64,000 bases of DNA. Source: Clostridia bacterium (GTDB lineage: Bacteria; Bacillota; Clostridia; TANB77; CAG-465). The notes below the pieces were generated by a model. That model was not told where the DNA came from. It saw only the letters and a list, made by a program, of their open reading frames with translations, and ran no database searches. The DNA lies in NCBI GenBank assembly GCA_017534305.1, contig JAFWCU010000034.1:1-64000 (forward strand). Reading direction: 5' to 3'. This document shows, piece after piece, positions 1 through 64,000 of this stretch (position 1 is the stretch's first letter; the number at the start of each line of letters is the position of its first letter). The position numbers and the translations under genes were made by a program.

Positions 1-19
1 GATCATAATCCTTTCCTAT

Positions 20-58
20 AGTAAGAGATGAAAAGAGTTTTTTCTCTCTTACTTTTTT
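20..58 (+). terminator. Terminator of a gene left of the window
   Basis: A 9-bp perfect stem (AGTAAGAGA at 20-28 with TCTCTTACT at 45-53) is followed by a T run on the plus strand. There is no T run in the opposite direction, so it ends a rightward transcript that enters from outside the window. Confidence 0.75.
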
Positions 59-151
59 ATATATATAATATATTTCATATATTATATATAGGTTATTTTT
101 GATTTTATGTAAAATTATATATAGTAATTCACTTATTTGTATATGTTTTTG

Positions 152-180
152 TTGACAAATTGTTTCTGCGGTGTTATAAT
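152..180 (+). promoter_or_regulatory. Consensus sigma-A promoter of the ncRNA
   Basis: TTGACA (152-157), a 17-bp spacer and TATAAT (175-180) form a perfect consensus promoter. Transcription is expected to start near 187. The only convincing product downstream is the structured RNA described next, since the rightward frames here lack ribosome-binding sites. Confidence 0.85.
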
Positions 181-186
181 ACCTAT

Positions 187-522
187 GAAAATTTGATTTG
201 CACAAAGCAATAAATGATTATTTAAGCCGGTAAAATATTATTTAAATAAATATATTAAAAGATGTACTCCTTAGGTTCACCCCAAAGGATACAACAACTA
301 TAGTTTAATGATATATGTAAAACAATAATTCTTTAAATCTCGGACGCGGGATATTTTATAAAGGTTTATGCCACCCTTTATAATCTGGAGAAAGATTATT
401 GATATATCACTGAACTATTTAATATATAGGCTTGAAAACAAATCATGTTTTCATGTGAGGTATGATAAAATTCATACTTCTTCCTACAAAAAAACAAGAG
501 TCATTGTACCCTTGTTTTTTTC
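187..522 (+). ncRNA. Structured non-coding RNA of unknown family, about 335 nt
   Basis: The stretch lies between a perfect promoter and a terminator and has no credible coding frame. Local hairpins visible by eye are TTGC/GCAA (198-210), TCCTTAGG/CCAAAGGA with one mismatch (268-289), ATCTCG/CGGGAT (337-352), TATAAAGG/CCTTTATA (357-382), ATAATCT/AGATTAT (380-399, overlapping and so competing with the previous stem), TGAAAACA/TGTTTTCA (433-453) and a 9-bp stem at 457-480. I could not match it to RNase P, tmRNA or SRP RNA, because their signature sequences are absent. A 6S-like or other regulatory RNA is possible. The 82-residue frame at 368-616 overlaps it and looks spurious. Confidence 0.65.
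490..519. terminator. Bidirectional terminator between ncRNA and Nudix gene
   Basis: Stem AAACAAG (492-498) pairs with CTTGTTT (511-517). It is flanked by an A run on the left and a T run on the right, so it can end both the rightward ncRNA and the leftward Nudix gene. Confidence 0.75.
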
Positions 523-538
523 GTGCCAATTTTTTATA

Positions 539-943
539 TTATTTTACTTTACTTATATAGTCATTATATGCTTTTTTATACAGTTCTTTAGCATTATCAT
601 AAGTTATTATATCTAGTGCCTCTTTATATGAAAACCATCCGATATTTGCTATTTCTGCGTCTTGTTTTTCTAGTTTTTCTGATTTATTTTTGGCTAAGAA
701 GAATACTACAGTTTTCTCAACATTTTCTTTTGGTGAGTAATGAGATTCATATCTATATTCTTCTATTATATGTATATCTATATTTGTTTCTTCTTTAACT
801 TCTCTTATTGCAGTTTGTGTTTCTGTTTCTCCTGCTTCCATATGGCCTTTTGGGAAGTCCCAATGTCCTGCGTTGTGTTTTACTATTAATACTTTATCTT
901 CATTATTAAAAATAACTGCTCCACATGATTTTTCTTTTGTCAT
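539..943 (-). CDS. Nudix hydrolase, Ap4A-hydrolase-like
   Basis: This 134-residue cytoplasmic protein has a Nudix box at residues 33-55: G33, E39, R47, E48, E51 and E52 are in place, and Asn54 stands where the consensus has Gly. The CGAVIF start and the WDFPKGHMEAGE stretch resemble bis(5'-nucleosyl)-tetraphosphatases (NUDT2 type), which cleave Ap4A and related dinucleotides and may also act on capped RNA. A metal ion bound by the box glutamates is required in this family. The AGGAGG site at 950-955 supports the ATG at 943. It is a single-gene unit, convergent with the ncRNA. The exact substrate is an inference. Confidence 0.88.
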   Translation of the reverse strand: MTKEKSCGAVIFNNEDKVLIVKHNAGHWDFPKGHMEAGETETQTAIREVKEETNIDIHIIEEYRYESHYSPKENVEKTVVFFLAKNKSEKLEKQDAEIANIGWFSYKEALDIITYDNAKELYKKAYNDYISKVK

Positions 944-1064
944 TTTATACCTCCTAATATGTATTATAATATATTTAATATAACATAAACAAACGTTCTT
1001 TGTATTAGAACATCTTTATATTTGTGCATTTATCTTAGATGATTATATCAAAAGAAAATAAAAA

Positions 1065-1091
1065 AATAAAGAGGATAATTGCCTCTTTATT
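1065..1091 (-). terminator. Terminator of DHH gene (AAAGAGG family)
   Basis: Stem AATAAAGAGG (1065-1074) pairs with CCTCTTTATT (1082-1091), with a run of U at the 3' side on the minus strand. It belongs to the recurrent hairpin family found after ten units in this window, and it is the second of two terminators in tandem. Confidence 0.8.
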
Positions 1092-1115
1092 GTATATTTT
1101 ATTTATTAGTAATCT

Positions 1116-1151
1116 TAAAAAGAAATCACCTGGGTGAGCCAAATGATTTCT
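1116..1151 (-). terminator. First terminator of DHH gene
   Basis: AGAAATCA (1121-1128) pairs with TGATTTCT (1144-1151), an inner GG/CC pairing tightens the loop, and five Us follow on the minus strand. It lies directly after the DHH stop codon and 30 bp before the second hairpin. Confidence 0.75.
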
Positions 1152-1153
1152 AT

Positions 1154-2068
1154 TTATAACACAATTTTTAGAACTTCATCAATATTGTCTTCATTAATGT
1201 AGCATCCTCCAGCTCCAAAATGACCTTTTCCGCCAAGTTTTTCAGCTATTGGACGTACATTAACATCTGTTTTGATGTTTCTAATAGATATTGAACTATT
1301 ATCTAATGAGATTAGTATTACAACATCTATATTTTTTGTGTTATTCTTTCTTAAGCATTGAGCTACTTCATTTCTAAATGCATATGAAATGTAGGCAATG
1401 CCAGCTTTATGTCCACATATGTTTTTGTAATCCATATTACCTATATAGGACATAACAGTTTGTTGTATTAACTCCTTTCTTAATTTTATTGATTCTCTTT
1501 CAAATTTATTAAGTAAGAAGTGCTTACTATTCCTTTTTAGCTTTTTTGTCATTACATCAATATACTTATCTGGACCATATATTTCGTAAAGTAGTGAAAG
1601 GTCTCTTGGTGTTTGGTTTTGACCGTTAAGTTCCCACTGCCCAATATCATATATGCGTGTTGCTTCACAGAATGTATCTAAAGCATGATTGGGTTTAAGC
1701 ATATTATTTGATGTTAAGTATTCGTAAAGCAATGTTGTAGAGCAACATAACTTACCATCTTTGCTTATGACAATGTTTGCAAATGGATAACTATTTAAAT
1801 GTGTTACTGATTCATTATGATCAAATATAACCAATTTGTCTTTAATTGATGTTTTATTTATAAAACTTGAACATTTATCATTTAAATGTAAATCTGTTAT
1901 AAATATCTTATCATATTTATCTAGATTACCTTCTAAATATTCTTTCATAACAATTTGGTTAATATTGTAATCTTCACACAATATATAGTCTACATCTTTG
2001 CAAGCTAATTTTAAAAGTACAACGCCACCCATACCGTCAATATCATTTTTATGCGATATTATTAGCAT
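1154..2068 (-). CDS. DHH/DHHA1-family phosphoesterase, NrnB/oligoRNase-like
   Basis: The protein has 304 residues. The N-terminal SHKNDIDGMG stretch supplies the first metal-binding Asp residues, TDLHL the second motif and FDHNE the DHH-equivalent motif (DHN here). The C-terminal GGKGHFGAGG matches the DHHA1 substrate-binding loop. The family hydrolyses short oligonucleotides, nucleoside bisphosphates or cyclic dinucleotides; NrnB-type nano-RNases are the closest in layout. There is no membrane or sensory domain, unlike GdpP. A Shine-Dalgarno AAAGGT precedes the ATG. It lies 22 bp downstream of the 35-residue ORF and probably shares its promoter. The precise substrate is not determinable from sequence. 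Confidence 0.8.
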   Translation of the reverse strand: MLIISHKNDIDGMGGVVLLKLACKDVDYILCEDYNINQIVMKEYLEGNLDKYDKIFITDLHLNDKCSSFINKTSIKDKLVIFDHNESVTHLNSYPFANIVISKDGKLCCSTTLLYEYLTSNNMLKPNHALDTFCEATRIYDIGQWELNGQNQTPRDLSLLYEIYGPDKYIDVMTKKLKRNSKHFLLNKFERESIKLRKELIQQTVMSYIGNMDYKNICGHKAGIAYISYAFRNEVAQCLRKNNTKNIDVVILISLDNSSISIRNIKTDVNVRPIAEKLGGKGHFGAGGCYINEDNIDEVLKIVL

Positions 2069-2090
2069 AGATTTACCTTTCTTTTTAACC

Positions 2091-2198
2091 TTACCGATAT
2101 TGTAGTAAATTTACAATTGATGTAAATTGCCTCCTTGTAGTTATACAAGATATAAGCATCAGAAGTGCCAATACCACGATAGGTATACTCATATCCAT
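2091..2198 (-). CDS. Small hydrophobic membrane peptide (35 residues)
   Basis: This short frame has a strong GGAGGAG ribosome-binding site 7-9 nt before ATG 2198 and a perfect promoter 55 bp further up. The product starts MDMSIPIVVLALLMLISC, which is one hydrophobic segment, followed by a basic, polar tail (TTRRQF...). It ends 22 bp before the DHH phosphoesterase. Size and shape resemble type I toxin peptides or small membrane regulators, but I recognise no family and see no obvious antisense RNA promoter. It may instead act as a leader peptide for the DHH gene. Translation is well supported; function is unknown. Confidence 0.6.
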   Translation of the reverse strand: MDMSIPIVVLALLMLISCITTRRQFTSIVNLLQYR

Positions 2199-2254
2199 TG
2201 TTTTTCTCCTCCTTTATTAAAACTTAGATTGAAATTATATGTCTGGACGTCTTG

Positions 2255-2283
2255 ATTATACCACCGTATCATATTTATGTCAA
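2255..2283 (-). promoter_or_regulatory. Consensus promoter for the 35-residue ORF and DHH gene
   Basis: On the minus strand TTGACA (2278-2283), 17 bp and TATAAT (2255-2260) are a perfect match, with TGG just before the -10, giving an extended -10. Confidence 0.85.
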
Positions 2284-2364
2284 GAAAAGGTTCTTTTATT
2301 TCTTTATTTTAGTAAATCTTGAAATTGTTTTATGATTTTTGATTTTATCTAATACTAAAAAAAT

Positions 2365-2384
2365 AAAGAGGCGTTTGCCTCTTT
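2365..2384 (-). terminator. Terminator (AAAGAGG family) after cohesin-dockerin gene
   Basis: AAAGAGGC (2365-2372) pairs with GCCTCTTT (2377-2384). Flanking AATACTA/AGTATT bases can lengthen the stem, and U residues follow on the minus strand. Confidence 0.8.
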
Positions 2385-2394
2385 AGTATTTTGT

Positions 2395-2991
2395 TTATTT
2401 TCTTGTTTTATACTGCTCTAATATTAATGATGCATCATTTGCGTCAACTATTCCATTATTATCTAAATCACATATAGCTATTTGTTCTCTTGTTGCATTT
2501 TCCAATCTATATATTTCTAAAACTAGTGATGCGTCATTTGCATCTACCACTCCGTTTTTATCTGCATCTCCTTTTTTTATTCCTGATCCTATAGTTATAT
2601 CTTTTGATACATTTACATCTCCTATATAATCCATATTTTGATTTGCACTTGTTAATCCTTTTACTGATATTGCTACAGTTGCTAACCCATCAGTTTTTGC
2701 TTTGAATTTATATGTTTTAGATGTGATTCCTCTTGATTCTGGAGAGTTATCCCACCATACACCTTCTTCTGTTGGATCTCCAGATACATATTCTAATAGA
2801 TTTGTATCATAGTTTACTTTTATTGAATCATATGCTCCGACATTTGTTCCAAAGTTTAATGTTATAGTTACACTATTCCCCACCGCTACTTTAGAAGGAG
2901 ATGTCACACTAATTGCATATATATTACTTATATTTATTAATAACGAGATAATAAAAATGCATACTGCTACTTTTATTCCTTTATTATTCAT
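2395..2991 (-). CDS. Secreted mini-adaptor: cohesin-like domain plus dockerin
   Basis: The protein has 198 residues. Residues 1-26 are a signal peptide ending near IYA. Residues ~28-133 look like a single cohesin fold: the VGNSVTITLNF start, VNYDTNLLEYVSG in the middle and the GLATVAISVKGL strand follow the usual order of cohesin beta strands. The last ~60 residues are a type I dockerin with loops DADKNGVVDAND and DLDNNGIVDAND. A protein with both halves of the docking pair could link one dockerin protein to another cohesin. Its dockerin is one of the two most divergent here and ends KTRK rather than KTHQ, which suggests a different partner. The cohesin call is from pattern only. Confidence 0.72.
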   Translation of the reverse strand: MNNKGIKVAVCIFIISLLINISNIYAISVTSPSKVAVGNSVTITLNFGTNVGAYDSIKVNYDTNLLEYVSGDPTEEGVWWDNSPESRGITSKTYKFKAKTDGLATVAISVKGLTSANQNMDYIGDVNVSKDITIGSGIKKGDADKNGVVDANDASLVLEIYRLENATREQIAICDLDNNGIVDANDASLILEQYKTRK

Positions 2992-3018
2992 ATATTAATC
3001 CTCCGTCTTTACATCTTT

Positions 3019-3047
3019 ATTATATATAATAATATAGAATATTTCAA
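3019..3047 (-). promoter_or_regulatory. Promoter of the cohesin-dockerin gene
   Basis: TTGAAA (3042-3047), 17 bp and TATAAT (3019-3024) on the minus strand, 28 bp before the ATG at 2991. GGAGG lies between the two. Confidence 0.7.
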
Positions 3048-3068
3048 TATGTGGCTTAGATAAAAAAT

Positions 3069-3089
3069 AAAGAGGCCTGTGACCTCTTT
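3069..3089 (-). terminator. Terminator (AAAGAGG family) after 134-residue secreted protein gene
   Basis: AAAGAGG (3069-3075) pairs with CCTCTTT (3083-3089), followed by a U-rich stretch on the minus strand. Confidence 0.8.
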
Positions 3090-3141
3090 TATATTTTAAC
3101 AATATTCTCTTAAATATTTTAAACAATCCTAATTTATTATT

Positions 3142-3546
3142 TTATATAGTTGATACATTTGCTTCTTGTGAAGTTTCAATTATTTCTTCTATTTCTATTG
3201 TTCCTGTAATTGATGGTATAACCACTACTTCACATTTCATATTTTGTGTATCTACAATTTCTTGTTCTTCGTTTTCTATAACTTCTTCTTGACTTGTTAA
3301 TATTGCACTATCTGTATTTTGAAGTGCTAAATTTTCTTCATTTTTTGCAGTATTTGTATCTATTATGATTTCTTCAATTACTAATTCAGCTTTCATATCT
3401 GTTAAATCTATTACATTTTTATTGCTTTCAATTTCTGCTATATTAACACTAAGTGTGATTTTGTCTTGTGCTTTAACTATAGAAGTAATTAAACTAGAAA
3501 AAATGCATATTATAACTAGTACTGCTGCTATTTTAATTTTGTTCAT
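3142..3546 (-). CDS. Small secreted acidic protein of unknown function
   Basis: The 134-residue product starts with a signal peptide (residues ~1-26, cleavage after VKA). The mature part is rich in Glu, Ile, Thr and Asn, with repeated EEII/IEEI-type stretches, and has no cysteine apart from one near the C terminus. It has no dockerin although it sits between two dockerin genes and ends in the same type of terminator. AAAGGTGAT precedes the ATG. I do not recognise a family. It could be a soluble partner of the neighbouring surface proteins, but that is only inferred from position. Confidence 0.6.
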   Translation of the reverse strand: MNKIKIAAVLVIICIFSSLITSIVKAQDKITLSVNIAEIESNKNVIDLTDMKAELVIEEIIIDTNTAKNEENLALQNTDSAILTSQEEVIENEEQEIVDTQNMKCEVVVIPSITGTIEIEEIIETSQEANVSTI

Positions 3547-3706
3547 TTACTATCACCTTTATATTTTTTCTATTTTTTTTATCAACACGTGACTTCATTA
3601 TATCACAAAGTTTCCATAAATCAAGGAAAAGTTTCAATTTTATTATATTTTTATGTAGTTTTATACTTTGCTACTTGTCAATTATTTAGTTTTTATAAAA
3701 AATAAT

Positions 3707-3730
3707 AAAGAGGCAAATAGCTGCCTCTTT
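3707..3730 (-). terminator. Terminator (AAAGAGG family) after the large CAP-dockerin gene
   Basis: AAAGAGGC (3707-3714) pairs with GCCTCTTT (3723-3730), followed by U-rich sequence on the minus strand. Confidence 0.85.
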
Positions 3731-3751
3731 ACTTTATTTACATTCTATATA

Positions 3752-6700
3752 CTATTGATGTGTTTTAAAATATTCTAGTATTAATGATGCGTCATTTGCA
3801 TCAATTAGATTATTTTCATCCATGTCTCCAATTAAAACATCTTCTCTAGTTGTATTTTGTGCTTTGTATAGTTCAAGAGCAACAGATGCATCGTTGGCAT
3901 CAACTACATTGTTTCTGTCTAAATCTCCTTTTATGTATTTAGGCTTTTCAGTATATTTTACGTCAATTGTTTTTGTTGCTGTTGTATTTAATGATGTAAC
4001 TTTACCATTTTTTCCTGTATATGATGCAATTACAGTTGCTTTAATTATTACTTTACCTTGTGCTATAGGTGTAACTACACCTGTTTGAGGATTTATTGTT
4101 GCTACATTTGGATTCAAGCTTTCCCATGCAACATTTATTTCATCTGTGTGGTCTAATGGAGTTATCTTAATATCATATTTTTGATCTCCATCTCCAGTAT
4201 TAATTGTACTTGGTCCAGATATTTCTGCACTTTGAGCATGTTTTACTACTGTTACTTCTTTTGAATCTGAAGCTACTTTTCCATTATTGAATTTTGGATC
4301 AACTGTTGCTGTAACTATTACTTTTCCTGCCTTTTTACCAATTAGTTTTCCGTTTTGATCTATAGTAGCTATAGTTTCATCATTAACACTATATGTTATA
4401 TTGTCTTTAAAAGCTGGAACTTGAGGTGTAACTTGTGCTGTGCACATTATTGAGCTACCTATATTTACAACTATATTTGATGTGTTTAATGTTACCTTAA
4501 TTTTTGAAACATATACTGTTGCGGATTTTGTAATTGGAGCCATTGTATATTCGTTTTCTCCTATCATGTATTTTGGAGTGATTTTTGCACTTATTCTTGT
4601 ATTTCCAACTCCTACAGGTGTTACAATTCCTGTTATTGGATCTACTATTGCAACCTCTTCGTTAGAGCTTGACCATTCTACTTCATATGTATCTGTTGTT
4701 GGCCATCCTGAATGTTTAGGTGATACAGTTACAGTGAACTCTTCATCATCTCCAATATCATACATATTTAGTACTCCATTTACTTTTCCTGTATAAATGT
4801 GATTTAATACATATACTTGATATGAAGCTATTACATCTTTTCCACCTGTATATTCTTTATCCATAGTTGCTGTTATTGTTGCAACTCCTGGTTTTTCACC
4901 ATAAACTGAACCCGAACTTGAAACTGTAGCTATACTTGTATCACTTGAAGTATATGTTATATGGCTACTTGCTCCTGTTACAGCTGGTGTTGGAGAAGCA
5001 GTATTTTGAGTATATTCACCAACGTTTACTTCTCTAAATTCATATTTAAAGTTTAATTCTTTAACTGGTATTGTTACTGTATAATCAAATGTTGCTGTTT
5101 TAGCACTACCACCTTCAATATAATTATTTGATGTGGCTGTTATTGTAACTTTTCCTGCTTTTCCTTTAAATGTTACTAGCCCATTGTTATCTACTGATGC
5201 TATGTTTGTGTTTGATGATTTGTACTTAATTGGTGTGTAATTGTTTTGTGGAGTTCTTGTTAATGTTATTTGGTCAGTTGGGTTTTCATCATCATAAGTT
5301 ATTTCACTGCTTGATCCTGCAATTGATATGCTTTCTAATGGCTCTTGTATATATAGTGCCATATCTGAATATACTCCGGAAGGCACATTTGTTGCTCTAA
5401 GTATAGCATATCCATAATTATTTACTGCGACCGTACCATCATTGTCTTGCAATGATATTACGTCTTCGCCTTGTATTACTTCCCAGTCTGTTTCATTTCC
5501 TAAAGTATTATCTTTAGGAAGAGCTTCTGCTTTAAATTCTACTATATTTGAATTAGTTTTATTTCTTAAATCACTTAGTGATATTATTGCATAGTATGAT
5601 GTTCCATCTTCTGATTGACTATTTGTTGATGTGCTTACGTAATATGCAACTCCTAGTTTTGAAGTAATTCTTACAGATTCTACAGGATTATGTATAGATA
5701 TTTCAACTTCACCTTCATACACACCTTGTTGTGTGGTTGCTATTGCTACCAACTTATATTTATTTCCTGTAGATGAAACTCCAGTTATTTTTACAAATGC
5801 AGATTTGTTTGAATTAGCAAGTCTTACAGATATGTAGTCTTTAATCTTATCATCTGTTAAATCTAAATATACATTAGGTGATTGTTCATCTATTATTTTC
5901 CATTCTACATTTCCTGAATAATTATTTCCTATTTTTGTTACTTTAAACTCTTGTTCAGCATTGGAATCTATTGGCATTTCAACAGGTCCTGCTGGAGTAA
6001 TTGTTACTTTTCCTTTTTTAGTATAAGTATAAAGTGTTATGCTATCTGATTTACCAGATAAATCATGTGTTACTGTTATTGTTATGTTTTTTCCATCTGT
6101 ATAATTTGATGGTATTTGTATTGTACCATTTTGTTTTATTGGAGCAGTACTATCTGAAGATGTCCATGTTATTTTCTTGTTTAGCACTCCTTCATCTATT
6201 ATAGCGTCTAAGTCTATTTCTTCTCCAATTGGTGCATAATATGTTTTTGTTTTACCACTTACTGCAATTAAATCTTTTGTGTCTATTGTTATACTATTTA
6301 ATTGTGTTCCATAATTTGAAGTGTCTGCGTAATCAAAAACTGCTCTATAAGAGTAATTTGCTGTTTTATTTGTATTAGTATTTGTTAAGTTTTTAATTGT
6401 AATTTCATATACAAAACCAGGTTGTGGTACTAGAGTTTCATCTCCAAATATTACCATGTTGATTAGCTCTGATTCACCACTTATTACTCTTTTATAATAT
6501 CTATATCCGTTTCCAGTTTGTGTTGTATCCCAATTCCATGTTTCTCCTGTTTGTATACATCTTACTTCTACATTTGTATTTTCTGTAACTTTATAGTTTT
6601 GATAGAATTTTGCTGACCATCTAAAATAATTATTATCTAGTGTTTCAAGTAGTGTAACACCATTTGCTGATGGCCATGCTACCATTTCTATTCCTTGAGC

Positions 6701-8200
6701 ATTTGCTTGGTCATGTCCTATTTCCATTACACCTATGCTTTTTGCTATACCATAGCCAATATTGCTATTTGATGGTATTAGTAGTGATGTTCTGTGTCCA
6801 AGTCTAAATGGTGTTTCAGAACTATCATCCATAAATTGCTTAATATATTTCATCATTGCATATGTTGATGGTTCTAAGTTGTTTGACATTGCTATATTTT
6901 CTGCAAGAGATACTTGACCATATCCAATTGCTGTTCTATAAAAATCTGTACTTACTCCATCTGGTTTTGCTGGACTGTGTGTTATTTGTAATCCTTCTTC
7001 ATGCCATCTATAACTTTGCAATACTGCCATTGCTTGTGCTTGTGTAAATGCAGTTGCATTTGATGTTACAATTGATAATCCTTGACCAGCTCTTATGGCA
7101 TTATAATATGCTATAATTGCATTTTTCATGTTTGCTTTTAATTCACCTGCATATAGGCTTTCTGCTACATTTGATACAGGTTGATTTTTATATATGCTAC
7201 CTGAGTTTGAATTAAAGAGGCTTAATGCATTAGAATAGTATTGTCTTGCAGAATTAAGTCTTGCTTGCTCTGTTGCAGTTAATGATACACTATCCCATAT
7301 AGTAAATATATTATCTCCTACTACATATGCACTAGCACGTCCAGTGTTTATATCGTAATCAAAAACTCCATATTTAAATCTTTCTGGCATATCTCTATTA
7401 TTTAATGGTTCTGTATAATATAAATTTGCATATATTCCAGGGCTTAATAGATAGTAATTATTTGATGAAGATAAATCATTAAATTCCCATCTAGTTCCTA
7501 TTACCGTTCTATATGGTTGTTTGCCTAAACTATTTGCATAGTTTAATATATGGCTTCCATTTTGCATCATTTGCTCATTTATATAGTGTATTTCTTCATT
7601 AAACTCTATATTACATGTATATCCGTTTGCTGCACATATTGCATTATACATTGCTACTGCATGTTCACTTATACATCTTTGGTAATAAGATGGATTACTA
7701 TAATATGTAGATTTAAATAACTCTATTGTTGCATTTGCATTTCTATTTATATATTTATTCCAGTTATAATAAATACCACCTTTTACTTTTGATTCTGTTC
7801 CATTATTAAATACTAGTCCACATAGTGGCCAGTTTGCTTGATATGGATATGCTTCATCATATCCAGAATTATATACTTCATATCCAGGAGTTACTGTACC
7901 AAATGAAATGATACCATTGTCTCCTGCAAGTGTTTCTATATACAGGTAATTTGAATAATTATTATCTGTATAAAATGTATATGCATGTCCTCCAAAGCAG
8001 CTATCTGTTGTTATTTTAGGCTCGCCAAACTTTTGAATTATTTGATCTATTGTTGTTGTGTTTGTTATAGTATAATCCATTGTTGATGTATGGATTCTTA
8101 TTAGATCGGTTTGGTTTGGAAGTGCTGCGTATGCATTATGTGTCATACATAGCATTGCACATACTACTAATGATAATAAAACAATCTTTACTCTTTTCAT
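3752..8200 (-). CDS. Large secreted CAP-domain protein with BIG_2 repeats and dockerin
   Basis: I start it at the ATG at 8200, where AAGGTGA is well placed; an upstream in-frame codon adds 18 residues without a site. The product has about 1482 residues: a signal peptide (1-25, ending AYA); a CAP-associated N-terminal region with an FGGHAYTFY stretch; a CAP/SCP domain at ~360-500 with ITHSP, AENIA, GHRTSLL and IGYGIA supplying the usual His, Glu and His; about eight Ig-like BIG_2 repeats (~620-1410, with SSN/SSD...ATVD patterns); and a C-terminal dockerin. CAP proteins of bacteria are secreted and of varied role, and no enzymatic activity can be assigned. The BIG_2 stalk suggests the CAP domain is held away from the cell. 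It forms its own unit with a terminator after it. Confidence 0.88.
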   Translation of the reverse strand: MKRVKIVLLSLVVCAMLCMTHNAYAALPNQTDLIRIHTSTMDYTITNTTTIDQIIQKFGEPKITTDSCFGGHAYTFYTDNNYSNYLYIETLAGDNGIISFGTVTPGYEVYNSGYDEAYPYQANWPLCGLVFNNGTESKVKGGIYYNWNKYINRNANATIELFKSTYYSNPSYYQRCISEHAVAMYNAICAANGYTCNIEFNEEIHYINEQMMQNGSHILNYANSLGKQPYRTVIGTRWEFNDLSSSNNYYLLSPGIYANLYYTEPLNNRDMPERFKYGVFDYDINTGRASAYVVGDNIFTIWDSVSLTATEQARLNSARQYYSNALSLFNSNSGSIYKNQPVSNVAESLYAGELKANMKNAIIAYYNAIRAGQGLSIVTSNATAFTQAQAMAVLQSYRWHEEGLQITHSPAKPDGVSTDFYRTAIGYGQVSLAENIAMSNNLEPSTYAMMKYIKQFMDDSSETPFRLGHRTSLLIPSNSNIGYGIAKSIGVMEIGHDQANAQGIEMVAWPSANGVTLLETLDNNYFRWSAKFYQNYKVTENTNVEVRCIQTGETWNWDTTQTGNGYRYYKRVISGESELINMVIFGDETLVPQPGFVYEITIKNLTNTNTNKTANYSYRAVFDYADTSNYGTQLNSITIDTKDLIAVSGKTKTYYAPIGEEIDLDAIIDEGVLNKKITWTSSDSTAPIKQNGTIQIPSNYTDGKNITITVTHDLSGKSDSITLYTYTKKGKVTITPAGPVEMPIDSNAEQEFKVTKIGNNYSGNVEWKIIDEQSPNVYLDLTDDKIKDYISVRLANSNKSAFVKITGVSSTGNKYKLVAIATTQQGVYEGEVEISIHNPVESVRITSKLGVAYYVSTSTNSQSEDGTSYYAIISLSDLRNKTNSNIVEFKAEALPKDNTLGNETDWEVIQGEDVISLQDNDGTVAVNNYGYAILRATNVPSGVYSDMALYIQEPLESISIAGSSSEITYDDENPTDQITLTRTPQNNYTPIKYKSSNTNIASVDNNGLVTFKGKAGKVTITATSNNYIEGGSAKTATFDYTVTIPVKELNFKYEFREVNVGEYTQNTASPTPAVTGASSHITYTSSDTSIATVSSSGSVYGEKPGVATITATMDKEYTGGKDVIASYQVYVLNHIYTGKVNGVLNMYDIGDDEEFTVTVSPKHSGWPTTDTYEVEWSSSNEEVAIVDPITGIVTPVGVGNTRISAKITPKYMIGENEYTMAPITKSATVYVSKIKVTLNTSNIVVNIGSSIMCTAQVTPQVPAFKDNITYSVNDETIATIDQNGKLIGKKAGKVIVTATVDPKFNNGKVASDSKEVTVVKHAQSAEISGPSTINTGDGDQKYDIKITPLDHTDEINVAWESLNPNVATINPQTGVVTPIAQGKVIIKATVIASYTGKNGKVTSLNTTATKTIDVKYTEKPKYIKGDLDRNNVVDANDASVALELYKAQNTTREDVLIGDMDENNLIDANDASLILEYFKTHQ

Positions 8201-8264
8201 ATATTTCACCTTTCTTATACTAAAAATTTTATCATTATAAAATAAAATCTTCAATAAATAATTG

Positions 8265-8311
8265 CCTTATTTTGTTTATTTTTTGAATTCTAATTTAATG
8301 ACAAAATAAGG
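8265..8311. repeat. 11-bp inverted repeat upstream of the large CAP-dockerin gene
   Basis: CCTTATTTTGT (8265-8275) and ACAAAATAAGG (8301-8311) are perfect reverse complements separated by 25 bp. They lie 65-110 bp upstream of the ATG at 8200, beyond the likely promoter, and no T run follows. An operator or a cruciform-forming site is possible. Confidence 0.5.
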
Positions 8312-8400
8312 AACAATTCTGTATAAACGTGTAACTTAATTAATTATTATAAAATGTTGATTATTTGGCAAATATGAAGCAAATAGATATATAAAATAAT

Positions 8401-8424
8401 AAAGAGGCAAACTAATGCCTCTTT
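8401..8424 (-). terminator. Terminator (AAAGAGG family) after second CAP-dockerin gene
   Basis: AAAGAGGC (8401-8408) pairs with GCCTCTTT (8417-8424), with U-rich sequence after it on the minus strand. It is almost the same sequence as the hairpin at 3707-3730. Confidence 0.85.
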
Positions 8425-8448
8425 ACTTTATTTGTACTCTATATACTA

Positions 8449-10749
8449 TTAATGTGTTTTGAAATATTCTAGAATTAAACTTGCGTCATTTGCATCAATT
8501 AAATCATTTTCGTCCATATCTCCAATTAAAACATCTTCAAATGTTGCATTTTGATCTTTATATAATTCCAATGCTACTGATGCATCATTTGCATCTATTA
8601 CTCCATTTCTATCTAAATCACCAATTTTTATTACTGGTGGATCTATTGGCCCAGGAGGATCATCTGGATTTTCTCCTGAATCATTTACTGTTATTGCTAC
8701 TATTTTATATATGTTTGGATCTTCTTCGCAATATATTGTAATTTCTGCATTTCCATTACTTTTTGCTTCAATTAAACCATTTTGTCTTACAGTTACTACT
8801 TCTTCATTTGATGATGAATATTTAATTAATCTATTGTTTAGGTTTTGATAATTATTTAAAGTTGTATTTATTTTATATGTATCCCCTACTTTTAATATTT
8901 TGGCGTCTATATCTGTTGTAATACTTACATCACTTGTGTCGTTTATACTGTTTGGACAATTTAAAAATACTGATCTATATGTATAGTCTTCAAATTGATT
9001 TGTTCTTAAATTTTTTACATTATGTATTGTGATTTCAAATACATCTCCAGATTCATATGTTACTTCATCTGCATCCCATGATACTAGACGTGAATCTGTT
9101 ATTTCGTTATTAAATTCATATGTTTTTTGAGCAGATAGATTATTTACTGTTATACTATTAACGTTTGTAGTGTCATAGTTATATCTGAAAAATTGTGCTG
9201 TCCAATTTCCTATTCCACCCGCTATTGCATTTATTAATGTTACACCGTTTGCAGGCCACGCTACTAAATCGTTTTGTGTTGCAGTGGAACCTATAAATTT
9301 ATGGCATGTCTGTGTTTGATATACAAATCCAGGTCCTGCTTGCCCTACACCCCACTCGGTATAGTCTGGCTCTATAAGGTTATATCTATGACCACAATAT
9401 ACTGGATCACCACTTCTATCATTTAAAGCATAGCTTATGCTTGAAATATAGCTTCCCATATATAGATTTTCCCCTACGCCATTCATAGCTTTATCATAAA
9501 AATCTTGATCTACAAAATCTGGCTTTGGAAAATAGTGTGAATATGTTCCACTTGTTGAATTATTTAAGTATAAAACTAATACTGATTTATTTTGAGCTCC
9601 TTCACATAATCTTTGATTAGATGTTAGTGGTTGCAATTCTTGACCACATCTTATTACATTTAAAAACAATGTTGCAGATTCTATTGCTTTTGGATTCATT
9701 TGACCTGCTACTAATGGTAGTCTATCATATACGGGTTCGGTTATCCATAAATTTTCATTTTTTAATGTTTCGCCTTGCTCTAAATATTCATTATATGCTT
9801 GTTTTACTTGTTCTATTAAGTTGCTTTCTCTTTCTGTTAATTCAACATATTGCTTCTTTTGTAAGAAAGTTGGATCAACAAATACTCCTTCTACTAGCCC
9901 TTGTGCTGTTTGATAGCTCGGTTCATATTTGTCTATTCTTGTGTTAAATACAAAATATGGATATGTTTCTTCATTATTTGTATACCCTACTGTATATTGT
10001 GCAAGATATAATGGGTTTGGATAACATTCAACATATTCTATTTTTTGACTTGCTGTAAAGCTTAAATATGAAGATTTTTCTGAGTTTAATGAATATTCTG
10101 TTATACTTTGTGACACTCCATTTAATTGTTCAACTACATCTAATATATCTTGAGAAGATGCATTTTGGTTAAATGGGTTAGTTGTTTTATCATTTATCTT
10201 ATTTGCTACTTTACTAATTACTATGGCACTCTCTTGCATTGATTCTAGGTATTTGTCTTGGCTTGCCATGTAATTTGTCCAGTAATTCTTTCTTTCTTGT
10301 TCTGTTAAATTTGTATATCCATAAAATCCTAATACTTTATCTGTATTTGCAAAAAAATCCATATAGTGTAACCTTGTACCTTGTAGGAAAACTATTCTGT
10401 CGTCATTTTCTTGACCATATCTATAATTATTTGATACAAAGTCTCTTGAGGCACCACCATATGCTTTTATTGCTCCTTGTTCATTTGTTTCAATTTGTAA
10501 TACCCAATTATACTCGTTATCATAAAAGGTATATGCCTTTCCTCCAAATGGTGAATCTTTTGTTATTTTAGGATCTCCAAACATATTTTTTAACTGATCT
10601 ACATTTGTAGCAGATGATATTGTTTTTGAATTAATTTTAAATATTTGGTTTCCACTTAGGTTTTGAGCATATATGGTATTACTTTTTATACACACTAACA
10701 CAATAAGTGCAATTAATACTTGAATAAATATCTTTTGTTTAATCTTCAT
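8449..10749 (-). CDS. Secreted CAP-domain protein with dockerin
   Basis: The protein has 766 residues. It has a signal peptide (1-28, ending IYA), a CAP-associated N-terminal region with FGDPKITKDSPFGGKAY closely matching the neighbouring large CAP protein, and a CAP domain at ~360-485 with YSHYF, GENLY, CGHRYNL and WGVGQ motifs. One BIG_2-like module follows (~640-695), then a proline-rich linker, then the dockerin. It has the same domain order as the proteins at 3752 and 56883 but only a single Ig-like repeat. The linker DDPPGPIDPP before the dockerin is unique in the window. GGGAGAAG precedes the ATG. It is a single-gene unit. Confidence 0.87.
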   Translation of the reverse strand: MKIKQKIFIQVLIALIVLVCIKSNTIYAQNLSGNQIFKINSKTISSATNVDQLKNMFGDPKITKDSPFGGKAYTFYDNEYNWVLQIETNEQGAIKAYGGASRDFVSNNYRYGQENDDRIVFLQGTRLHYMDFFANTDKVLGFYGYTNLTEQERKNYWTNYMASQDKYLESMQESAIVISKVANKINDKTTNPFNQNASSQDILDVVEQLNGVSQSITEYSLNSEKSSYLSFTASQKIEYVECYPNPLYLAQYTVGYTNNEETYPYFVFNTRIDKYEPSYQTAQGLVEGVFVDPTFLQKKQYVELTERESNLIEQVKQAYNEYLEQGETLKNENLWITEPVYDRLPLVAGQMNPKAIESATLFLNVIRCGQELQPLTSNQRLCEGAQNKSVLVLYLNNSTSGTYSHYFPKPDFVDQDFYDKAMNGVGENLYMGSYISSISYALNDRSGDPVYCGHRYNLIEPDYTEWGVGQAGPGFVYQTQTCHKFIGSTATQNDLVAWPANGVTLINAIAGGIGNWTAQFFRYNYDTTNVNSITVNNLSAQKTYEFNNEITDSRLVSWDADEVTYESGDVFEITIHNVKNLRTNQFEDYTYRSVFLNCPNSINDTSDVSITTDIDAKILKVGDTYKINTTLNNYQNLNNRLIKYSSSNEEVVTVRQNGLIEAKSNGNAEITIYCEEDPNIYKIVAITVNDSGENPDDPPGPIDPPVIKIGDLDRNGVIDANDASVALELYKDQNATFEDVLIGDMDENDLIDANDASLILEYFKTH

Positions 10750-10886
10750 TTTCTTCTCCCACTTATCTTATTTTCTACTAATTTGATGGTATCACTTAAG
10801 CTTAAAATATTCAATTGTTTATATGTTTTATTGCTAATATTTATTGTTTATGTATATTTTGTTTTACAAAATTATAATATAAAAAA

Positions 10887-10909
10887 GAAGATAGAGATTA
10901 TCTATCTTC
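10887..10909 (-). terminator. Terminator after 406-residue dockerin gene
   Basis: GAAGATAGA (10887-10895) pairs with TCTATCTTC (10901-10909), followed by Us on the minus strand. It is not of the AAAGAGG family, unlike those of most neighbouring dockerin genes. Confidence 0.8.
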
Positions 10910-10945
10910 TAATATGTATTTGTTTTTTATTTATAAATATATTCT

Positions 10946-12166
10946 TTAGTTATTTGTTTTATATACTTCTAGTATTAAAGAGGCGTCATTTGCATCTATT
11001 AAATTGTTCTCGTCCATATCGCCATATTTTAAATCGTCTTGTGACCATTGATTTATTTTATATTTTTCTAGTGCTAGAGAAGCATCATTTGCATCTACTA
11101 CTCCATTTCTATCTATGTCGCCTTTTAAGAAATTAAATTTTGTAAATTTAATTGTATATGTTCTACTTGGATTATTGCTTAGTGTTTTATCTATCATAGA
11201 GCCATATGTACCTGTAACATCAAAAGTATTTATTACTCTTACTGTTGCCATACCATTGCTTAGTCTAGTATTGGCTTCTGTAATTACAAGTCCTGAATCA
11301 ATATCTTTTAAACTATTGTTTTGACTCATTAGTTTTTGCATATATCCTTCAGATTTAGTTGTTATTGTTGCATCACTTGGTGTATTATCTGGTAATTTAA
11401 TAATATATGTGTATGTATCTTTATTAAATGATGGTACAGCTGTGTATGCTTGGCCATTTATACTATATGTTATTGCATTTAATCTTAAATCTCTACATAT
11501 AATTGCGTATGGGTAATATCCAAGCTCTATTTTCATTGTTATTCTTTGTTCATCAAAATTAAGGGTTTCGCTTGTTTTTGTGGCTAGTCCTAAATATGGT
11601 AATGTTGCTAATACTGGTTTTGTTGATTCATCTGCTTCAATTTGTTCAAATAGTGCTATATCTTCTGCATATGTAGATATTCTAAAGTTGTATTGATCTA
11701 ATATGTCTCCTTCAGGATGTTCATTAATTATTCTTTCTTCAAATTCTTGTTTCTTTGCTATTCTGCTTGGAAGTATTTGAAATTTTTGAAATCCATTTTT
11801 AACAAGTTGATCTGTTAAATCTTTTAATCCACCTTTTTCATCAAAAAATACTACATATTCTCCATTTATTAAGGCATTATATAGTCCACCATTATATGTT
11901 ATTTCTCCATTATTTCTATATGTTAGAGCATTTATACTCATTTGAGATATTCTCTCTTTATATTTTGTTAAATCTAAACTATATCCATCTTCATATGTTA
12001 CAGTTTGTGGTATTGTAAATGTTTGCCCATCTACTAATATTTTGTATATTGAATCTCCATATGTTAATGATTCATAATTAAGAATTGTTGCACCTTTTAC
12101 TGTTGTACCTATAACACTAAATATTACTAAAACAGCAAGTGCCATTATTATTTTTGTTTTTTTCAT
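10946..12166 (-). CDS. Secreted dockerin protein with possible cadherin-like beta-sandwich
   Basis: The best start is ATG 12166, with AAGGGG at a normal distance; the ATG at 12175 would overlap that site. The product has about 406 residues: a signal peptide (1-25), a middle part I do not recognise (~26-230), a region near 230-290 with ITYSINGQAYTAVPSF and TYTYIIKLP that recalls the cadherin-like beta-sandwich of bacterial surface proteins, and a C-terminal dockerin. The dockerin is divergent: its linker between loops is INQWSQDDLKY instead of the common AQNATAEDVAI, and the end is KTNN. This may mean a different cohesin partner. Confidence 0.78.
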   Translation of the reverse strand: MKKTKIIMALAVLVIFSVIGTTVKGATILNYESLTYGDSIYKILVDGQTFTIPQTVTYEDGYSLDLTKYKERISQMSINALTYRNNGEITYNGGLYNALINGEYVVFFDEKGGLKDLTDQLVKNGFQKFQILPSRIAKKQEFEERIINEHPEGDILDQYNFRISTYAEDIALFEQIEADESTKPVLATLPYLGLATKTSETLNFDEQRITMKIELGYYPYAIICRDLRLNAITYSINGQAYTAVPSFNKDTYTYIIKLPDNTPSDATITTKSEGYMQKLMSQNNSLKDIDSGLVITEANTRLSNGMATVRVINTFDVTGTYGSMIDKTLSNNPSRTYTIKFTKFNFLKGDIDRNGVVDANDASLALEKYKINQWSQDDLKYGDMDENNLIDANDASLILEVYKTNN

Positions 12167-12256
12167 ATATTTCATCCCCTTAGGTTATCTCAACTAGATT
12201 ATCCCATATATAAAAACATTTTTCAACAATAATCTGTCTAAAAATGTAAAAAAAGA

Positions 12257-12275
12257 AGTTAGAATTAATCTAACT
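12257..12275 (-). terminator. Terminator overlapping the stop of the 213-residue gene
   Basis: AGTTAGA (12257-12263) pairs with TCTAACT (12269-12275), with seven Us following on the minus strand. The stem includes the last codons of the gene. Confidence 0.75.
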
Positions 12276-12906
12276 CCTCCTCAATCTCAACAGTAAGTAT
12301 CGTTCTGTCTTTGTTAACTGTTGCTTTATGTTTAAGTCCTAGACACCATTGTTTTGCATTTATTATTTGGTTTGTAAAATATTCTAGGTCCATTGCTTGA
12401 TGTTTGTCTAGTCTGAATTCGATTGGTATTTCGATTGCTCCAGATAACTTATCTGCTCTAAACTTTCTTAAAAGTGTTTCATATACTTCATTTAGTATTC
12501 TGTATAATACGATTCTAGATTTTGCAGCATATTTACTTTTTACAAGTTCAATTAGCATTACATCTCCTGGATTTCCTCTGTCTTCAGATAAGTCTGGATT
12601 TTCTACATAGCTTGCATCCACTAATCTAAAAAACTCCATGTTATATGCAATAGTAAAATGCTTAATAGATTTTCTAAATGTTGTTAATTCATCTATTATT
12701 GCTTCGATTACTGCATATCTTTCTTCTTGTGACAACTTTTTACCAATAGGCTCCCCTTTTTTGGTTGTGATCTCTGCGATTTCTTCGTCTAAGATAAAGC
12801 TTAAATCATAAACCTTTCCATTACTTAAGGTTAAATCTGCAGGCTTTGGATAACTTGAGATTCTCCTTTTCAAAAAACTTTCTTTTAATGTTACCTTTCC
12901 GTACAT
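12265..12906 (-). CDS. Conserved-looking cytoplasmic protein of unknown function (213 residues)
   Basis: I start it at ATG 12906 (MYGKVTL...), which has AGGAGG at the right distance. A longer frame to 12993 would run through the promoter. The protein has no signal peptide or membrane segment. It is rich in charged residues, with long predicted helices in the middle (residues ~55-150) and an EIPIEFRLD strand later. I do not recognise a family. It stands alone, divergent from the ECF sigma gene at 13061, so the two may share a control region. Confidence 0.65.
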   Translation of the reverse strand: MYGKVTLKESFLKRRISSYPKPADLTLSNGKVYDLSFILDEEIAEITTKKGEPIGKKLSQEERYAVIEAIIDELTTFRKSIKHFTIAYNMEFFRLVDASYVENPDLSEDRGNPGDVMLIELVKSKYAAKSRIVLYRILNEVYETLLRKFRADKLSGAIEIPIEFRLDKHQAMDLEYFTNQIINAKQWCLGLKHKATVNKDRTILTVEIEEELD

Positions 12907-12964
12907 AACATTCCTCCTTTTCCTATTAAGTTTTAAGGTTGTATTATTCTTTGTTGACGCACTA

Positions 12965-12993
12965 ATTATACCATATTTATGTAAACATTTCAA
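12965..12993 (-). promoter_or_regulatory. Promoter of the 213-residue gene
   Basis: TTGAAA (12988-12993), 17 bp and TATAAT (12965-12970) on the minus strand, with TGG before the -10. Its position supports the internal start at 12906. Confidence 0.7.
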
Positions 12994-13060
12994 GCTTTTT
13001 GTTTTTTAGCTTTAATTTTTGACATTTTGTGATATAATTTGGTTATAAGAAGGTAATGAT

Positions 13061-13597
13061 ATGGATGACGAAAAACTAGTTGTAAAAGCTCAAAATGGTG
13101 ATAAAGAGGCTTTTACTAAGTTAATACAAAGGTATAAAAAAGAAATGTATTGTATTGCTAAATCTAGACTTAATAATGAAGTAGATATTGATGATGCAAT
13201 TCAAGAAACACTATATAAAGCATATGTTAATATACGCAAATTAAAAGAGCCTAAATATTTTAAAACTTGGATTATTAGGATTCTATATAACAATTGTACA
13301 GATATTACAAGATCTGGTAATAGCAAAATTATCTCTTTTGAAGAAAAGATTTTAGACTCTATTCCAGGTGATGATGATGCTTATCTAGATATAACTAATA
13401 ATTGCGATTTCTTCGAGCTTATAGATAGTCTTACTGATGATGAGAAAACTCTTATTACTTTAAAGTTTTCTAAAGATTATGATAATAAAGATATTGGTAA
13501 GATCCTAAATATTAAAGAAGGCTCTGTTAGAATGAGGTTTTTAAGGATTAAGGAAAAACTTAAATCTAAATATAAAGGAGAGGCTAAAAATGAATAA
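13061..13597 (+). CDS. ECF-type sigma-70 family factor
   Basis: The protein has 178 residues. Region 2 lies at ~5-85, with the helix KLIQRYKKEMYCIA, the D-D-AIQETLYKAY core of region 2.2 and the FKTWIIRILYN stretch of region 2.4. Region 4 lies at ~120-175, with LTDDEKTLITLKFSKDY, DIGKILNIKEGSVRMRFLRIKEKL as a helix-turn-helix for the -35 element. Region 3 is missing, as in ECF factors (group similar to SigV/SigW). AAGGTAATG precedes the ATG. The reading frame overlaps the next gene by 8 bp, which suggests translational coupling to a membrane regulator. The target genes are unknown. Confidence 0.9.
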   Translation: MDDEKLVVKAQNGDKEAFTKLIQRYKKEMYCIAKSRLNNEVDIDDAIQETLYKAYVNIRKLKEPKYFKTWIIRILYNNCTDITRSGNSKIISFEEKILDSIPGDDDAYLDITNNCDFFELIDSLTDDEKTLITLKFSKDYDNKDIGKILNIKEGSVRMRFLRIKEKLKSKYKGEAKNE

Positions 13598-13811
13598 TAA
13601 CGAAATTGATGTTCCAGAATACATGTTTAAAATGGATTTTGATAAATTTGAAAAACGTAAATTAATTACTACTATATTCTTTTTACTTATGATTGCTGCA
13701 ATAATTATTACACTCTGTATTGGAGTATCTGAATTTATACTTAATAAACAAATTAATGAAGACTTGACTCAAATGCTAACAAATAATTATAATATACTAT
13801 TTATACGATAA
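13590..13811 (+). CDS. Small membrane protein, candidate mini anti-sigma factor
   Basis: This 73-residue protein overlaps the sigma gene by 8 bp. It has a ~25-residue cytoplasmic N terminus (EYMFKMDFDKFEKRK), one membrane segment (~26-50) and a short outer tail. ECF sigma genes are usually followed by their membrane anti-sigma factor, and the place and topology fit. It is much shorter than a usual anti-sigma factor and lacks any outer sensory domain, so it may be a truncated form. GGAGAGG in the end of the sigma gene serves as its ribosome-binding site. The anti-sigma role is inferred from context only. Confidence 0.65.
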   Translation: MNNNEIDVPEYMFKMDFDKFEKRKLITTIFFLLMIAAIIITLCIGVSEFILNKQINEDLTQMLTNNYNILFIR

Positions 13812-13821
13812 TAAATAAAAG

Positions 13822-13842
13822 AACTAGGTTTTTCCTAGTTCC
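13822..13842. terminator. Bidirectional terminator
   Basis: GAACTAGG (13822-13829) pairs with CCTAGTTC (13835-13842), with a U run on either side. It serves the sigma operon from the left and the LysM gene from the right. Confidence 0.85.
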
Positions 13843-13852
13843 TTTTTATGGG

Positions 13853-14128
13853 TTATTTATATATTGGGAGTTTTAATGTTTGTCCTGCATATATTTGAGC
13901 ATCTTCCATTTCGTTAATTTCTTTAATCTCTATTATAGTATTTCTTATGTTTGATTCTTCATCTGTTATTTTAGCTGCTATTGTCCATAATGTATCTTGC
14001 GTTTGCACTGTATAGTCGTATGTTTTATATTCTGTCTTTGCTAATTGGTATGATAATACCATTTTAAATAATAAAATAAATACTAGAATCATTAATATGT
14101 TTTTTGATAGTTCTTTTACTTTTTTCAT
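13853..14128 (-). CDS. Membrane-anchored LysM protein, YneA-like, SOS-regulated
   Basis: I use ATG 14128, with AGAGGTG at good distance; the GTG at 14137 overlaps that site. The 91-residue product has an N-terminal membrane segment (~9-28) and one LysM module (~38-88: YTVQTQDTLWTIAAKI ... IYAGQTLKLPIYK) that binds peptidoglycan. Size and layout match YneA, the division suppressor of the SOS response in Bacillus. The promoter carries a LexA-type box in its spacer and a second GAAC-N4-GTTT site lies near the transcript start, which strongly supports the same role here. No lexA gene is next to it, unlike in Bacillus. Confidence 0.8.
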   Translation of the reverse strand: MKKVKELSKNILMILVFILLFKMVLSYQLAKTEYKTYDYTVQTQDTLWTIAAKITDEESNIRNTIIEIKEINEMEDAQIYAGQTLKLPIYK

Positions 14129-14152
14129 ATACAACACCTCTTATAATATAAA

Positions 14153-14166
14153 TAAACATCTGTTCT
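14153..14166 (-). promoter_or_regulatory. Second candidate LexA box
   Basis: On the minus strand the site reads GAAC-AGAT-GTTT. It lies just downstream of the expected transcript start of the LysM gene, about 36 bp from the better box. Confidence 0.55.
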
Positions 14167-14178
14167 TTTTACATCTTT

Positions 14179-14207
14179 ATTATACAATACGAACATTTGT
14201 TTGTCAA
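14179..14207 (-). promoter_or_regulatory. Consensus promoter of the LysM gene with LexA box in the spacer
   Basis: TTGACA (14202-14207), 17 bp and TATAAT (14179-14184) form a perfect promoter. Read on the plus strand, 14190-14203 is CGAACATTTGTTTG, close to the Gram-positive SOS box CGAAC-N4-GTTYG. It covers the spacer and the edge of the -35, so bound LexA would block polymerase. Confidence 0.8.
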
Positions 14208-14440
14208 TATATTTTTTCAAATTTTTTGATTATTTTATTAATTCTTTAAAATCCTTATTTCTAGCCATTTTTAATGCTTCTCTGTGTGTTATGATGTAAT
14301 AATATGTTGTTTGTTTTTCATCATGTTTGTACTAGAAAATAAGACTTACTTGTTTATTAATCTGCGGAGCTGTTTTAATTATTTTGTTAATATGTAGTTC
14401 ACAAATAATGTATATTATATGTTTATACGCATAATAAAAA
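14208..14440 (-). other. Intergenic stretch with a possible decayed gene end
   Basis: No intact gene is seen here. On the minus strand one frame is open from about 14440 to the stop at 14230 except for a single TAG at 14332-14334. Its end reads THREALKMARNKDFKELIK, which looks protein-like, but there is no start site and I recognise no family. The stretch also holds copy one of a 21-bp repeat (14389-14409). It may be a gene remnant or chance. Confidence 0.25.
14389..14409. repeat. 21-bp repeat, copy 1 (possible regulator site)
   Basis: This 21-bp sequence, with core TATGTAGTTCACAAATAAT, is repeated exactly at 19216-19236. A near match occurs twice in the marR promoter (41947-41984). It lies about 30 bp beyond a terminator, as the second copy does. 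Confidence 0.5.
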
Positions 14441-14456
14441 GGAGGTTTTACCCTCC
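14441..14456 (-). terminator. Terminator of the 224-residue gene
   Basis: GGAGG (14441-14445) pairs with CCTCC (14452-14456), with five Us after it on the minus strand. Confidence 0.7.
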
Positions 14457-14466
14457 TCTACTATTC

Positions 14467-15141
14467 TTATTCTTCTGCTTTTATTCTTGGTTCTTCTTTT
14501 ACTTGTTGTTCCTTTTCTCTTGAATCTTTTATTATAGTTCTTGGTACTATATATATTCTTTTGTTTCCACCAAACAATCCCATTCTTTTGAATATATATA
14601 CTTCACTCTTCTTTACTTTTATTTTTGGATGATGATCAAAGATATATTGTATTACCATGTATACTGTTTTAAAATCTGATGTTACTCCATTGAATGCAAT
14701 ACACATTGGCCTTGTTCCAATCTCTTTGAAGTTTCTTATTAGCATATTATATATGTCTCTTATTCTTGCTATCTTCTCTGGCTCTCTTTCTGGACGTGGG
14801 ATATCAAAAATAAGCTCACCAAGTATTCCTTGAGGATTTTCTTTTTGGTTATACTCATAAAAGCTGTATCCGTTTTCTTTTACAGTATAATCTTCAAATC
14901 CCTTATACTCCCCTCTTGCTCCTTGAGGATAGAAACAAAATGTTTCAAGTAGTATATAATAAATATATTCTTTTTCTTGATAAGTTAAAAATCTTGGTAC
15001 ATCATATAATCTAATTAATTTCTCTTCTGGTTCAATTTTATATCTAATCTTTAATTCTGGATTAAATCTTGCATCACCTTTGCTATATAAGATTATGCCT
15101 TCATCTAAATATACATGATTGTTTGCATCACTTACTATCAT
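14467..15141 (-). CDS. Cytoplasmic protein of unknown function (224 residues)
   Basis: No signal peptide or membrane segment is visible. The protein has an N-terminal beta-rich part, an aromatic patch (KEYIYYILLETFCFYPQG, ~75-92), a stretch FNGVTSDFKTVYMVIQYIFDHHP (~148-170) and a charged, Glu/Lys-rich tail from ~205. I do not recognise a family. Its start codon lies inside the end of the YigZ-family gene (14-bp overlap), with AAGGAAG as ribosome-binding site, so the two are one operon and probably translationally coupled. The charged tail looks disordered. Confidence 0.65.
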   Translation of the reverse strand: MIVSDANNHVYLDEGIILYSKGDARFNPELKIRYKIEPEEKLIRLYDVPRFLTYQEKEYIYYILLETFCFYPQGARGEYKGFEDYTVKENGYSFYEYNQKENPQGILGELIFDIPRPEREPEKIARIRDIYNMLIRNFKEIGTRPMCIAFNGVTSDFKTVYMVIQYIFDHHPKIKVKKSEVYIFKRMGLFGGNKRIYIVPRTIIKDSREKEQQVKEEPRIKAEE

Positions 15142-15757
15142 AGTTTACTTCCTTTATTATATTCTTAATTTCATCTAAATACTCATCTATTACTTTTAAT
15201 GTAACTTCAACATCCTCTTTAAATTCGCTATTTTGGATTTTAACGATGTATTCTTCTATATATCTATTAAGTTTATTTTTTAGTATATTGTAGCCATTAT
15301 ATGAGCAATTAAATGAGTACTCTATATAGTTAAATATTTCTTTTTTCTCTAGTTTGTCTAGTGCATCTTTACTACTGTTTAAATATGCACGAGATAGTGG
15401 CCCAGCGCCCAGTAATATTCCTCCAAAGTATCTTACTATTACTACTAAGATATTTGTTATCTTTTCTTTATCTAGTAGTTCATATATAGCTTTTGTACCT
15501 GTACCTTGTGGTTCTCCATCATCTGAGAAACGAATTACTGGCATATTATTATCTAAGTACGAATAAATATATACAACATGCCTTGCATCACGATTATCTC
15601 TTTTTATACTATTTATTTTTTCTATAGCATCTAGTTCATTATCTATGTTGAATACATATGAATAAAATTTAGACTTCTTTTCTTCTAATAAACCAGTGCT
15701 AATTTCACCATATTTGCCATTTAAAGCAACTTTATTATCTAGGTAGTAATATTTCAT
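15128..15757 (-). CDS. IMPACT/YigZ family protein (UPF0029)
   Basis: The 209-residue protein carries the IMPACT N-terminal signature at ~55-130: DDGEPQGTGTKAIYELL, then NILVVIVRYFGGILLGAGPLSRAY. The C-terminal part (~140-205) fits the DUF1949-like domain of bacterial YigZ. Family members bind nucleic acid or ribosome-associated partners in eukaryotes; the bacterial role is not firmly known. Length matches the usual 200-215 residues. AGGGAAG precedes the ATG. It is the first gene of a two-gene operon with the unknown gene at 14467. Confidence 0.9.
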   Translation of the reverse strand: MKYYYLDNKVALNGKYGEISTGLLEEKKSKFYSYVFNIDNELDAIEKINSIKRDNRDARHVVYIYSYLDNNMPVIRFSDDGEPQGTGTKAIYELLDKEKITNILVVIVRYFGGILLGAGPLSRAYLNSSKDALDKLEKKEIFNYIEYSFNCSYNGYNILKNKLNRYIEEYIVKIQNSEFKEDVEVTLKVIDEYLDEIKNIIKEVNYDSK

Positions 15758-15806
15758 TTATTCTTCCCTACTTTCATTATTTAATTATATAAAAGCAAAT
15801 AAAAAA

Positions 15807-15828
15807 AAGCAAGGTTTTACCCTTACTT
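15807..15828 (-). terminator. Terminator of clpX
   Basis: AAGCAAGG (15807-15814) pairs with CCTTACTT (15821-15828), with one G-U pair, and eight Us follow on the minus strand. The hairpin overlaps the clpX stop codon and ends the tig-clpP-clpX cluster. Confidence 0.8.
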
Positions 15829-17100
15829 TTCTTGCGTCTCCATTATATATGTAGGTTTAGCACCTTTTGTTACAACATCTTCTGTTATTACACATTTTGT
15901 AATGTCTTTATTAGATGGTACCTCATACATTGCTTCCATCATAACATTTTCCATAATAGCTCTTAGACCTCTTGCGCCAGTTTTTCTTTCAACTGCACAA
16001 TGAACTATAGCATTTAATGCATCTTCCTTAACGTCTAATTCACAATTATCCATTTTGAATAATTTAATATATTGTTTTAGTATTGCATTTTTAGGTTTTG
16101 TTATAATGTCTATTAAAGCATCCTCATTTAATTGGCTAAGACTTGTTATAATTGGTAGTCTTCCAACTAGTTCTGGAATAAGTCCAAATTTAACTATATC
16201 TTGTGGTTGAACTTGTGAGAATATTTTACCTACATCTAAGTCTTTTTTAGCTTCAACTTTAGCTCCAAAGCCCATAGTCTTGGTATCTATTCTTGATTCA
16301 ATGATTTTTTCTAAGCCATCAAAAGCACCACCACAAATAAATAGGATGTTTGATGTATCAATTTTAATAAATTCTTGTTGTGGATGTTTTCTTCCGCCTT
16401 GAGGTGGTACGTTTGCAACAGTTCCTTCAATTATTTTTAGAAGTGCTTGTTGTACTCCTTCACCACTTACATCTCTTGTTATAGATACGTTTTCACTTTT
16501 TCTTGAAATCTTATCTAATTCATCTATATATATAATTCCACGTTCTGCTTTTTTTACATCATAATCTGCAGCTTGAATAAGTCTTAAAAGAATATTCTCT
16601 ACATCTTCTCCAACATATCCTGCTTCAGTAAGTGTTGTAGCATCTGCTATTGCAAATGGAACTTTTAATATTTTTGCAAGTGTTTGTGCAAGTAATGTTT
16701 TACCACATCCTGTTGGTCCAAGAAGTAATATATTACTCTTTTGTATTTCTACATCATCTAGTTTATCCATATTTGCTATACGTTTATAATGGTTGTATAC
16801 AGCAACAGATAAAACTTTTTTTGCATCATCTTGACCAATTACATATTCATCTAAAACGTTTTTTATAACTTCTGGTGAAGGTAATTCATCTGATGATACT
16901 AAATCTTTTGAACCCATAATATTTTCTTGTGAAAGTATTTCTTCGTCTTTCATTATTTTGTGACAAATATCTACGCATTCATCACAAATATATACGCTGT
17001 TTGGTCCTTCGATAAGTTTATCTACTTCTTGTCTTAGTCTTCCACAAAATGAGCAAAATATGGGTTGCTTTGAATTATGATTTGAACCCTTATTTGCCAT
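15823..17100 (-). CDS. clpX: ClpX, ATPase subunit of ClpXP protease
   Basis: The 425-residue protein has the N-terminal zinc-binding domain (Cys16, Cys19, Cys39, Cys42), Walker A GPTGCGKT (~127-134), Walker [11 protein letters not shown] (~190-199) and the C-terminal small AAA+ domain with [22 protein letters not shown]. It unfolds tagged proteins and feeds them to ClpP. Its ATG shares one base with the clpP stop (TAATG at 17100), and AAGGAG lies in the end of clpP, so translation is coupled. Length and domain order are normal for the family. Confidence 0.98.
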
Positions 17101-17717
17101 TATTTACTCTCCTTTATGTTATTGATATTATCCATAACTTCATCTATAAGACCATATTCTTTAGCTTCCTCAGCTGTCATGTAATGATCTCTTTCTGTAT
17201 CTTTTTCTATTGTTTCGATTGGTTGACCAGTTCTTTCACTTAATATTTTATTAAGTTTTTCTCTAGTTCTAACCATATGGTCTGCATGAATTTTAATTTC
17301 TGTAGTTTGACCAGCTATTCCGCCTCCACCAATTAGTGGTTGGTGAATTAGTACTTCTGAGTTTGGAAGAGCATATCTTTTTCCTTTAGCACCAGCTGCA
17401 AGTAATACAGAACCCATTGATGCAGCCATACCAACACAAATTGTACATACATCTGATTTTATATATTGCATTGTGTCATAAATAGCCATACCATCTGTAA
17501 TACTTCCGCCTGGAGTATTAATGTATAAATAGATATCTTTTCCTGGATCTTCTGCATCTAAGAATAATAGTTGTGCAACTACTACTGATGCTGAAGCACT
17601 ATCTACAGGCTCAGATAAGAATATAATTCTTTCTTTTAATAATCTTGAGAAAATATCATATGATCTTTCTCCTTTACTTGTTTGTTCAATAACGTATGGA
17701 ACTAAACTGTCTTGCAT
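17100..17717 (-). CDS. clpP: ClpP, serine peptidase subunit of ClpXP
   Basis: The 205-residue protein has catalytic Ser100 in GMAASMGS, His125 in LIHQP and the Asp in the [19 protein letters not shown] block (~173). Fourteen copies form the proteolytic barrel that works with ClpX in the cytoplasm. GGGAGG precedes the ATG at 17717. It lies 83 bp downstream of tig and is directly coupled to clpX. I see no clear promoter of its own in the 83 bp, so it is probably read mainly from the tig promoter. Confidence 0.98.
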
Positions 17718-17800
17718 ATTTTAACCTCCCTAAAATTATATTAATTAAACTTCAAATTTATTAAGTTGTATAAACGAGTTATTATAAATTATCTATTTAA

Positions 17801-19090
17801 TTATTTTTCAACAACACTATCTGTGATAACTTTAATAAGTTTTTCGTTTTGTAGTTGTTGTTTCATGTATGCTCTTGCATTTTCATTTTTAAGTAGAGAT
17901 TCATCATTTCCTGAACCATATTGAGCTGCAAGTTCTTTAATTTTAGCATCAATTTCTTCGTCTGTAACTTCAACTTTTTCTTTCTTTGCTACAGCTTCAA
18001 GTCCAAGATTTAATTTAATTCTCTTAGTTGCAGATTCTCTCATTTCAGCTTTGTATTGGTCTAGAGTTAATCCCATGTATTGTAGATACATGTCTATGTT
18101 CATTCCTTGGTATTGAAGATTTGCATTCATTTCTTCTACCATTTTTTCAATTTCTTCGTCAACCATTCCGTCTGGAATTACAACTTCTACTTTTTCTACG
18201 AATTTATCTAAAGCTTCTTGTTCTTTTTCTGCTTTAGCAGAATTCTCTTTTCTTTCTTTAATAGTTTTATTTAAATCTTTTTTATAGTCTTCTAATGTAT
18301 CAAATTCTGATACGTCTTTTGCAAATTCATCATCTAGTTCTGGTAAGATTTTTTCTTTGATTTCGTGTAATTTTACTTTGAAAGTTGCGTCTTTACCAGC
18401 AAGATCTGGTGCATGGTATTCATCTGGGAATTTAACGTTTACGTCTCTTTCTTCTCCAACTTTCATTCCTACCATTTGATCTTCAAATCCTGGAATGAAT
18501 TGACCTGAACCAATTGTTAGTTCAAAGTTTTCTCCTTTACCACCTTCAAATGCTACTCCATCAACAAATCCTTCAAAGTCTATTACTGAGATATCTCCAT
18601 TTTTAAGAGCTCTTTTTTTGTCTTCTACAGAAACGATTCTTGCATTCTTTTCTCTTATTCTTTCTAATTCTTCATCTACGTCTTTTTTAAGTACTCTTGT
18701 TGATACTTTTTTAACTTCGATTCCTTTGTAGTCTTTTACTTTAGCTTCTGGTTTAACACAAACTGTTACAACAAAGATAAAGTCTTTATCTTTACCAATT
18801 TGTTTTATATCTAATTCTGGTCTAGAAACTATATCTAATTCGTTTTCAACAACAGCTGTTCTGTATGCTTCATCTACAGTGTTTTCTATAACAAATTCAT
18901 ATAGTACTCCTTCACCATATGTTTTTTCTACTACTTGTCTTGGTACCATTCCTTTTCTAAATCCTGGTACGTTGAATTTTTTTGCATTTGCTTTAAATGC
19001 TTTGTCTAATTCAAGATTAAATTGTTCTTTGTCCATTGTAAATTCAATTTCTACAACAGAGTTTTCTTTCTTTTCTACTTTAACATTCAT
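17801..19090 (-). CDS. tig: Trigger factor, ribosome-bound chaperone and prolyl isomerase
   Basis: The ATG at 19090 has GGAGGA at 8 nt; a TTG start 15 bp upstream would use the site itself as coding sequence. About 429 residues: the ribosome-binding domain (1-~145) with the signature FNVPGFRKGMVP, the FKBP-type isomerase domain (~150-240, DGDISVIDFEGFVDG ... FPDEYHAPDLAGKDATFKVKLHEIKE) and the long helical C-terminal arms. It receives nascent chains at the tunnel exit. Being first in tig-clpP-clpX is the usual order in Bacillota. Confidence 0.97.
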   Translation of the reverse strand: MNVKVEKKENSVVEIEFTMDKEQFNLELDKAFKANAKKFNVPGFRKGMVPRQVVEKTYGEGVLYEFVIENTVDEAYRTAVVENELDIVSRPELDIKQIGKDKDFIFVVTVCVKPEAKVKDYKGIEVKKVSTRVLKKDVDEELERIREKNARIVSVEDKKRALKNGDISVIDFEGFVDGVAFEGGKGENFELTIGSGQFIPGFEDQMVGMKVGEERDVNVKFPDEYHAPDLAGKDATFKVKLHEIKEKILPELDDEFAKDVSEFDTLEDYKKDLNKTIKERKENSAKAEKEQEALDKFVEKVEVVIPDGMVDEEIEKMVEEMNANLQYQGMNIDMYLQYMGLTLDQYKAEMRESATKRIKLNLGLEAVAKKEKVEVTDEEIDAKIKELAAQYGSGNDESLLKNENARAYMKQQLQNEKLIKVITDSVVEK

Positions 19091-19126
19091 TTTTAATTCC
19101 TCCAATTATACTTTTTTAACTCCTAT

Positions 19127-19154
19127 ATTATATCATAAATTATTTATTTTTCAA
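19127..19154 (-). promoter_or_regulatory. Promoter of tig
   Basis: TTGAAA (19149-19154), 16 bp and TATAAT (19127-19132) on the minus strand, with TGA just before the -10. It ends about 37 bp before the tig ATG. Confidence 0.7.
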
Positions 19155-19215
19155 CCCCTAAATGCTAGATTATTCCATTGTTTTATATACATAATTTCCT
19201 TTTTTTGATTGAGTA

Positions 19216-19236
19216 AATATGTAGTTCACAAATAAT
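19216..19236. repeat. 21-bp repeat, copy 2, upstream of tig
   Basis: This is an exact match to 14389-14409. It lies 62 bp upstream of the tig -35 and 33 bp beyond a terminator. It is a candidate regulator site, since a similar sequence covers the marR promoter. Confidence 0.5.
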
Positions 19237-19268
19237 ATATTTTACTAATGAAATTTATAAAAAATAAT

Positions 19269-19289
19269 AAAGAGGTTTTTGGCCTCTTT
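19269..19289 (-). terminator. Terminator (AAAGAGG family) after two-gene dockerin unit
   Basis: AAAGAGG (19269-19275) pairs with CCTCTTT (19283-19289), with a TTTTTGG loop identical to the one at 22567-22587. Confidence 0.85.
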
Positions 19290-19312
19290 ACTATTATTCT
19301 ATTATATTCACT

Positions 19313-20569
19313 TTATTGATGTGTTTTGTAGTATTCTAGTATTAAACTTGCGTCGTTTGCATCAATTAAATTGTTTCTGTCCATATCACCAATTTTTATA
19401 TCGTCTGAAGTTGCATTTTGAGCTTTGTATAGTTCTAGTGCAACAGATGCATCATTTGCATCTACTACTCCGTTTCTATCTAAATCCCCTCTTTTTGTTG
19501 TATTTGGATTAGATAATGTATAATTATTAAAATAACCATATATTAATGTGTATTGACTATTGTTGTTATCTATTTTAATATTGTTTAGTTTTGTTGTTTT
19601 GCCATTTCCTATATTTGCTACTATTTCATATTGGCTGTTATTTTGAATTTTTTGAACTTGTAGACATACTTCATATCTATATGTTCCCGCATTCATTGTA
19701 GAAGCAGTATAAGCTTGCCAAGTACCATTGTTAAGTTTAGACCAATGTGTTCCTTGAGTATTTATACTATTAATTTTAGAATCATTTTTGGTAATAGTGT
19801 ATTTTGGTGTGCTCTTTCCATATAATGGCTTTGTGTTATAATTAGAGATGTTTATATTATATGTGTATGATTGTTGAGCATCTTTCCATAATAGTTTAAT
19901 AATTGTATTAGCATTTACTGTATATTTACTTCCTGGATTATATCTTGTTCCATTAATTTCATAAGCATCAAATACTTTGTTTGCTGGAGCTGTTACATTG
20001 GATGTTGTAACACTTGGTAATGTTATTTGTGTTCCTTGAACTACAGGGCTTGTGATACTTAAAGATTTATTTGTACCGCCATTAAAATTAAAGCTTACAG
20101 TATATTTGCTTACTGCTCTTACCTTACCACATACAGCTATTCCATATCCTGCGCCACCTGCAAATACTGCTTTTTGACCATTTACATAGTATTGACAACT
20201 TTCTGAAAATGTATATCCATCTTTTGGCACAATTAGTGTACTTGCATAGTAATCTGTGTTAGCTTGGAATGTTCCGTAAAAGTTTCCAGCATCTCCATAG
20301 TTTGGATCATATAATATCCAATTTGAACCATCTACTAGGTATCCTGCATTTGCTGGAGCTGTTGCTACAGCATCTTTATCTGGTCTATCATATTGATATC
20401 CACCATAATTTTCATATATTTTATTTATTGTATCTCCTACAATAGGAGGCTCTACTGTTATATCTACTCTTGTTATTGTTGTTGCAGCTATAACTTTTGC
20501 TCCTATATATGGTATATAACTAAAAACAATCATAAATGCTATTAGTATAGCAAAGTATCTTTTTTTCAT
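19313..20569 (-). CDS. Secreted dockerin protein with InlB-like module
   Basis: The 418-residue protein has a signal peptide (1-29), an N-terminal module with a KIYENYGGYQYDRPD stretch (~40-150) that I do not recognise, an InlB B-repeat-like module (~150-230, VSFNFNGGTNKSLSI ... KVFDAYEINGTRYNPGSKYTV), a third region (~235-350) with repeated NN/NIKI strands, and the C-terminal dockerin. InlB-type repeats are small beta-grasp modules common in adhesins. GAGGAG precedes the ATG. It lies 18 bp after the gene at 20588 and shares its transcript and terminator. Confidence 0.82.
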   Translation of the reverse strand: MKKRYFAILIAFMIVFSYIPYIGAKVIAATTITRVDITVEPPIVGDTINKIYENYGGYQYDRPDKDAVATAPANAGYLVDGSNWILYDPNYGDAGNFYGTFQANTDYYASTLIVPKDGYTFSESCQYYVNGQKAVFAGGAGYGIAVCGKVRAVSKYTVSFNFNGGTNKSLSITSPVVQGTQITLPSVTTSNVTAPANKVFDAYEINGTRYNPGSKYTVNANTIIKLLWKDAQQSYTYNINISNYNTKPLYGKSTPKYTITKNDSKINSINTQGTHWSKLNNGTWQAYTASTMNAGTYRYEVCLQVQKIQNNSQYEIVANIGNGKTTKLNNIKIDNNNSQYTLIYGYFNNYTLSNPNTTKRGDLDRNGVVDANDASVALELYKAQNATSDDIKIGDMDRNNLIDANDASLILEYYKTHQ

Positions 20570-20587
20570 AAATATCTCCTCTTAATT

Positions 20588-22477
20588 CTATTGATGAGTC
20601 TTGTAATACTCTAGTATTAAACTTGCGTCATTTGCATCAATTAAATCATTGTTGTCCATATCTCCTATTGCAACATCTTCTGCTGTTGCATTTTGTGCTT
20701 TATATAGTTCTAGTGCAACAGATGCATCATTTGCGTCTACTACACCATTTCTATCTAAGTCTCCTTGGGTATATGCACCTTTTTCATTCCATTTTGCATA
20801 TATTGTAGTATTTTCTGTAATTGGATTGTTAAAGTTAAATGGTGTTTTAAATGTTGTATCTGTATACCAACCACCAAATACTAAATCTGAGCCTTTTTGA
20901 GGATCTGTGCTTGGTTTTGTTGCTTTCTTTCCTTCAAGTACTAGTTGACTTTCTGGCACTGGGGCTCCTCCATATGTTTCAAATGTTACAGTATATTTTG
21001 TCCCACCTGGTAGTGTTATTAATGATTCATAATATTCAGTTTCTCCATCAAGTGGACTTATAGTTTTAGTTGCAACATTACCATTAAATTTAACTACTAA
21101 TTCCTGTCCTTCAGTATAATTATCTTTATCTATATTATAATTGAATATAACTCTATATGTTTCTCCTGCTGCAAATCTTTCACCATCTTCATATGTAAAT
21201 TCATCTCCTAAATTTACATATGATGGAATAATAATTGCATTTCCTGTAATTCCATAATATTGTTTATCTTGTAAATTTATCCATAATGTTTTTGCTATTT
21301 TCCCTGCAGCTAAATCTTCTAGTTGTAAATCTATTTCATTTACTTCTGTTTTTGTTTGGCTAATTACTGTTGCGGGAATACGTACATCTACACAACGCCA
21401 TGATGTGTTATAGTTTGTAACGATAGCGTCATCTCTTTTTTCTCCATTTATCCATACTTCAATTTGATCTACGTGATCTTTATCAAAATCATAATCCGGA
21501 TTTTCAACATCCATTCCAAATTGTTTTGCATATACTTCAATAGTTACTGTTGTTTCGTATCCTGCAAGTAACTTATCTCCATAAACACCATGATCGTCTT
21601 GATTAATCCATACATTGTCATTTCCTCTTGAATAATTTGCGTTTTCTGGAAAAGTATATTGCTTAATTTGATCTTTAGCATCAAATCCAGTCATTGAATT
21701 ATTTAATTCTAGGTTCAAATTATTAAACTCTATTTTGTTGATATATTGAGTTTCGACTTTAGGTCTCCATCCAGCATATATAGTTGTATCTTGCATAATT
21801 TTATTTCTATCAAAATAAAAATATTCTGTACATTCTGGATCTGTATACCAACCAGTAAATATTTCGTTTTCTTTAGTTGGTTTTTCTGGTCTTGATACAT
21901 AATATCCTTCAGCTACTTGTTGACTTTCAACAGAGCTTCCGCCTTGAGTATTAAATGAAACTGTATGTTTTGGTCCTGTATATTCCACTACTGTTGCAGG
22001 AATATATACATCTACACAACGCCATGATGAATTATAGTTTGCAACTCTAACATCATTTCTCTTTACACCATTTATCCATACTTCAATTTGATCTAAGTGG
22101 TCTTCGTCAAAATCATAATCTGGATTTTCAACATTCATTCCAACTTGCTTTGCAAATACTTCAATATCTACTATTGTTTCCTGTCCAGCAACTAACTTAT
22201 CTTCATAAACGCCATGATCGTCTTGATTAATCCATACATTGTCATTTCCTCTTGAATAGCCTGCATTTTCAGGAAAAGTATATTCTTTTACTTGAATTTT
22301 TGCATCTGTTCCTCTCATTGCATCATTAAAAGTTAAATCAAGATTGTTTATCTCTATTTTTGTAATGTTAGTAGGTTCTTTTGCTAATACTTTTATCATA
22401 CTAAAAGGTATTAAATTAAGAATCATTACTACTACAATTAACATACTAAAAATAGCTTTTAATTTAATATTTTTCAT
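20588..22477 (-). CDS. Secreted protein with duplicated module, InlB repeats and dockerin
   Basis: The 629-residue protein begins with a signal peptide (1-33). Two copies of an unrecognised ~125-residue module follow (~36-165 and ~245-370). Both contain YSRGNDNVWINQDDHGVY, the VENPDYDFD block and SWRCVDV, and are about 70% alike by eye. An InlB B-repeat (~167-240, ending IFTGWYTDPECTEYF) lies between them. After a third beta-rich region comes a second InlB repeat (~500-565) ending VFGGWYTDTTFKTPF, then the dockerin. Alternating modules point to an extended surface adhesin. A GGAGG site precedes the ATG. It is first in a two-gene unit with 19313. Confidence 0.85.
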   Translation of the reverse strand: MKNIKLKAIFSMLIVVVMILNLIPFSMIKVLAKEPTNITKIEINNLDLTFNDAMRGTDAKIQVKEYTFPENAGYSRGNDNVWINQDDHGVYEDKLVAGQETIVDIEVFAKQVGMNVENPDYDFDEDHLDQIEVWINGVKRNDVRVANYNSSWRCVDVYIPATVVEYTGPKHTVSFNTQGGSSVESQQVAEGYYVSRPEKPTKENEIFTGWYTDPECTEYFYFDRNKIMQDTTIYAGWRPKVETQYINKIEFNNLNLELNNSMTGFDAKDQIKQYTFPENANYSRGNDNVWINQDDHGVYGDKLLAGYETTVTIEVYAKQFGMDVENPDYDFDKDHVDQIEVWINGEKRDDAIVTNYNTSWRCVDVRIPATVISQTKTEVNEIDLQLEDLAAGKIAKTLWINLQDKQYYGITGNAIIIPSYVNLGDEFTYEDGERFAAGETYRVIFNYNIDKDNYTEGQELVVKFNGNVATKTISPLDGETEYYESLITLPGGTKYTVTFETYGGAPVPESQLVLEGKKATKPSTDPQKGSDLVFGGWYTDTTFKTPFNFNNPITENTTIYAKWNEKGAYTQGDLDRNGVVDANDASVALELYKAQNATAEDVAIGDMDNNDLIDANDASLILEYYKTHQ

Positions 22478-22566
22478 ACGTTAAACCTCCGTTTACCTCT
22501 ATAATTTAATGATATTATATATTTATAAAATATTCAATAAACATATATTTGTTTTAGTAAAAAAAT

Positions 22567-22587
22567 AAAGAGGTTTTTGGCCTCTTT
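22567..22587 (-). terminator. Terminator (AAAGAGG family) after four-gene dockerin unit
   Basis: AAAGAGG (22567-22573) pairs with CCTCTTT (22581-22587). U residues follow on the minus strand. Confidence 0.85.
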
Positions 22588-22612
22588 ATTCTTTCTTTTT
22601 TATCTATCAATT

Positions 22613-23749
22613 CTATTGATGAGTTTTAAAATATTCTAGTATTAAACTTGCATCGTTAGCATCGATTAGGTTATTATTGTCCATGTCACCTATAGCAATA
22701 TCTTCTGCAGTAGCATTTTGTGCTTTATATAATTCTAGTGCAACAGATGCATCATTTGCATCTACTACGTCATTTCTATCTAAGTCTCCTATAGTATATT
22801 CTCCATTTTCATTCCATTTTGCATATATTGTAGTATTTTCTGTAATTGGTTTATTAAAGTCAAATGGATTTGTACATGCTGGGTTAGCATACCATCCCGC
22901 AAATCTATATCCATCTCTTGAAGGATTAGGATCTGGTGCTTCTACTTTGCTTCCACTTTTCAAATCACTTATAGTTTGTAAAATTATATTATCATAGTTT
23001 AAATCAAAAGTTACAGAATATGTTATTTTTTCAGGAACACTTACTAGTAAAGTACTTCCTGATATACTTCCTGTTGAAGTTACTCTTCCGTTTTCATCTA
23101 TTACAAATGTTATATCTGCTGGAATGTCATATAAATCTTCATCTGGAACCACTGTAACTCTTAAAGTATATTCTTCATTAGCTATTAGTCCTTCTACTAT
23201 ATGATTAAAATCGCTAGAACACCATTCTTCTACAATGTTGCCATCTTTATCCAAAATTTGAATTGTGACTTCTGAAAGTTTAGAATAGTCAGACTCTTTT
23301 ATGCTTGAAACTTCAATATGTGTTATATCAAATTCTACCAATAATACAGTATTACCACTTGAATCCATTGTTGTACTTCCAGTAGATGTAATAGTTCCAT
23401 CATTTGCTATGATAAATGTTGTATTTGTAGGGATTGTATATCCATCTGGTGCATAAGTTGCTCTTAATGTATATTCCTTCCCGCTACTTAAACCCGTAAC
23501 TTCATGATTTTCCATAGTAGAAACCCATTCAGCAATAATATTATCTTCATTATCTATTATTTCAAGACTAGCTCCTTCAAGCTCCTCGTATCTTATATTG
23601 TCAATAGCAGATATTATTGCTTTGTGTGTTGCGTTAATAGATACATCATTAGGCTTAGCATATACCTTAACAATATTAAAAGGTATTAGATTAAAAACTA
23701 TTAAAATAACTATTAATATACTAACATATGATTTTATTGTTTTTTTCAT
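22613..23749 (-). CDS. Secreted protein with two SpaA/Cna-B-like repeats, InlB repeat and dockerin
   Basis: The 378-residue protein has a signal peptide (1-32). Two prealbumin-like repeats follow (~36-130 and ~138-235), with LEGASLEIIDNEDNIIAEW and LSEVTIQILDKDGNIVEEW starts and YTLRATYAPDGY and YTLRVTVVP later. In SpaA/Cna-B domains the position after YxLx is the Glu that helps form an intramolecular isopeptide bond; here it is Ala and Val, so that bond is unlikely. An InlB B-repeat (~245-310, RFAGWYANPACTNPF) and the dockerin complete it. It is last of four closely spaced dockerin genes (20-bp gap). Confidence 0.82.
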   Translation of the reverse strand: MKKTIKSYVSILIVILIVFNLIPFNIVKVYAKPNDVSINATHKAIISAIDNIRYEELEGASLEIIDNEDNIIAEWVSTMENHEVTGLSSGKEYTLRATYAPDGYTIPTNTTFIIANDGTITSTGSTTMDSSGNTVLLVEFDITHIEVSSIKESDYSKLSEVTIQILDKDGNIVEEWCSSDFNHIVEGLIANEEYTLRVTVVPDEDLYDIPADITFVIDENGRVTSTGSISGSTLLVSVPEKITYSVTFDLNYDNIILQTISDLKSGSKVEAPDPNPSRDGYRFAGWYANPACTNPFDFNKPITENTTIYAKWNENGEYTIGDLDRNDVVDANDASVALELYKAQNATAEDIAIGDMDNNNLIDANDASLILEYFKTHQ

Positions 23750-23769
23750 ATTATAATCTCCTTACAATT

Positions 23770-24666
23770 TTATTGATGAGTTTTAAAGTATTCTAATATT
23801 AAACTTGCATCGTTTGCATCAATTAGATTATTTTCATCCATGTCACCTATAGCAATATCTTCTGCTGTTGCATTTTGTGCTTTATATAGTTCTAGAGCAA
23901 CAGATGCATCATTTGCATCAACAACATTATTTTTATCTAAATCTCCTTTTAACACTTGATTATTTTCTCCAATATTTACTGATGTATATATTACTGTTGT
24001 AGCTTCAGATAAATATATTAAATTTACATCATGAATTTCAATAAGTTGCCCATCTATTACTGTAAAAGTAACTGAATCTGTTGTTTGTGTTCCTAGGTGC
24101 GATACTATAACATCATCTTCTTCAATTGGCTCGTCTAGTACTTCAAGTCTAGGTCGATTAAGTGCATCTAAAGTACTTTTAAATTCATCATTTACTTCAT
24201 ACATATTGCTATTTACCACTTCGTTTAGATTTTCATCGCCATATATTTGATTTACTACACTACATGCATTTTTCCAATCTGCATCTAACGTAGTAAGGTC
24301 TATATCATTAAGTGATGTTGTAGATAATTCTTTTAAGCCTGTTTCTGTTTGTTCCTCTACAATTGATGGAACAAGATCACTAAATTCTGCAGTAAGTGTT
24401 TTTCTAATATTATCGAATAATACTGCACTACGAGTAACATCATCTGAATACAAATAATTTAATACTGTAACTCCATCTTTTTTTATTTCTCCTGCATAGA
24501 TTGTTGATCTATGTTCACTTCCGTCGTAAATTAATGTTTCTGATGAAGTTGTATTAATTATTTTATTACCTTGTCTTATTGTTGTTCCAGCATTAGATAC
24601 TGTGGGCATAAATATAGTCATTAATAATGAAAAAACTATTATTAAAGATAAATATTTTTTCTTCAT
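23770..24666 (-). CDS. Secreted dockerin protein, short relative of the next two genes
   Basis: The 298-residue protein has a signal peptide (1-26, ending SNA). A region (~45-230) resembles the unknown repeat module of the two upstream neighbours: YAGEIKKDGVTVLNYLYSDD and IRKTLTAEFSDLVPS match the same places there. The dockerin follows. The module lacks the PTTAGK stretch seen in the others. AGGAGG precedes the ATG. It is third in the four-gene unit, 14 bp after the gene at 24681. No known family is recognised for the module. Confidence 0.78.
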   Translation of the reverse strand: MKKKYLSLIIVFSLLMTIFMPTVSNAGTTIRQGNKIINTTSSETLIYDGSEHRSTIYAGEIKKDGVTVLNYLYSDDVTRSAVLFDNIRKTLTAEFSDLVPSIVEEQTETGLKELSTTSLNDIDLTTLDADWKNACSVVNQIYGDENLNEVVNSNMYEVNDEFKSTLDALNRPRLEVLDEPIEEDDVIVSHLGTQTTDSVTFTVIDGQLIEIHDVNLIYLSEATTVIYTSVNIGENNQVLKGDLDKNNVVDANDASVALELYKAQNATAEDIAIGDMDENNLIDANDASLILEYFKTHQ

Positions 24667-24680
24667 AATATCCTCCTATT

Positions 24681-26333
24681 TTATTGATGAGTTTTATAAT
24701 ACTCAAGTATTAAACTTGCATCATTTGCATCAATTAAATCGTTCTCATCCATGTCTCCTATTTGAACATCTTCAATTGTTGCATTTTGTGCTTTATATAA
24801 TTCAAGTGCGACTGATGCATCATTTGCATCTACTACACCATTTTTGTCTAAATCTCCTTTTAATACTTGGATGTTTGTATCTACATTTGCTGAAGTATTT
24901 ACAACTTTAATTATTGTTCTATTTACCGGATATGTATTTACTTGAGCAACTTTTCCGTCTCTTATAAAATAACCTGTACTTTTATTACCTACTTTATCTG
25001 CTATAATGTATGATGTAGTTGGATATGTGGTTGAATCATTAAATGCATATCTATATTCTTCAGGAAAATCTACAGGTGTATAATATGGATCTTCATTTTC
25101 TTTTTCTTGTTCTTTTGCATCCCATTCGTTTTTTCTATCATTCCAAGCGTCTAGACATTCAGCTTCAACTGTAGCTTCATCTGAAACCTCTGTTGCACTT
25201 GCTGAAGCTAAATTATTAAACTCTTCTTGGTTATATAGTATATTGCTTGATGTATCTGTAACATAACCTGTATAGTTGTTTGTTGCAACCACTTTAGCAT
25301 CTGTATATGTATCATCTACTGTTAGAGAGTTATTATTACTTACTGCAACTTGTCCAGCAGTTGTTGGTAATATACTTGAATATTCTTCTGGTAATATTTT
25401 TCTAATTTCTGCTAATGTTTCTTCATTAACTTCTTTATCTGTATATAAATACTTAGCTTGTGATGTTTCATCTACTGATATATTTCCAAAATATAATGTT
25501 ACTTCATCTGATGTAATATCATATGCATTATATGTATTTTCATCTTTATATGGATATCTTTCTGTTCCTGCAATGTCTGTTACATTTGCAGAAGTGCTAA
25601 TAATTCTTACTACTGTTCTATTTACATCTGTTAAATTGCATTTAACTAGACGTCCATTATACATTGCGTATTTATAGCCTGTTCTAGTTATTTCATCTGC
25701 AATTACGTACTCGCTATATTCGCCAGTTAGTGAGCTTAAATCATTATTTGTTAGAACTGGTGGTTCATATGATTCTACATCTGTATAGTCATACTCTTCA
25801 TTTCCAGGTATTGCTTCCCATTCTGCTCTTCTTTGATTATATGCTGTATCATAATCTGACTTTGCAGTTTGCTCTGCAGCAACTAATTGTTGAGAATCTC
25901 CTACAAGTTCATTATATTTCGTTTCGTTATATAATTTTGTATCTGATGTATCTGTAACATTTCCTGTAAATATATTATTTGCTGCATAACTTGCATTATA
26001 ATATATCCAACTCATTGTAATTGAGCTATCAGTACATACTTTTACTTTTCCAGCTGTTGTTGGTAATAAGTTTGCATAGTCTTCTGTTAATATTCCACTA
26101 TTTTTAATATAATTTAGTGCATATGCATTTATATTGTCATCTGAGTAAATATATTTAAACTGTGATTCTCCTTCTTTTGATATTTCTCCTACGTATAAAG
26201 TAACAATTGGCCTGTTTACAGTTATTCTGTTTTGGAATAGTACTATACTTGGTTCAGCATGCACTATTGATGGCATAATAACTGTCATAAGCATTGAAAA
26301 AATTAATACTAAAGATAGATATTTTTTCTTCAT
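24681..26333 (-). CDS. Secreted dockerin protein with two copies of an unknown module
   Basis: The 550-residue protein has a signal peptide (1-26, ending VHA). Two copies of a ~220-residue module follow (~45-260 and ~270-480). Each has a YxGxIS start, a KYxYxD stretch, an ILPEEYSSILPTTAG-type block, a YTGYVTDTS block, an acidic helix rich in Ala and Glu and a cluster of Tyr. The dockerin is at the C terminus. The second copy is closer to the single copy in 26345 than to the first, which suggests duplication within the operon. GGAGG precedes the ATG. It is second in the four-gene unit. Confidence 0.78.
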   Translation of the reverse strand: MKKKYLSLVLIFSMLMTVIMPSIVHAEPSIVLFQNRITVNRPIVTLYVGEISKEGESQFKYIYSDDNINAYALNYIKNSGILTEDYANLLPTTAGKVKVCTDSSITMSWIYYNASYAANNIFTGNVTDTSDTKLYNETKYNELVGDSQQLVAAEQTAKSDYDTAYNQRRAEWEAIPGNEEYDYTDVESYEPPVLTNNDLSSLTGEYSEYVIADEITRTGYKYAMYNGRLVKCNLTDVNRTVVRIISTSANVTDIAGTERYPYKDENTYNAYDITSDEVTLYFGNISVDETSQAKYLYTDKEVNEETLAEIRKILPEEYSSILPTTAGQVAVSNNNSLTVDDTYTDAKVVATNNYTGYVTDTSSNILYNQEEFNNLASASATEVSDEATVEAECLDAWNDRKNEWDAKEQEKENEDPYYTPVDFPEEYRYAFNDSTTYPTTSYIIADKVGNKSTGYFIRDGKVAQVNTYPVNRTIIKVVNTSANVDTNIQVLKGDLDKNGVVDANDASVALELYKAQNATIEDVQIGDMDENDLIDANDASLILEYYKTHQ

Positions 26334-26344
26334 ATTATCCTCCT

Positions 26345-27601
26345 TTATTGATGAGTTTTATAATATTCAAGTATTAAACTTGCATCATTTGCATCAATTA
26401 AATTGTTTTCGTCCATATCTCCAATTAAGATATCTTCTTGAGTTGCACTTTGTGCTTTATATAGTTCTAGTGCAACGGAAGCATCATTTGCATCAACAAC
26501 ATTATTTTTATCTAAATCTCCTTTTAATATTTGAGAACCATTTTCTACATTAGCTGAAGTATTTACTACTTGTATTATAGTTCTGTTTATTGGGTATGTA
26601 TCTACTTGAGCTACACTACCATATTTTATAATATATCCTGTATTTTTATTTCCTACTTTATCTGCTATAAAGTACGATGTAAGTGGATATTTTGTAGTAT
26701 CATTATATGCTGGTACAAATTCTTCTGGAAAAGATACAGGCGAGTACTCTGGATCTTCATCTTCTTTTGCTTGTTCAGCAGCTTCCCATTCAGCTTTTCT
26801 AATAAAATATGATTTAACAATTATATCTTCTGCTGTATTTTCATCTACTAATTCACTTTGAGTTTTACCTACTAAACCTAAAAATATTGCTTGATTATAT
26901 ATTTTGTTATTTGATGTGTTTGTAACAGTTCCTTCAAAATATTTATTTGCAACAGCACTTGCATCAATGAAAGATTCATCTACTGTTATTGAATTATCAT
27001 TACATACTGCAAGTTTTCCTTCTGTTGTTGGAAGTAGAGCTTCATAGTCTTCTGGTAATATTTTTCTTATTTCTTCTAGTGTTTCTGTATTAACACTACT
27101 ATCTGAGAACATATATTTTAGTCTAGATATTCCGTTTTCTGTTACGTTTCCTATATATATTGTTACTACATTTGATGATATATTATATGAATTTATTATA
27201 TCTCCATTTTGAATAGGATAAGATTCAGTTCCGTTTGGTATTACTATTACTTGTGTATAGCAAATGTCATAATAAAAATGTCTTATCCCATCAATTGTTT
27301 CTTCTCTTTTAAACTTAAATGTTAATCCATCTTCTCCTTTAGGATATTTATATATACCATTAAATTCCCCATAAAAAGAAAGCCAGTCGTCATTATAGTC
27401 TGCACCTTCACTTACGTTATGTTTTTTCTCATTTACATATTCAAGTAAATCTGTATCTGCAGGTACTACTTCAAATTCTGTTTTTCTTACAACCCAATTG
27501 TAGTGATAAACTCTATCCCCTGCTGCCTTAACACTTATAAATGGTGAAAACATCATTGTTAGCATAAGAACAAATACAATTCCAACTATTATCTTTTTCA
27601 T
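26345..27601 (-). CDS. Secreted dockerin protein with one copy of the unknown module
   Basis: The 418-residue protein has a signal peptide (1-27, ending VKA), an N-terminal part unique to it (~30-130, with YNDDWLSFYGEFNGIYKYPKG) and one copy of the unknown module (~135-345: YIGNVTENGISRLKYMFSD, IRKILPEDYEALLPTTEGK, YFEGTVTNTS and an EEFVPAYNDTTKYP tail). The dockerin follows. It is the first gene of the four-gene unit 27601-22613; gaps are 11, 14 and 20 bp. GGAG precedes the ATG. No enzymatic motif is seen. Confidence 0.78.
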   Translation of the reverse strand: MKKIIVGIVFVLMLTMMFSPFISVKAAGDRVYHYNWVVRKTEFEVVPADTDLLEYVNEKKHNVSEGADYNDDWLSFYGEFNGIYKYPKGEDGLTFKFKREETIDGIRHFYYDICYTQVIVIPNGTESYPIQNGDIINSYNISSNVVTIYIGNVTENGISRLKYMFSDSSVNTETLEEIRKILPEDYEALLPTTEGKLAVCNDNSITVDESFIDASAVANKYFEGTVTNTSNNKIYNQAIFLGLVGKTQSELVDENTAEDIIVKSYFIRKAEWEAAEQAKEDEDPEYSPVSFPEEFVPAYNDTTKYPLTSYFIADKVGNKNTGYIIKYGSVAQVDTYPINRTIIQVVNTSANVENGSQILKGDLDKNNVVDANDASVALELYKAQSATQEDILIGDMDENNLIDANDASLILEYYKTHQ

Positions 27602-27632
27602 ATATCTTTTCTCCTTTATAATTTATATAATA

Positions 27633-27661
27633 ATAATATCATTAACTAATAAAATTTACAA
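27633..27661 (-). promoter_or_regulatory. Likely promoter of the four-gene dockerin unit
   Basis: TTGTAA (27656-27661), 17 bp and TATTAT (27633-27638) on the minus strand. A GTCAATTGAC palindrome lies just upstream (27678-27687). Confidence 0.5.
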
Positions 27662-27711
27662 TTTAATTGTCATATGTGTCAATTGACTGATTAGAAATTA
27701 TATAAAAAAAT

Positions 27712-27732
27712 AAAGAGGTTATTAGCCTCTTT
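27712..27732 (-). terminator. Terminator (AAAGAGG family) after the 888-residue dockerin gene
   Basis: AAAGAGG (27712-27718) pairs with CCTCTTT (27726-27732), followed by U residues on the minus strand. Confidence 0.85.
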
Positions 27733-27749
27733 ATTTATCAATCTTTATT

Positions 27750-30416
27750 TTATTGATGTGTTTTATAATACTCAAGTATTAAACTTGCATCATTTGCATC
27801 AATTAAATCGTTTTCGTCCATATCTCCAATTGTTACATCTTCTGCTGTGGCGTTTTGAGCCTTATATAATTCTAGTGCTACAGATGCGTCATTTGCATCA
27901 ACTACACCATTTCTATCTAAATCTCCTTTTTTGTATTGTGATGAACTTTCTTGTTCAAATACTGGAGTTAAGTATGGATATCCACTTGGTGTAAATGTAT
28001 ATGTTGCTTTATTTGATACAATTTCATCTAATACCCAAGTGTTACCATTTTCTTCGTGAGTTTTATACCATCCTTTAAATACATAACCTGCTGCAGGTTT
28101 AGCAGTTAGTTTCATTGTATTTCCTTCTGGTACAGCAAAGAATCCTGAAGATGTTAAATCTTTATTTTGTTTTCCAAGCTCTTCTTGGTCTTCTGTATTA
28201 TATTGTACTTGATAGCTTCCACCACCATTCATAAATTCAGTGTGAACAACAACTGTTGGGTCTAATGGTTCTGTTGGCTCAAATCTTGCACATACATATC
28301 TTAATGGTTCTGAATCTCCTGGAACTACTGTTACTGAAGGTTGATATGTATAGCTTGTGTCTGTAGATATTGCTTCTCCTTGATATGGAAGATAATGTGG
28401 ATCATCTGGGCTTGAATGTGGTGCCCATTGTATATCTACATGATACCAACCAACAAATTCATATCCTGGATTTGGTCTAGCGCTAACTGTAATTGAATCT
28501 CCTTGATAGTATTGAACTACTTCACCACCATCACTCCAATTTGATGGGTCATTTCCTTCTAAATTATATACGTTTGGTTCACTTGGAGTGTAATTTACAG
28601 ATATTTGTCCACCATCGTTTTTCCATATTTGTATTTGATCTCCATATCTATCTTGACCTGCGTAAACCATAGCTATAACGTGTGTGTTTGTTCCATCAAA
28701 GAATGGGAACATTTCTGCTGGATATCTTCCATTTATTCTAATTTCGCAATCGTTTGCTAAATAATAACCATCTTTTGCTTCTATTTCAATCCATGCATAG
28801 TATTCATGTGCGTTTACAAAAGTACCTTCAAAGATTTGGTCAAATTCTTCACCTGCAGTTCCATATGTACCTTTAACCCAATCTGTATATGTAACAAGTA
28901 TTTGTTCATCTGGTTGAGTTGTAACTATTGGTTTATTTGTTCCTTCAATTCCACCATAGCCGCCGTGGTCTACTTCAATAGCTTGGTTTGTTGCTCCAAC
29001 TTCTGGTTTTTCTAGTGTTAAATTTATATTATGTATTGGAGTTTTATTTATATTTGGATCATCTTTCCATACATACATTACATATAGATTAGTGTCTGCT
29101 AAATAACTTTGTCCCTCATCATAAAATACACTGTTTACAAGCACACCATCAAAAGTTTTTCCTTGTGGCGCTGCAATAAATTCTGCTGAAGGAACAGTTA
29201 CAAACATACTTGATCCTTTTTGCACTTGTACTGTACCGTTAAAATATATACCTGGTGTTCCACCATTTGGATCATATGTTATTGTTACATAATCACTACT
29301 CATTGCACCAAAATCTACATCGTTTGTATATGCATATACATATGTTTGAGCAGATTGTGCATCGTACTCAACTCTGTCTGTTGTCATACAATAATATACA
29401 TTATCTTCTATTCCTGGTCCTCTAAATAGTATTTCTAAATCACTTGCTTGGAATTCTCCAGATACAACTACTTCTACTTGATATCTATAATGTCCGTCTG
29501 CTATTCTTTCGCCTGGAGCCATTTCCCATTCTCCATTATGTGTATTATACATAATCCAATGTGTTCCTTCTGGAACTACTCTAGTTTGTCCGTTATTTCC
29601 TGTTGTAGTCCATTGTGGTAAATAATCTCCTTGGTTTGGTTTTTGATCAAAACCCTCAATGTATACTTCAAGTTGTGGAATTTCTGGTCCATATGGGCTT
29701 TCACCACTTGCAGATACACCAATTTCTACTCTATCTGATCCTACTGCCCAACGTGTGCCACCATCTATTTCAACTTCGCCGCTAACGTCAAGCCAATCAC
29801 TTTGTTTGTAATCTTCTATTCTATACATTTCAGGAACTGGTTTTACTTGAATATTAAAAGACTCTCCTGGTGCTAGTGTAGTTTTAGGGCATATAACATC
29901 TAGTTCTTCTGGGTAGCTTGCTGTAATATCTTTAATTGTTACGTTACCTTGGTTTGTAACAGTAACTGTTTGGTAATCTAAATCATAATTTGGCATATTC
30001 CAACCAAAATCTACTGGATATGGTCTTAAATCTAATATTGCAGTTTTACCATCTATTCTTTCAATACTTCCTCTTAAAGATGTATATTCATTAAGTGTGA
30101 ATGTATATGGATTATCTGTTGAAACAATTTCATCAAAATCGTTTTTCCATCCAACAAATCTATATCCATTTGGTATTGAATAACTTAATGTTATTTGTGA
30201 CCCTACTTCATAGTCTTCCCATATAAATCCTGTCACTTCTGGTGTACCAGAGTTGACAGAAATGCTCATATTAGGTCCATATTCGCCAAGCCCTGATTCA
30301 TCAAACTGTGATACATCTAGTGTTGCATAATCAGTAGCATGAACAAATGAAGGCACACAAATATTAAATACCATAGCTATTACTACTAGCATAGCTAATA
30401 TTTTTTGCTTTTTCAT
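27750..30416 (-). CDS. Large secreted protein with divergent InlB repeats and dockerin
   Basis: The 888-residue protein has a signal peptide (1-27, ending VHA). The first divergent InlB-type repeat (~38-115) ends YRFVGWKNDFDE. A region with LDYQTVTVTNQGNVTIKDI and LAPGESFNIQVKP (~130-190) resembles Ig-like or choice-of-anchor modules. Unrecognised beta-rich parts follow, then two more divergent InlB-type repeats (~640-730 with YEFVGWYHVD, and ~745-825 with YVFKGWYKTHEE), and the dockerin. It is the longest non-CAP dockerin protein here and stands as its own unit. GGAGGG precedes the ATG. A role as an adhesive fibre is likely but not shown. Confidence 0.82.
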   Translation of the reverse strand: MKKQKILAMLVVIAMVFNICVPSFVHATDYATLDVSQFDESGLGEYGPNMSISVNSGTPEVTGFIWEDYEVGSQITLSYSIPNGYRFVGWKNDFDEIVSTDNPYTFTLNEYTSLRGSIERIDGKTAILDLRPYPVDFGWNMPNYDLDYQTVTVTNQGNVTIKDITASYPEELDVICPKTTLAPGESFNIQVKPVPEMYRIEDYKQSDWLDVSGEVEIDGGTRWAVGSDRVEIGVSASGESPYGPEIPQLEVYIEGFDQKPNQGDYLPQWTTTGNNGQTRVVPEGTHWIMYNTHNGEWEMAPGERIADGHYRYQVEVVVSGEFQASDLEILFRGPGIEDNVYYCMTTDRVEYDAQSAQTYVYAYTNDVDFGAMSSDYVTITYDPNGGTPGIYFNGTVQVQKGSSMFVTVPSAEFIAAPQGKTFDGVLVNSVFYDEGQSYLADTNLYVMYVWKDDPNINKTPIHNINLTLEKPEVGATNQAIEVDHGGYGGIEGTNKPIVTTQPDEQILVTYTDWVKGTYGTAGEEFDQIFEGTFVNAHEYYAWIEIEAKDGYYLANDCEIRINGRYPAEMFPFFDGTNTHVIAMVYAGQDRYGDQIQIWKNDGGQISVNYTPSEPNVYNLEGNDPSNWSDGGEVVQYYQGDSITVSARPNPGYEFVGWYHVDIQWAPHSSPDDPHYLPYQGEAISTDTSYTYQPSVTVVPGDSEPLRYVCARFEPTEPLDPTVVVHTEFMNGGGSYQVQYNTEDQEELGKQNKDLTSSGFFAVPEGNTMKLTAKPAAGYVFKGWYKTHEENGNTWVLDEIVSNKATYTFTPSGYPYLTPVFEQESSSQYKKGDLDRNGVVDANDASVALELYKAQNATAEDVTIGDMDENDLIDANDASLILEYYKTHQ

Positions 30417-30450
30417 ATAAAATAATCCCTCCTATAATCTTACATATTAA

Positions 30451-30479
30451 ATGATATCATTTTAATTATAAATTAACAA
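30451..30479 (-). promoter_or_regulatory. Likely promoter of the 888-residue dockerin gene
   Basis: TTGTTA (30474-30479), 17 bp and TATCAT (30451-30456) on the minus strand. The inverted repeat at 30484-30516 ends 5 bp upstream of the -35. Confidence 0.5.
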
Positions 30480-30483
30480 TATA

Positions 30484-30516
30484 GTTTCCAGTTTTGTCAT
30501 TTGACTAACTGGAAAC
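30484..30516. repeat. 10-bp inverted repeat next to the -35 of the 888-residue gene
   Basis: GTTTCCAGTT (30484-30493) and AACTGGAAAC (30507-30516) are perfect reverse complements 13 bp apart. No T run follows in either sense, so it is more likely an operator than a terminator. The loop contains GTCATTTGAC, similar to the palindrome at 27678. Confidence 0.55.
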
Positions 30517-30524
30517 ATAAAAAT

Positions 30525-30545
30525 AAAGAGGTCTTTTGCCTCTTT
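30525..30545 (-). terminator. Terminator (AAAGAGG family) after the 324-residue dockerin gene
   Basis: AAAGAGG (30525-30531) pairs with CCTCTTT (30539-30545), with U residues on the minus strand. Confidence 0.85.
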
Positions 30546-30570
30546 ATCTAATACTTTTGTTTATTCTTTT

Positions 30571-31545
30571 TTATTGATGTGTTTTAAAATATTCAAGTAT
30601 TAAACTTGCGTCATTTGCATCAATTAAATTGTTTTCATCCATGTCACCAATTCTCACATCTTCTGCTGTAGCGTTTTGTGATTTAAATAACTCTAGAGCA
30701 ACAGATGCATCATTTGCATCTACTACATTATTTCCGTCTAGATCACCTTTTAATATATCTTTTTCTACTTGGAACTGTAATTTAATTTTTGTAGGTATTT
30801 CTGTAACTCCATAATATTGAAACATCTCTACTAGACCATATTCTTCTGAAGCTACTGTTACTTCAATATTATCTGCTGAAGTTACCCCGTCTGCTATTCT
30901 TAATATTGATGAATCTTCATTTTCAAAATACATTAAATCTTTGTTATTAGCTTTATTAAAGATTGTACAATCATCTTCTTTAAAATCTAGTATATTAGTT
31001 GCAAAAAGATATGTCATACAAGCATTATTTATATTACTCATTTGCTCTGCATCCATACCGTCAGTAATTGTAATTGTTACCTCTTGGCCTACTGGTGCTG
31101 AAGTAAAGTTTAGTGTAATACTATTAGGTACTGCTTCACTTGTTCCAAATGTTTCTACAGAAATAAAAAATTCTTTATCTGGATATACTACTAGATTATC
31201 TTCAGAAGTAACATCTGGTGCTATACTTATTATATAATCTTCTGGATTATTTGGACTCTCATTGTAAGTAAATAATTTTTTATTTACATTGGTACCATAT
31301 GCATATTTTCCTGTATTACCTATTGGAATTGGTACAAGTCTATACATATTAAATAAGTAATTCATACATTTATTTTCTAATTCTGTGAAGCTAGATTTAA
31401 GTCGTCCTTCATACATATTTATTACTACATCTGGATTTGTATCCACCGGTTTTACTTCATCTGCTGTAATAACTGTAGGTAAAATTACAGTCATTGCCAT
31501 AGCAAGTATCATAATTATACTTAAAAATTTTGTAAGTTTTCTCAT
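30571..31545 (-). CDS. Secreted dockerin protein with two tandem unknown repeats
   Basis: The ATG at 31545 has GGAGG at normal spacing; a longer frame starts 13 codons upstream with no site. The product has about 324 residues: a signal peptide (1-27), two tandem repeats of ~115 residues (~35-150 and ~155-262) and the dockerin. Each repeat has a CMNYLF or CMTYLF stretch, a TSEDN or TSADN block and a final SITLNF or KIKLQF strand. I do not recognise the repeat. One conserved Cys per repeat is unusual for these mostly Cys-free surface proteins. It is a single-gene unit. Confidence 0.78.
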   Translation of the reverse strand: MRKLTKFLSIIMILAMAMTVILPTVITADEVKPVDTNPDVVINMYEGRLKSSFTELENKCMNYLFNMYRLVPIPIGNTGKYAYGTNVNKKLFTYNESPNNPEDYIISIAPDVTSEDNLVVYPDKEFFISVETFGTSEAVPNSITLNFTSAPVGQEVTITITDGMDAEQMSNINNACMTYLFATNILDFKEDDCTIFNKANNKDLMYFENEDSSILRIADGVTSADNIEVTVASEEYGLVEMFQYYGVTEIPTKIKLQFQVEKDILKGDLDGNNVVDANDASVALELFKSQNATAEDVRIGDMDENNLIDANDASLILEYFKTHQ

Positions 31546-31619
31546 ATTTTTTCCTCCACTGTTTTTACAATAAAATATTACCATTATTATAAAAAATATT
31601 CAATAATCTAATCAAAAAT

Positions 31620-31639
31620 AAAGAGGTTTTAGCCTCTTT
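31620..31639 (-). terminator. Terminator (AAAGAGG family) after the glucan synthase genes
   Basis: AAAGAGG (31620-31626) pairs with CCTCTTT (31633-31639). It lies directly after the stop of the GH94 gene. Confidence 0.85.
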
Positions 31640-31641
31640 AT

Positions 31642-33696
31642 TTAATCTGACATATTATCTGATAAATAGTCCTCTATTACTTTATACATCCATGCAGAAG
31701 AACCTGTATACCAAGTCCAACCACCACGACCTGGGTGCTCTTCATTTGAATATATGTCTGCAGCCATTACATAAGGTTCTACCATATATACATCTGCTTT
31801 TTCTTTTGTGTCTGAATGAGATATTGGATTAATCATTTTAAGTATTTCTAATCCTTCATCATATTTGTTTAACTCAAAATATGCTTTTGCAAGCCAAACA
31901 GACGCGTGGGTATACTGTCCACCATTTTCTCTTATACCAGGTACATATGCTCTAATATATCCCGGATTATTTTTGTCTTCATTATTAAATGATGGATATA
32001 GTAGTTTTACTATACCAAGATTTCTATCTACTAAGTATTTGTCTGCAGTTTTCAAGCACATTTCAAGCTTATCTCTTATTTCTTTGTATTTTTTCATTGA
32101 AATAACCGCCCATGCTTGAGATATTAAGTCTATTTTACACTCTTTGTTTGAATATGAGCCAAGTACTTCTCCGTTTTCAAAGAAAGCACGTACAAAGTGG
32201 TCTTCGTCCCATGTATTTTTAAGAATTGCTTCTTTTAGAGTTTCTTTTTCTTTTTCGTATCTTTTTGCAAGTTGAGTATCAAATTTAAGATTTGTTAAAT
32301 ATGTAAATTTATCTAGTAAGTTAATCATAAAGAATGTTAGCCATACAGATTCACCACGAATATTACTAAATCCATCATTCCAGTCTCCGTCTCCAATAGA
32401 TAATAGACCGTTTTTCTCGCTTTTTCTGCTTAAAGCATAATCTATTGCAAGACGTGCATGGTTATATACTGAATCATATTTTTCTATATTTCTATATACA
32501 TCATATGCTTCACGTCTTCCTCCCATATCTTTATCTTCAAGATATGGTGTCATTTCATCTAGAATTGAAATATCCCCTGTTCTTTGAACATAATCGCAAA
32601 GAACATATGGAAGCCATAAATAATCGTCACTAAAATATGTTCTAATTCCTGCACCACTATGTTCATGCCACCAGTGTAAAACATCACCTTTTTCAAATTG
32701 TTTTGATGCGTGAAGTATTATTTGACTTCTTGTTTTTTCTGGCCATGAACTAATTATAGCTAGTGAATCTTGAAGTTGGTCTCTATATCCTATTGCACCA
32801 CCTGATTGATAAAATCCACTTCTTGCAAATAATCTACATACTATAGTTTGGTATAGTAGCCATCCATTTGCCATTATATTTAAATATTCATCCTTAAGCT
32901 TCATATTCTTCACTACAAGCTTTTTCCAATAGTCTATAGTGTTCTTATATTCTCTTTCAATTGCATCTGTATCATCGAAATTATGGATTACTGTGTTAAT
33001 ATGGTTTTGATCTTCAGTACATCCAAGTATAAATGTGAATTCTGCTTCTTCATCCATATTCAAGTTGATTTCAACTTCTGCTCTATAGTTTGAAGTGTCA
33101 TATCTAACTATTACTTCTTTAGATTGACCTACCACACTTACATATGAAACACAATTTGAAAATTCAATACTATATGGATTTTTAAGTTCAATCCCATTTT
33201 CTAACTCTTTGCATAAAATGTAATTTCTGTTTACATCTTTTACTACTCCTAATACAGGATCTATTCTATATGATATTTTTAAGTTTTTCTTTTCCTTAGT
33301 TGTATTTTTTAATTTAACCCTTTGGAATTTAACATTTTCATAGCTAGAAATAAATATATCCATAGATTTTTCTACTCCATCATCTGATTGAGTAACTGTA
33401 GTATATCCAAATCCATAAGTTAAATTATAGTTGTTATCATAAATACCTTCAAAAAACTCACCTGGTACAAAGCTTATCCAGTCGTTACACCAGTTTGTTA
33501 ATTTAAAACTTTGTGAGTTTTTATAATATGAGTACACGGTACCATAGCTTGAAACTATAGTACCAAAGTGCTCATTTGCCATTACATTACACCATGGAAC
33601 TGGTGTTTTTGTATTTAGTATATGGTATTCATTACCAGACTCTGTAAATCCACCATACATGTTAAACGCTTTTAAATTTATTGCATCTTTTTCCAT
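31642..33696 (-). CDS. GH94-family phosphorylase-like half of cyclic beta-1,2-glucan synthase
   Basis: The 684-residue cytoplasmic protein has the GH94 layout: an N-terminal beta-sandwich (~1-260, MYGGFTESGNEYHIL ... NDWISFVPGEFFEG), then an (alpha/alpha)6 barrel with the catalytic Asp in GDWNDG (~438) and conserved YRDQLQDS (~298) and HEHSGAGIRT blocks. In cyclic glucan synthases this domain sits at the C terminus and trims beta-1,2-glucan by phosphorolysis to set chain length. Here it is a separate gene, 21 bp after the GT84 gene, with its own AGGAGG. A stand-alone 1,2-beta-oligoglucan phosphorylase is the alternative, but the linkage to GT84 favours a split synthase. Confidence 0.85.
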   Translation of the reverse strand: MEKDAINLKAFNMYGGFTESGNEYHILNTKTPVPWCNVMANEHFGTIVSSYGTVYSYYKNSQSFKLTNWCNDWISFVPGEFFEGIYDNNYNLTYGFGYTTVTQSDDGVEKSMDIFISSYENVKFQRVKLKNTTKEKKNLKISYRIDPVLGVVKDVNRNYILCKELENGIELKNPYSIEFSNCVSYVSVVGQSKEVIVRYDTSNYRAEVEINLNMDEEAEFTFILGCTEDQNHINTVIHNFDDTDAIEREYKNTIDYWKKLVVKNMKLKDEYLNIMANGWLLYQTIVCRLFARSGFYQSGGAIGYRDQLQDSLAIISSWPEKTRSQIILHASKQFEKGDVLHWWHEHSGAGIRTYFSDDYLWLPYVLCDYVQRTGDISILDEMTPYLEDKDMGGRREAYDVYRNIEKYDSVYNHARLAIDYALSRKSEKNGLLSIGDGDWNDGFSNIRGESVWLTFFMINLLDKFTYLTNLKFDTQLAKRYEKEKETLKEAILKNTWDEDHFVRAFFENGEVLGSYSNKECKIDLISQAWAVISMKKYKEIRDKLEMCLKTADKYLVDRNLGIVKLLYPSFNNEDKNNPGYIRAYVPGIRENGGQYTHASVWLAKAYFELNKYDEGLEILKMINPISHSDTKEKADVYMVEPYVMAADIYSNEEHPGRGGWTWYTGSSAWMYKVIEDYLSDNMSD

Positions 33697-33717
33697 GTTT
33701 TCATATACCTCCTATTA

Positions 33718-36700
33718 TTACTTTTTGTTTAACAACTCATCTATTGAGTCTTCTTCTTTATCTACGTATAGAAAATCACTAACATCTTTTATGTATCTTC
33801 TAGATAAGAATGATAATAATGTAAATTCTTGTTTTGTTAGAGAATTTAGATTTAGAATATAGATGTTTCCTTTTGTATAATCCATATATACTGCTCTGTC
33901 TAGTCTTTGTCTTACATATGTATATACTGGTCCATTTTCTTTAATCTTTTCATCTATTATTACTACTATATCTAAATCTATTTTTCTGTTCTTAACGTAA
34001 TCCATAAATTTAATTACTTCAGTAATAATTCCGGCATTTTTAATACTGTCTATATATACAACAATAATTGGTAAGTCTCCAGAAATTGAATATTTCCATA
34101 GTAGAGATTGGTTTAATTGCTCGTTCCAGAAATTATCATTTCCTTTAAGTTCTTTTTTGTTAAACATTACCTCTTTTAATATGTTGTTATATATTTCTGC
34201 CTTAGTTGGTACAAGATTTAGGTATCTTGCAATAACTGAGTTTAGTTCTGCAGTAAGTTTAAATTGATCTTCTATTCCCTTTTCGTTTAAGCTTACTACT
34301 GCGTTTGAAATTTTATATTTAGTGTCTGATGCACCAACAAAATAATAGAATTCTTGTCTTTCATATGGGTCTAGTATAATCTTTCCTCTAAAAGATAATA
34401 CTGGCCATAAAGGATAACGAGTAAGTTTTCCATTATATGCATCTTCTGCATTATCATAAAGTTTTTTCTTTTCTGTTTCAAAGTCTTTATCTAGTGTTAC
34501 GCCAATAAGTCTTGTAAATACATATAGATCTGTATCATCATCACTTCTTTTACGTTTAGATGCAACAAGTGCATCAAGTTCTTCATCATAGTATGTTTCT
34601 ATTTGAAGATTTGCAAATGAAGGATGAACTAAGTTTGTCATATAGTCTGTCATTGCAGGTTCCATATATGTATTTATTAGTACTTCACGTTTTTCATTTG
34701 TTGTATTGTATACACTAACTTTTCTTAATTCTGCGTTATATTCTTGAGATACGCATATTTCTGTTGTGGCTTCAATCTCTCCTGTTGATATATGAGATTC
34801 TACTTTATTTAAGCTTGAAATCCATTCAACTTTTTCTGTATCTTTGTTATATTTACTATGAATGTTGCAGTCTGTAGTTGAAATCATCTTACCAGTTGTA
34901 AGGTCTGTTAGATAAATATAGTTTCCAGAGTTATCTACATCTGAATAGCTTTGTCTATTAACAATTTTATCTTTGTATCTAATATATGATGCACCTGTAT
35001 TTGTTATTGTTGAAGATAATCTTGATCCTCTTAGGAATGCAATATTCATCTTTGTTGATGCATCTTTTAAAGTAGCATATTTTTTCTCTGCGTGTGTATA
35101 TGATACGTGTGTTGTATATTCACTTACACTCTTTTGCTTGAATTCATGCTCTTTATCTTTTGTCTTCTTTTGAATTTTAACTCTAATTCTTTCTCTTTCT
35201 TTTAGAAGAATTTCTGCAGATTTAACACCTGGGTCATCATGGAATCTCTTACGAATTATTCCGTTATTTATATAGTTGTTAATTGCAGTAAGTGCCATAC
35301 CTTGATGGTGGGCCATATATGTACGTATCACTTCATGGTCTACGTTATCATGAAGATTTTCACGAGTATAGTCTATTGACTCATAAAATCCAAATGAAGA
35401 ATACATTTTTAGTTTCTTTAGTTGATTTAAATTATCTAGTACTTTCTTTGGTGCAAGCTCAAGCATAAGCATTGATGCGTAAGGTGCAATAACTAATGAT
35501 GCGTTAAGTCCACGTTTTAGTCCAAGCCAAGGAATACCAAATGATTTGTACTGGTAGTTTAGATCTGTATCTCTTTTTGCATATGCAGATTCTGAAATAC
35601 CAAATGGTACATTGTATTTTTTAGAATACTTCATTTGTGAATATTCACTTAAAAACATTGATTGATCAATTAAAGTATATTCATATGATTTCATAAATAG
35701 ATAAGGCATAAAGTATTCAAATGAAGTACCAGCCCATGACATTAAGCCTTTATATCCATCTACATCTACCATATTTCTTGCTAATGCAAACCAGTGTTTA
35801 GAAGAAATATCTTTTTTAGCAATAGCAACCATTGATGTTATTCTGTTTTCACTCATTAACATATCATAGTAACTATCTACTAATTGCCCAGATTCAACAT
35901 CAAAACCTATTGAGAATAAGTTTCTAGCACCACTATATACAGCTTTAAAATCTGTTTCGTTAATTAGAGTATATGTATATCCTAGCAATTCATTAATTGC
36001 ATCTGTAAACTTCTCTACATTTGTTCCTGGCATATAGTTATATAACTTAATCTTTTCACTTTCTAAGAAATCTTTTGCAACATAAAGTGCACAAACAAAG
36101 TTACCACTATCTACTGTAGAGATAAATCTTGGTCTTAGAGGCTCTAATGTTTTAATGTTATACCAATTGTATAAATGTCCATGCCATCTTTCAAGTTTCA
36201 TTATTGTTCTATAAGTCTTAACAAGTCTTTCTATTGCGTTTTCTTTAGTAATGAAACCTAAATCATAGGCATCAATAATTGCTAAAATACCAAATCCAAT
36301 GTTTGTAGAAGAAGTTCTACTTGCAATTTTATATCTTCTATTTTCTTGGAAGTTATCTGTTGGAAGATAGTTGTTAGTATCATTCATCATACTATCAAAA
36401 AATCCCCAAGTACGTTTTGCTATATCTATGATATCTTTTTCTTCTTTTTTATCTAATTTTTTGATTCTACCAAATAAATGATCTTTACCTAGTAAATATG
36501 TAAGGTATGGTGCAAGTGCAAATCCTAGTGCAATAAATAGTTTGAAGTTATAATGTACTAAATCTTCTGTATTTAATGCAAGAGGAGTAAGCCCTACAAA
36601 TAACGCCATAATTATATTCGGTATCATGTTTCTATAGTAGAATGAAAGTTTAGATTTTGCTTGTTTTTCAAGCATTTCTCCTGTTGTCCATTGTAACAAA

Positions 36701-39294
36701 TTTTTATGTGATATTAGCATTCTATATAAAGATAAGCCGAATGCAGATAAGCACATATATGCTTTATATGGAAGTGTTACAAAGTTATATACCATTGTTA
36801 GTATATCTGCTCCAAATCCATGAATTAATGGAATGTATTGAAGCTCTTTTCTGTGTATTCTTATTCCATAAAGTAATATGTCTATTAGTCCAATAAAGTA
36901 TCCTATGTTTACTATTACAAATGAAGCAAGTGTTGTTAGTACAAATGCTCTTGCAGATAGGAATAATGATACAATTATTGCAAAACATGCAATTACATCT
37001 AACATTGGGCGACGAATGTTATCAAAAATTTTCCATTTAGATAATGCAGATAATTTAGATTTTGGATTTAATAACCATCTAATTATTTGCATATCTCCTC
37101 TATACCATCTATGATTTCTCTTCATGTATGCTATATAGTTGTTTGGAAATCCGTCTTGAACATCTACGTCTGAAGCAAGCCCTGCTTTAATAATTGATCC
37201 TTCAAGAAGATCATGGCTTAGTACTAGGTTTTCTGGAATTTCTGGAGCTACTAGTTTCTCAAATAGAGCTATATCATAAATTCCTTTACCACAGAATATT
37301 GCTTCTTGGAAAGCGTCTTGGTATGTATTTGAAACTGCGTTTGTGTATACGTCAATTCCACCAAATCCTCCAAATAGTTTAGAAAACAGACTTCTGTTTG
37401 CAGATTCTATATCTAGAGAAACGGCTGGTTGTATTAATCCAAATCCTTCTGTTACTCTAGTTTTTGCTTTATTTAATTTTGGTTTGTTTAGTGGATGTGC
37501 CATAATAGATACTAAATCTTTTGCACTATTTAGAGATAATTCTGTATCTTCATCTATTGTGATTGCATATTTTGTGCGAACCACATCATTATATGTAAGA
37601 TACATTGCGTTATCTATTTCTTTAGGAGATAGTTTTCCAAGAACTAACCAGTTAAATTGCATTAGTCCTCCTCTTTTTCTCTCCCAGCCCATATATGAGC
37701 TTTCACCTTTTGAATATACACGTTTTCTATACATAAAATTAAATAGCTTATGTCCATCTTCTAATGGATATTTAGCATTTAATTCATCTAATCTTTTTTT
37801 AGCATATGTAACTATATCTTTATCCATCTTTATCTCTTTAGTGTTTGCTGCACAACAGTCACCAAGTAGCATAAAGTATAGATTTTTAGTTGTATTTGAA
37901 AGATATGTTACTTCCATTTTTTCTATCATCTTATCTAGCTTATCCAGTGAAGATATGATAGTTGGCATTACTATGTATGTTTTTGAATCATCATCTATGT
38001 TCTTAGAAAAATTGAATCTTGGAAGCATTTTAGGCTTTACCATTTTTCTAATTATATAGTTTACTACTTTATCTGATAATTCAAGTCCAAACGTAAAGAA
38101 TATTAGTACTGCACAAAATTTTAAGAACCAATTATCTGGTTTTGCAATATTATATCCGGCTATAGTTATAGCTGTAGATAATCCTAATAATGTAAATATA
38201 AATAGTAGTTGTCTAATTGGTACAAAGACCTTGTATAATAATCTTTGTTTTAGTCCAGATTTTCCTAATGCCTCTTGAAGTAGATACTTTTGATCCCCAA
38301 TTAGGAAAAATCCTACATGTCTTTTATATTTTCTAGAGCATTCTATTGCTTTTTTTGCAACATATACTTCAGATAATTTATATTTATCTGCTAGTTTAAT
38401 AATGTATTGTCTATATCTAGATTTTGTTTTATAATCACATTTTTCAAACTCACCAGTATAGTCTTCTAGTAATGTTTCATCTATTTTATTAACTGCTTCA
38501 AATATTTGTCTAAAGTTTAATGCTTGTAGCACTTTATATGAAGAAATTGCTCTTCCTATTTGGTCAGTGCTTTTTGCAATTATCATATGTTCTTTAATTA
38601 TTGCTTCCTCAATTGAGAAACCAAGTTTGTTTATTTCTTCTTGTAATTGTGCATAGTATCTATCTCCTTGAGTACCCATCTCTTTTAATCTATAAGACAT
38701 ATACTCAACAAAAGCAGTATTTGTGTTTGAAGCACTGCTTAAATCTGATAGTTTACCGCTCTTGACTATTTCTTTGAAGAATTTATCTGCGTTTTTCATA
38801 TCTTGGAATTGATTTTCATTTCCAAGTATTCTTTCAACTTCAATTTTTTGCATTTGAGAGTTTGTAATTTCAATTGCAATGTTTGAAATAAATTTTAATA
38901 ACGCAATTTTTACCATTAAAACAAACAAATCTAACTCTTCTGAAGTTAAATATGTTACTTTTTGGTGTTCTCTTAAGCAATCAAAAATAATCTCTTTATC
39001 TACATAGCCTGTATGAGACTCAACTAGCTCATATGCAAGCTCAAAAATAGCAACTTGAGTTTTGCCTTCTTGATTTCTTACCAAAGGCAATCTTTTATTT
39101 TTCAAGACTCTTCTATTGTCTACTATATCACTATATTGTTCTTCGATAATATACATATTATCTAGAATCCATTGTCCTGCTGAATGCATTTGTATTTTCT
39201 TATCAAAAGTTTTGACAAGAATTTTATATGTTTTGGATATAATTTTATAATCTCTTTGAGCCTCTTTAAATATACCGCTAAGTTTTCCTTTCAT
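33718..39294 (-). CDS. Cyclic beta-1,2-glucan synthase, GT84 plus glycoamylase-like part (NdvB type)
   Basis: The 1858-residue membrane protein starts with a helical N-terminal region (1-~340). Membrane segments near 350-425 and 750-930 flank a GT84/GT2-like glycosyltransferase. That has an ITIDEDTEL acidic motif, LSHDLLEG and the NHRWYRGDMQ product-binding motif. A glycoamylase-like domain follows (~960-1370, ending YMAHHQGMALTAINNYINNG and RFHDDPGVKSAE), the part now known to do the cyclising transglycosylation (GH189). A GH94-type beta-sandwich and a short Rossmann-like end follow. Whole NdvB proteins have ~2800 residues; here the catalytic GH94 barrel is in the next gene. It makes cyclic glucan from UDP-glucose. 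Confidence 0.9.
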   Translation of the reverse strand: MKGKLSGIFKEAQRDYKIISKTYKILVKTFDKKIQMHSAGQWILDNMYIIEEQYSDIVDNRRVLKNKRLPLVRNQEGKTQVAIFELAYELVESHTGYVDKEIIFDCLREHQKVTYLTSEELDLFVLMVKIALLKFISNIAIEITNSQMQKIEVERILGNENQFQDMKNADKFFKEIVKSGKLSDLSSASNTNTAFVEYMSYRLKEMGTQGDRYYAQLQEEINKLGFSIEEAIIKEHMIIAKSTDQIGRAISSYKVLQALNFRQIFEAVNKIDETLLEDYTGEFEKCDYKTKSRYRQYIIKLADKYKLSEVYVAKKAIECSRKYKRHVGFFLIGDQKYLLQEALGKSGLKQRLLYKVFVPIRQLLFIFTLLGLSTAITIAGYNIAKPDNWFLKFCAVLIFFTFGLELSDKVVNYIIRKMVKPKMLPRFNFSKNIDDDSKTYIVMPTIISSLDKLDKMIEKMEVTYLSNTTKNLYFMLLGDCCAANTKEIKMDKDIVTYAKKRLDELNAKYPLEDGHKLFNFMYRKRVYSKGESSYMGWERKRGGLMQFNWLVLGKLSPKEIDNAMYLTYNDVVRTKYAITIDEDTELSLNSAKDLVSIMAHPLNKPKLNKAKTRVTEGFGLIQPAVSLDIESANRSLFSKLFGGFGGIDVYTNAVSNTYQDAFQEAIFCGKGIYDIALFEKLVAPEIPENLVLSHDLLEGSIIKAGLASDVDVQDGFPNNYIAYMKRNHRWYRGDMQIIRWLLNPKSKLSALSKWKIFDNIRRPMLDVIACFAIIVSLFLSARAFVLTTLASFVIVNIGYFIGLIDILLYGIRIHRKELQYIPLIHGFGADILTMVYNFVTLPYKAYMCLSAFGLSLYRMLISHKNLLQWTTGEMLEKQAKSKLSFYYRNMIPNIIMALFVGLTPLALNTEDLVHYNFKLFIALGFALAPYLTYLLGKDHLFGRIKKLDKKEEKDIIDIAKRTWGFFDSMMNDTNNYLPTDNFQENRRYKIASRTSSTNIGFGILAIIDAYDLGFITKENAIERLVKTYRTIMKLERWHGHLYNWYNIKTLEPLRPRFISTVDSGNFVCALYVAKDFLESEKIKLYNYMPGTNVEKFTDAINELLGYTYTLINETDFKAVYSGARNLFSIGFDVESGQLVDSYYDMLMSENRITSMVAIAKKDISSKHWFALARNMVDVDGYKGLMSWAGTSFEYFMPYLFMKSYEYTLIDQSMFLSEYSQMKYSKKYNVPFGISESAYAKRDTDLNYQYKSFGIPWLGLKRGLNASLVIAPYASMLMLELAPKKVLDNLNQLKKLKMYSSFGFYESIDYTRENLHDNVDHEVIRTYMAHHQGMALTAINNYINNGIIRKRFHDDPGVKSAEILLKERERIRVKIQKKTKDKEHEFKQKSVSEYTTHVSYTHAEKKYATLKDASTKMNIAFLRGSRLSSTITNTGASYIRYKDKIVNRQSYSDVDNSGNYIYLTDLTTGKMISTTDCNIHSKYNKDTEKVEWISSLNKVESHISTGEIEATTEICVSQEYNAELRKVSVYNTTNEKREVLINTYMEPAMTDYMTNLVHPSFANLQIETYYDEELDALVASKRKRSDDDTDLYVFTRLIGVTLDKDFETEKKKLYDNAEDAYNGKLTRYPLWPVLSFRGKIILDPYERQEFYYFVGASDTKYKISNAVVSLNEKGIEDQFKLTAELNSVIARYLNLVPTKAEIYNNILKEVMFNKKELKGNDNFWNEQLNQSLLWKYSISGDLPIIVVYIDSIKNAGIITEVIKFMDYVKNRKIDLDIVVIIDEKIKENGPVYTYVRQRLDRAVYMDYTKGNIYILNLNSLTKQEFTLLSFLSRRYIKDVSDFLYVDKEEDSIDELLNKK

Positions 39295-39335
39295 TTAAAT
39301 CCAACCTTTCATATATATACTTTTTAACTAACTAA

Positions 39336-39364
39336 ATTATATAATAAAGAGGTATCTTTTGCAA
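39336..39364 (-). promoter_or_regulatory. Promoter of the glucan synthase operon
   Basis: TTGCAA (39359-39364), 17 bp and TATAAT (39336-39341) on the minus strand, 41 bp before the ATG at 39294. Confidence 0.65.
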
Positions 39365-39426
39365 TATAAAAATCGGTATAAAACGACTTATTTTTTGCTA
39401 TTTTTTTAGTCTTTTGACATAAAAAA

Positions 39427-39450
39427 ATACACACACTATTAGTGTATGCA
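39427..39450 (-). terminator. Terminator of typA
   Basis: TACAC (39428-39432) pairs with GTGTA (39442-39446), with a competing inner CACT/AGTG stem, and seven Us follow on the minus strand. Confidence 0.7.
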
Positions 39451-39480
39451 TTTTCTTATTTTTTATTATGTAAAGACTAA

Positions 39481-41298
39481 TTATTGTTGTTTACCTTGTT
39501 GTCTAAATCTTTGAGTTGGATCTAGTATTTTCTTTCTTAGTCTTATGTTTTCTGGTGTGATTTCTACTAGTTCATCGTCTCCAATGAATTCTAGTGATTG
39601 TTCAAGAGACATTATTTTAGGTGGAACAAGTTTTAATGCATCATCACTTCCTGATGCTCTTGTGTTTGTTAAATGTTTTTCTTTACATACGTTAATTGTT
39701 AAATCTTCGCTTCTTGCATTTTCTCCAACAATCATACCAACGTATACCATAGTTCCTGGTCCAATAAATAATGTTGATCTTTCTTGTGCTTGGAATAGTC
39801 CATATCCAGTTGCTTTACCTTGTTCAAAAGCTATAACTGCTCCTCTTTGACGAGTTTGCATGTCACCTTTATATGGCTCATATCCCATAAATGTGTGATT
39901 CATGATTCCGTTACCTTTAGTATCTGTCATGAATTCACCTCTGTATCCAATTAATCCTCTAGCTGGGATTTTGAATTCAAGTCTTGTATATCCTGCTTGA
40001 GAGTGAGATGCAGCCATGTTTGTCATTTCACCTTTTCTAAGACCAATTTTTTCCATTACAGAACCTACAAATTCTTCTGGAACGTCTATAGTTAGGTCTT
40101 CCATTGGTTCGCATTTTACTCCGTTAATTTCTTTATATATAACTGTAGGACGAGATACTAAAAGTTCAAATCCTTCTCTTCTCATATTTTCAATAAGAAT
40201 AGATAGATGTAGTTCTCCACGTCCAGATACTTTAAAGCTATCTGATTGATCTGTGTCTTCAACTCTTAGTGATACGTTTCTTTCAAGTTCTTTATATAAT
40301 CTATCTCTTAAGTGTCTAGAAGTAATAAACTTACCTTCTTTTCCTGCAAAAGGTCCATTGTTTACACTAAATGTCATAGACACTGTTGGTTCGTCTATGT
40401 CTACAAATTCGATTGCTTCAGGATTGTTTACATCTGCTATTGTTTCACCAATTTCAATTCCTGTAACACCTGTAACTGCAACGATATCGCCACATTTTGC
40501 AACTTCAGTTTCAACTCTGTTTAGTCCTTCATATGTATATAATTTACCAATTTTAATGTTTTCTACTCTTCCATCTTTTTTGCAAATTGCAATTGTTTCA
40601 CCATTATGTATTGTTCCTCTTTCGATTCTACCAATACCTACTCTTCCTGTATATTCATCATAATCTATGTTAGATACTAGAAGTTGTAGTGGATCTTCTT
40701 CGTTTCCTGCTGGTTCTGGAACTGTATTTATAATAGTTTCAAATAATGGTTTCATATCTACATCTTCGTCATCTAAAGATAATTTAGCAAATCCATTTTT
40801 ACCTGATGCGTAAACTACTTTAAAGTCTAATTGTTCATCTGATGCATCTAGATCCATAAATAGTTCTAATACTTCATCTTCTACTTCTTGTGGTCTTGCA
40901 CCTGGTCTATCTATTTTGTTTATTACAACAATAGGTACTAGGTTTAGTGCTAATGCTTTAGATAGAACAAATCTAGTTTGAGGCATTGGGCCATCAAAAG
41001 CGTCTACAAGTAGAATAACACCATCTACCATTTTAAGTACACGTTCTACTTCTCCACCAAAATCTGCGTGTCCTGGTGTGTCAACTATATTAATTTTTAT
41101 ATCATTATAATGAACTGAAGTGTTTTTAGAAAGAATTGTTATTCCTCTTTCTTTTTCAATATCGTTTGAGTCCATTACTCTTTCTTCAACAGCTTCGTTT
41201 TGTCTAAATGTTCCACTTTGTCTTAAAAGCGCATCAACAAGTGTAGTTTTACCATGGTCAACATGGGCAATAATTGCGACATTTCTTAAATTTTTCAT
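39481..41298 (-). CDS. typA: BipA/TypA, ribosome-associated translational GTPase
   Basis: The 605-residue protein has the GTPase motifs AHVDHGKTT (G1), RGITI (G2), DTPGHADF (G3) and NKIDR (G4), the two beta-barrel-like domains and the family-specific C-terminal domain ([29 protein letters not shown]). It binds the 70S ribosome and helps 50S assembly and stress or cold adaptation. The C-terminal 540-605 part is typical of BipA and separates it from LepA and EF-G. GGAAG precedes the ATG. Its own promoter lies behind a hairpin (41331-41360), which may modulate its transcription. Confidence 0.97.
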
Positions 41299-41330
41299 TG
41301 TTTACTTCCTTTCACATTTTTACAATTTAA

Positions 41331-41360
41331 AATAACCTAAAGATAAAATCTTAGGTTATT
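41331..41360 (-). terminator. Hairpin in the typA leader, possible marR terminator or attenuator
   Basis: AATAACCTAA (41331-41340) and TTAGGTTATT (41351-41360) form a perfect 10-bp stem. The U-rich tail on the minus strand is weak. The hairpin lies downstream of the typA promoter and upstream of the typA ATG, so it is part of the typA leader as well as the first hairpin after marR. Confidence 0.55.
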
Positions 41361-41385
41361 ATGTAAAGTTAAAATATTCTTTAAT

Positions 41386-41414
41386 ATTATACAACAATTG
41401 ACATATATTGTCAA
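41386..41414 (-). promoter_or_regulatory. Promoter of typA
   Basis: TTGACA (41409-41414), 17 bp and TATAAT (41386-41391) on the minus strand, a perfect consensus. It lies 88 bp upstream of the typA start codon. Confidence 0.8.
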
Positions 41415-41436
41415 ATGATTTGCGTATTTTTATATG

Positions 41437-41919
41437 TTATTCTTCATATATATTAGGTGTTTCTGTTGCTTTTTCTTTAGTTGGTGCTTTAGATACAAAT
41501 AGTTTTTTCATTATTTCATATGCATCTAGCATCTTTTGTTTATCTTCTTCTGGTAGTTTTTCCCATTTAGTTTTATATTTTCTATTTAAGATATCGTTTA
41601 GTTCTCTAACTACCAGTCTTCCTTGACGAGAAAGTGATACATCTACTACTCTTTCATCATATTTTTTCCTAATTCTTGTAGTATATCCTTTTTGTTCTAG
41701 CCTTTTACATTGAGCAGACATATTACCTGTGTCCATGCTCATTATTTCACTTATATCCCCTATTGTCATTTCGCCCTCTTCATATAATACCTCTAGTATT
41801 TGATATTGAAGATATGTAATTTTATGTCTATAGCAAAATGGTCTTATTTCATCTTGTACAGCTGTATCTATTTCTCTGTTATATTTATCTATTAAATTTT
41901 TATATGTAATAAAATTCAT
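41437..41919 (-). CDS. MarR-family transcriptional regulator
   Basis: The 160-residue protein has a winged helix-turn-helix at ~35-105: ITYLQYQILEVLYEEGEMTIGDISEIM, the recognition helix in MSMDTGNMSAQCKRLEQKGY and the wing with KYDERVVDVSLSRQGR. Helices at each end form the dimer interface. A Pro/Thr/Glu tail of ~15 residues is extra. AGGAGG precedes the ATG. The promoter has two related ~19-bp sites over and beside the -10, a common sign of autorepression, and a similar sequence occurs at 14389 and 19216. Ligand and regulon are unknown. Confidence 0.9.
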   Translation of the reverse strand: MNFITYKNLIDKYNREIDTAVQDEIRPFCYRHKITYLQYQILEVLYEEGEMTIGDISEIMSMDTGNMSAQCKRLEQKGYTTRIRKKYDERVVDVSLSRQGRLVVRELNDILNRKYKTKWEKLPEEDKQKMLDAYEIMKKLFVSKAPTKEKATETPNIYEE

Positions 41920-41946
41920 AATTTAACCTCCTAAAAACGCTTTCTC

Positions 41947-41984
41947 TTTTGTAGTTTACACATATTTGTACTTCACATATTATA
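41947..41984. promoter_or_regulatory. Two tandem candidate MarR sites over the marR promoter
   Basis: TTTTGTAGTTTACACATATT (41947-41966) and TTTGTACTTCACATATTATA (41965-41984) resemble each other. The second overlaps the -10 (41979-41984). They share TGTASTTCACAWATWAT-like bases with the 21-bp repeat at 14389 and 19216. Confidence 0.45.
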
Positions 41985-42007
41985 TAATATACTTCTAACA
42001 AGTTCAA
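41979..42007 (-). promoter_or_regulatory. Promoter of marR
   Basis: TTGAAC (42002-42007), 17 bp and TATAAT (41979-41984) on the minus strand. Confidence 0.65.
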
Positions 42008-42060
42008 GTTAAATTTTAACTTTTTTATATTATTTTTTTGTCTAAATTTGAACATAAAAA

Positions 42061-42083
42061 AGCACTAGAATTTATCTAGTGCT
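42061..42083 (-). terminator. Terminator of the 214-residue gene
   Basis: AGCACTAGA (42061-42069) pairs with TCTAGTGCT (42075-42083), followed by six Us on the minus strand. Confidence 0.85.
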
Positions 42084-42092
42084 CTTTATATT

Positions 42093-42737
42093 TTAATGAC
42101 TACTTACAAAGTATTCTAAAGAAAAAATACTATAAAAACCTGTTCCATATACGTATGGCATTCCCATTTCATATGGTGAATCATATTTATATGATACATC
42201 TATAATACTTCCTTTATATCCTTCTTTTTCTAACAAAGAATTTAATAGTCTAATTATTGTTTTAATTTCACTTCTGCTACTTCCTGTTATTTGTTCTAGT
42301 TCAAAGCTTTTGTCTGAGTGTTTTGTCTTTAATTGAACTTCTTTGTATGCTCTTAATACTTCAAATAATAGCTTTTCTTTTTTCTTACTGCTATCAAACT
42401 TACCTAATTCATATTCCATCAAGTTCTGCATTATTGTCTTACGACTCTTGACATTATTATATTCTACAAAGTAATAATGTTCTATCTCCCCTTCTACTTC
42501 AGATTGATTGAATCTATAATCTGTTATACAGAAATTATAGAAAAATTCTTTTAAGAATAATAGCTTTTCATCTTTAGATAATGCTCTAGGCATCTCTAAT
42601 TGTACCAAATTAACTGGCATATCAATGACAAGCTTTCCTCTTAACACTTCTTTACTATTTTTTAGCATAACGCCAAACTCCTGTGGAATTTCTGAATTTT
42701 TGAAATCCTTCACATTTGAAATTTTAATTTTAATCAT
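42093..42737 (-). CDS. Cytoplasmic protein of unknown function (214 residues)
   Basis: No signal peptide or membrane segment is seen. An N-terminal strand-rich part (~1-60, with LRGKLVIDMPVNLVQLEMP) is followed by helical stretches (~55-130), a putative small helical unit with ITGSSRSEIKTIIRLLNSLL (~150-170) that could be a helix-turn-helix, and an aromatic C terminus (GMPYVYGTGFYSIFSLEYF). I recognise no family. It is a single-gene unit with a strong promoter and an 80-bp leader containing an AAGAATAA/TTATTCTT stem. GGAGG precedes the ATG. Confidence 0.62.
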   Translation of the reverse strand: MIKIKISNVKDFKNSEIPQEFGVMLKNSKEVLRGKLVIDMPVNLVQLEMPRALSKDEKLLFLKEFFYNFCITDYRFNQSEVEGEIEHYYFVEYNNVKSRKTIMQNLMEYELGKFDSSKKKEKLLFEVLRAYKEVQLKTKHSDKSFELEQITGSSRSEIKTIIRLLNSLLEKEGYKGSIIDVSYKYDSPYEMGMPYVYGTGFYSIFSLEYFVSSH

Positions 42738-42820
42738 AAAAAATCCTCCTTTTCAAATTTATGATTAGGTAATCTAAGAATAAAATTATTTTTCTTATTC
42801 TTTAATCTAGTTGCCCGATG

Positions 42821-42850
42821 ATTATACCACTTTTTATGTATACTTGTCAA
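42821..42850 (-). promoter_or_regulatory. Promoter of the 214-residue gene
   Basis: TTGACA (42845-42850), 18 bp and TATAAT (42821-42826) on the minus strand, with TGG before the -10. Confidence 0.75.
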
Positions 42851-42896
42851 GGATTTTATATTTATGTTTAGATTATTTTACTTTTATAATAAAAAA

Positions 42897-42916
42897 AGCA
42901 ACCTTATATGGTTGCT
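42897..42916 (-). terminator. Terminator of the cmk-plsC unit
   Basis: AGCAACC (42897-42903) pairs with GGTTGCT (42910-42916), with seven Us after it on the minus strand. Confidence 0.85.
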
Positions 42917-42928
42917 TATATTTTTAAA

Positions 42929-43540
42929 TTATTTCTTTTTATTCTTTTTTGTTGGTATTTGTTCTTTTAATTTGTATATTTCATCTAGAAGTAAATCTGA
43001 GTATTCTTGCATTTTTTCCTTATCTTTATGTACATCTTGAGGTATATCTATTGGTTTACCAAATACAATATAAACTTTAGAAAAGATCTTAGGGTTTTTC
43101 TTAATGTATACAGGTAGTAATGGAACTCCTGCCCTTGATGCAATAAATACTGGACCTACTTTTGCTCTTCCACGTTCTTTGTCTTTCTTTATTCTTGTTC
43201 CTTCTGGAAATATTAATAGTCTTGAATGCTCATGGTCTTCTATTGCTTTTATTGCGTGTACTAAACTACGTGCATCTTTTTTGCCACGTTCAATTGGAAA
43301 GCAATTGTATGTGACAAGTAAGAACTTCATTAGTTTGTTTTTAAATAGTTCAGCTTTTGCCATAATCCATGTATTTGGCACTTTAAAGTATACCCAGAAT
43401 GGATCAAAAGCATGTGAGTGGTTCGGACAAACCACTGCTTTGTCTATTAATTCTAGATTTTCTTCGTTTATGTATTTTACTCTAAAGAATAAATAGTTCA
43501 TATTTAGTTTTAGCCATCCTAAAAATCCTTTTTTTAACAT
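42929..43540 (-). CDS. plsC: 1-acyl-sn-glycerol-3-phosphate acyltransferase, PlsC family
   Basis: The 203-residue protein has the acyltransferase motif NHSHAFD (H-x4-D, ~39-45) and the FPEGTRIKKDK substrate motif (~115-125), followed by GRAKVGPVFIASRAGVPLLPVYI. It transfers a second acyl chain to lysophosphatidic acid at the membrane. A hydrophobic N-terminal stretch (FLGWLKLNMNYLFF) may anchor it. The ATG shares one base with the cmk stop (TAATG at 43540), so translation is coupled. The pairing of cmk and plsC is common in Clostridia. The Lys-rich tail is unremarkable. Confidence 0.9.
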   Translation of the reverse strand: MLKKGFLGWLKLNMNYLFFRVKYINEENLELIDKAVVCPNHSHAFDPFWVYFKVPNTWIMAKAELFKNKLMKFLLVTYNCFPIERGKKDARSLVHAIKAIEDHEHSRLLIFPEGTRIKKDKERGRAKVGPVFIASRAGVPLLPVYIKKNPKIFSKVYIVFGKPIDIPQDVHKDKEKMQEYSDLLLDEIYKLKEQIPTKKNKKK

Positions 43541-44229
43541 TATAATTCAACCTTCTCTCTAATTATTGATACAACTAAATCTTCGACTTCTTGTAATCCT
43601 AAATGTGTTGTATCTATGTATCTTGCATCTTTTGCAACGGTAAGTGGTGCTATATCTCTTTGTGTTTCAAGTTTGTGACGTTCTTTAATATTTGCAAGTA
43701 CTTCTTCATATGTGCATTCTATTCCTTTTTCTAGGTTTTGTTTGTAACGTCTGTTTGCTCTTTCTTCTTCTGAACAATCTAGATATATTTTAACATCTGC
43801 ATCTGGAAATACAACTGTTCCAATATCTCTTCCTTCCATTACAACTTTAGATGTTTTACCCATTTCTCTTTGTAGTGGTGTCATTTTTTCTCTAACTTCT
43901 TTTATTGCTGCAAATTTTGCAACATATGAATCTACCCTTGGAGTTCTAATTTCTTCTGTAACATCTTTTCCGTTACAAAAAACTAGAGTTTTTTCTCCAT
44001 CTTTTTTGAAAGATATAGTAATATCTTTTAAAACTTCATTTATTCCATCAATGTTTTCTGGCTCAATGCCTAAATTTAAGCAGGCTAGAGTTACACATCT
44101 ATACATCGCTCCAGTATCTAGATATACAATACCATATTTTAGTGCAATGTTTTTTGCAAGTGTAGATTTTCCAGTTCCTGCTTCTCCATCAATTGCTATA
44201 ACATAATTATTTTTATATGAATTTTCCAT
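43540..44229 (-). CDS. cmk: Cytidylate kinase
   Basis: I prefer ATG 44229 over a GTG 12 bp upstream, because GGGAAG would abut that GTG. About 229 residues: the P-loop IDGEAGTGKSTLAKNIA, the YLDTGAMYRCVTLACL block that binds CMP, and MEGRDIGTVVFPDADVKIYLDCS with the arginine and acidic residues typical of Cmk. RANRRYKQNLEKG is in the lid. It phosphorylates CMP and dCMP with ATP in pyrimidine salvage and supply. It is first in a two-gene unit with plsC and divergent from the DUF4364 gene. Confidence 0.95.
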   Translation of the reverse strand: MENSYKNNYVIAIDGEAGTGKSTLAKNIALKYGIVYLDTGAMYRCVTLACLNLGIEPENIDGINEVLKDITISFKKDGEKTLVFCNGKDVTEEIRTPRVDSYVAKFAAIKEVREKMTPLQREMGKTSKVVMEGRDIGTVVFPDADVKIYLDCSEEERANRRYKQNLEKGIECTYEEVLANIKERHKLETQRDIAPLTVAKDARYIDTTHLGLQEVEDLVVSIIREKVEL

Positions 44230-44325
44230 GATTTTTGCCACTTCCCTTTATTTTTTACATGAAATATGTTATCATATATCTTGAAATTTGTAAAGAAAAA
44301 ATATTTAGAGAGGTAGTGATATAAA

Positions 44326-44868
44326 GTGCCTGGGGATTTAGAAATTTTTGATAACAAAATTATAATCTTATACATCTTAGAAAAAAATTCTAAGCCACTT
44401 ACTGTTGAACAAATAGCAAAGTTTTGTGAAGATTTTGATGACATCACTTATTTTGATATTTGTACATACATACAAGAGCTTAAATCCAATGAGTATGTTG
44501 AAGAAATTTATACAGGCTCTGGTGATATAGCTTATGTGATTTCGGCTTCGGGTCTTTCGACCCTACAAGAACTTTTAGAACTTATCCCTGGTGTTAACCT
44601 TCATAATATTAAGAAGATTATTTCTAAAAATATTGTTAAGGCTAAAACAGATTTTTCAATAGATAACGTTGTTGTTCCTGTAAAAGACGATGCTTTTAAA
44701 GTTACATGTACAATTAAAGAAGATAAAGATGAAATTGTAAGTATTACTATGTATGCTGCAAATAAAGACCATGCACGTAATATTACTCGTAATTGGAACA
44801 ATAATGCAGAAGAAATTTATGATAAACTACTAGAAATGATGACAAAACCAACAGATGATGAAGATTAG
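44326..44868 (+). CDS. DUF4364 family protein
   Basis: The 180-residue protein, with a GTG start at 44326 behind a GAGAGGT site, matches the clostridial DUF4364 pattern: an N-terminal winged-helix-like part (~8-85, IILYILEKNSKPLTVEQIAKFCEDF ... YIQELKSNEYVEEI ... YVISASGLSTLQEL) and a C-terminal alpha/beta part (~100-175, ITMYAANKDHARNITRNWNNNAEEIY). The wHTH suggests a DNA-binding regulator, but no target is known. It lies 67 bp before serS in the same direction and divergent from cmk. It is probably cotranscribed with serS, as no terminator is between them. Confidence 0.82.
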   Translation: MPGDLEIFDNKIIILYILEKNSKPLTVEQIAKFCEDFDDITYFDICTYIQELKSNEYVEEIYTGSGDIAYVISASGLSTLQELLELIPGVNLHNIKKIISKNIVKAKTDFSIDNVVVPVKDDAFKVTCTIKEDKDEIVSITMYAANKDHARNITRNWNNNAEEIYDKLLEMMTKPTDDED

Positions 44869-44935
44869 TCTTGAAATTATTTTTAGTATGATATAAAATT
44901 TAAATTGTTATTTTAAATAGAAGGAGTGAATTTTT

Positions 44936-46216
44936 ATGTTAGACATAAAGTATATTAGAGAAAATAGCGAAACTGTTAAAGAAGCCGCTAAAAACAAATT
45001 AATTAATGTAGATATTGATAGACTTCTTGAAGTTGATGAACAACTTAGAAAATTAAACCAAGAAGCAGATAAAATTAAGGAAGAAAGAAATAGTATATCT
45101 TCTTCTATTCCATCACTTGCTGATGATGCTAAAAAAGACGCTATAGCTCACGTTAAAGAGTTAAAAGATAAAATTGCTGAATTTGACGCACAAATTGCTC
45201 CACTTAAAGAAGAATTTGATGCATTAATGTATGAAGTTCCAGGTGTTCCACTACCTGAAGTTCCAATTGGTGAAACAGATGAAGACAACGTTGAAATTAA
45301 AGTTGTTGGTGAAATACCTCACTTTGATTTTGAAATTAAAGACCATGTAGATCTTGCTGAAGCTCTAGATATTGTAGATATTCCTAGAGGTGTTAAAGTT
45401 GCAGGTTCTAGATCATATTTCTTAAAAAATGAAGGATTACTTCTTGAAATGGCTCTTATGAGATATGTTATAGACAAATTAGTTGCTAAAGGATTTACTC
45501 CAATGGCTGTACCTACACTTGTTAAAGAAGAACCAATGTATGGTACATCTTACTTCCCATCTGGAAGAGAACAAACTTATGCCGTAACTGAAGATAATTT
45601 ATATCTTGTAGGAACTGCTGAAGTATCTCTTGTTTCTTACCACAGCAATGAAACATTTGAAAGTGTTAATGAACTTCCAAAGATGTTTTGTGGACTATCT
45701 TCTTGTTACAGAAGAGAAGCTGGTACATATGGTAAAGATACTAGAGGACTATATAGAGTTCACCAATTTACTAAAGTTGAACAAGTTATACTTTGTAAAG
45801 CAGATTATGATGAACAATACAAATTACATGATTTCTTACTAAACAACGCAGAAGAAATTCTACAAGATTTAAAAATACCATATCATGTTGTTAAAGTATG
45901 TACTGGTGATATGGGTGTTGGACAAGTTAGAAAACATGATATTGAGGCTTGGATGCCTTCACGTGGAAAATATTCTGAAACACATTCTTGTTCTTCATTT
46001 AATGATTTCCAAGCAAGAAGATCTAATATTAAATACAAAGATGAAGATGGAACTACTAAATATTGTTTCTCACTAAACAATACTGCAATAGCTTCACCAA
46101 GAATTCTTATTCCACTACTTGAACTTAACCAAAATGCTGATGGATCTGTAAACATTCCAGAAGTACTTGTTCCTTACATGGGTGGAATGACTAAAATAGA
46201 GCCAAAAAATAAATAA
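44936..46216 (+). CDS. serS: Seryl-tRNA synthetase
   Basis: The 426-residue class II synthetase has the N-terminal coiled-coil tRNA-binding arm (~28-100), motif 2 (FCGLSSCYRREAGTYGKDTRGLYRVHQFTKVE, ~258-289, with the conserved Arg residues) and motif 3 (NNTAIASPRILIPLLE, ~386-401). It charges tRNA-Ser in the cytoplasm. AGAAGGAG precedes the ATG. No T-box leader is present in the 67-bp gap from the DUF4364 gene, unlike serS in many Bacillota, so control by uncharged tRNA is not supported here. Confidence 0.98.
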   Translation: MLDIKYIRENSETVKEAAKNKLINVDIDRLLEVDEQLRKLNQEADKIKEERNSISSSIPSLADDAKKDAIAHVKELKDKIAEFDAQIAPLKEEFDALMYEVPGVPLPEVPIGETDEDNVEIKVVGEIPHFDFEIKDHVDLAEALDIVDIPRGVKVAGSRSYFLKNEGLLLEMALMRYVIDKLVAKGFTPMAVPTLVKEEPMYGTSYFPSGREQTYAVTEDNLYLVGTAEVSLVSYHSNETFESVNELPKMFCGLSSCYRREAGTYGKDTRGLYRVHQFTKVEQVILCKADYDEQYKLHDFLLNNAEEILQDLKIPYHVVKVCTGDMGVGQVRKHDIEAWMPSRGKYSETHSCSSFNDFQARRSNIKYKDEDGTTKYCFSLNNTAIASPRILIPLLELNQNADGSVNIPEVLVPYMGGMTKIEPKNK

Positions 46217-46234
46217 ATTATAAAAAAGACAAAA

Positions 46235-46259
46235 AAATGATAGACCAATATTTATGGTC
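46235..46259. terminator. Bidirectional terminator between serS and the 133-residue gene
   Basis: GATAGACC (46235-46242) pairs with GGTCTATC (46252-46259), with a T run on each side in the right sense for both converging genes. Confidence 0.88.
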
Positions 46260-46273
46260 TATCTTTTTTTGGA

Positions 46274-46675
46274 CTAATATAGTTTGTAGTCGGATACTTC
46301 CGGATGGGCTTTGATATAAATGCAAGCCTTTTCTACTACTTTATATACTTCTGGTTTATAATTTTTGTCTTTTAGATAACGAATTTTGAATCTAACTTTG
46401 AAATTATTATCATCTACAAAAACGATGTATGAACTGCCATTATAATAGTAGAACTCTTCTTCTTCTGTTTTAAACTCTAAACCATCATATGGTTCTTCAA
46501 CATATCTTCCATCGAAATACACTAAAACTGATTCATTCATTGCTATGTCAAAAAGTTTATTAATTCTTTCTTTGTTAACCTCCACTTCTTCCTTGTGGCA
46601 TGTATCCAAACTCAAATCTACTTCTTGAGCTATTGTATTTAAGTTCAAGAAATCCTTAAAACTCATTTTGTTCAT
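46274..46675 (-). CDS. Small acidic protein of unknown function (133 residues)
   Basis: ATG 46675 has AAGGGAG at good distance; a GTG at 46684 overlaps that site. The protein is cytoplasmic by appearance, acidic, with a run of Glu and Tyr (FKTEEEEFYYYNGSSYIVFVDD, given here in part) and a C-terminal VYKVVEKACIYIKAHPE helix. I recognise no family. Between its consensus promoter and the start lies a ~95-bp leader with two hairpins (46727-46742 and 46746-46768), so post-transcriptional control is possible. It is convergent with serS. Confidence 0.6.
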   Translation of the reverse strand: MNKMSFKDFLNLNTIAQEVDLSLDTCHKEEVEVNKERINKLFDIAMNESVLVYFDGRYVEEPYDGLEFKTEEEEFYYYNGSSYIVFVDDNNFKVRFKIRYLKDKNYKPEVYKVVEKACIYIKAHPEVSDYKLY

Positions 46676-46726
46676 AACGAACACTCCCTTCTTGACAACA
46701 TTGAAATCTCTAGTTGCTTATTCTGC

Positions 46727-46768
46727 CACATTATTAAATGTGATAGGCAGTTGAAAAATATTTCTGCC
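46727..46768 (-). promoter_or_regulatory. Structured mRNA leader of the 133-residue gene
   Basis: Two stems lie in the leader: CACATT/AATGTG (46727-46742) and GGCAG/CTGCC (46746-46768). The second begins near the expected transcript start at about 46769. No match to a known riboswitch is apparent. Confidence 0.4.
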
Positions 46769-46775
46769 CAACACA

Positions 46776-46804
46776 ATTATATCATATGCAAATATGAGTG
46801 TCAA
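46776..46804 (-). promoter_or_regulatory. Promoter of the 133-residue gene
   Basis: TTGACA (46799-46804), 17 bp and TATAAT (46776-46781) on the minus strand, a perfect consensus. Confidence 0.8.
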
Positions 46805-46873
46805 TTGCATTATTATTTTACAAATTAATTAAATTATGTTATTATATTAGTATTGAGAAAGGAATTTTATGTC

Positions 46874-47452
46874 ATGTTAAAAAATGTAAAATTTGAAACT
46901 TCTGTTTTTGATTTTTCTAAATTGTTAAAAACTGATAAAAAACAAATAGTTCTTGTTGGAAAATCTAACGTTGGTAAATCTTCTTTTATTAATGCAATAG
47001 CAAACCAGAAGAAACTTGCTAAAGTTGGACAAACACCAGGTAAAACAAGAAGTATTAATTATTATAACGTAAATAACGAATTCTATATTGTTGACCTCCC
47101 AGGATATGGTTACTCTACTATGTCTGAAGGTGAAAAAATGAAGATTAACAAGTTAATTGATACATATATTTCTAAAACACCAGAAATTGTTCATATTTAT
47201 TTTCTTGTGGATATAAGAAATAAACCAAGTCAAAATGATAGACAAATGTATGAATGGTTACTAGATAAAAATATACCATTCTCTATCATTGCTACTAAAG
47301 CAGATAAAGTTGCCAAAACAAAAATGGAAGATTATACAAAAGATATTACTAAAGAGTTGTTTGCTAAAGAAAAAATCACTCCATTTTCTGCAGACAAAAA
47401 AATAAATGTAGATTTAATTTGTGATGAAATTGAATTAATTGCTAAAAAATAA
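46874..47452 (+). CDS. engB: Ribosome-biogenesis GTPase EngB (YsxC/YihA)
   Basis: I use ATG 46874, with AGAAAGGA upstream; a TTG at 46853 would place that site inside the gene. About 192 residues: G1 VGKSNVGKSSFINAI, the GQTPGKTRSINYYNV switch, G3 DLPGYGYSTMS and G4 ATKADKVAKTK. It is an essential GTPase that assists late 50S assembly. In many Bacillota it follows lonA; here it stands alone between a divergent unknown gene and the convergent helicase gene. The probable promoter is TTTACA-17-TATTAT around 46817-46845. Confidence 0.95.
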   Translation: MLKNVKFETSVFDFSKLLKTDKKQIVLVGKSNVGKSSFINAIANQKKLAKVGQTPGKTRSINYYNVNNEFYIVDLPGYGYSTMSEGEKMKINKLIDTYISKTPEIVHIYFLVDIRNKPSQNDRQMYEWLLDKNIPFSIIATKADKVAKTKMEDYTKDITKELFAKEKITPFSADKKINVDLICDEIELIAKK

Positions 47453-47473
47453 GGTAGGATTATTTCCTACCTT
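47451..47473. terminator. Bidirectional terminator between engB and helicase gene
   Basis: AAGGTAGG (47451-47458) pairs with CCTACCTT (47466-47473), with U-rich tails for both converging transcripts. The stem begins in the engB stop codon. Confidence 0.85.
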
Positions 47474-47484
47474 TTATTTTTTAC

Positions 47485-48882
47485 TTATTTGTTAGAAATA
47501 ACATTAACATCTTTTCCTTTTATTTTTCCATTAGTAAAAGCTTTTTTTACATCTAATACATATTCTTTTTTTAGTTCTATTGTACTACTACTCTCTCCTA
47601 CTTCTATTATTCCTATGTTTTCAGATTTAATTCCTGTTAATGCTCCAATAGCACCTATTATATCTTTTGCTTTAATATTATCTTTTTTACCAAGATTAAT
47701 CGTTAAAATATATAATCCTCTTTTACTAATAGGTAAATCTATTTCTTCTTGATTTGCGTTATTAGTTTCAAGTGGCACTTCTTCATATTTAAATTTAGTT
47801 CTAGTATAGTCTTCTATTTCTTTTATTCTTTCAATCTGTTTACCAGTATAAAGTGTATATGCTACACCACTATTTCCTTTTCTTGCAGTTCTACCTATTC
47901 TATGAACATAGTATTCATTATCTTGTGGAATATCTATATTTATTACAAGTTCTAGGTCTTTTATGTCTATTCCACGAGCAAGCACGTCTGTTGCTACGAC
48001 TACATCTAGTTTATCTTCTTTTAGCTCTTTTATTACTCTATTTCTCTCTTTTTGATCTATATCACTGTTTAATAGCTTTACTTTAAGTCTTTTCTTATTT
48101 AGATATTTGAATATTTCTATTGTTTTGTTCTTTGTATTAGTAAATACAATAGTACTATGTGAGTCTTCTTTTTTAATTATTCTATAGCAACATTCAAACT
48201 TCATTGCCTCTTTAGTTTCAATTGCAATTTGAGTAATATTATCTGTAAGCATTGTATCATTATCCATTGCCTCAATATATACTGCTTTTTTCATTTCTTT
48301 TTGTGCTATATCTTTTACTCTATTGTCTATTGTTGCAGAGAAAAGTAACTTTTGAGCTTTTTTTGGCACTTTAGTTACTATTTCCATTACCTCTTCATAA
48401 AAGCCCATAGAAAGCATTTCATCTGCTTCATCTAATACTAATGTTTTTACTGTATCTAGCTTTAATATTTTCTTTTTAATTAAATCTCTTATTCTACCAG
48501 GAGTACCAACTACAATTTTTACCCCTTTTCTTAGAGCAATTGCTTGTGCTTTATATTCTTGGCCTCCATATATTGCAAGTGCATTTATACCTTGAGTGTA
48601 TTTTAGGTATTTTCTAGTTTCTTGTACAATTTGAATTGCAAGCTCACGAGTTGGAGTTATTACTACTACTTGAGTGCTCTTGTTGTCTATTTGTATATTT
48701 TCTATTGTTGGTATCATAAAGGCTGCAGTTTTTCCTGAACCTGTACTGCTCATTCCAACTATATCTTTTCCAGATAAAATATCTTCATATGACATTTCTT
48801 GTATTTTTGTCATTTTTTCATAGCCTAGCTCTGCTATCGCTTTTTTTATATTTTCATTTAATTTTATTTCACTGTATTTCAT
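47485..48882 (-). CDS. dbpA: DEAD-box RNA helicase, DbpA/YxiN type
   Basis: I use ATG 48882 (MKYSEIKL). The product has about 465 residues with motif I STGSGKT, Ia TPTREL, II DEAD, III SAT, ARGIDI and VI HRIGRTARKG. The C terminus (~395-465, RGLYILTINLGKKDNIKAKD ... GIKSENIGIIEV) matches the DbpA RNA-binding domain, which in DbpA and YxiN binds hairpin 92 of 23S rRNA. A role in 50S assembly is therefore likely. No Shine-Dalgarno site is visible; a -10 lies only 7 bp before the ATG, so the mRNA is probably leaderless. Confidence 0.9.
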   Translation of the reverse strand: MKYSEIKLNENIKKAIAELGYEKMTKIQEMSYEDILSGKDIVGMSSTGSGKTAAFMIPTIENIQIDNKSTQVVVITPTRELAIQIVQETRKYLKYTQGINALAIYGGQEYKAQAIALRKGVKIVVGTPGRIRDLIKKKILKLDTVKTLVLDEADEMLSMGFYEEVMEIVTKVPKKAQKLLFSATIDNRVKDIAQKEMKKAVYIEAMDNDTMLTDNITQIAIETKEAMKFECCYRIIKKEDSHSTIVFTNTKNKTIEIFKYLNKKRLKVKLLNSDIDQKERNRVIKELKEDKLDVVVATDVLARGIDIKDLELVINIDIPQDNEYYVHRIGRTARKGNSGVAYTLYTGKQIERIKEIEDYTRTKFKYEEVPLETNNANQEEIDLPISKRGLYILTINLGKKDNIKAKDIIGAIGALTGIKSENIGIIEVGESSSTIELKKEYVLDVKKAFTNGKIKGKDVNVISNK

Positions 48883-48889
48883 GTTTAAA

Positions 48890-48918
48890 ATTATACCACT
48901 GTTTTGTCCTTTTAGCAA
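48890..48918 (-). promoter_or_regulatory. Promoter of the helicase gene giving a leaderless mRNA
   Basis: TTGCTA (48913-48918), 17 bp and TATAAT (48890-48895) on the minus strand, with TGG before the -10. Seven bases separate the -10 from the ATG, so transcription should begin at or next to the start codon. Confidence 0.65.
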
Positions 48919-48925
48919 TAAAGGA

Positions 48926-48945
48926 GGCCGGGTTTTATCCCGGCC
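48926..48945. repeat. GC-rich hairpin upstream of the helicase promoter
   Basis: GGCCGGG (48926-48932) and CCCGGCC (48939-48945) form a 7-bp all-GC stem, the most GC-rich hairpin in the window. The tail TCCTTTATT on the minus strand is a weak terminator tail, so it may stop leftward transcripts before the helicase promoter. No gene is seen in 48950-49106. Confidence 0.55.
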
Positions 48946-49106
48946 ATAAGGTTATATATATGAAAAAAATTTACAATTTTTGATAATTGTCTTATTTCTT
49001 ATTACACTTATATAATACAACTCTTTTGTGATAGATTTATGATTATTTGTTGTTTGTTTCATAAAATACAAAATAATTTATATATTTTTATTGAGGTGAT
49101 TGTTAT

Positions 49107-49970
49107 TTGAATAAATTTAACGGATCTGGAGTTGCTCTTGTTACTCCTTTTGATAATGATAACAGGATTAACTACCCTAAACTTTATGAGCTAATAGATT
49201 TTCATATTACAAATGGTACAGATTATCTTGTAATTTGTGGTACTACAGGAGAATCTGCAACGTTGTCTTACGACGAAAAATGTGAATTAATTAAAAATAG
49301 TATATCTTATGCTAAAGGCAAAATACCAATTGTATGTGGTACGGGTACTAACGATACTGCTACAAGTATAAAACTTTCTCAATTTGCCAATATGGAAGGC
49401 ACAGACGGGGTTCTAGTTGTGAGTCCATATTACAACAAAGGAAATGAAGAAGGAATTTATTTACATTATAAAAAAATAGCAGATGAAATCTATCCTACTC
49501 CAGTTATTTTATACAATGTTCCATCTAGAACAGGCATTGATTTGAGTGTAAATCTAATTTTACGTCTTGCAAAAATAGAAAATATTATAGCTATTAAAGA
49601 AGCCTCTCCTTCCCTTGAAAAAGCTGTTAAGTTAATGAATGCTATAAAATTTCAAAAACTTGATTTTTCTTTAATATGTGGAAATGATACTCTTACAATT
49701 CCATTTTTATCTATTGGTGGAATTGGAACAATTTCTGTATTTGCTAATTTAATGCCTAATATAATGCATGAGATTTGCCTTGGAGAAAGAGATTTGTTTT
49801 TTAAATATTATGATTTAATTGAAGCATTATCTTTAGATGTAAATCCTATTATGATAAAAACTGCTATGAATTATATGGGAATGAATGTTGGAAATTTAAG
49901 ACTGCCTCTTTATAATGCAGACGATGAAATAAATAATAAACTATATAAGATAATAGACAGGATAAAATAA
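49107..49970 (+). CDS. dapA: 4-hydroxy-tetrahydrodipicolinate synthase
   Basis: The 287-residue TIM-barrel protein starts with TTG at 49107 behind GAGGTGAT. It has the GTTGESATLS loop (~45-54), the catalytic Tyr region YNVPSRTG (~133-140) and the Schiff-base Lys in AIKEAS (~161). It condenses pyruvate with aspartate semialdehyde, the first step towards diaminopimelate and lysine, so it supplies peptidoglycan. No dap or asd neighbours are present. The terminator stem overlaps its stop. Confidence 0.95.
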   Translation: MNKFNGSGVALVTPFDNDNRINYPKLYELIDFHITNGTDYLVICGTTGESATLSYDEKCELIKNSISYAKGKIPIVCGTGTNDTATSIKLSQFANMEGTDGVLVVSPYYNKGNEEGIYLHYKKIADEIYPTPVILYNVPSRTGIDLSVNLILRLAKIENIIAIKEASPSLEKAVKLMNAIKFQKLDFSLICGNDTLTIPFLSIGGIGTISVFANLMPNIMHEICLGERDLFFKYYDLIEALSLDVNPIMIKTAMNYMGMNVGNLRLPLYNADDEINNKLYKIIDRIK

Positions 49971-49980
49971 TCCTGTCTAT
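49953..49980. terminator. Terminator between dapA and DUF4363 gene
   Basis: ATAGACAGGAT (49953-49963) pairs with ATCCTGTCTAT (49970-49980), an 11-bp perfect stem including the dapA stop. The U-rich tails are weak, but it lies between converging genes. Confidence 0.6.
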
Positions 49981-50357
49981 ATAATTGTCTCTAGACTTAG
50001 TTTTTGCATTTCTGCTGAATATTTAACTAAACTAATGAGCTTTGATACTTCTACCAAGCTTTCTTCTTTCATTTGATTATTTAAATACTCTTCTAGTTCA
50101 ACTATAGATTCATCTATATTTTCTATTTCTTCGTTGTTTACAAATATATGCCAGATTTTCTTTTGTGCTTCCCAATTGTTTATTGTATTATTTAATTGTT
50201 CTTTTGCAATATCATAATTGTCATTATTTATTGCATTTCTTATATATTCTATATCATAAGATAGATATGATGCACTTTTGTTTAAATATTTTATTTCTGC
50301 TATTCCACCTATTACAAGTATTGCAATGCATACAACACTAATTATAACTTGTTTCAT
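49977..50357 (-). CDS. DUF4363 family membrane protein
   Basis: The 126-residue protein has one N-terminal membrane segment (~4-22) and a helical outer part with WEAQKKIWHIFVNNEEIENIDESI in two pieces, the typical DUF4363 pattern. Its start overlaps the DUF421 gene by 4 bp (ATGA), a pairing common in clostridia and spore formers. Function is unknown; an extracytoplasmic partner of the DUF421 protein is inferred from the coupling. Length matches the family. Confidence 0.82.
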   Translation of the reverse strand: MKQVIISVVCIAILVIGGIAEIKYLNKSASYLSYDIEYIRNAINNDNYDIAKEQLNNTINNWEAQKKIWHIFVNNEEIENIDESIVELEEYLNNQMKEESLVEVSKLISLVKYSAEMQKLSLETII

Positions 50358-50998
50358 GCTTTTACCTCTTTTTCTTTTAACTGATATACAAAATTATAAT
50401 CTTTGTCCAGTTGAGCATATAATATGTCTTCTAATTTGATTTTTTTATTTTTAATCATACGCTCAACTTGACTTTTTTCAATCCCTAACATTTCTATATT
50501 TGATTCTGCTAGTTTTCCGTCCTCAACTACGTTTAAGGGAATAGAATTAATTTTTTCATCTTTTCTTATGATACTTAAATTTCCGTTTGTTTCAATGATA
50601 CCATATTCTACTTCAGCAATTGAGAATATATCTTTTTCATGAAGCTGTGACATTATATCTGATACTGTGTATTTTTGGTTATCAAAATCTTTTTGGACTA
50701 TTTGACCATTTTTTATTATTAGTATTGGTTTTCCACATACTATATCTTGAACTTTATTGCTTGAATGATTTAAAAGCAAGAAAATTGAATAAGCAAATAG
50801 AAGTGTTATTATTGGCACTACACCATCAAGAAGAGATAAACCTCTTGAGGACATTGGTGCTGATGCTAGGTCAGATATAACTATAATTATTGCGAGTTCA
50901 AATGGTTGAACCTTAGACAATTCTTTTTTTCCCATTAGTCTAATTACTAAAAATACAACCGAATATAATACTAAAGCTCTAAAAAATACAATTAACAT
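50354..50998 (-). CDS. DUF421 family membrane protein (YetF/YrbG-like)
   Basis: I use ATG 50998, with AGGTGAT just upstream; the longer frame adds 9 residues without a site. The product has about 214 residues: three membrane segments (~1-85) with the family stretch LMGKKELSKVQPFELAIIIVISDLASAPM, then the soluble DUF421 domain (~90-205) with GKPILIIKNGQIVQKDF and the VERMIKNKKIKLEDIL helix. Family members are found in spores and vegetative cells and are of unclear function. It is first in a two-gene unit with the DUF4363 gene and divergent from the 110-residue gene. Confidence 0.88.
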   Translation of the reverse strand: MLIVFFRALVLYSVVFLVIRLMGKKELSKVQPFELAIIIVISDLASAPMSSRGLSLLDGVVPIITLLFAYSIFLLLNHSSNKVQDIVCGKPILIIKNGQIVQKDFDNQKYTVSDIMSQLHEKDIFSIAEVEYGIIETNGNLSIIRKDEKINSIPLNVVEDGKLAESNIEMLGIEKSQVERMIKNKKIKLEDILYAQLDKDYNFVYQLKEKEVKA

Positions 50999-51068
50999 TT
51001 TATCACCTATAAATATTTTGTACATATTGTTTTTAATTATGCAGAAACTATTTTTAGGTGATTTTATT

Positions 51069-51401
51069 ATGACTATTAGAATAAAACAAAATTTTGTAAG
51101 GATAGTTACATGTATATCTGTATTTTTCTTTAGTGCATATATTACTCCAAGTTTTAATGTAGAAACTTTGCCTGCTTTAATTATTGCATCATTATTTGTC
51201 GTTATTTTAGATTATCTTGTATCTACTATTACAAATATTCATGACTATCCTTTAGGTAGAGGTATAATTGGCTTTTTGAGTAGCATTGTAATTGTCTATT
51301 CTACGCAGTTTTTTATATCTGGATTTTACATATCTTTTCTTTCTAGTATAATTGTCGCATTAATATATTCAGTTTGTGATTATTGCTTACCTAATAGATA
51401 A
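51069..51401 (+). CDS. Small multi-span membrane protein, YvlD/holin-superfamily-IV-like
   Basis: I use ATG 51069 (MTIRIKQNF), with AGGTGAT at 8 nt; an upstream frame start overlaps the DUF421 gene region and lacks a site. The 110-residue product has about four membrane segments. The TPSFNVETLPALIIASLFVVILDYLV start and the paired second half recall YvlD-like proteins of the 4-TM 'phage holin IV' superfamily, which are not phage proteins in most cases. It is a single-gene unit. The family call is tentative. Confidence 0.62.
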   Translation: MTIRIKQNFVRIVTCISVFFFSAYITPSFNVETLPALIIASLFVVILDYLVSTITNIHDYPLGRGIIGFLSSIVIVYSTQFFISGFYISFLSSIIVALIYSVCDYCLPNR

Positions 51402-51407
51402 AATAAA

Positions 51408-51432
51408 AGGGATAGAATTATTTTCTATCCCC
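51408..51432. terminator. Bidirectional terminator
   Basis: GGGATAGA (51409-51416) pairs with TCTATCCC (51424-51431). U-rich tails on both sides serve the converging genes at 51401 and 51446. Confidence 0.8.
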
Positions 51433-51445
51433 TATTTTAATTTAA

Positions 51446-53545
51446 TTATTTTGCTAGTGTGATTTGAATAGTTAATAGTTTTTCAATTTCACTATCTGTT
51501 ATTATTTCGTCATCATCGTCTATTTCTATAGCATAAGTATATTCTTCTGTTACTGGTGTATAGTAATATGTTCTTTTTGCTGTATAAGATCCGTATGTAT
51601 AAGTAAATGTTCTTTTATAGAAAGATTTATCTCCAACTTTTACAGTTTCTTCATCTGATAGTTTTACATTGCTATAACCATTATCTTCTGAATAATATGA
51701 TACAGAGTTCTTTAGATAATCTCTATATTCATCTAATGAATCCCATTCACAGTCTACATCAATATATGCTGTATATTTTGTTTTATCTTCTTTAGAAAAT
51801 CTTACATAAGATGATCCGCCATATTCTTCTTCAAATGAATTTGGAACACCAAATACTACAACATCGTCATCGTATGATGCAACAAAGTTTTGCCCAGGTT
51901 GTAATGTTATTCCAGCTGGTGGAGTTCTAGTCTCATCATCACCACCTATAGTAGTAGTACCAATATATTGTTCTACTAAATCATATAATGGACTTTCTTC
52001 TAGATTATCCATTATTTCTTGAATATCATCTTCTGTTAATTCTGTATAATCTACAGCATTGTCAACATCTAGAAGCTCTATTGCTTTGTTATATTTTGCT
52101 GTTGTAGCCATAGCAATTGTGATGTATCCTTCGTCCTCAATTTCCATTGTAACTTCAACGTCAACATCGTTTTTGTCTAATTTGTTTGCAACAACTTTTA
52201 TAGTTTGTAATACTTCAAGATCACGTCCATCATTTTCTTCGAATCTAATTTCATATTCTTTTTTAGATTTCTTTTCAATTTCAATGATTTCTTCTTCCTC
52301 GTAGTATTCATCTTTATGAACTATAGCAGCTCCTGCAAATTTGTTTCCTTTAGTATAGTAGTGTATTGTATAAACAACATCTTCATCTGACATATCTTCT
52401 ACTTCATCTTGAATGCTGTCTAACATATCTACTATTTCATCTCTGTATGTGAAACAATTTAAGAAGTCATTATTTGTTCTTAAAGATTTAACTGTTGCTA
52501 CAATTACATCTTCAAGTTCTGTTTCTCTTATAGTTAAGATATTGTCTGTTAGTTTACCATTGTCTTGAGTTGTAACTTTTTCTTTGCTAAACCATTCTGG
52601 TTTAATATTACTATCTATTGTAGAATATAATATTTTAGCAGCTTTTTTGCAAGCAGAAGCATCTGATTCGAAAGTATAATCTTTTCCTAATACTTCTTCA
52701 ATTGCATCATAGAACTCGTCTGGTATATCTGCTTTTACCATTTTTTTGTATAAGTTAGTTTCTTCTACGGCAGCAACTTTATTTATTAGATCTCCCATAG
52801 CTCTTAGGTTTAAGTATTTTTCTTTACCTTTAGCAACATTTAAAGCTACAACAGCTTGTTGTGCAGCTTTATCATATTGTACGTTTGCATCTATAGATAA
52901 TCCATCTAGCATATCTTTTGCATCATCAATATCTGTGCTAACTGTTATAGTTGAAGTAATATTTGCAGTGTTTGAAGTCATTGCTTCTCCTGCAAGTGAC
53001 TCGTTTATTGCTTCTGAAAGCATACCTTTATATATTTTTTCTGGGCTCTTAGTTCCAAATAATGTTAAGCATAAAACACCAATTATTACTGCAACTGCAG
53101 CTATAATACCAACTAGTGTTATAACACTATGTTTTGAACCACCCTTTGCTTTCTTTGGCTCTGGTGCAGCTTGGTATGTTGGTTGTGCTTGTTGTACAGG
53201 TTGTTGAACAGGTTGTTGAACAGTTTGTTGTACTGGTTGTTGTATAGTTTGTTGTACTGGTTGTTCAACTACTGGTTGTACAGGTTGTTGCACTGGCTCT
53301 TGATAAACTGGCTCTTGAGCTGGTGTAACTGGTTGTTGTACAGGAATTTCTTCTTGTACTGGTTGTTGTTGAATTGGTTCTTCAACAATAGGTTCTTGAG
53401 CTGGTGCTACATAACCATTGTCTACAACTGGTTCTTGCGCTGGCTCAACTGGATTTTGTGTAGGTTCTGCTCCAACTTTTGTACCGCATACTGGGCAATA
53501 AGCTGAATTAGGATCTACTTCGTTACCACAATTAGAACATTTCAT
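51446..53545 (-). CDS. Zinc-ribbon membrane protein with Gln/Pro-rich linker
   Basis: I use ATG 53545, 7 nt after AGGAGG. About 699 residues. A zinc ribbon at 1-25 (CSNCG...YCPVCG) is followed by a low-complexity linker (~28-130) of PVQQ/TVQQ/PAQEP repeats, one membrane segment (~142-165) and a large outer region (~166-699). The outer part has acidic Asp/Glu patches and a C-terminal domain (~570-699) with VASYDDDVVVFGVPNSFEEEYGG in its start. The linker and Zn ribbon are cytoplasmic by topology. Function is unknown; similar zinc-ribbon membrane proteins are common in gut Clostridia. Confidence 0.78.
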   Translation of the reverse strand: MKCSNCGNEVDPNSAYCPVCGTKVGAEPTQNPVEPAQEPVVDNGYVAPAQEPIVEEPIQQQPVQEEIPVQQPVTPAQEPVYQEPVQQPVQPVVEQPVQQTIQQPVQQTVQQPVQQPVQQAQPTYQAAPEPKKAKGGSKHSVITLVGIIAAVAVIIGVLCLTLFGTKSPEKIYKGMLSEAINESLAGEAMTSNTANITSTITVSTDIDDAKDMLDGLSIDANVQYDKAAQQAVVALNVAKGKEKYLNLRAMGDLINKVAAVEETNLYKKMVKADIPDEFYDAIEEVLGKDYTFESDASACKKAAKILYSTIDSNIKPEWFSKEKVTTQDNGKLTDNILTIRETELEDVIVATVKSLRTNNDFLNCFTYRDEIVDMLDSIQDEVEDMSDEDVVYTIHYYTKGNKFAGAAIVHKDEYYEEEEIIEIEKKSKKEYEIRFEENDGRDLEVLQTIKVVANKLDKNDVDVEVTMEIEDEGYITIAMATTAKYNKAIELLDVDNAVDYTELTEDDIQEIMDNLEESPLYDLVEQYIGTTTIGGDDETRTPPAGITLQPGQNFVASYDDDVVVFGVPNSFEEEYGGSSYVRFSKEDKTKYTAYIDVDCEWDSLDEYRDYLKNSVSYYSEDNGYSNVKLSDEETVKVGDKSFYKRTFTYTYGSYTAKRTYYYTPVTEEYTYAIEIDDDDEIITDSEIEKLLTIQITLAK

Positions 53546-53644
53546 AATATTCCTCCTTTTCATATATATCTACTATAATAATATTATAAACAGAAAAAAA
53601 AGTAAATAATTTTGTCAAAAATTATCTACTCTTTTAATAATTAT

Positions 53645-55966
53645 TTATAATATATTATTTCTTATATAAGAATTAGTTTTTTCGCTTCTATTTGCAAGTC
53701 TATTCTCTTTTACTATTCTCATTATACAATCTTCATTGCTGCATACAATACTATATTTTTGTGCAAATTTATCCTCTAAATAGTAATTATCTTTTAAACA
53801 TGGGCATGAACATTTTTCTCCTGCTTTTCTGTTTGCCACAAATGATCCTATAATGCAGTATCTAGATGTCATTATTGTAATATAATCATCTATTCTTTCT
53901 ACTGGTAAAACTTTGCTTATTTTGTCAATTTGAGCTTCTTGGGCATCAAATGCTGGTGATACCACATCAAAGCCTAATGATTTTATAAATAATGCTGCAT
54001 ATGTATTTGAAACATTAAAAGAATAATCTGCAACAAGCGTAAAATCATATTTGTTTTTTAGTTCTTTCAATAGTTCATAGTATCTAAATGAACCAAGCAC
54101 AATAGTTTTAACACCCATTTTTAATAGACGTTCAATGTTATTCTTAATATATAAATCTAGTTTATCTAATGTAAAACTTGGTATATTAATTCCTAGATTA
54201 TATTTAGAATATTTATGGAAAATATCTTTTTCATATTTCATATAATCTTTGACTTGAAAATCTATTCTTTCTAATGATTTACTATATTGTTTTTTATAAT
54301 CTGACACATAATCTTTTTGTTGATTGTAATTATATACAGATAATACATTCTTTGCTATTTGCTTTGATTGAGTACTTTTAATTTGTTCTTTTAGTTTTTT
54401 AACAATATTATCTTCAATGTCTTTTATATCATTATGAGTTAATAGCTTTTCTTCTACCTTTTCTACAAAGTTTCTTCTAATTTCATTTAGTTCAGATACT
54501 TTTAAAAATAATCCTTTTTGAACATATCCTACTACTTTTTCAAATCTAATTCCTTTGTCTTGTGTCTTTTGAAATACATCGTATATTGCATCAATTGTTA
54601 AATCTTTTGTTTGAGCAATTTGTGGAATTATATTTGTGTTATATGTATACATTTGATTATTTATAATTGTAGATAGTGTTATAGGGCAATTTTCTTTAAC
54701 ATCTATATTTAAAACAAGATTTCTTTGTCTTAAATTTTTATTTAAAATATTGTTTTGCATATCTAGATTTAGTTTATATCTTGATGTTTTATATACCTTA
54801 TCTTTTGCTTCAATTTTTGTTTCTTTTATATCTCCAAGATAAACTGTGCTACCTGCTTTAACAATTCCATTTACGATTTTTTTCTTAGAGTCCATTATGC
54901 ATGTTACGATTGTAGAAGAAACGTTACCTTTTGAGTATATTTCTATTCCATCATGAAGATCAATATCCTCTTCTAGTTTTACTTTTACAAATTTTCCTTT
55001 TTTCTCAATTACCTCACCTAAGTATAATCCGATATTTTTAGGTGAAAGTGTTGTAATGCTATCTTTATATTGTACTCCGTCAAAATATCCGTGTGATTTA
55101 CCATTTCTATTAAACATTTGAGTCAAATCTTTTATATCGCTTTCATCTACTTTTAAGCTTTTTTCTTTCAAATATTTATCTATATACTTTCTATATGTGC
55201 TTACGACTAATGCAACATATTCTGGTGTTTTATTTCTTCCTTCAATTTTTAAAGATGCTACATTTGTATCTATTAATTTATCTAGCATATCTAGGGTAAA
55301 TATATCTTTTTTACTCATTATATATGTTTTAGGAACTATCTTTTCTCCGTTTTCTTTATATAATGAATAGCGCATACGACATGGTTGAGCACATGCTCCT
55401 CTGTTTGCACTTCTTGTTCCTATTGCAAGAGACATTAGGCATTGACCTGAAAGACTTACACAAAGTGCACCATGTGAAAATACTTCTATTTCCACATCAG
55501 TGTTTTCTGTTATATACTTAATTTCATCTATAGATAATTCTCTTCCAAGAACTACTCTTTTAAATCCTAGTTTTTTAAGAAATTCTACTTGTTCTAGTGA
55601 ATATACACTCATCTGCGTACTTGCATGTAATTCTAGATTTGGAAATAACTCGTGAATTAGACTTGCTAGCCCCAAATCTTGAACAAGAACCGCATCTACT
55701 CCTGCTTCATATAGTTTAGCTAATAGTTTTAGAGCTTCTTCAATTTCATCATCAAAAACTAATGTATTAAGTGTTAGATAAACTTTCACTCCTCTAATAT
55801 GTGCATAATTAATGCAATCTATATAACTTGAAAGTGTAAAGTTTTTTGCCATAACTCTTGCGTTATGCTTACCTAAACCCATATAAACAGCATCTGCTCC
55901 AGCATTTACTGCTGCTTTAAAACTTTCTTCGTTTCCAGCAGGTGCTAATAATTCAATATTTGTCAT
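53645..55966 (-). CDS. U32-family peptidase-like protein with DUF3656-type middle, RNA hydroxylation family
   Basis: The 773-residue protein starts with the U32 domain: ASTQMSVYSLEQVEFL, VVLGRELSIDEIKYI, the ALCVSLSGQCLMS stretch and NRGACAQPCRMRY, whose cysteines are conserved. A long middle part (~300-560, DUF3656-like) and a second barrel-like end (~580-700) follow. The last part has CSCPCLKDNYYLEDKF and CSNEDCIMRI, giving more cysteines that could bind a metal cluster. U32 proteins such as RlhA and TrhP are needed for hydroxylation of rRNA or tRNA rather than proteolysis. Which RNA is targeted here cannot be told. Confidence 0.87.
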   Translation of the reverse strand: MTNIELLAPAGNEESFKAAVNAGADAVYMGLGKHNARVMAKNFTLSSYIDCINYAHIRGVKVYLTLNTLVFDDEIEEALKLLAKLYEAGVDAVLVQDLGLASLIHELFPNLELHASTQMSVYSLEQVEFLKKLGFKRVVLGRELSIDEIKYITENTDVEIEVFSHGALCVSLSGQCLMSLAIGTRSANRGACAQPCRMRYSLYKENGEKIVPKTYIMSKKDIFTLDMLDKLIDTNVASLKIEGRNKTPEYVALVVSTYRKYIDKYLKEKSLKVDESDIKDLTQMFNRNGKSHGYFDGVQYKDSITTLSPKNIGLYLGEVIEKKGKFVKVKLEEDIDLHDGIEIYSKGNVSSTIVTCIMDSKKKIVNGIVKAGSTVYLGDIKETKIEAKDKVYKTSRYKLNLDMQNNILNKNLRQRNLVLNIDVKENCPITLSTIINNQMYTYNTNIIPQIAQTKDLTIDAIYDVFQKTQDKGIRFEKVVGYVQKGLFLKVSELNEIRRNFVEKVEEKLLTHNDIKDIEDNIVKKLKEQIKSTQSKQIAKNVLSVYNYNQQKDYVSDYKKQYSKSLERIDFQVKDYMKYEKDIFHKYSKYNLGINIPSFTLDKLDLYIKNNIERLLKMGVKTIVLGSFRYYELLKELKNKYDFTLVADYSFNVSNTYAALFIKSLGFDVVSPAFDAQEAQIDKISKVLPVERIDDYITIMTSRYCIIGSFVANRKAGEKCSCPCLKDNYYLEDKFAQKYSIVCSNEDCIMRIVKENRLANRSEKTNSYIRNNIL

Positions 55967-56039
55967 AAATTACTCCTTAATTCATGTAATATTATATCAT
56001 TATCTTTTCTTTATGTAAACAATTATAGTTAAAAAAAGA

Positions 56040-56063
56040 AGCGATAATTTATATTATATCGCT
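56040..56063 (-). terminator. Terminator of rlmB
   Basis: AGCGATA (56040-56046) pairs with TATCGCT (56057-56063), with a run of seven Us after TTC on the minus strand. Confidence 0.8.
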
Positions 56064-56083
56064 ATCTTTTTTATGTTTTATAT

Positions 56084-56830
56084 TTATTTTTTTAGATTTT
56101 TTTGTCTTACAATTTCGTACATACTTATTGCTGCTGATACTGAGGCATTTAGTGATTCAATTTGTCCTGTCATTGGTATTTTTACGACGAAATCACAATT
56201 CTTAAGTACTAGATTTGATATTCCATCTCCTTCGTTTCCAACAACAAGTCCTATAGGTCCACTAAAATCTGTATCATATATATTTGATGCGCCTTCCATA
56301 TCTAAACCGTAAATCCATAAACCTTTTTCTTTTAAATATTTGATGCTTTCAGTAATATTTGTTACTCTAGCAATTTTCATATAGTTACAAGCTCCTGCTG
56401 CAACTTTTTCTACTGTGTCTGTAACTTGAGAAGCATTACGCTTTTGTATAATTATCCCGTGTGCACCTAAACATTCGGCACTTCTTACTATAGCACCTAA
56501 ATTATGTGGATCTTCGATCTTATCTAATATGATTATAAAAGGGGATTCTTTCCTATCACTAGCTTCTTTAAGTATATCATCTATAGTAAAATAATTATAC
56601 TCTGTAACAGAAGCCACGATTCCTTGTGAATTTTTTAATTTTTCACCATCTTCTGTTATCATTCTATCTAGCTTAGATTTATCTGCCTCTACAACCACTA
56701 TATGATTTTTTTTCGCTTTTTGTATAAGCTCATAGATTTCTTTATTACCTTTTTGTGCATAAATTTTATTTATTGTTTTTCCAGAAGCTACTGCTTCTGT
56801 AACTGGATTTACTCCATATATTAAACTCAT
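56084..56830 (-). CDS. rlmB: 23S rRNA (guanosine-2'-O-)-methyltransferase, RlmB/TrmH family
   Basis: The ATG at 56830 has AAAGGAG at good spacing; a TTG 24 bp upstream does not. About 248 residues: an N-terminal substrate-binding domain (1-~75, with GVNPVTEAVASG) and the SpoU/SPOUT knot (~95-245) with motif 1 LDKIEDPHNLGAIVRSAECLG, motif 2 GPIGLVVGNEGDGIS and motif 3 IPMTGQIESLNASVSAAISMYE. It methylates a guanosine of 23S rRNA with S-adenosylmethionine. It lies just downstream of a dockerin gene without a terminator, but has its own extended -10 element at 56860-56865. Confidence 0.92.
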   Translation of the reverse strand: MSLIYGVNPVTEAVASGKTINKIYAQKGNKEIYELIQKAKKNHIVVVEADKSKLDRMITEDGEKLKNSQGIVASVTEYNYFTIDDILKEASDRKESPFIIILDKIEDPHNLGAIVRSAECLGAHGIIIQKRNASQVTDTVEKVAAGACNYMKIARVTNITESIKYLKEKGLWIYGLDMEGASNIYDTDFSGPIGLVVGNEGDGISNLVLKNCDFVVKIPMTGQIESLNASVSAAISMYEIVRQKNLKK

Positions 56831-56859
56831 CTTTGTTTCTCCTTTGAAATTCAATAAAT

Positions 56860-56868
56860 ATTATACCA
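56860..56868 (-). promoter_or_regulatory. Extended -10 of rlmB
   Basis: TATAAT (56860-56865) is preceded by TGG on the minus strand. No good -35 is seen. It lies in the 52-bp gap after the CAP-dockerin gene. Confidence 0.5.
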
Positions 56869-56882
56869 CAATTGTAAAGACC

Positions 56883-59800
56883 CTAATTTTGAGTTTTATA
56901 ATACTCTAATATTAGTGATGCATCATTTGCATCTATTAATCCATTTTCATCCATATCTCCAATTTTTATATCCATTGAATCAGCATTTTGTCCTTTAAAT
57001 AATTCTAATGCAACAGATGCATCATTTGCATCAACTACACCATTTCTATCTAAATCTCCTTTTAAGAATGCTGGTTCGTAGATGGAATTTACAATTAATG
57101 TTTTTGTCTTTGTAATTGTATTTGTAGATAGGGCACCTTGACCTTTAACTTGTAGTGTAAATGTTACATATCCTGTGTCTTTTAATGTAACATTACCATT
57201 ATTATCTATTGTAGCAACATTAGGATTGCTTGAAGACCAAGTAGCGGTTATTCCATCATTTGTGTTTGCTGGAATTAAGTTATATCTATATCTAACAGTA
57301 TCAAATTCTATTGTACATTCATCTGGTCCTACTATTTCAACATTTTCTAGTGGAGTTCTTACATATACATAATATGAAGCTGTAATAGATGTTCCTGTAC
57401 TTGTATAATCTTCAGCTATACTTGCAGAAATCATAGCTACGCCATGAGATTTTGCAGTAACTTTTCCGCTTTGATCTACAGTTGCTACCTGAGTATTGTT
57501 TGATGAATAAGTCACATAGTTTTGTGCGTTAGACTCAGATGGCTTAACTGTAGCTGTTCTAGTGTATGTTTCACCTGGTCTTAATTCAATTGGACTTCTA
57601 TTAATAATTAAACTTGATACAGGTATTTTAACATAGAATGTTACCGTTCTTGTTATATTTCCAGTTACAGATCTTACTGTAATAGTTACAGTACCTGTTT
57701 GTCCGTTAAATGTTACTTTACCTGTTTCATCAACACTTGCAATTTGTGTATTTGAAGATGAATATGTAAAATCATCTTGTGCAATACATGGAACTTTATT
57801 TAGTGTTAAATTCATTGTTTTTGTATATGAGCCATTTACTAACTCTAGGAATACTGCTTGATTTGGTTGAGCTATTGTGAAGTTTTCAAGTGTACAATTA
57901 ATAGTTAAATCTAATTGTGCAGTAATTGAAGGTTCTTCAGTACTAGTAATTAGTATTGATGCTTGTCCTGGTTTTTTAACTTTGAAAGCACCATCTTCCC
58001 CACTTTGTACTGTTAATACATCTGATCCAGAAATTACTTGCCATGTACATGTTTTTGAAACTGTTGTATTTGAAGGTCTGTAATTTGCTCTGAATCTTAT
58101 TATATCTGTATTATTTCTTGAGTAGAAATCATTAAAGTTGATGGTTTCAGTTGATGGTCTTCCAGGCGTACTATAAATACTTAAGCCTGTATTATATTGG
58201 TTTGCATTACTAAATGACATACTTTCTAATGGTACTTTAATTGTAACATTACATTCACCAGTAAAGTCTGCACTTAATCCTGTAACTTTTGCTCTAACAA
58301 TAAATTTATTATTACCAGCTTCAGCTGAATTTGCTTTAATTCTAATATTTCTATCATCTATTCTTGTTATAGTTAAATATCTTGTTATTTGAGGATCTGT
58401 ATAAGAATATTCTGTAGTTGGATTTGCTTGTGTTACAACTACCCAATCTATACTTACTACCTCATCTGCTTCTTCTGGTATAGTCTTTATTGTTAAAGTT
58501 TTCTCTTCTTGTTGCCCTGCAATCATACTAATAGATGTTTCTGTAAGTGTTACTTGATTAATCTTTACATATGGTTTTAAGATAACAACGTCAGTAACAT
58601 CAGCATCTGCATCGTATGTTAAAGTAATAGCAACGTTTTGTCCAGCTCTTAGGGCAGTTACAGTACCATTTTGTGTTACTGTAGCAATTTCTGGATTACT
58701 TGATGCCCATGATACCTTCTTGTCTGTTACAGAAGGATCTATTATTACATTTAATTTTGTTTCTTCTCCAATAGGAACATAATATACATTGTTTGTTCCT
58801 GACACAAGTGATAAATTAGATTTATCTATTTGTATTTCACTTGCAATTGTTGGAATGTTATTTATATCTGCATATTTAAATACAGATCTATATGTATAAC
58901 TTGTGTTATTTCCTTGGTTATCTTTTAGTCCGCTAATTTCAATTTCATATACATAGTTGTTCTTTGGTATGATTGTGTTATCATAAAAAACTAGCATATT
59001 GTTTAATTCAGAAGGATAAGTTGTTCTAATTTCATATCTTCTGCTTGAATTGTTTTGCTCAGTTGCAAACACCCATGATTCTTCTGTATTTAAACAAGTT
59101 ACTTTAACTGAAGTAGTGCTTTTATCTACTGTATAATTATCTAAAAATTGTGCTGTCCAGTAAAATCTATCACTATCTAATGATTCCATAAAAGTAACAC
59201 CATTTGCTGGCCATGCTTTTAAAAATACGTTTGAAGATTGAGTTCCGTTAATTTCTATTACACCAATATTTGGACTAATACCATATCCCATTTTACTAAA
59301 TTTTGGTGTTAGTAATAATGATCTATGTGAGAAGTTCATAGGTGTTTCAGTTTGGTCATCTAAAAACATATTTACATATTTTTTCATTGTATATACAGAA
59401 GTTTCATTTGCAGATCTAGAAATGTTTTCTGCATAACCTCTGCCTTGTCCTATAGCTGTATCAAAAAATGTTTGAGATACACCATCTGGTTTGCTAGGAC
59501 TATGTGTGATTTCTAGATGAAGTGAATTCCATCTATAACTCATTAATGTTGCCATGTGTTGTGCAACAGTAAAATGGTCTGCACTTGCTTCCACTGTAGG
59601 AAGTCCAGCTGCAATACGAATTGCATTAAAATAACTTACAATTCCTTGCTTTTTACTCTCTAATAATGTTCCTGCTAAAAGTGATTGTGCTGGACTAATA
59701 ACAGGATTTGTTGAGTATATTGATGATTGTTGATTTAAAAGATTCATAGCATTATAATACTCTGTTTGACCAGCAGAATATAAATCTTGCTCGTGTTGAG

Positions 59801-60734
59801 TTAAAGCTACATTTTGATATGAGCTAAAGACTTCTGGAGATACAAGTATTGCATTTACTACTTTAGTTGATGGATTATAATCAAAAACAGCAATTCGATT
59901 AGGTCCAACTCTATCAACTCTGTTTAGTGGTTTAGTAATAAACATATCTGCATACATAGCTGGATTTAAGAAATAATAGTTTCCATTTGTAATCTCAGTA
60001 TTATCTCTTGTTCCAAGCCCACTCATATACTCTCTTTTATTCATTCTTTCAATGTATTCTTTTAGTGAAGTTCCTATGTCTTTCATTTGTTCGTTGATAT
60101 AGAAAAAATCTTCATCAAATTCTATATCACACTCAAAGCCATGAACTTTACTTATTGCAATATACATTATAACTGCATGTTGTGCTATATTTTTTTGGAA
60201 ATGTACTCTGTTATTATTGTAGGCAGTTTCATAAATTTGACTTGTTCTTGCAAGGTCACTACCTATTACTCTGTTTCTATTGTAAAAAACACCACCTTTA
60301 AGTTTTAGTTGTTCTAAAATCATAAATCCTTGAAGTATGCTTTGGTCAGTATAATCTGTTACCTCATCATAGTCATACTCATATGTTTGGAATTGATTCC
60401 ATACTGAACCGTATGATACAACATATTCGTCATTTGATACAGTTTCTACGTATAGATAATCTGTATAATCATCATGCCATATAGATAAAGCATGTCCTCC
60501 AAAGCAGCTATCTGTCTCAAGCATATGTGTTGTTCCAGCGCTTTGATAAGCATTTTTGATTTGATCTAGCGTAGTGTTATTTGTTACAGTAAAATCAAAG
60601 TTTGTGTTTGTATTATATATATGTATTAAATCAGTACATACCATTGCTTTTGGGCCTGCAGCCATTACATTATTAGAAACAGCAGAAATTATTAAAAAGA
60701 ATATTAATACTACAAATATTTTTATTTTTTTCAT
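56883..60734 (-). CDS. Large secreted CAP-domain protein with BIG_2 repeats and dockerin
   Basis: The ATG at 60734 has AGGG upstream; the longer frame adds 9 residues with no site. The product has about 1283 residues: a signal peptide (1-26, ending VMA), the CAP-associated N-terminal region (DSCFGGHALSIW), a CAP domain (~361-498, ITHSP, YAENIS, SHRSLLL, MGYGIS), about six BIG_2-type repeats (~640-1215) and the dockerin. Ser replaces the usual Gly before the second CAP His. It matches the protein at 3752 in order. It lies downstream of the cohesin wall protein, separated by a terminator, and has no AAAGAGG hairpin after it. Confidence 0.88.
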   Translation of the reverse strand: MKKIKIFVVLIFFLIISAVSNNVMAAGPKAMVCTDLIHIYNTNTNFDFTVTNNTTLDQIKNAYQSAGTTHMLETDSCFGGHALSIWHDDYTDYLYVETVSNDEYVVSYGSVWNQFQTYEYDYDEVTDYTDQSILQGFMILEQLKLKGGVFYNRNRVIGSDLARTSQIYETAYNNNRVHFQKNIAQHAVIMYIAISKVHGFECDIEFDEDFFYINEQMKDIGTSLKEYIERMNKREYMSGLGTRDNTEITNGNYYFLNPAMYADMFITKPLNRVDRVGPNRIAVFDYNPSTKVVNAILVSPEVFSSYQNVALTQHEQDLYSAGQTEYYNAMNLLNQQSSIYSTNPVISPAQSLLAGTLLESKKQGIVSYFNAIRIAAGLPTVEASADHFTVAQHMATLMSYRWNSLHLEITHSPSKPDGVSQTFFDTAIGQGRGYAENISRSANETSVYTMKKYVNMFLDDQTETPMNFSHRSLLLTPKFSKMGYGISPNIGVIEINGTQSSNVFLKAWPANGVTFMESLDSDRFYWTAQFLDNYTVDKSTTSVKVTCLNTEESWVFATEQNNSSRRYEIRTTYPSELNNMLVFYDNTIIPKNNYVYEIEISGLKDNQGNNTSYTYRSVFKYADINNIPTIASEIQIDKSNLSLVSGTNNVYYVPIGEETKLNVIIDPSVTDKKVSWASSNPEIATVTQNGTVTALRAGQNVAITLTYDADADVTDVVILKPYVKINQVTLTETSISMIAGQQEEKTLTIKTIPEEADEVVSIDWVVVTQANPTTEYSYTDPQITRYLTITRIDDRNIRIKANSAEAGNNKFIVRAKVTGLSADFTGECNVTIKVPLESMSFSNANQYNTGLSIYSTPGRPSTETINFNDFYSRNNTDIIRFRANYRPSNTTVSKTCTWQVISGSDVLTVQSGEDGAFKVKKPGQASILITSTEEPSITAQLDLTINCTLENFTIAQPNQAVFLELVNGSYTKTMNLTLNKVPCIAQDDFTYSSSNTQIASVDETGKVTFNGQTGTVTITVRSVTGNITRTVTFYVKIPVSSLIINRSPIELRPGETYTRTATVKPSESNAQNYVTYSSNNTQVATVDQSGKVTAKSHGVAMISASIAEDYTSTGTSITASYYVYVRTPLENVEIVGPDECTIEFDTVRYRYNLIPANTNDGITATWSSSNPNVATIDNNGNVTLKDTGYVTFTLQVKGQGALSTNTITKTKTLIVNSIYEPAFLKGDLDRNGVVDANDASVALELFKGQNADSMDIKIGDMDENGLIDANDASLILEYYKTQN

Positions 60735-60762
60735 ATTTTTCCCTGTCCTTATACTATGCAAA

Positions 60763-60790
60763 AAGGGATATTTAATAGTAAATATCCCTT
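60763..60790 (-). terminator. Terminator of the cohesin-like wall protein gene
   Basis: AAGGGATATTTA (60763-60774) and TAAATATCCCTT (60779-60790) form a 12-bp perfect stem with five Us following on the minus strand. The CAP-dockerin gene starts 28 bp further on. Confidence 0.85.
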
Positions 60791-60818
60791 AATGCTAATT
60801 ATTTTATTCTATATTATA

Positions 60819-63308
60819 TTATTTTACTAATATTTTTTTAGAAACTGTAATTCCTGCAACAGATGCAAGCATTATAGCACCCATTAGGACTACTGGCATA
60901 TCTCCAGTTTCTGGAGCTTCTGGTTCTGGAATTGGATCAGTTACTTGAACTCTGATGATGTAAATTCCATCTTCAGCAAGACCTTGAATCATCATATTAA
61001 TTTCTTCATCTACTAGTTCTTGTAGTTTTTCTACTGTTAAGTCTTTAACAGCAATTACTGTACCATCTTCTAGTTCGATTTCTTCAAGTTCTCTTGGAGT
61101 TCCATCTTCGTTTTCTCCAACTATAAGTTTACCAGTTTTTGCAAATTCATCGATAATTTTTTGAGCGAATGCAATTTCTTCTTTAAATTCTTCAAGCATT
61201 TCTTCATCTACATAATCTCCAGCTCCTACTATTACGTATGAGTCTGCAGCTTTTTTGTATGTGATTGTAACAGTTCCTTTACCATCAGCATATTCAACTT
61301 TAACATCTACTTCATCTTCATCATATATAGCTTTAACTGCTTCCATGATTTCTTCTGGAGTATCAGTTGTATCTTCTGGTAAAACTGTAAATGGTATTAC
61401 AATTGAATCACCTGGTAGAACATCTCCTGGTTTTAATTGAGAAATTCCTTCCATAGTTTCTTCATCTACTACTACTAAATCAACATGTTTTTCTTCAACT
61501 GTTACATCATATGTAGCTGTTTTTCCAGCAATTGTATAAGTAATAGTTGCAGTTCCTTCTTTAACACCAGTTACTACACCATTTTTATCTACTGTAGCAA
61601 TTGATTCGTCTGAAGAAGTCCATGTAGCTGTTCCTACATTATCTGTAGTTTTGTGTTCAGTTTCAGGTACTTCAGTTACATATTTTCCTTCTAGAGTAAC
61701 TGTTTCTCCTCTTAGAACAGTAGCTCCTGGAGCTGTAGTTATTTCAGCACCAGTAATTGGGTTTTCTTTAACTGTGATTTTTAAATCTTTAGTTAAAGCT
61801 TCAGTTCTTCCATTGTCTATTTGTACTTTAACGTTTGCAACACCATCGTTTGCTCCGTCTCTCTTAACACCAGTAATTGTTAATCCAGTGTTTGTAGCTG
61901 TATAAGCATAGAAGTCTCCTGCTCCTTCGTTAACTATTTTTAATGTTGCCCATTCAGATCCTTCTGGAGTAGTTGTGATAGTTACATCTGCACTTTCACC
62001 TTTCCATACAGTTACTTCTGTTGGGTCCATTGTAAAGTCTTGAACTAATTTAGTTACTTTAACTGTAGTTGTAGCTGTTTTATTTCCATAAGTAGCTTTA
62101 ACAACTGCATCACCTTTTGCAACACCCCTAACAGTTGTTCCTGTTAATGTTGCATATTGGTTACCACTTTGTAGTGTCCATTCAACATTAGCTGGATCAA
62201 AATCTGCATCATCTGGTGCATATGTTAATTGATCAGCTAAATCAATTGTTTGATCAAAGTCTACTGTATATGCAGTTTCTTTGAATGCAATTGAAGTTGG
62301 GTTTTTAACTACTGTAACATCTACTGTATCTGAGAAGTTTCCAGATTTAACTGTGATTGTAGCTGTTCCTTTACCTACAGCTGTTACAACACCATTTGAT
62401 ACTGTTGCAACGTTTGAATCACTTGATTCCCAAGTCATATCATCAGTTGTATTTGATGGAGTTACTACAACTTTATCTGATAAATCTTTTTTGTTGTTAG
62501 CTGCATCTGAAACATCTAATTCAAAATCATCTTGATTTAGAGTTACAGAAGCTGTTTTAACAACAACTTTCATTGTATTTGCATTTGTTTTTACATAAGT
62601 GTCAAGTCTTGGTTTGTTTTCTGCACCTTGAGTTCCTGCAATTTCAGCTCTTGTTGCAGTTTGATAATCATCTATAGATGTATCATGTGTAGCACCAACA
62701 AGGTTAAACCAATAATTAACATCGTTCATTACGAATACTTCGCAATCACCAGCAGCAGTATCTCTAACTTTGAATTGTATTTCAAAGATAGTTCCTACTT
62801 GTGTTGATGGATATCCAGCTGGAGCTGTAATACCAACGTTTATATATTTAACACCATCTTCCTCTGCTGAGTGAATAATGTTAGGATTTGTTACTGCACC
62901 TAATCTGTTAGCAGCAAGTCCTAAATCAGTTCCTACAGGACCTGGTTGAATGTATACTTGTTTAGAGTCTCCACCTTCAACCATTCCTACTGTAGCTAAT
63001 TCTAAGTTATTATCGTCCCATCCCATTTTTACTGAAATGTTTTGTAATCCATCATTTGGAAATTTATTTAAGTTTAATTTAACAGAAATCATATCTCCAG
63101 CTGCTAGATTTTCAAGTCCTCTTTCAGCGCTTGTTAGGTTTTCTGCTACAATTTCAAGATTAGAAGCTGCTGTATTACCATTTTCGTAGTAGTTTACATA
63201 TTTTGCAGCTGCAATACTTGAAGCAGCATTAACATTTGGTATTAGTGCAATTCCCATCATAATTGCTACTAGAACTACCAAAGTCTTTAATTTGAAAGTT
63301 CTTTTCAT
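60819..63308 (-). CDS. Wall-anchored scaffold: cohesin-like domain, BIG_2 repeats, sorting signal
   Basis: I use ATG 63308 (MKRTFKLK). The product has about 829 residues. A signal peptide (1-28, ending VNA) is followed by a cohesin-like domain (~45-205): AAGDMISVKLNLNKFP, MGWDDNNLELATV and GTIFEIQFKVRD follow the order of cohesin strands. BIG_2 repeats follow (~225-330, 330-410, 495-580; WESSDSNVATVSNGVV is typical), then a charged region (~590-780) and the end PEPEAPETGD, a hydrophobic stretch and KKILVK. That end fits a sortase-type signal, though with PETG and no Leu before it. The protein could hold a dockerin protein at the cell surface. Confidence 0.75.
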   Translation of the reverse strand: MKRTFKLKTLVVLVAIMMGIALIPNVNAASSIAAAKYVNYYENGNTAASNLEIVAENLTSAERGLENLAAGDMISVKLNLNKFPNDGLQNISVKMGWDDNNLELATVGMVEGGDSKQVYIQPGPVGTDLGLAANRLGAVTNPNIIHSAEEDGVKYINVGITAPAGYPSTQVGTIFEIQFKVRDTAAGDCEVFVMNDVNYWFNLVGATHDTSIDDYQTATRAEIAGTQGAENKPRLDTYVKTNANTMKVVVKTASVTLNQDDFELDVSDAANNKKDLSDKVVVTPSNTTDDMTWESSDSNVATVSNGVVTAVGKGTATITVKSGNFSDTVDVTVVKNPTSIAFKETAYTVDFDQTIDLADQLTYAPDDADFDPANVEWTLQSGNQYATLTGTTVRGVAKGDAVVKATYGNKTATTTVKVTKLVQDFTMDPTEVTVWKGESADVTITTTPEGSEWATLKIVNEGAGDFYAYTATNTGLTITGVKRDGANDGVANVKVQIDNGRTEALTKDLKITVKENPITGAEITTAPGATVLRGETVTLEGKYVTEVPETEHKTTDNVGTATWTSSDESIATVDKNGVVTGVKEGTATITYTIAGKTATYDVTVEEKHVDLVVVDEETMEGISQLKPGDVLPGDSIVIPFTVLPEDTTDTPEEIMEAVKAIYDEDEVDVKVEYADGKGTVTITYKKAADSYVIVGAGDYVDEEMLEEFKEEIAFAQKIIDEFAKTGKLIVGENEDGTPRELEEIELEDGTVIAVKDLTVEKLQELVDEEINMMIQGLAEDGIYIIRVQVTDPIPEPEAPETGDMPVVLMGAIMLASVAGITVSKKILVK

Positions 63309-63351
63309 ATTTAAAAATTCCCCCCTTATAAACATACTTGTTTACTCTTAA

Positions 63352-63380
63352 ATAATAGCATATTAATTTTTTTTAATCAA
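63352..63380 (-). promoter_or_regulatory. Promoter of the cohesin-like wall protein gene
   Basis: TTGATT (63375-63380), 17 bp and TATTAT (63352-63357) on the minus strand, 43 bp before the ATG. Confidence 0.55.
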
Positions 63381-63494
63381 GCATTTTACATTTAAATAAT
63401 TCGTATTTTTCTATAAAAAAATGTGCAATTTTTGGCAGTTTTCAGCTCTTTCTTCTAGTATCAATATTTACCTTTGTAACAATAAACATAAAAA

Positions 63495-63522
63495 AGTAAC
63501 ACAAGCATTACTTTGTGTTACT
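63495..63522 (-). terminator. Terminator of the right-edge gene
   Basis: AGTAACACA (63495-63503) pairs with TGTGTTACT (63514-63522), followed by six Us on the minus strand. Confidence 0.85.
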
Positions 63523-63550
63523 ATAAAGTTACAAAAAATGTAATAAATGG

Positions 63551-64000
63551 TTAAATTCTTTGACTTAAAACTATAAAAGCTGCTTCAGAAAACTCTATTT
63601 TCTTTTGTTTCTCTAATATATATGTTTCTTTTACCGCTAATTCTTTAATATCTTTTATATTTATAAAGCTTGGATTATAGCCCATCTTATCTAATACATT
63701 TTTTATTTTTTCTATTTTTTCATCGCTTAAATTTGAATATACAATTTCAACCTGTATTCCTTTTTGCTCTAATTGTTCTATTAATTCAAGATTAATTAGT
63801 GTTGTATTTTCTTTTATACTTTCTTCTATGTTATTTAGGTCTATGTATACAAATATTTTTTCTAGTTCTACTAGTATTCTATTTAAAAACTCACCTTTAA
63901 GGAATTTATTGTACATTAGTTTAGATATATAATCTCTGTATTCTTTGTCAATACTTTCTCCTATGCATTCACTAATCTTTGATTCGAATTCATCAAATTT
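63551..64000 (-). CDS. Partial gene of unknown function at the right edge
   Basis: The frame ends at 63551 and stays open to the window edge without a convincing start, so only the last ~149 residues are seen. They begin KFDEFESKISECIGESI at the edge, continue through a helical part (~30-85) and end with an alpha/beta-like stretch (GIQVEIVYSNLSDEKIEKI, VKETYILEKQKKIEFSEAAF). No signal peptide or dockerin is present in this part. An internal ATG at 63916 has no ribosome-binding site. I recognise no family. Confidence 0.55.
   Translation of the reverse strand, partial: KFDEFESKISECIGESIDKEYRDYISKLMYNKFLKGEFLNRILVELEKIFVYIDLNNIEESIKENTTLINLELIEQLEQKGIQVEIVYSNLSDEKIEKIKNVLDKMGYNPSFINIKDIKELAVKETYILEKQKKIEFSEAAFIVLSQRI

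Follow-up and report, generated by a model that had tools for sequence, protein, structure and literature searches.

A candidate family of structured non-coding RNAs beside a dif-like site in uncultured Clostridia

What is encoded in a short stretch of a Clostridia genome that lies between a strong promoter and a terminator, is predicted to fold extensively and does not lead into a protein gene? The DNA analyzed here, called the window in the following, is a stretch of 64,000 nucleotides that starts at one end of C28, a contig of a 1.6-Mb MAG (G000). A first-pass annotation had described a highly promoted structured RNA of unknown family close to this end, and the description survived all tests that were run on it, namely Rfam searches, conservation, covariation and the retention of promoter and terminator. 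The features that are needed for the argument are listed below.

21–58, plus strand: probably terminates a paralogous RNA further upstream that is truncated by the contig end; same hairpin in G017
152–180, plus strand: extended sigma-A-type promoter TTGACA-N17-TATAAT with TG before the −10 hexamer; 12/12 match
187–521, plus strand: non-coding RNA gene of about 335 nt; fold z-score, identity in G017 and 14 syntenic members
323–401, plus strand: three-way-junction core; match of model R1 at 324–400 with 55.3 bits, and covariation
323–334 with 391–401, plus strand: helix P5 of the core, enclosing hairpin 1 (337–352) and hairpin 2 (356–383), with the conserved strand unpaired
382–394, plus strand: conserved purine-rich junction strand AATCTGGAGAAAG; exact in G017 and G013, small changes in G003, G005 and G015
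488–521, plus strand: intrinsic terminator with an A-run/T-run stem and low GC; seen in the fold and kept in G017
539–943, minus strand: gene for a NUDIX hydrolase (PF00293, 5.7e-23) that is convergent with the RNA next to it and served as anchor for synteny

Promoter, limits and fold of the RNA

The promoter had been called perfect, which its 12/12 match and the additional TG confirm. The 64-kb window contains six promoters of this quality, where a first-order Markov control predicts 0.08, so the RNA promoter can be regarded as real, though not as unique. The five others are all located on the minus strand (46804, 42850, 41414, 14207 and 2283), three of them also carry the TG before the −10 hexamer, and their number is far above chance.

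From the sequence analysis of the window the RNA is predicted to start at about 187 and to end at about 521. A terminator is indeed present at the end of this stretch (AAAAAAACAAG...CTTGTTTTTTT, as seen in the fold), but to call it perfect, as had been done, is too strong: it has few G-C pairs, which is apparently why a consensus terminator scanner did not call it. It probably works in both directions. No protein gene follows on the same strand, in line with the annotation, as the next gene is the convergent NUDIX gene. The hairpin at 21–58 has a counterpart in G017, where it closes a promoter-terminator unit of about 235 nt (L031, ~9271–9505), and therefore the window copy probably terminates a paralogue located upstream.

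The minimum free energy of the window RNA is −83.6 kcal/mol compared to −53.4 ± 5.0 kcal/mol for shuffled sequences (z = −6.05), with none of 100 shuffles being as low, and z is still −4.4 without the terminator; a structured RNA of about 335 nt between promoter and terminator, as proposed, is thus well founded. Local hairpins were predicted at approximately 211–244, 260–293, 337–352, 356–383, 460–483 and 488–521, with long-range helices besides, and the overall predicted fold is multi-branched with a three-way junction and a long closing helix around it. The core begins with helix P5 and hairpin 1, to which hairpin 2 is joined by an AUUU linker, and it ends with the strand AAUCUGGAGRRA and the strand that returns to P5; the strand between hairpin 2 and P5 is predicted to be open (AAUCUGGAG). 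The annotation had also proposed two competing hairpins (357–382 against 380–399). The sequences of G000, G017 and G020 allow the competitor at 380–399 (ATAATC...GATTAT), those of G013, G003 and G005 do not; it is therefore no feature of the family, and a switch between both hairpins was rejected.

Members of the family and covariation

In G017 (public contig CAMVON010000001.1, uncultured Clostridiaceae) the window RNA is kept at 96% identity. A nucleotide comparison of G000 and G017 showed that the conserved block takes in both promoter hexamers (−35 and −10) as well as the transcript, with a promoter spacer that has diverged freely, and the adjoining NUDIX proteins are 84% identical. Five stem pairs are changed between the two genomes, all five of which are still paired and none broken. 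As the nucleotide search for homologues found none except G017, synteny based on the NUDIX neighbour and its flank was used instead. Eight further species were identified in this way in which a structured stretch lies between a promoter and a U-run terminator, the whole being convergent to NUDIX, with the sigma-A promoter being located 330–455 bp before the NUDIX stop codon and being weaker in G021.

In total this gives 14 syntenic members in 10 of the 28 species of the genus, arranged as one to three tandem copies per locus (three in G015, two each in G005 and G021), and each of them, tandem copies included, has its own promoter and terminator. The further upstream promoter-terminator unit of G017 was left out of this count because its fold without the terminator is no better than chance. 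All 14 members fold better than shuffled sequences, with z between −3.4 and −8.7, or between −2.1 and −6.8 without the terminator. Outside G017 the identity to the window RNA is about 42–50% (MAFFT), and with ~45–50% identity between subtypes the sequences diverge fast; the junction motif is missing from some paralogues (G015c, G010). All carriers belong to one clade of 14 species (98/97 support), within which the RNA is absent beside the dif-like site described below in G012 and G026; for G006 and G004 contig ends do not permit a decision. Altogether 18 of the 28 species have no recognised copy.

The core was aligned from nine members, with loops and one bulge being trimmed by hand and the diverged copy G015a being left out, as it spoiled the alignment under MAFFT. 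In this alignment 95.9% of the cells are paired and 17 of 22 pairs show two-sided changes; none of 500 shuffles was as good, and sliding the partners destroys the pairing. Because of the hand trimming the count was repeated on the untrimmed, model-aligned sequences, giving 94.4% paired and again 17 of 22 pairs with two-sided changes, and on the four short-arm members alone (98.9% paired; 9 of 22 pairs). Furthermore, independent paralogue pairs that were folded without any hand alignment revealed 14, 13 and 5 compensatory pairs. The comparison with related genomes that had been suggested in the first-pass annotation thus did bring out compensatory changes. A core model built from the four short-arm members did not recognise the long-arm subtypes in cross-validation, so that the latter are taken as homologous on the basis of their synteny, promoter, terminator, motif and geometry.

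Searching 238 genomes from 41 genera of the order with the core model gave matches only at members of the RNA locus, and a concatenated query for a second locus in the genus found nothing beyond short chance pieces. Collections of genomes, viruses, phages and plasmids were also scanned by pattern and by similarity, and no further member was found: two new Clostridia matches from the genome collections were rejected as they are without promoter and fold, the remaining pattern matches outside the genus in the genome-collection and viral scans look like chance, and exact matches to the motif AATCTGGARRRAR at places other than the locus are embedded in sequence that seems unrelated and has no promoter-fold context. 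In the collections scanned the family thus appears to be restricted to the genus.

Neither a search of the whole window against Rfam at gathering scores nor one of eight relatives at E values up to 1 gave a match, and in the first kilobase of the window E values up to 10 returned only chance-level matches far below the cut-offs, in agreement with the proposed unknown family. Likewise, the signatures of RNase P RNA, tmRNA and SRP RNA had been described as missing, and the covariance models for all three are negative in the window and the relatives; the RNA is also no universal single-copy gene, being absent in several close relatives and duplicated in others. For 6S RNA (RF00013) the covariance model is negative in the window and the relatives as well, and the fold is multi-branched and not a single long hairpin with a central bulge. 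A 6S-like RNA that scores below the Rfam cut-off is located elsewhere in 22 of the 28 genomes, including G000, G017, G020 and G007. The raiA/ModT model (RF03072) found nothing in the window at E values up to 10 and nothing in the 28 genomes at E values up to 1. A cis-acting riboswitch or leader was rejected since no co-directional gene follows and NUDIX is convergent after the terminator in all carriers. A classical Hfq-dependent sRNA is unlikely, as Hfq was found in none of the 28 genomes and the control genomes were positive. The family may be among the unnamed candidates of published RNA predictions from the human microbiome (PMC8040213).

The dif-like site and its neighbourhood

In most carriers the order is a XerC-like recombinase gene, a 27-bp element (TTTCRCAAAATTATTATTTTGCGCAAT), the RNA or RNAs, and NUDIX. 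This element was found exactly once in 27 of 57 genomes, which extend to other families of the order, and no genome has more than one copy; in G017 the GC skew flips at the element from +0.18 to −0.13. Single copy, neighbouring xer gene and skew switch suggest that the element behaves as a dif site. The distance between the RNA promoter and the dif-like site as computed from the coordinates is 205–286 bp in seven of nine genomes and is lengthened by insertions in G013 and G017; in G000 the site presumably sits past the contig end.

The vicinity of the site shows several further features. The dif-like element adjoins the XerC-like gene across several families of the order (for example at L031 8786–8812 and L101 8657–8683), an arrangement resembling XerS/difSL modules. 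The recombinase gene on the minus strand has a conserved promoter (TTGACT...TATGATATATT) ~280–340 nt before its start codon (L096 10203–10497 in flipped coordinates, and equivalents), and the resulting long leader is conserved in part. A second RNA on this side was considered and rejected, as no family match was obtained for the ~280–340 nt, which were kept as leader. Near the terminus the window also encodes secreted proteins with dockerin-type repeats (2395–2991 and 3752–8254), one of them with a weak cohesin-like match, and in G017 a sortase, pilin-like genes and genes for large surface proteins are located on the other side of the dif-like site.

Proposed function and comparison with known systems

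At the sequence level the locus combines promoter, terminator, fold, covariation, synteny, duplication and absence from Rfam, and the best explanation, to which we would give a probability of about 0.6, is that the locus is a stand-alone gene whose product, a structured non-coding RNA, belongs to a new family confined to the genus and most likely acts in trans. From the promoter we infer that housekeeping sigma-A would drive the RNA, with transcription stopping at the intrinsic terminator. The transcript would fold into a long closing helix around the three-way junction and display the unpaired AAUCUGGAGRRA strand, which may bind a protein or another RNA and thereby regulate it in trans, a mode for which the sigma-A-driven, trans-acting ModT/raiA of other Clostridia could serve as precedent. 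Tandem duplication at the dif-adjacent locus might then provide an extra dose or specialised variants.

The same position could also be taken to mean that the RNA has a role in chromosome termination or dimer resolution, either as a dif-linked checkpoint or as a regulator of Xer. Its fixed place beside a single-copy dif-like site and a XerC-like gene, the skew switch at that site and the precedent of Rcd (PMC5357621) would fit such a role, and by analogy the RNA might be a chromosomal counterpart of Rcd, tandem-amplified at the terminus and coupling replication termination or dimer resolution to the cell cycle. We consider both versions doubtful: the neighbourhood is the sole link, most of the 18 species without a recognised copy keep xer and many of them the site too, and the RNA is more than four times as long as Rcd, does not overlap with the site and is separated from it by insertions in G013 and G017. 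A highly diverged known family, such as raiA/ModT or a second 6S RNA, which Rfam models fail to see in AT-rich sequence, is likewise unlikely. raiA/ModT is of a similar size class, has a sigma-A promoter and is a stand-alone gene, and as it was not found anywhere in the genus an analogue is thinkable; however, the Rfam searches were negative even at permissive E values, a 6S-like RNA already exists elsewhere in most of the genomes, and an RNA that is duplicated in tandem and restricted to one clade does not resemble RNase P RNA, tmRNA or SRP RNA.

It is also rather improbable that transcription matters in cis and the RNA product is incidental, even if the gene is convergent with NUDIX in all ten carriers and transcription of the plus strand opposes the fork on that replichore near dif. 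Compensatory changes in internal helices require a functional RNA product, the terminators end before the NUDIX coding region, and the outer copies of the tandem arrays are unable to act on NUDIX. Least of all do we expect a mobile element making use of Xer and dif, of which the RNA would be a remnant or satellite: the dif-adjacent position would be in line with it, as would the additional genes that were inserted close by in G013 and G017, but there is one dif-like site per genome with no second flanking site, no integrase besides the conserved xer gene, and no match in phages, plasmids or the viral pattern scan.

A stand-alone, trans-acting RNA as preferred here would give uncultured gut Clostridia a further RNA family that is supported by covariation and missing from Rfam, and whose naturally occurring tandem paralogues can be compared. 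Its steady place next to the Xer gene and the dif-like site also makes it a clear candidate for asking whether chromosomes, like ColE1, encode an RNA tied to dimer resolution.

With 6S RNA, a long hairpin of ~190 nt with a central bulge, the window RNA would share a stand-alone, housekeeping-type gene with possible paralogues, but in most of these genomes the 6S-like RNA occupies a different locus. ROOL, GOLLD and OLE are also large structured bacterial RNAs, several hundred nucleotides long and found in phage or membrane-protein contexts, from which the window RNA differs in having no Rfam match. In ColE1 the Xer site cer gives rise to a small RNA, Rcd, which resembles the window RNA as an RNA gene at a Xer recombination site (PMC5357621). 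Rcd has 70 nt and lies inside cer, whereas the window RNA has ~335 nt and its family is located beside the dif-like site and not inside it; a link in role, for which induction by dimers and a delay of division would be typical, is only a candidate. In C. difficile ModT/raiA is a sigma-A-driven, stand-alone RNA that acts in trans (PMC11706538). The window RNA differs from it in its greater length, its restriction to one genus, its tandem copies, fast divergence and dif-adjacent position and in the missing covariance match. Both are stand-alone structured RNAs of Clostridia with a sigma-A promoter and no need of a downstream gene, and raiA/ModT is known as a trans-acting, stable and abundant RNA.
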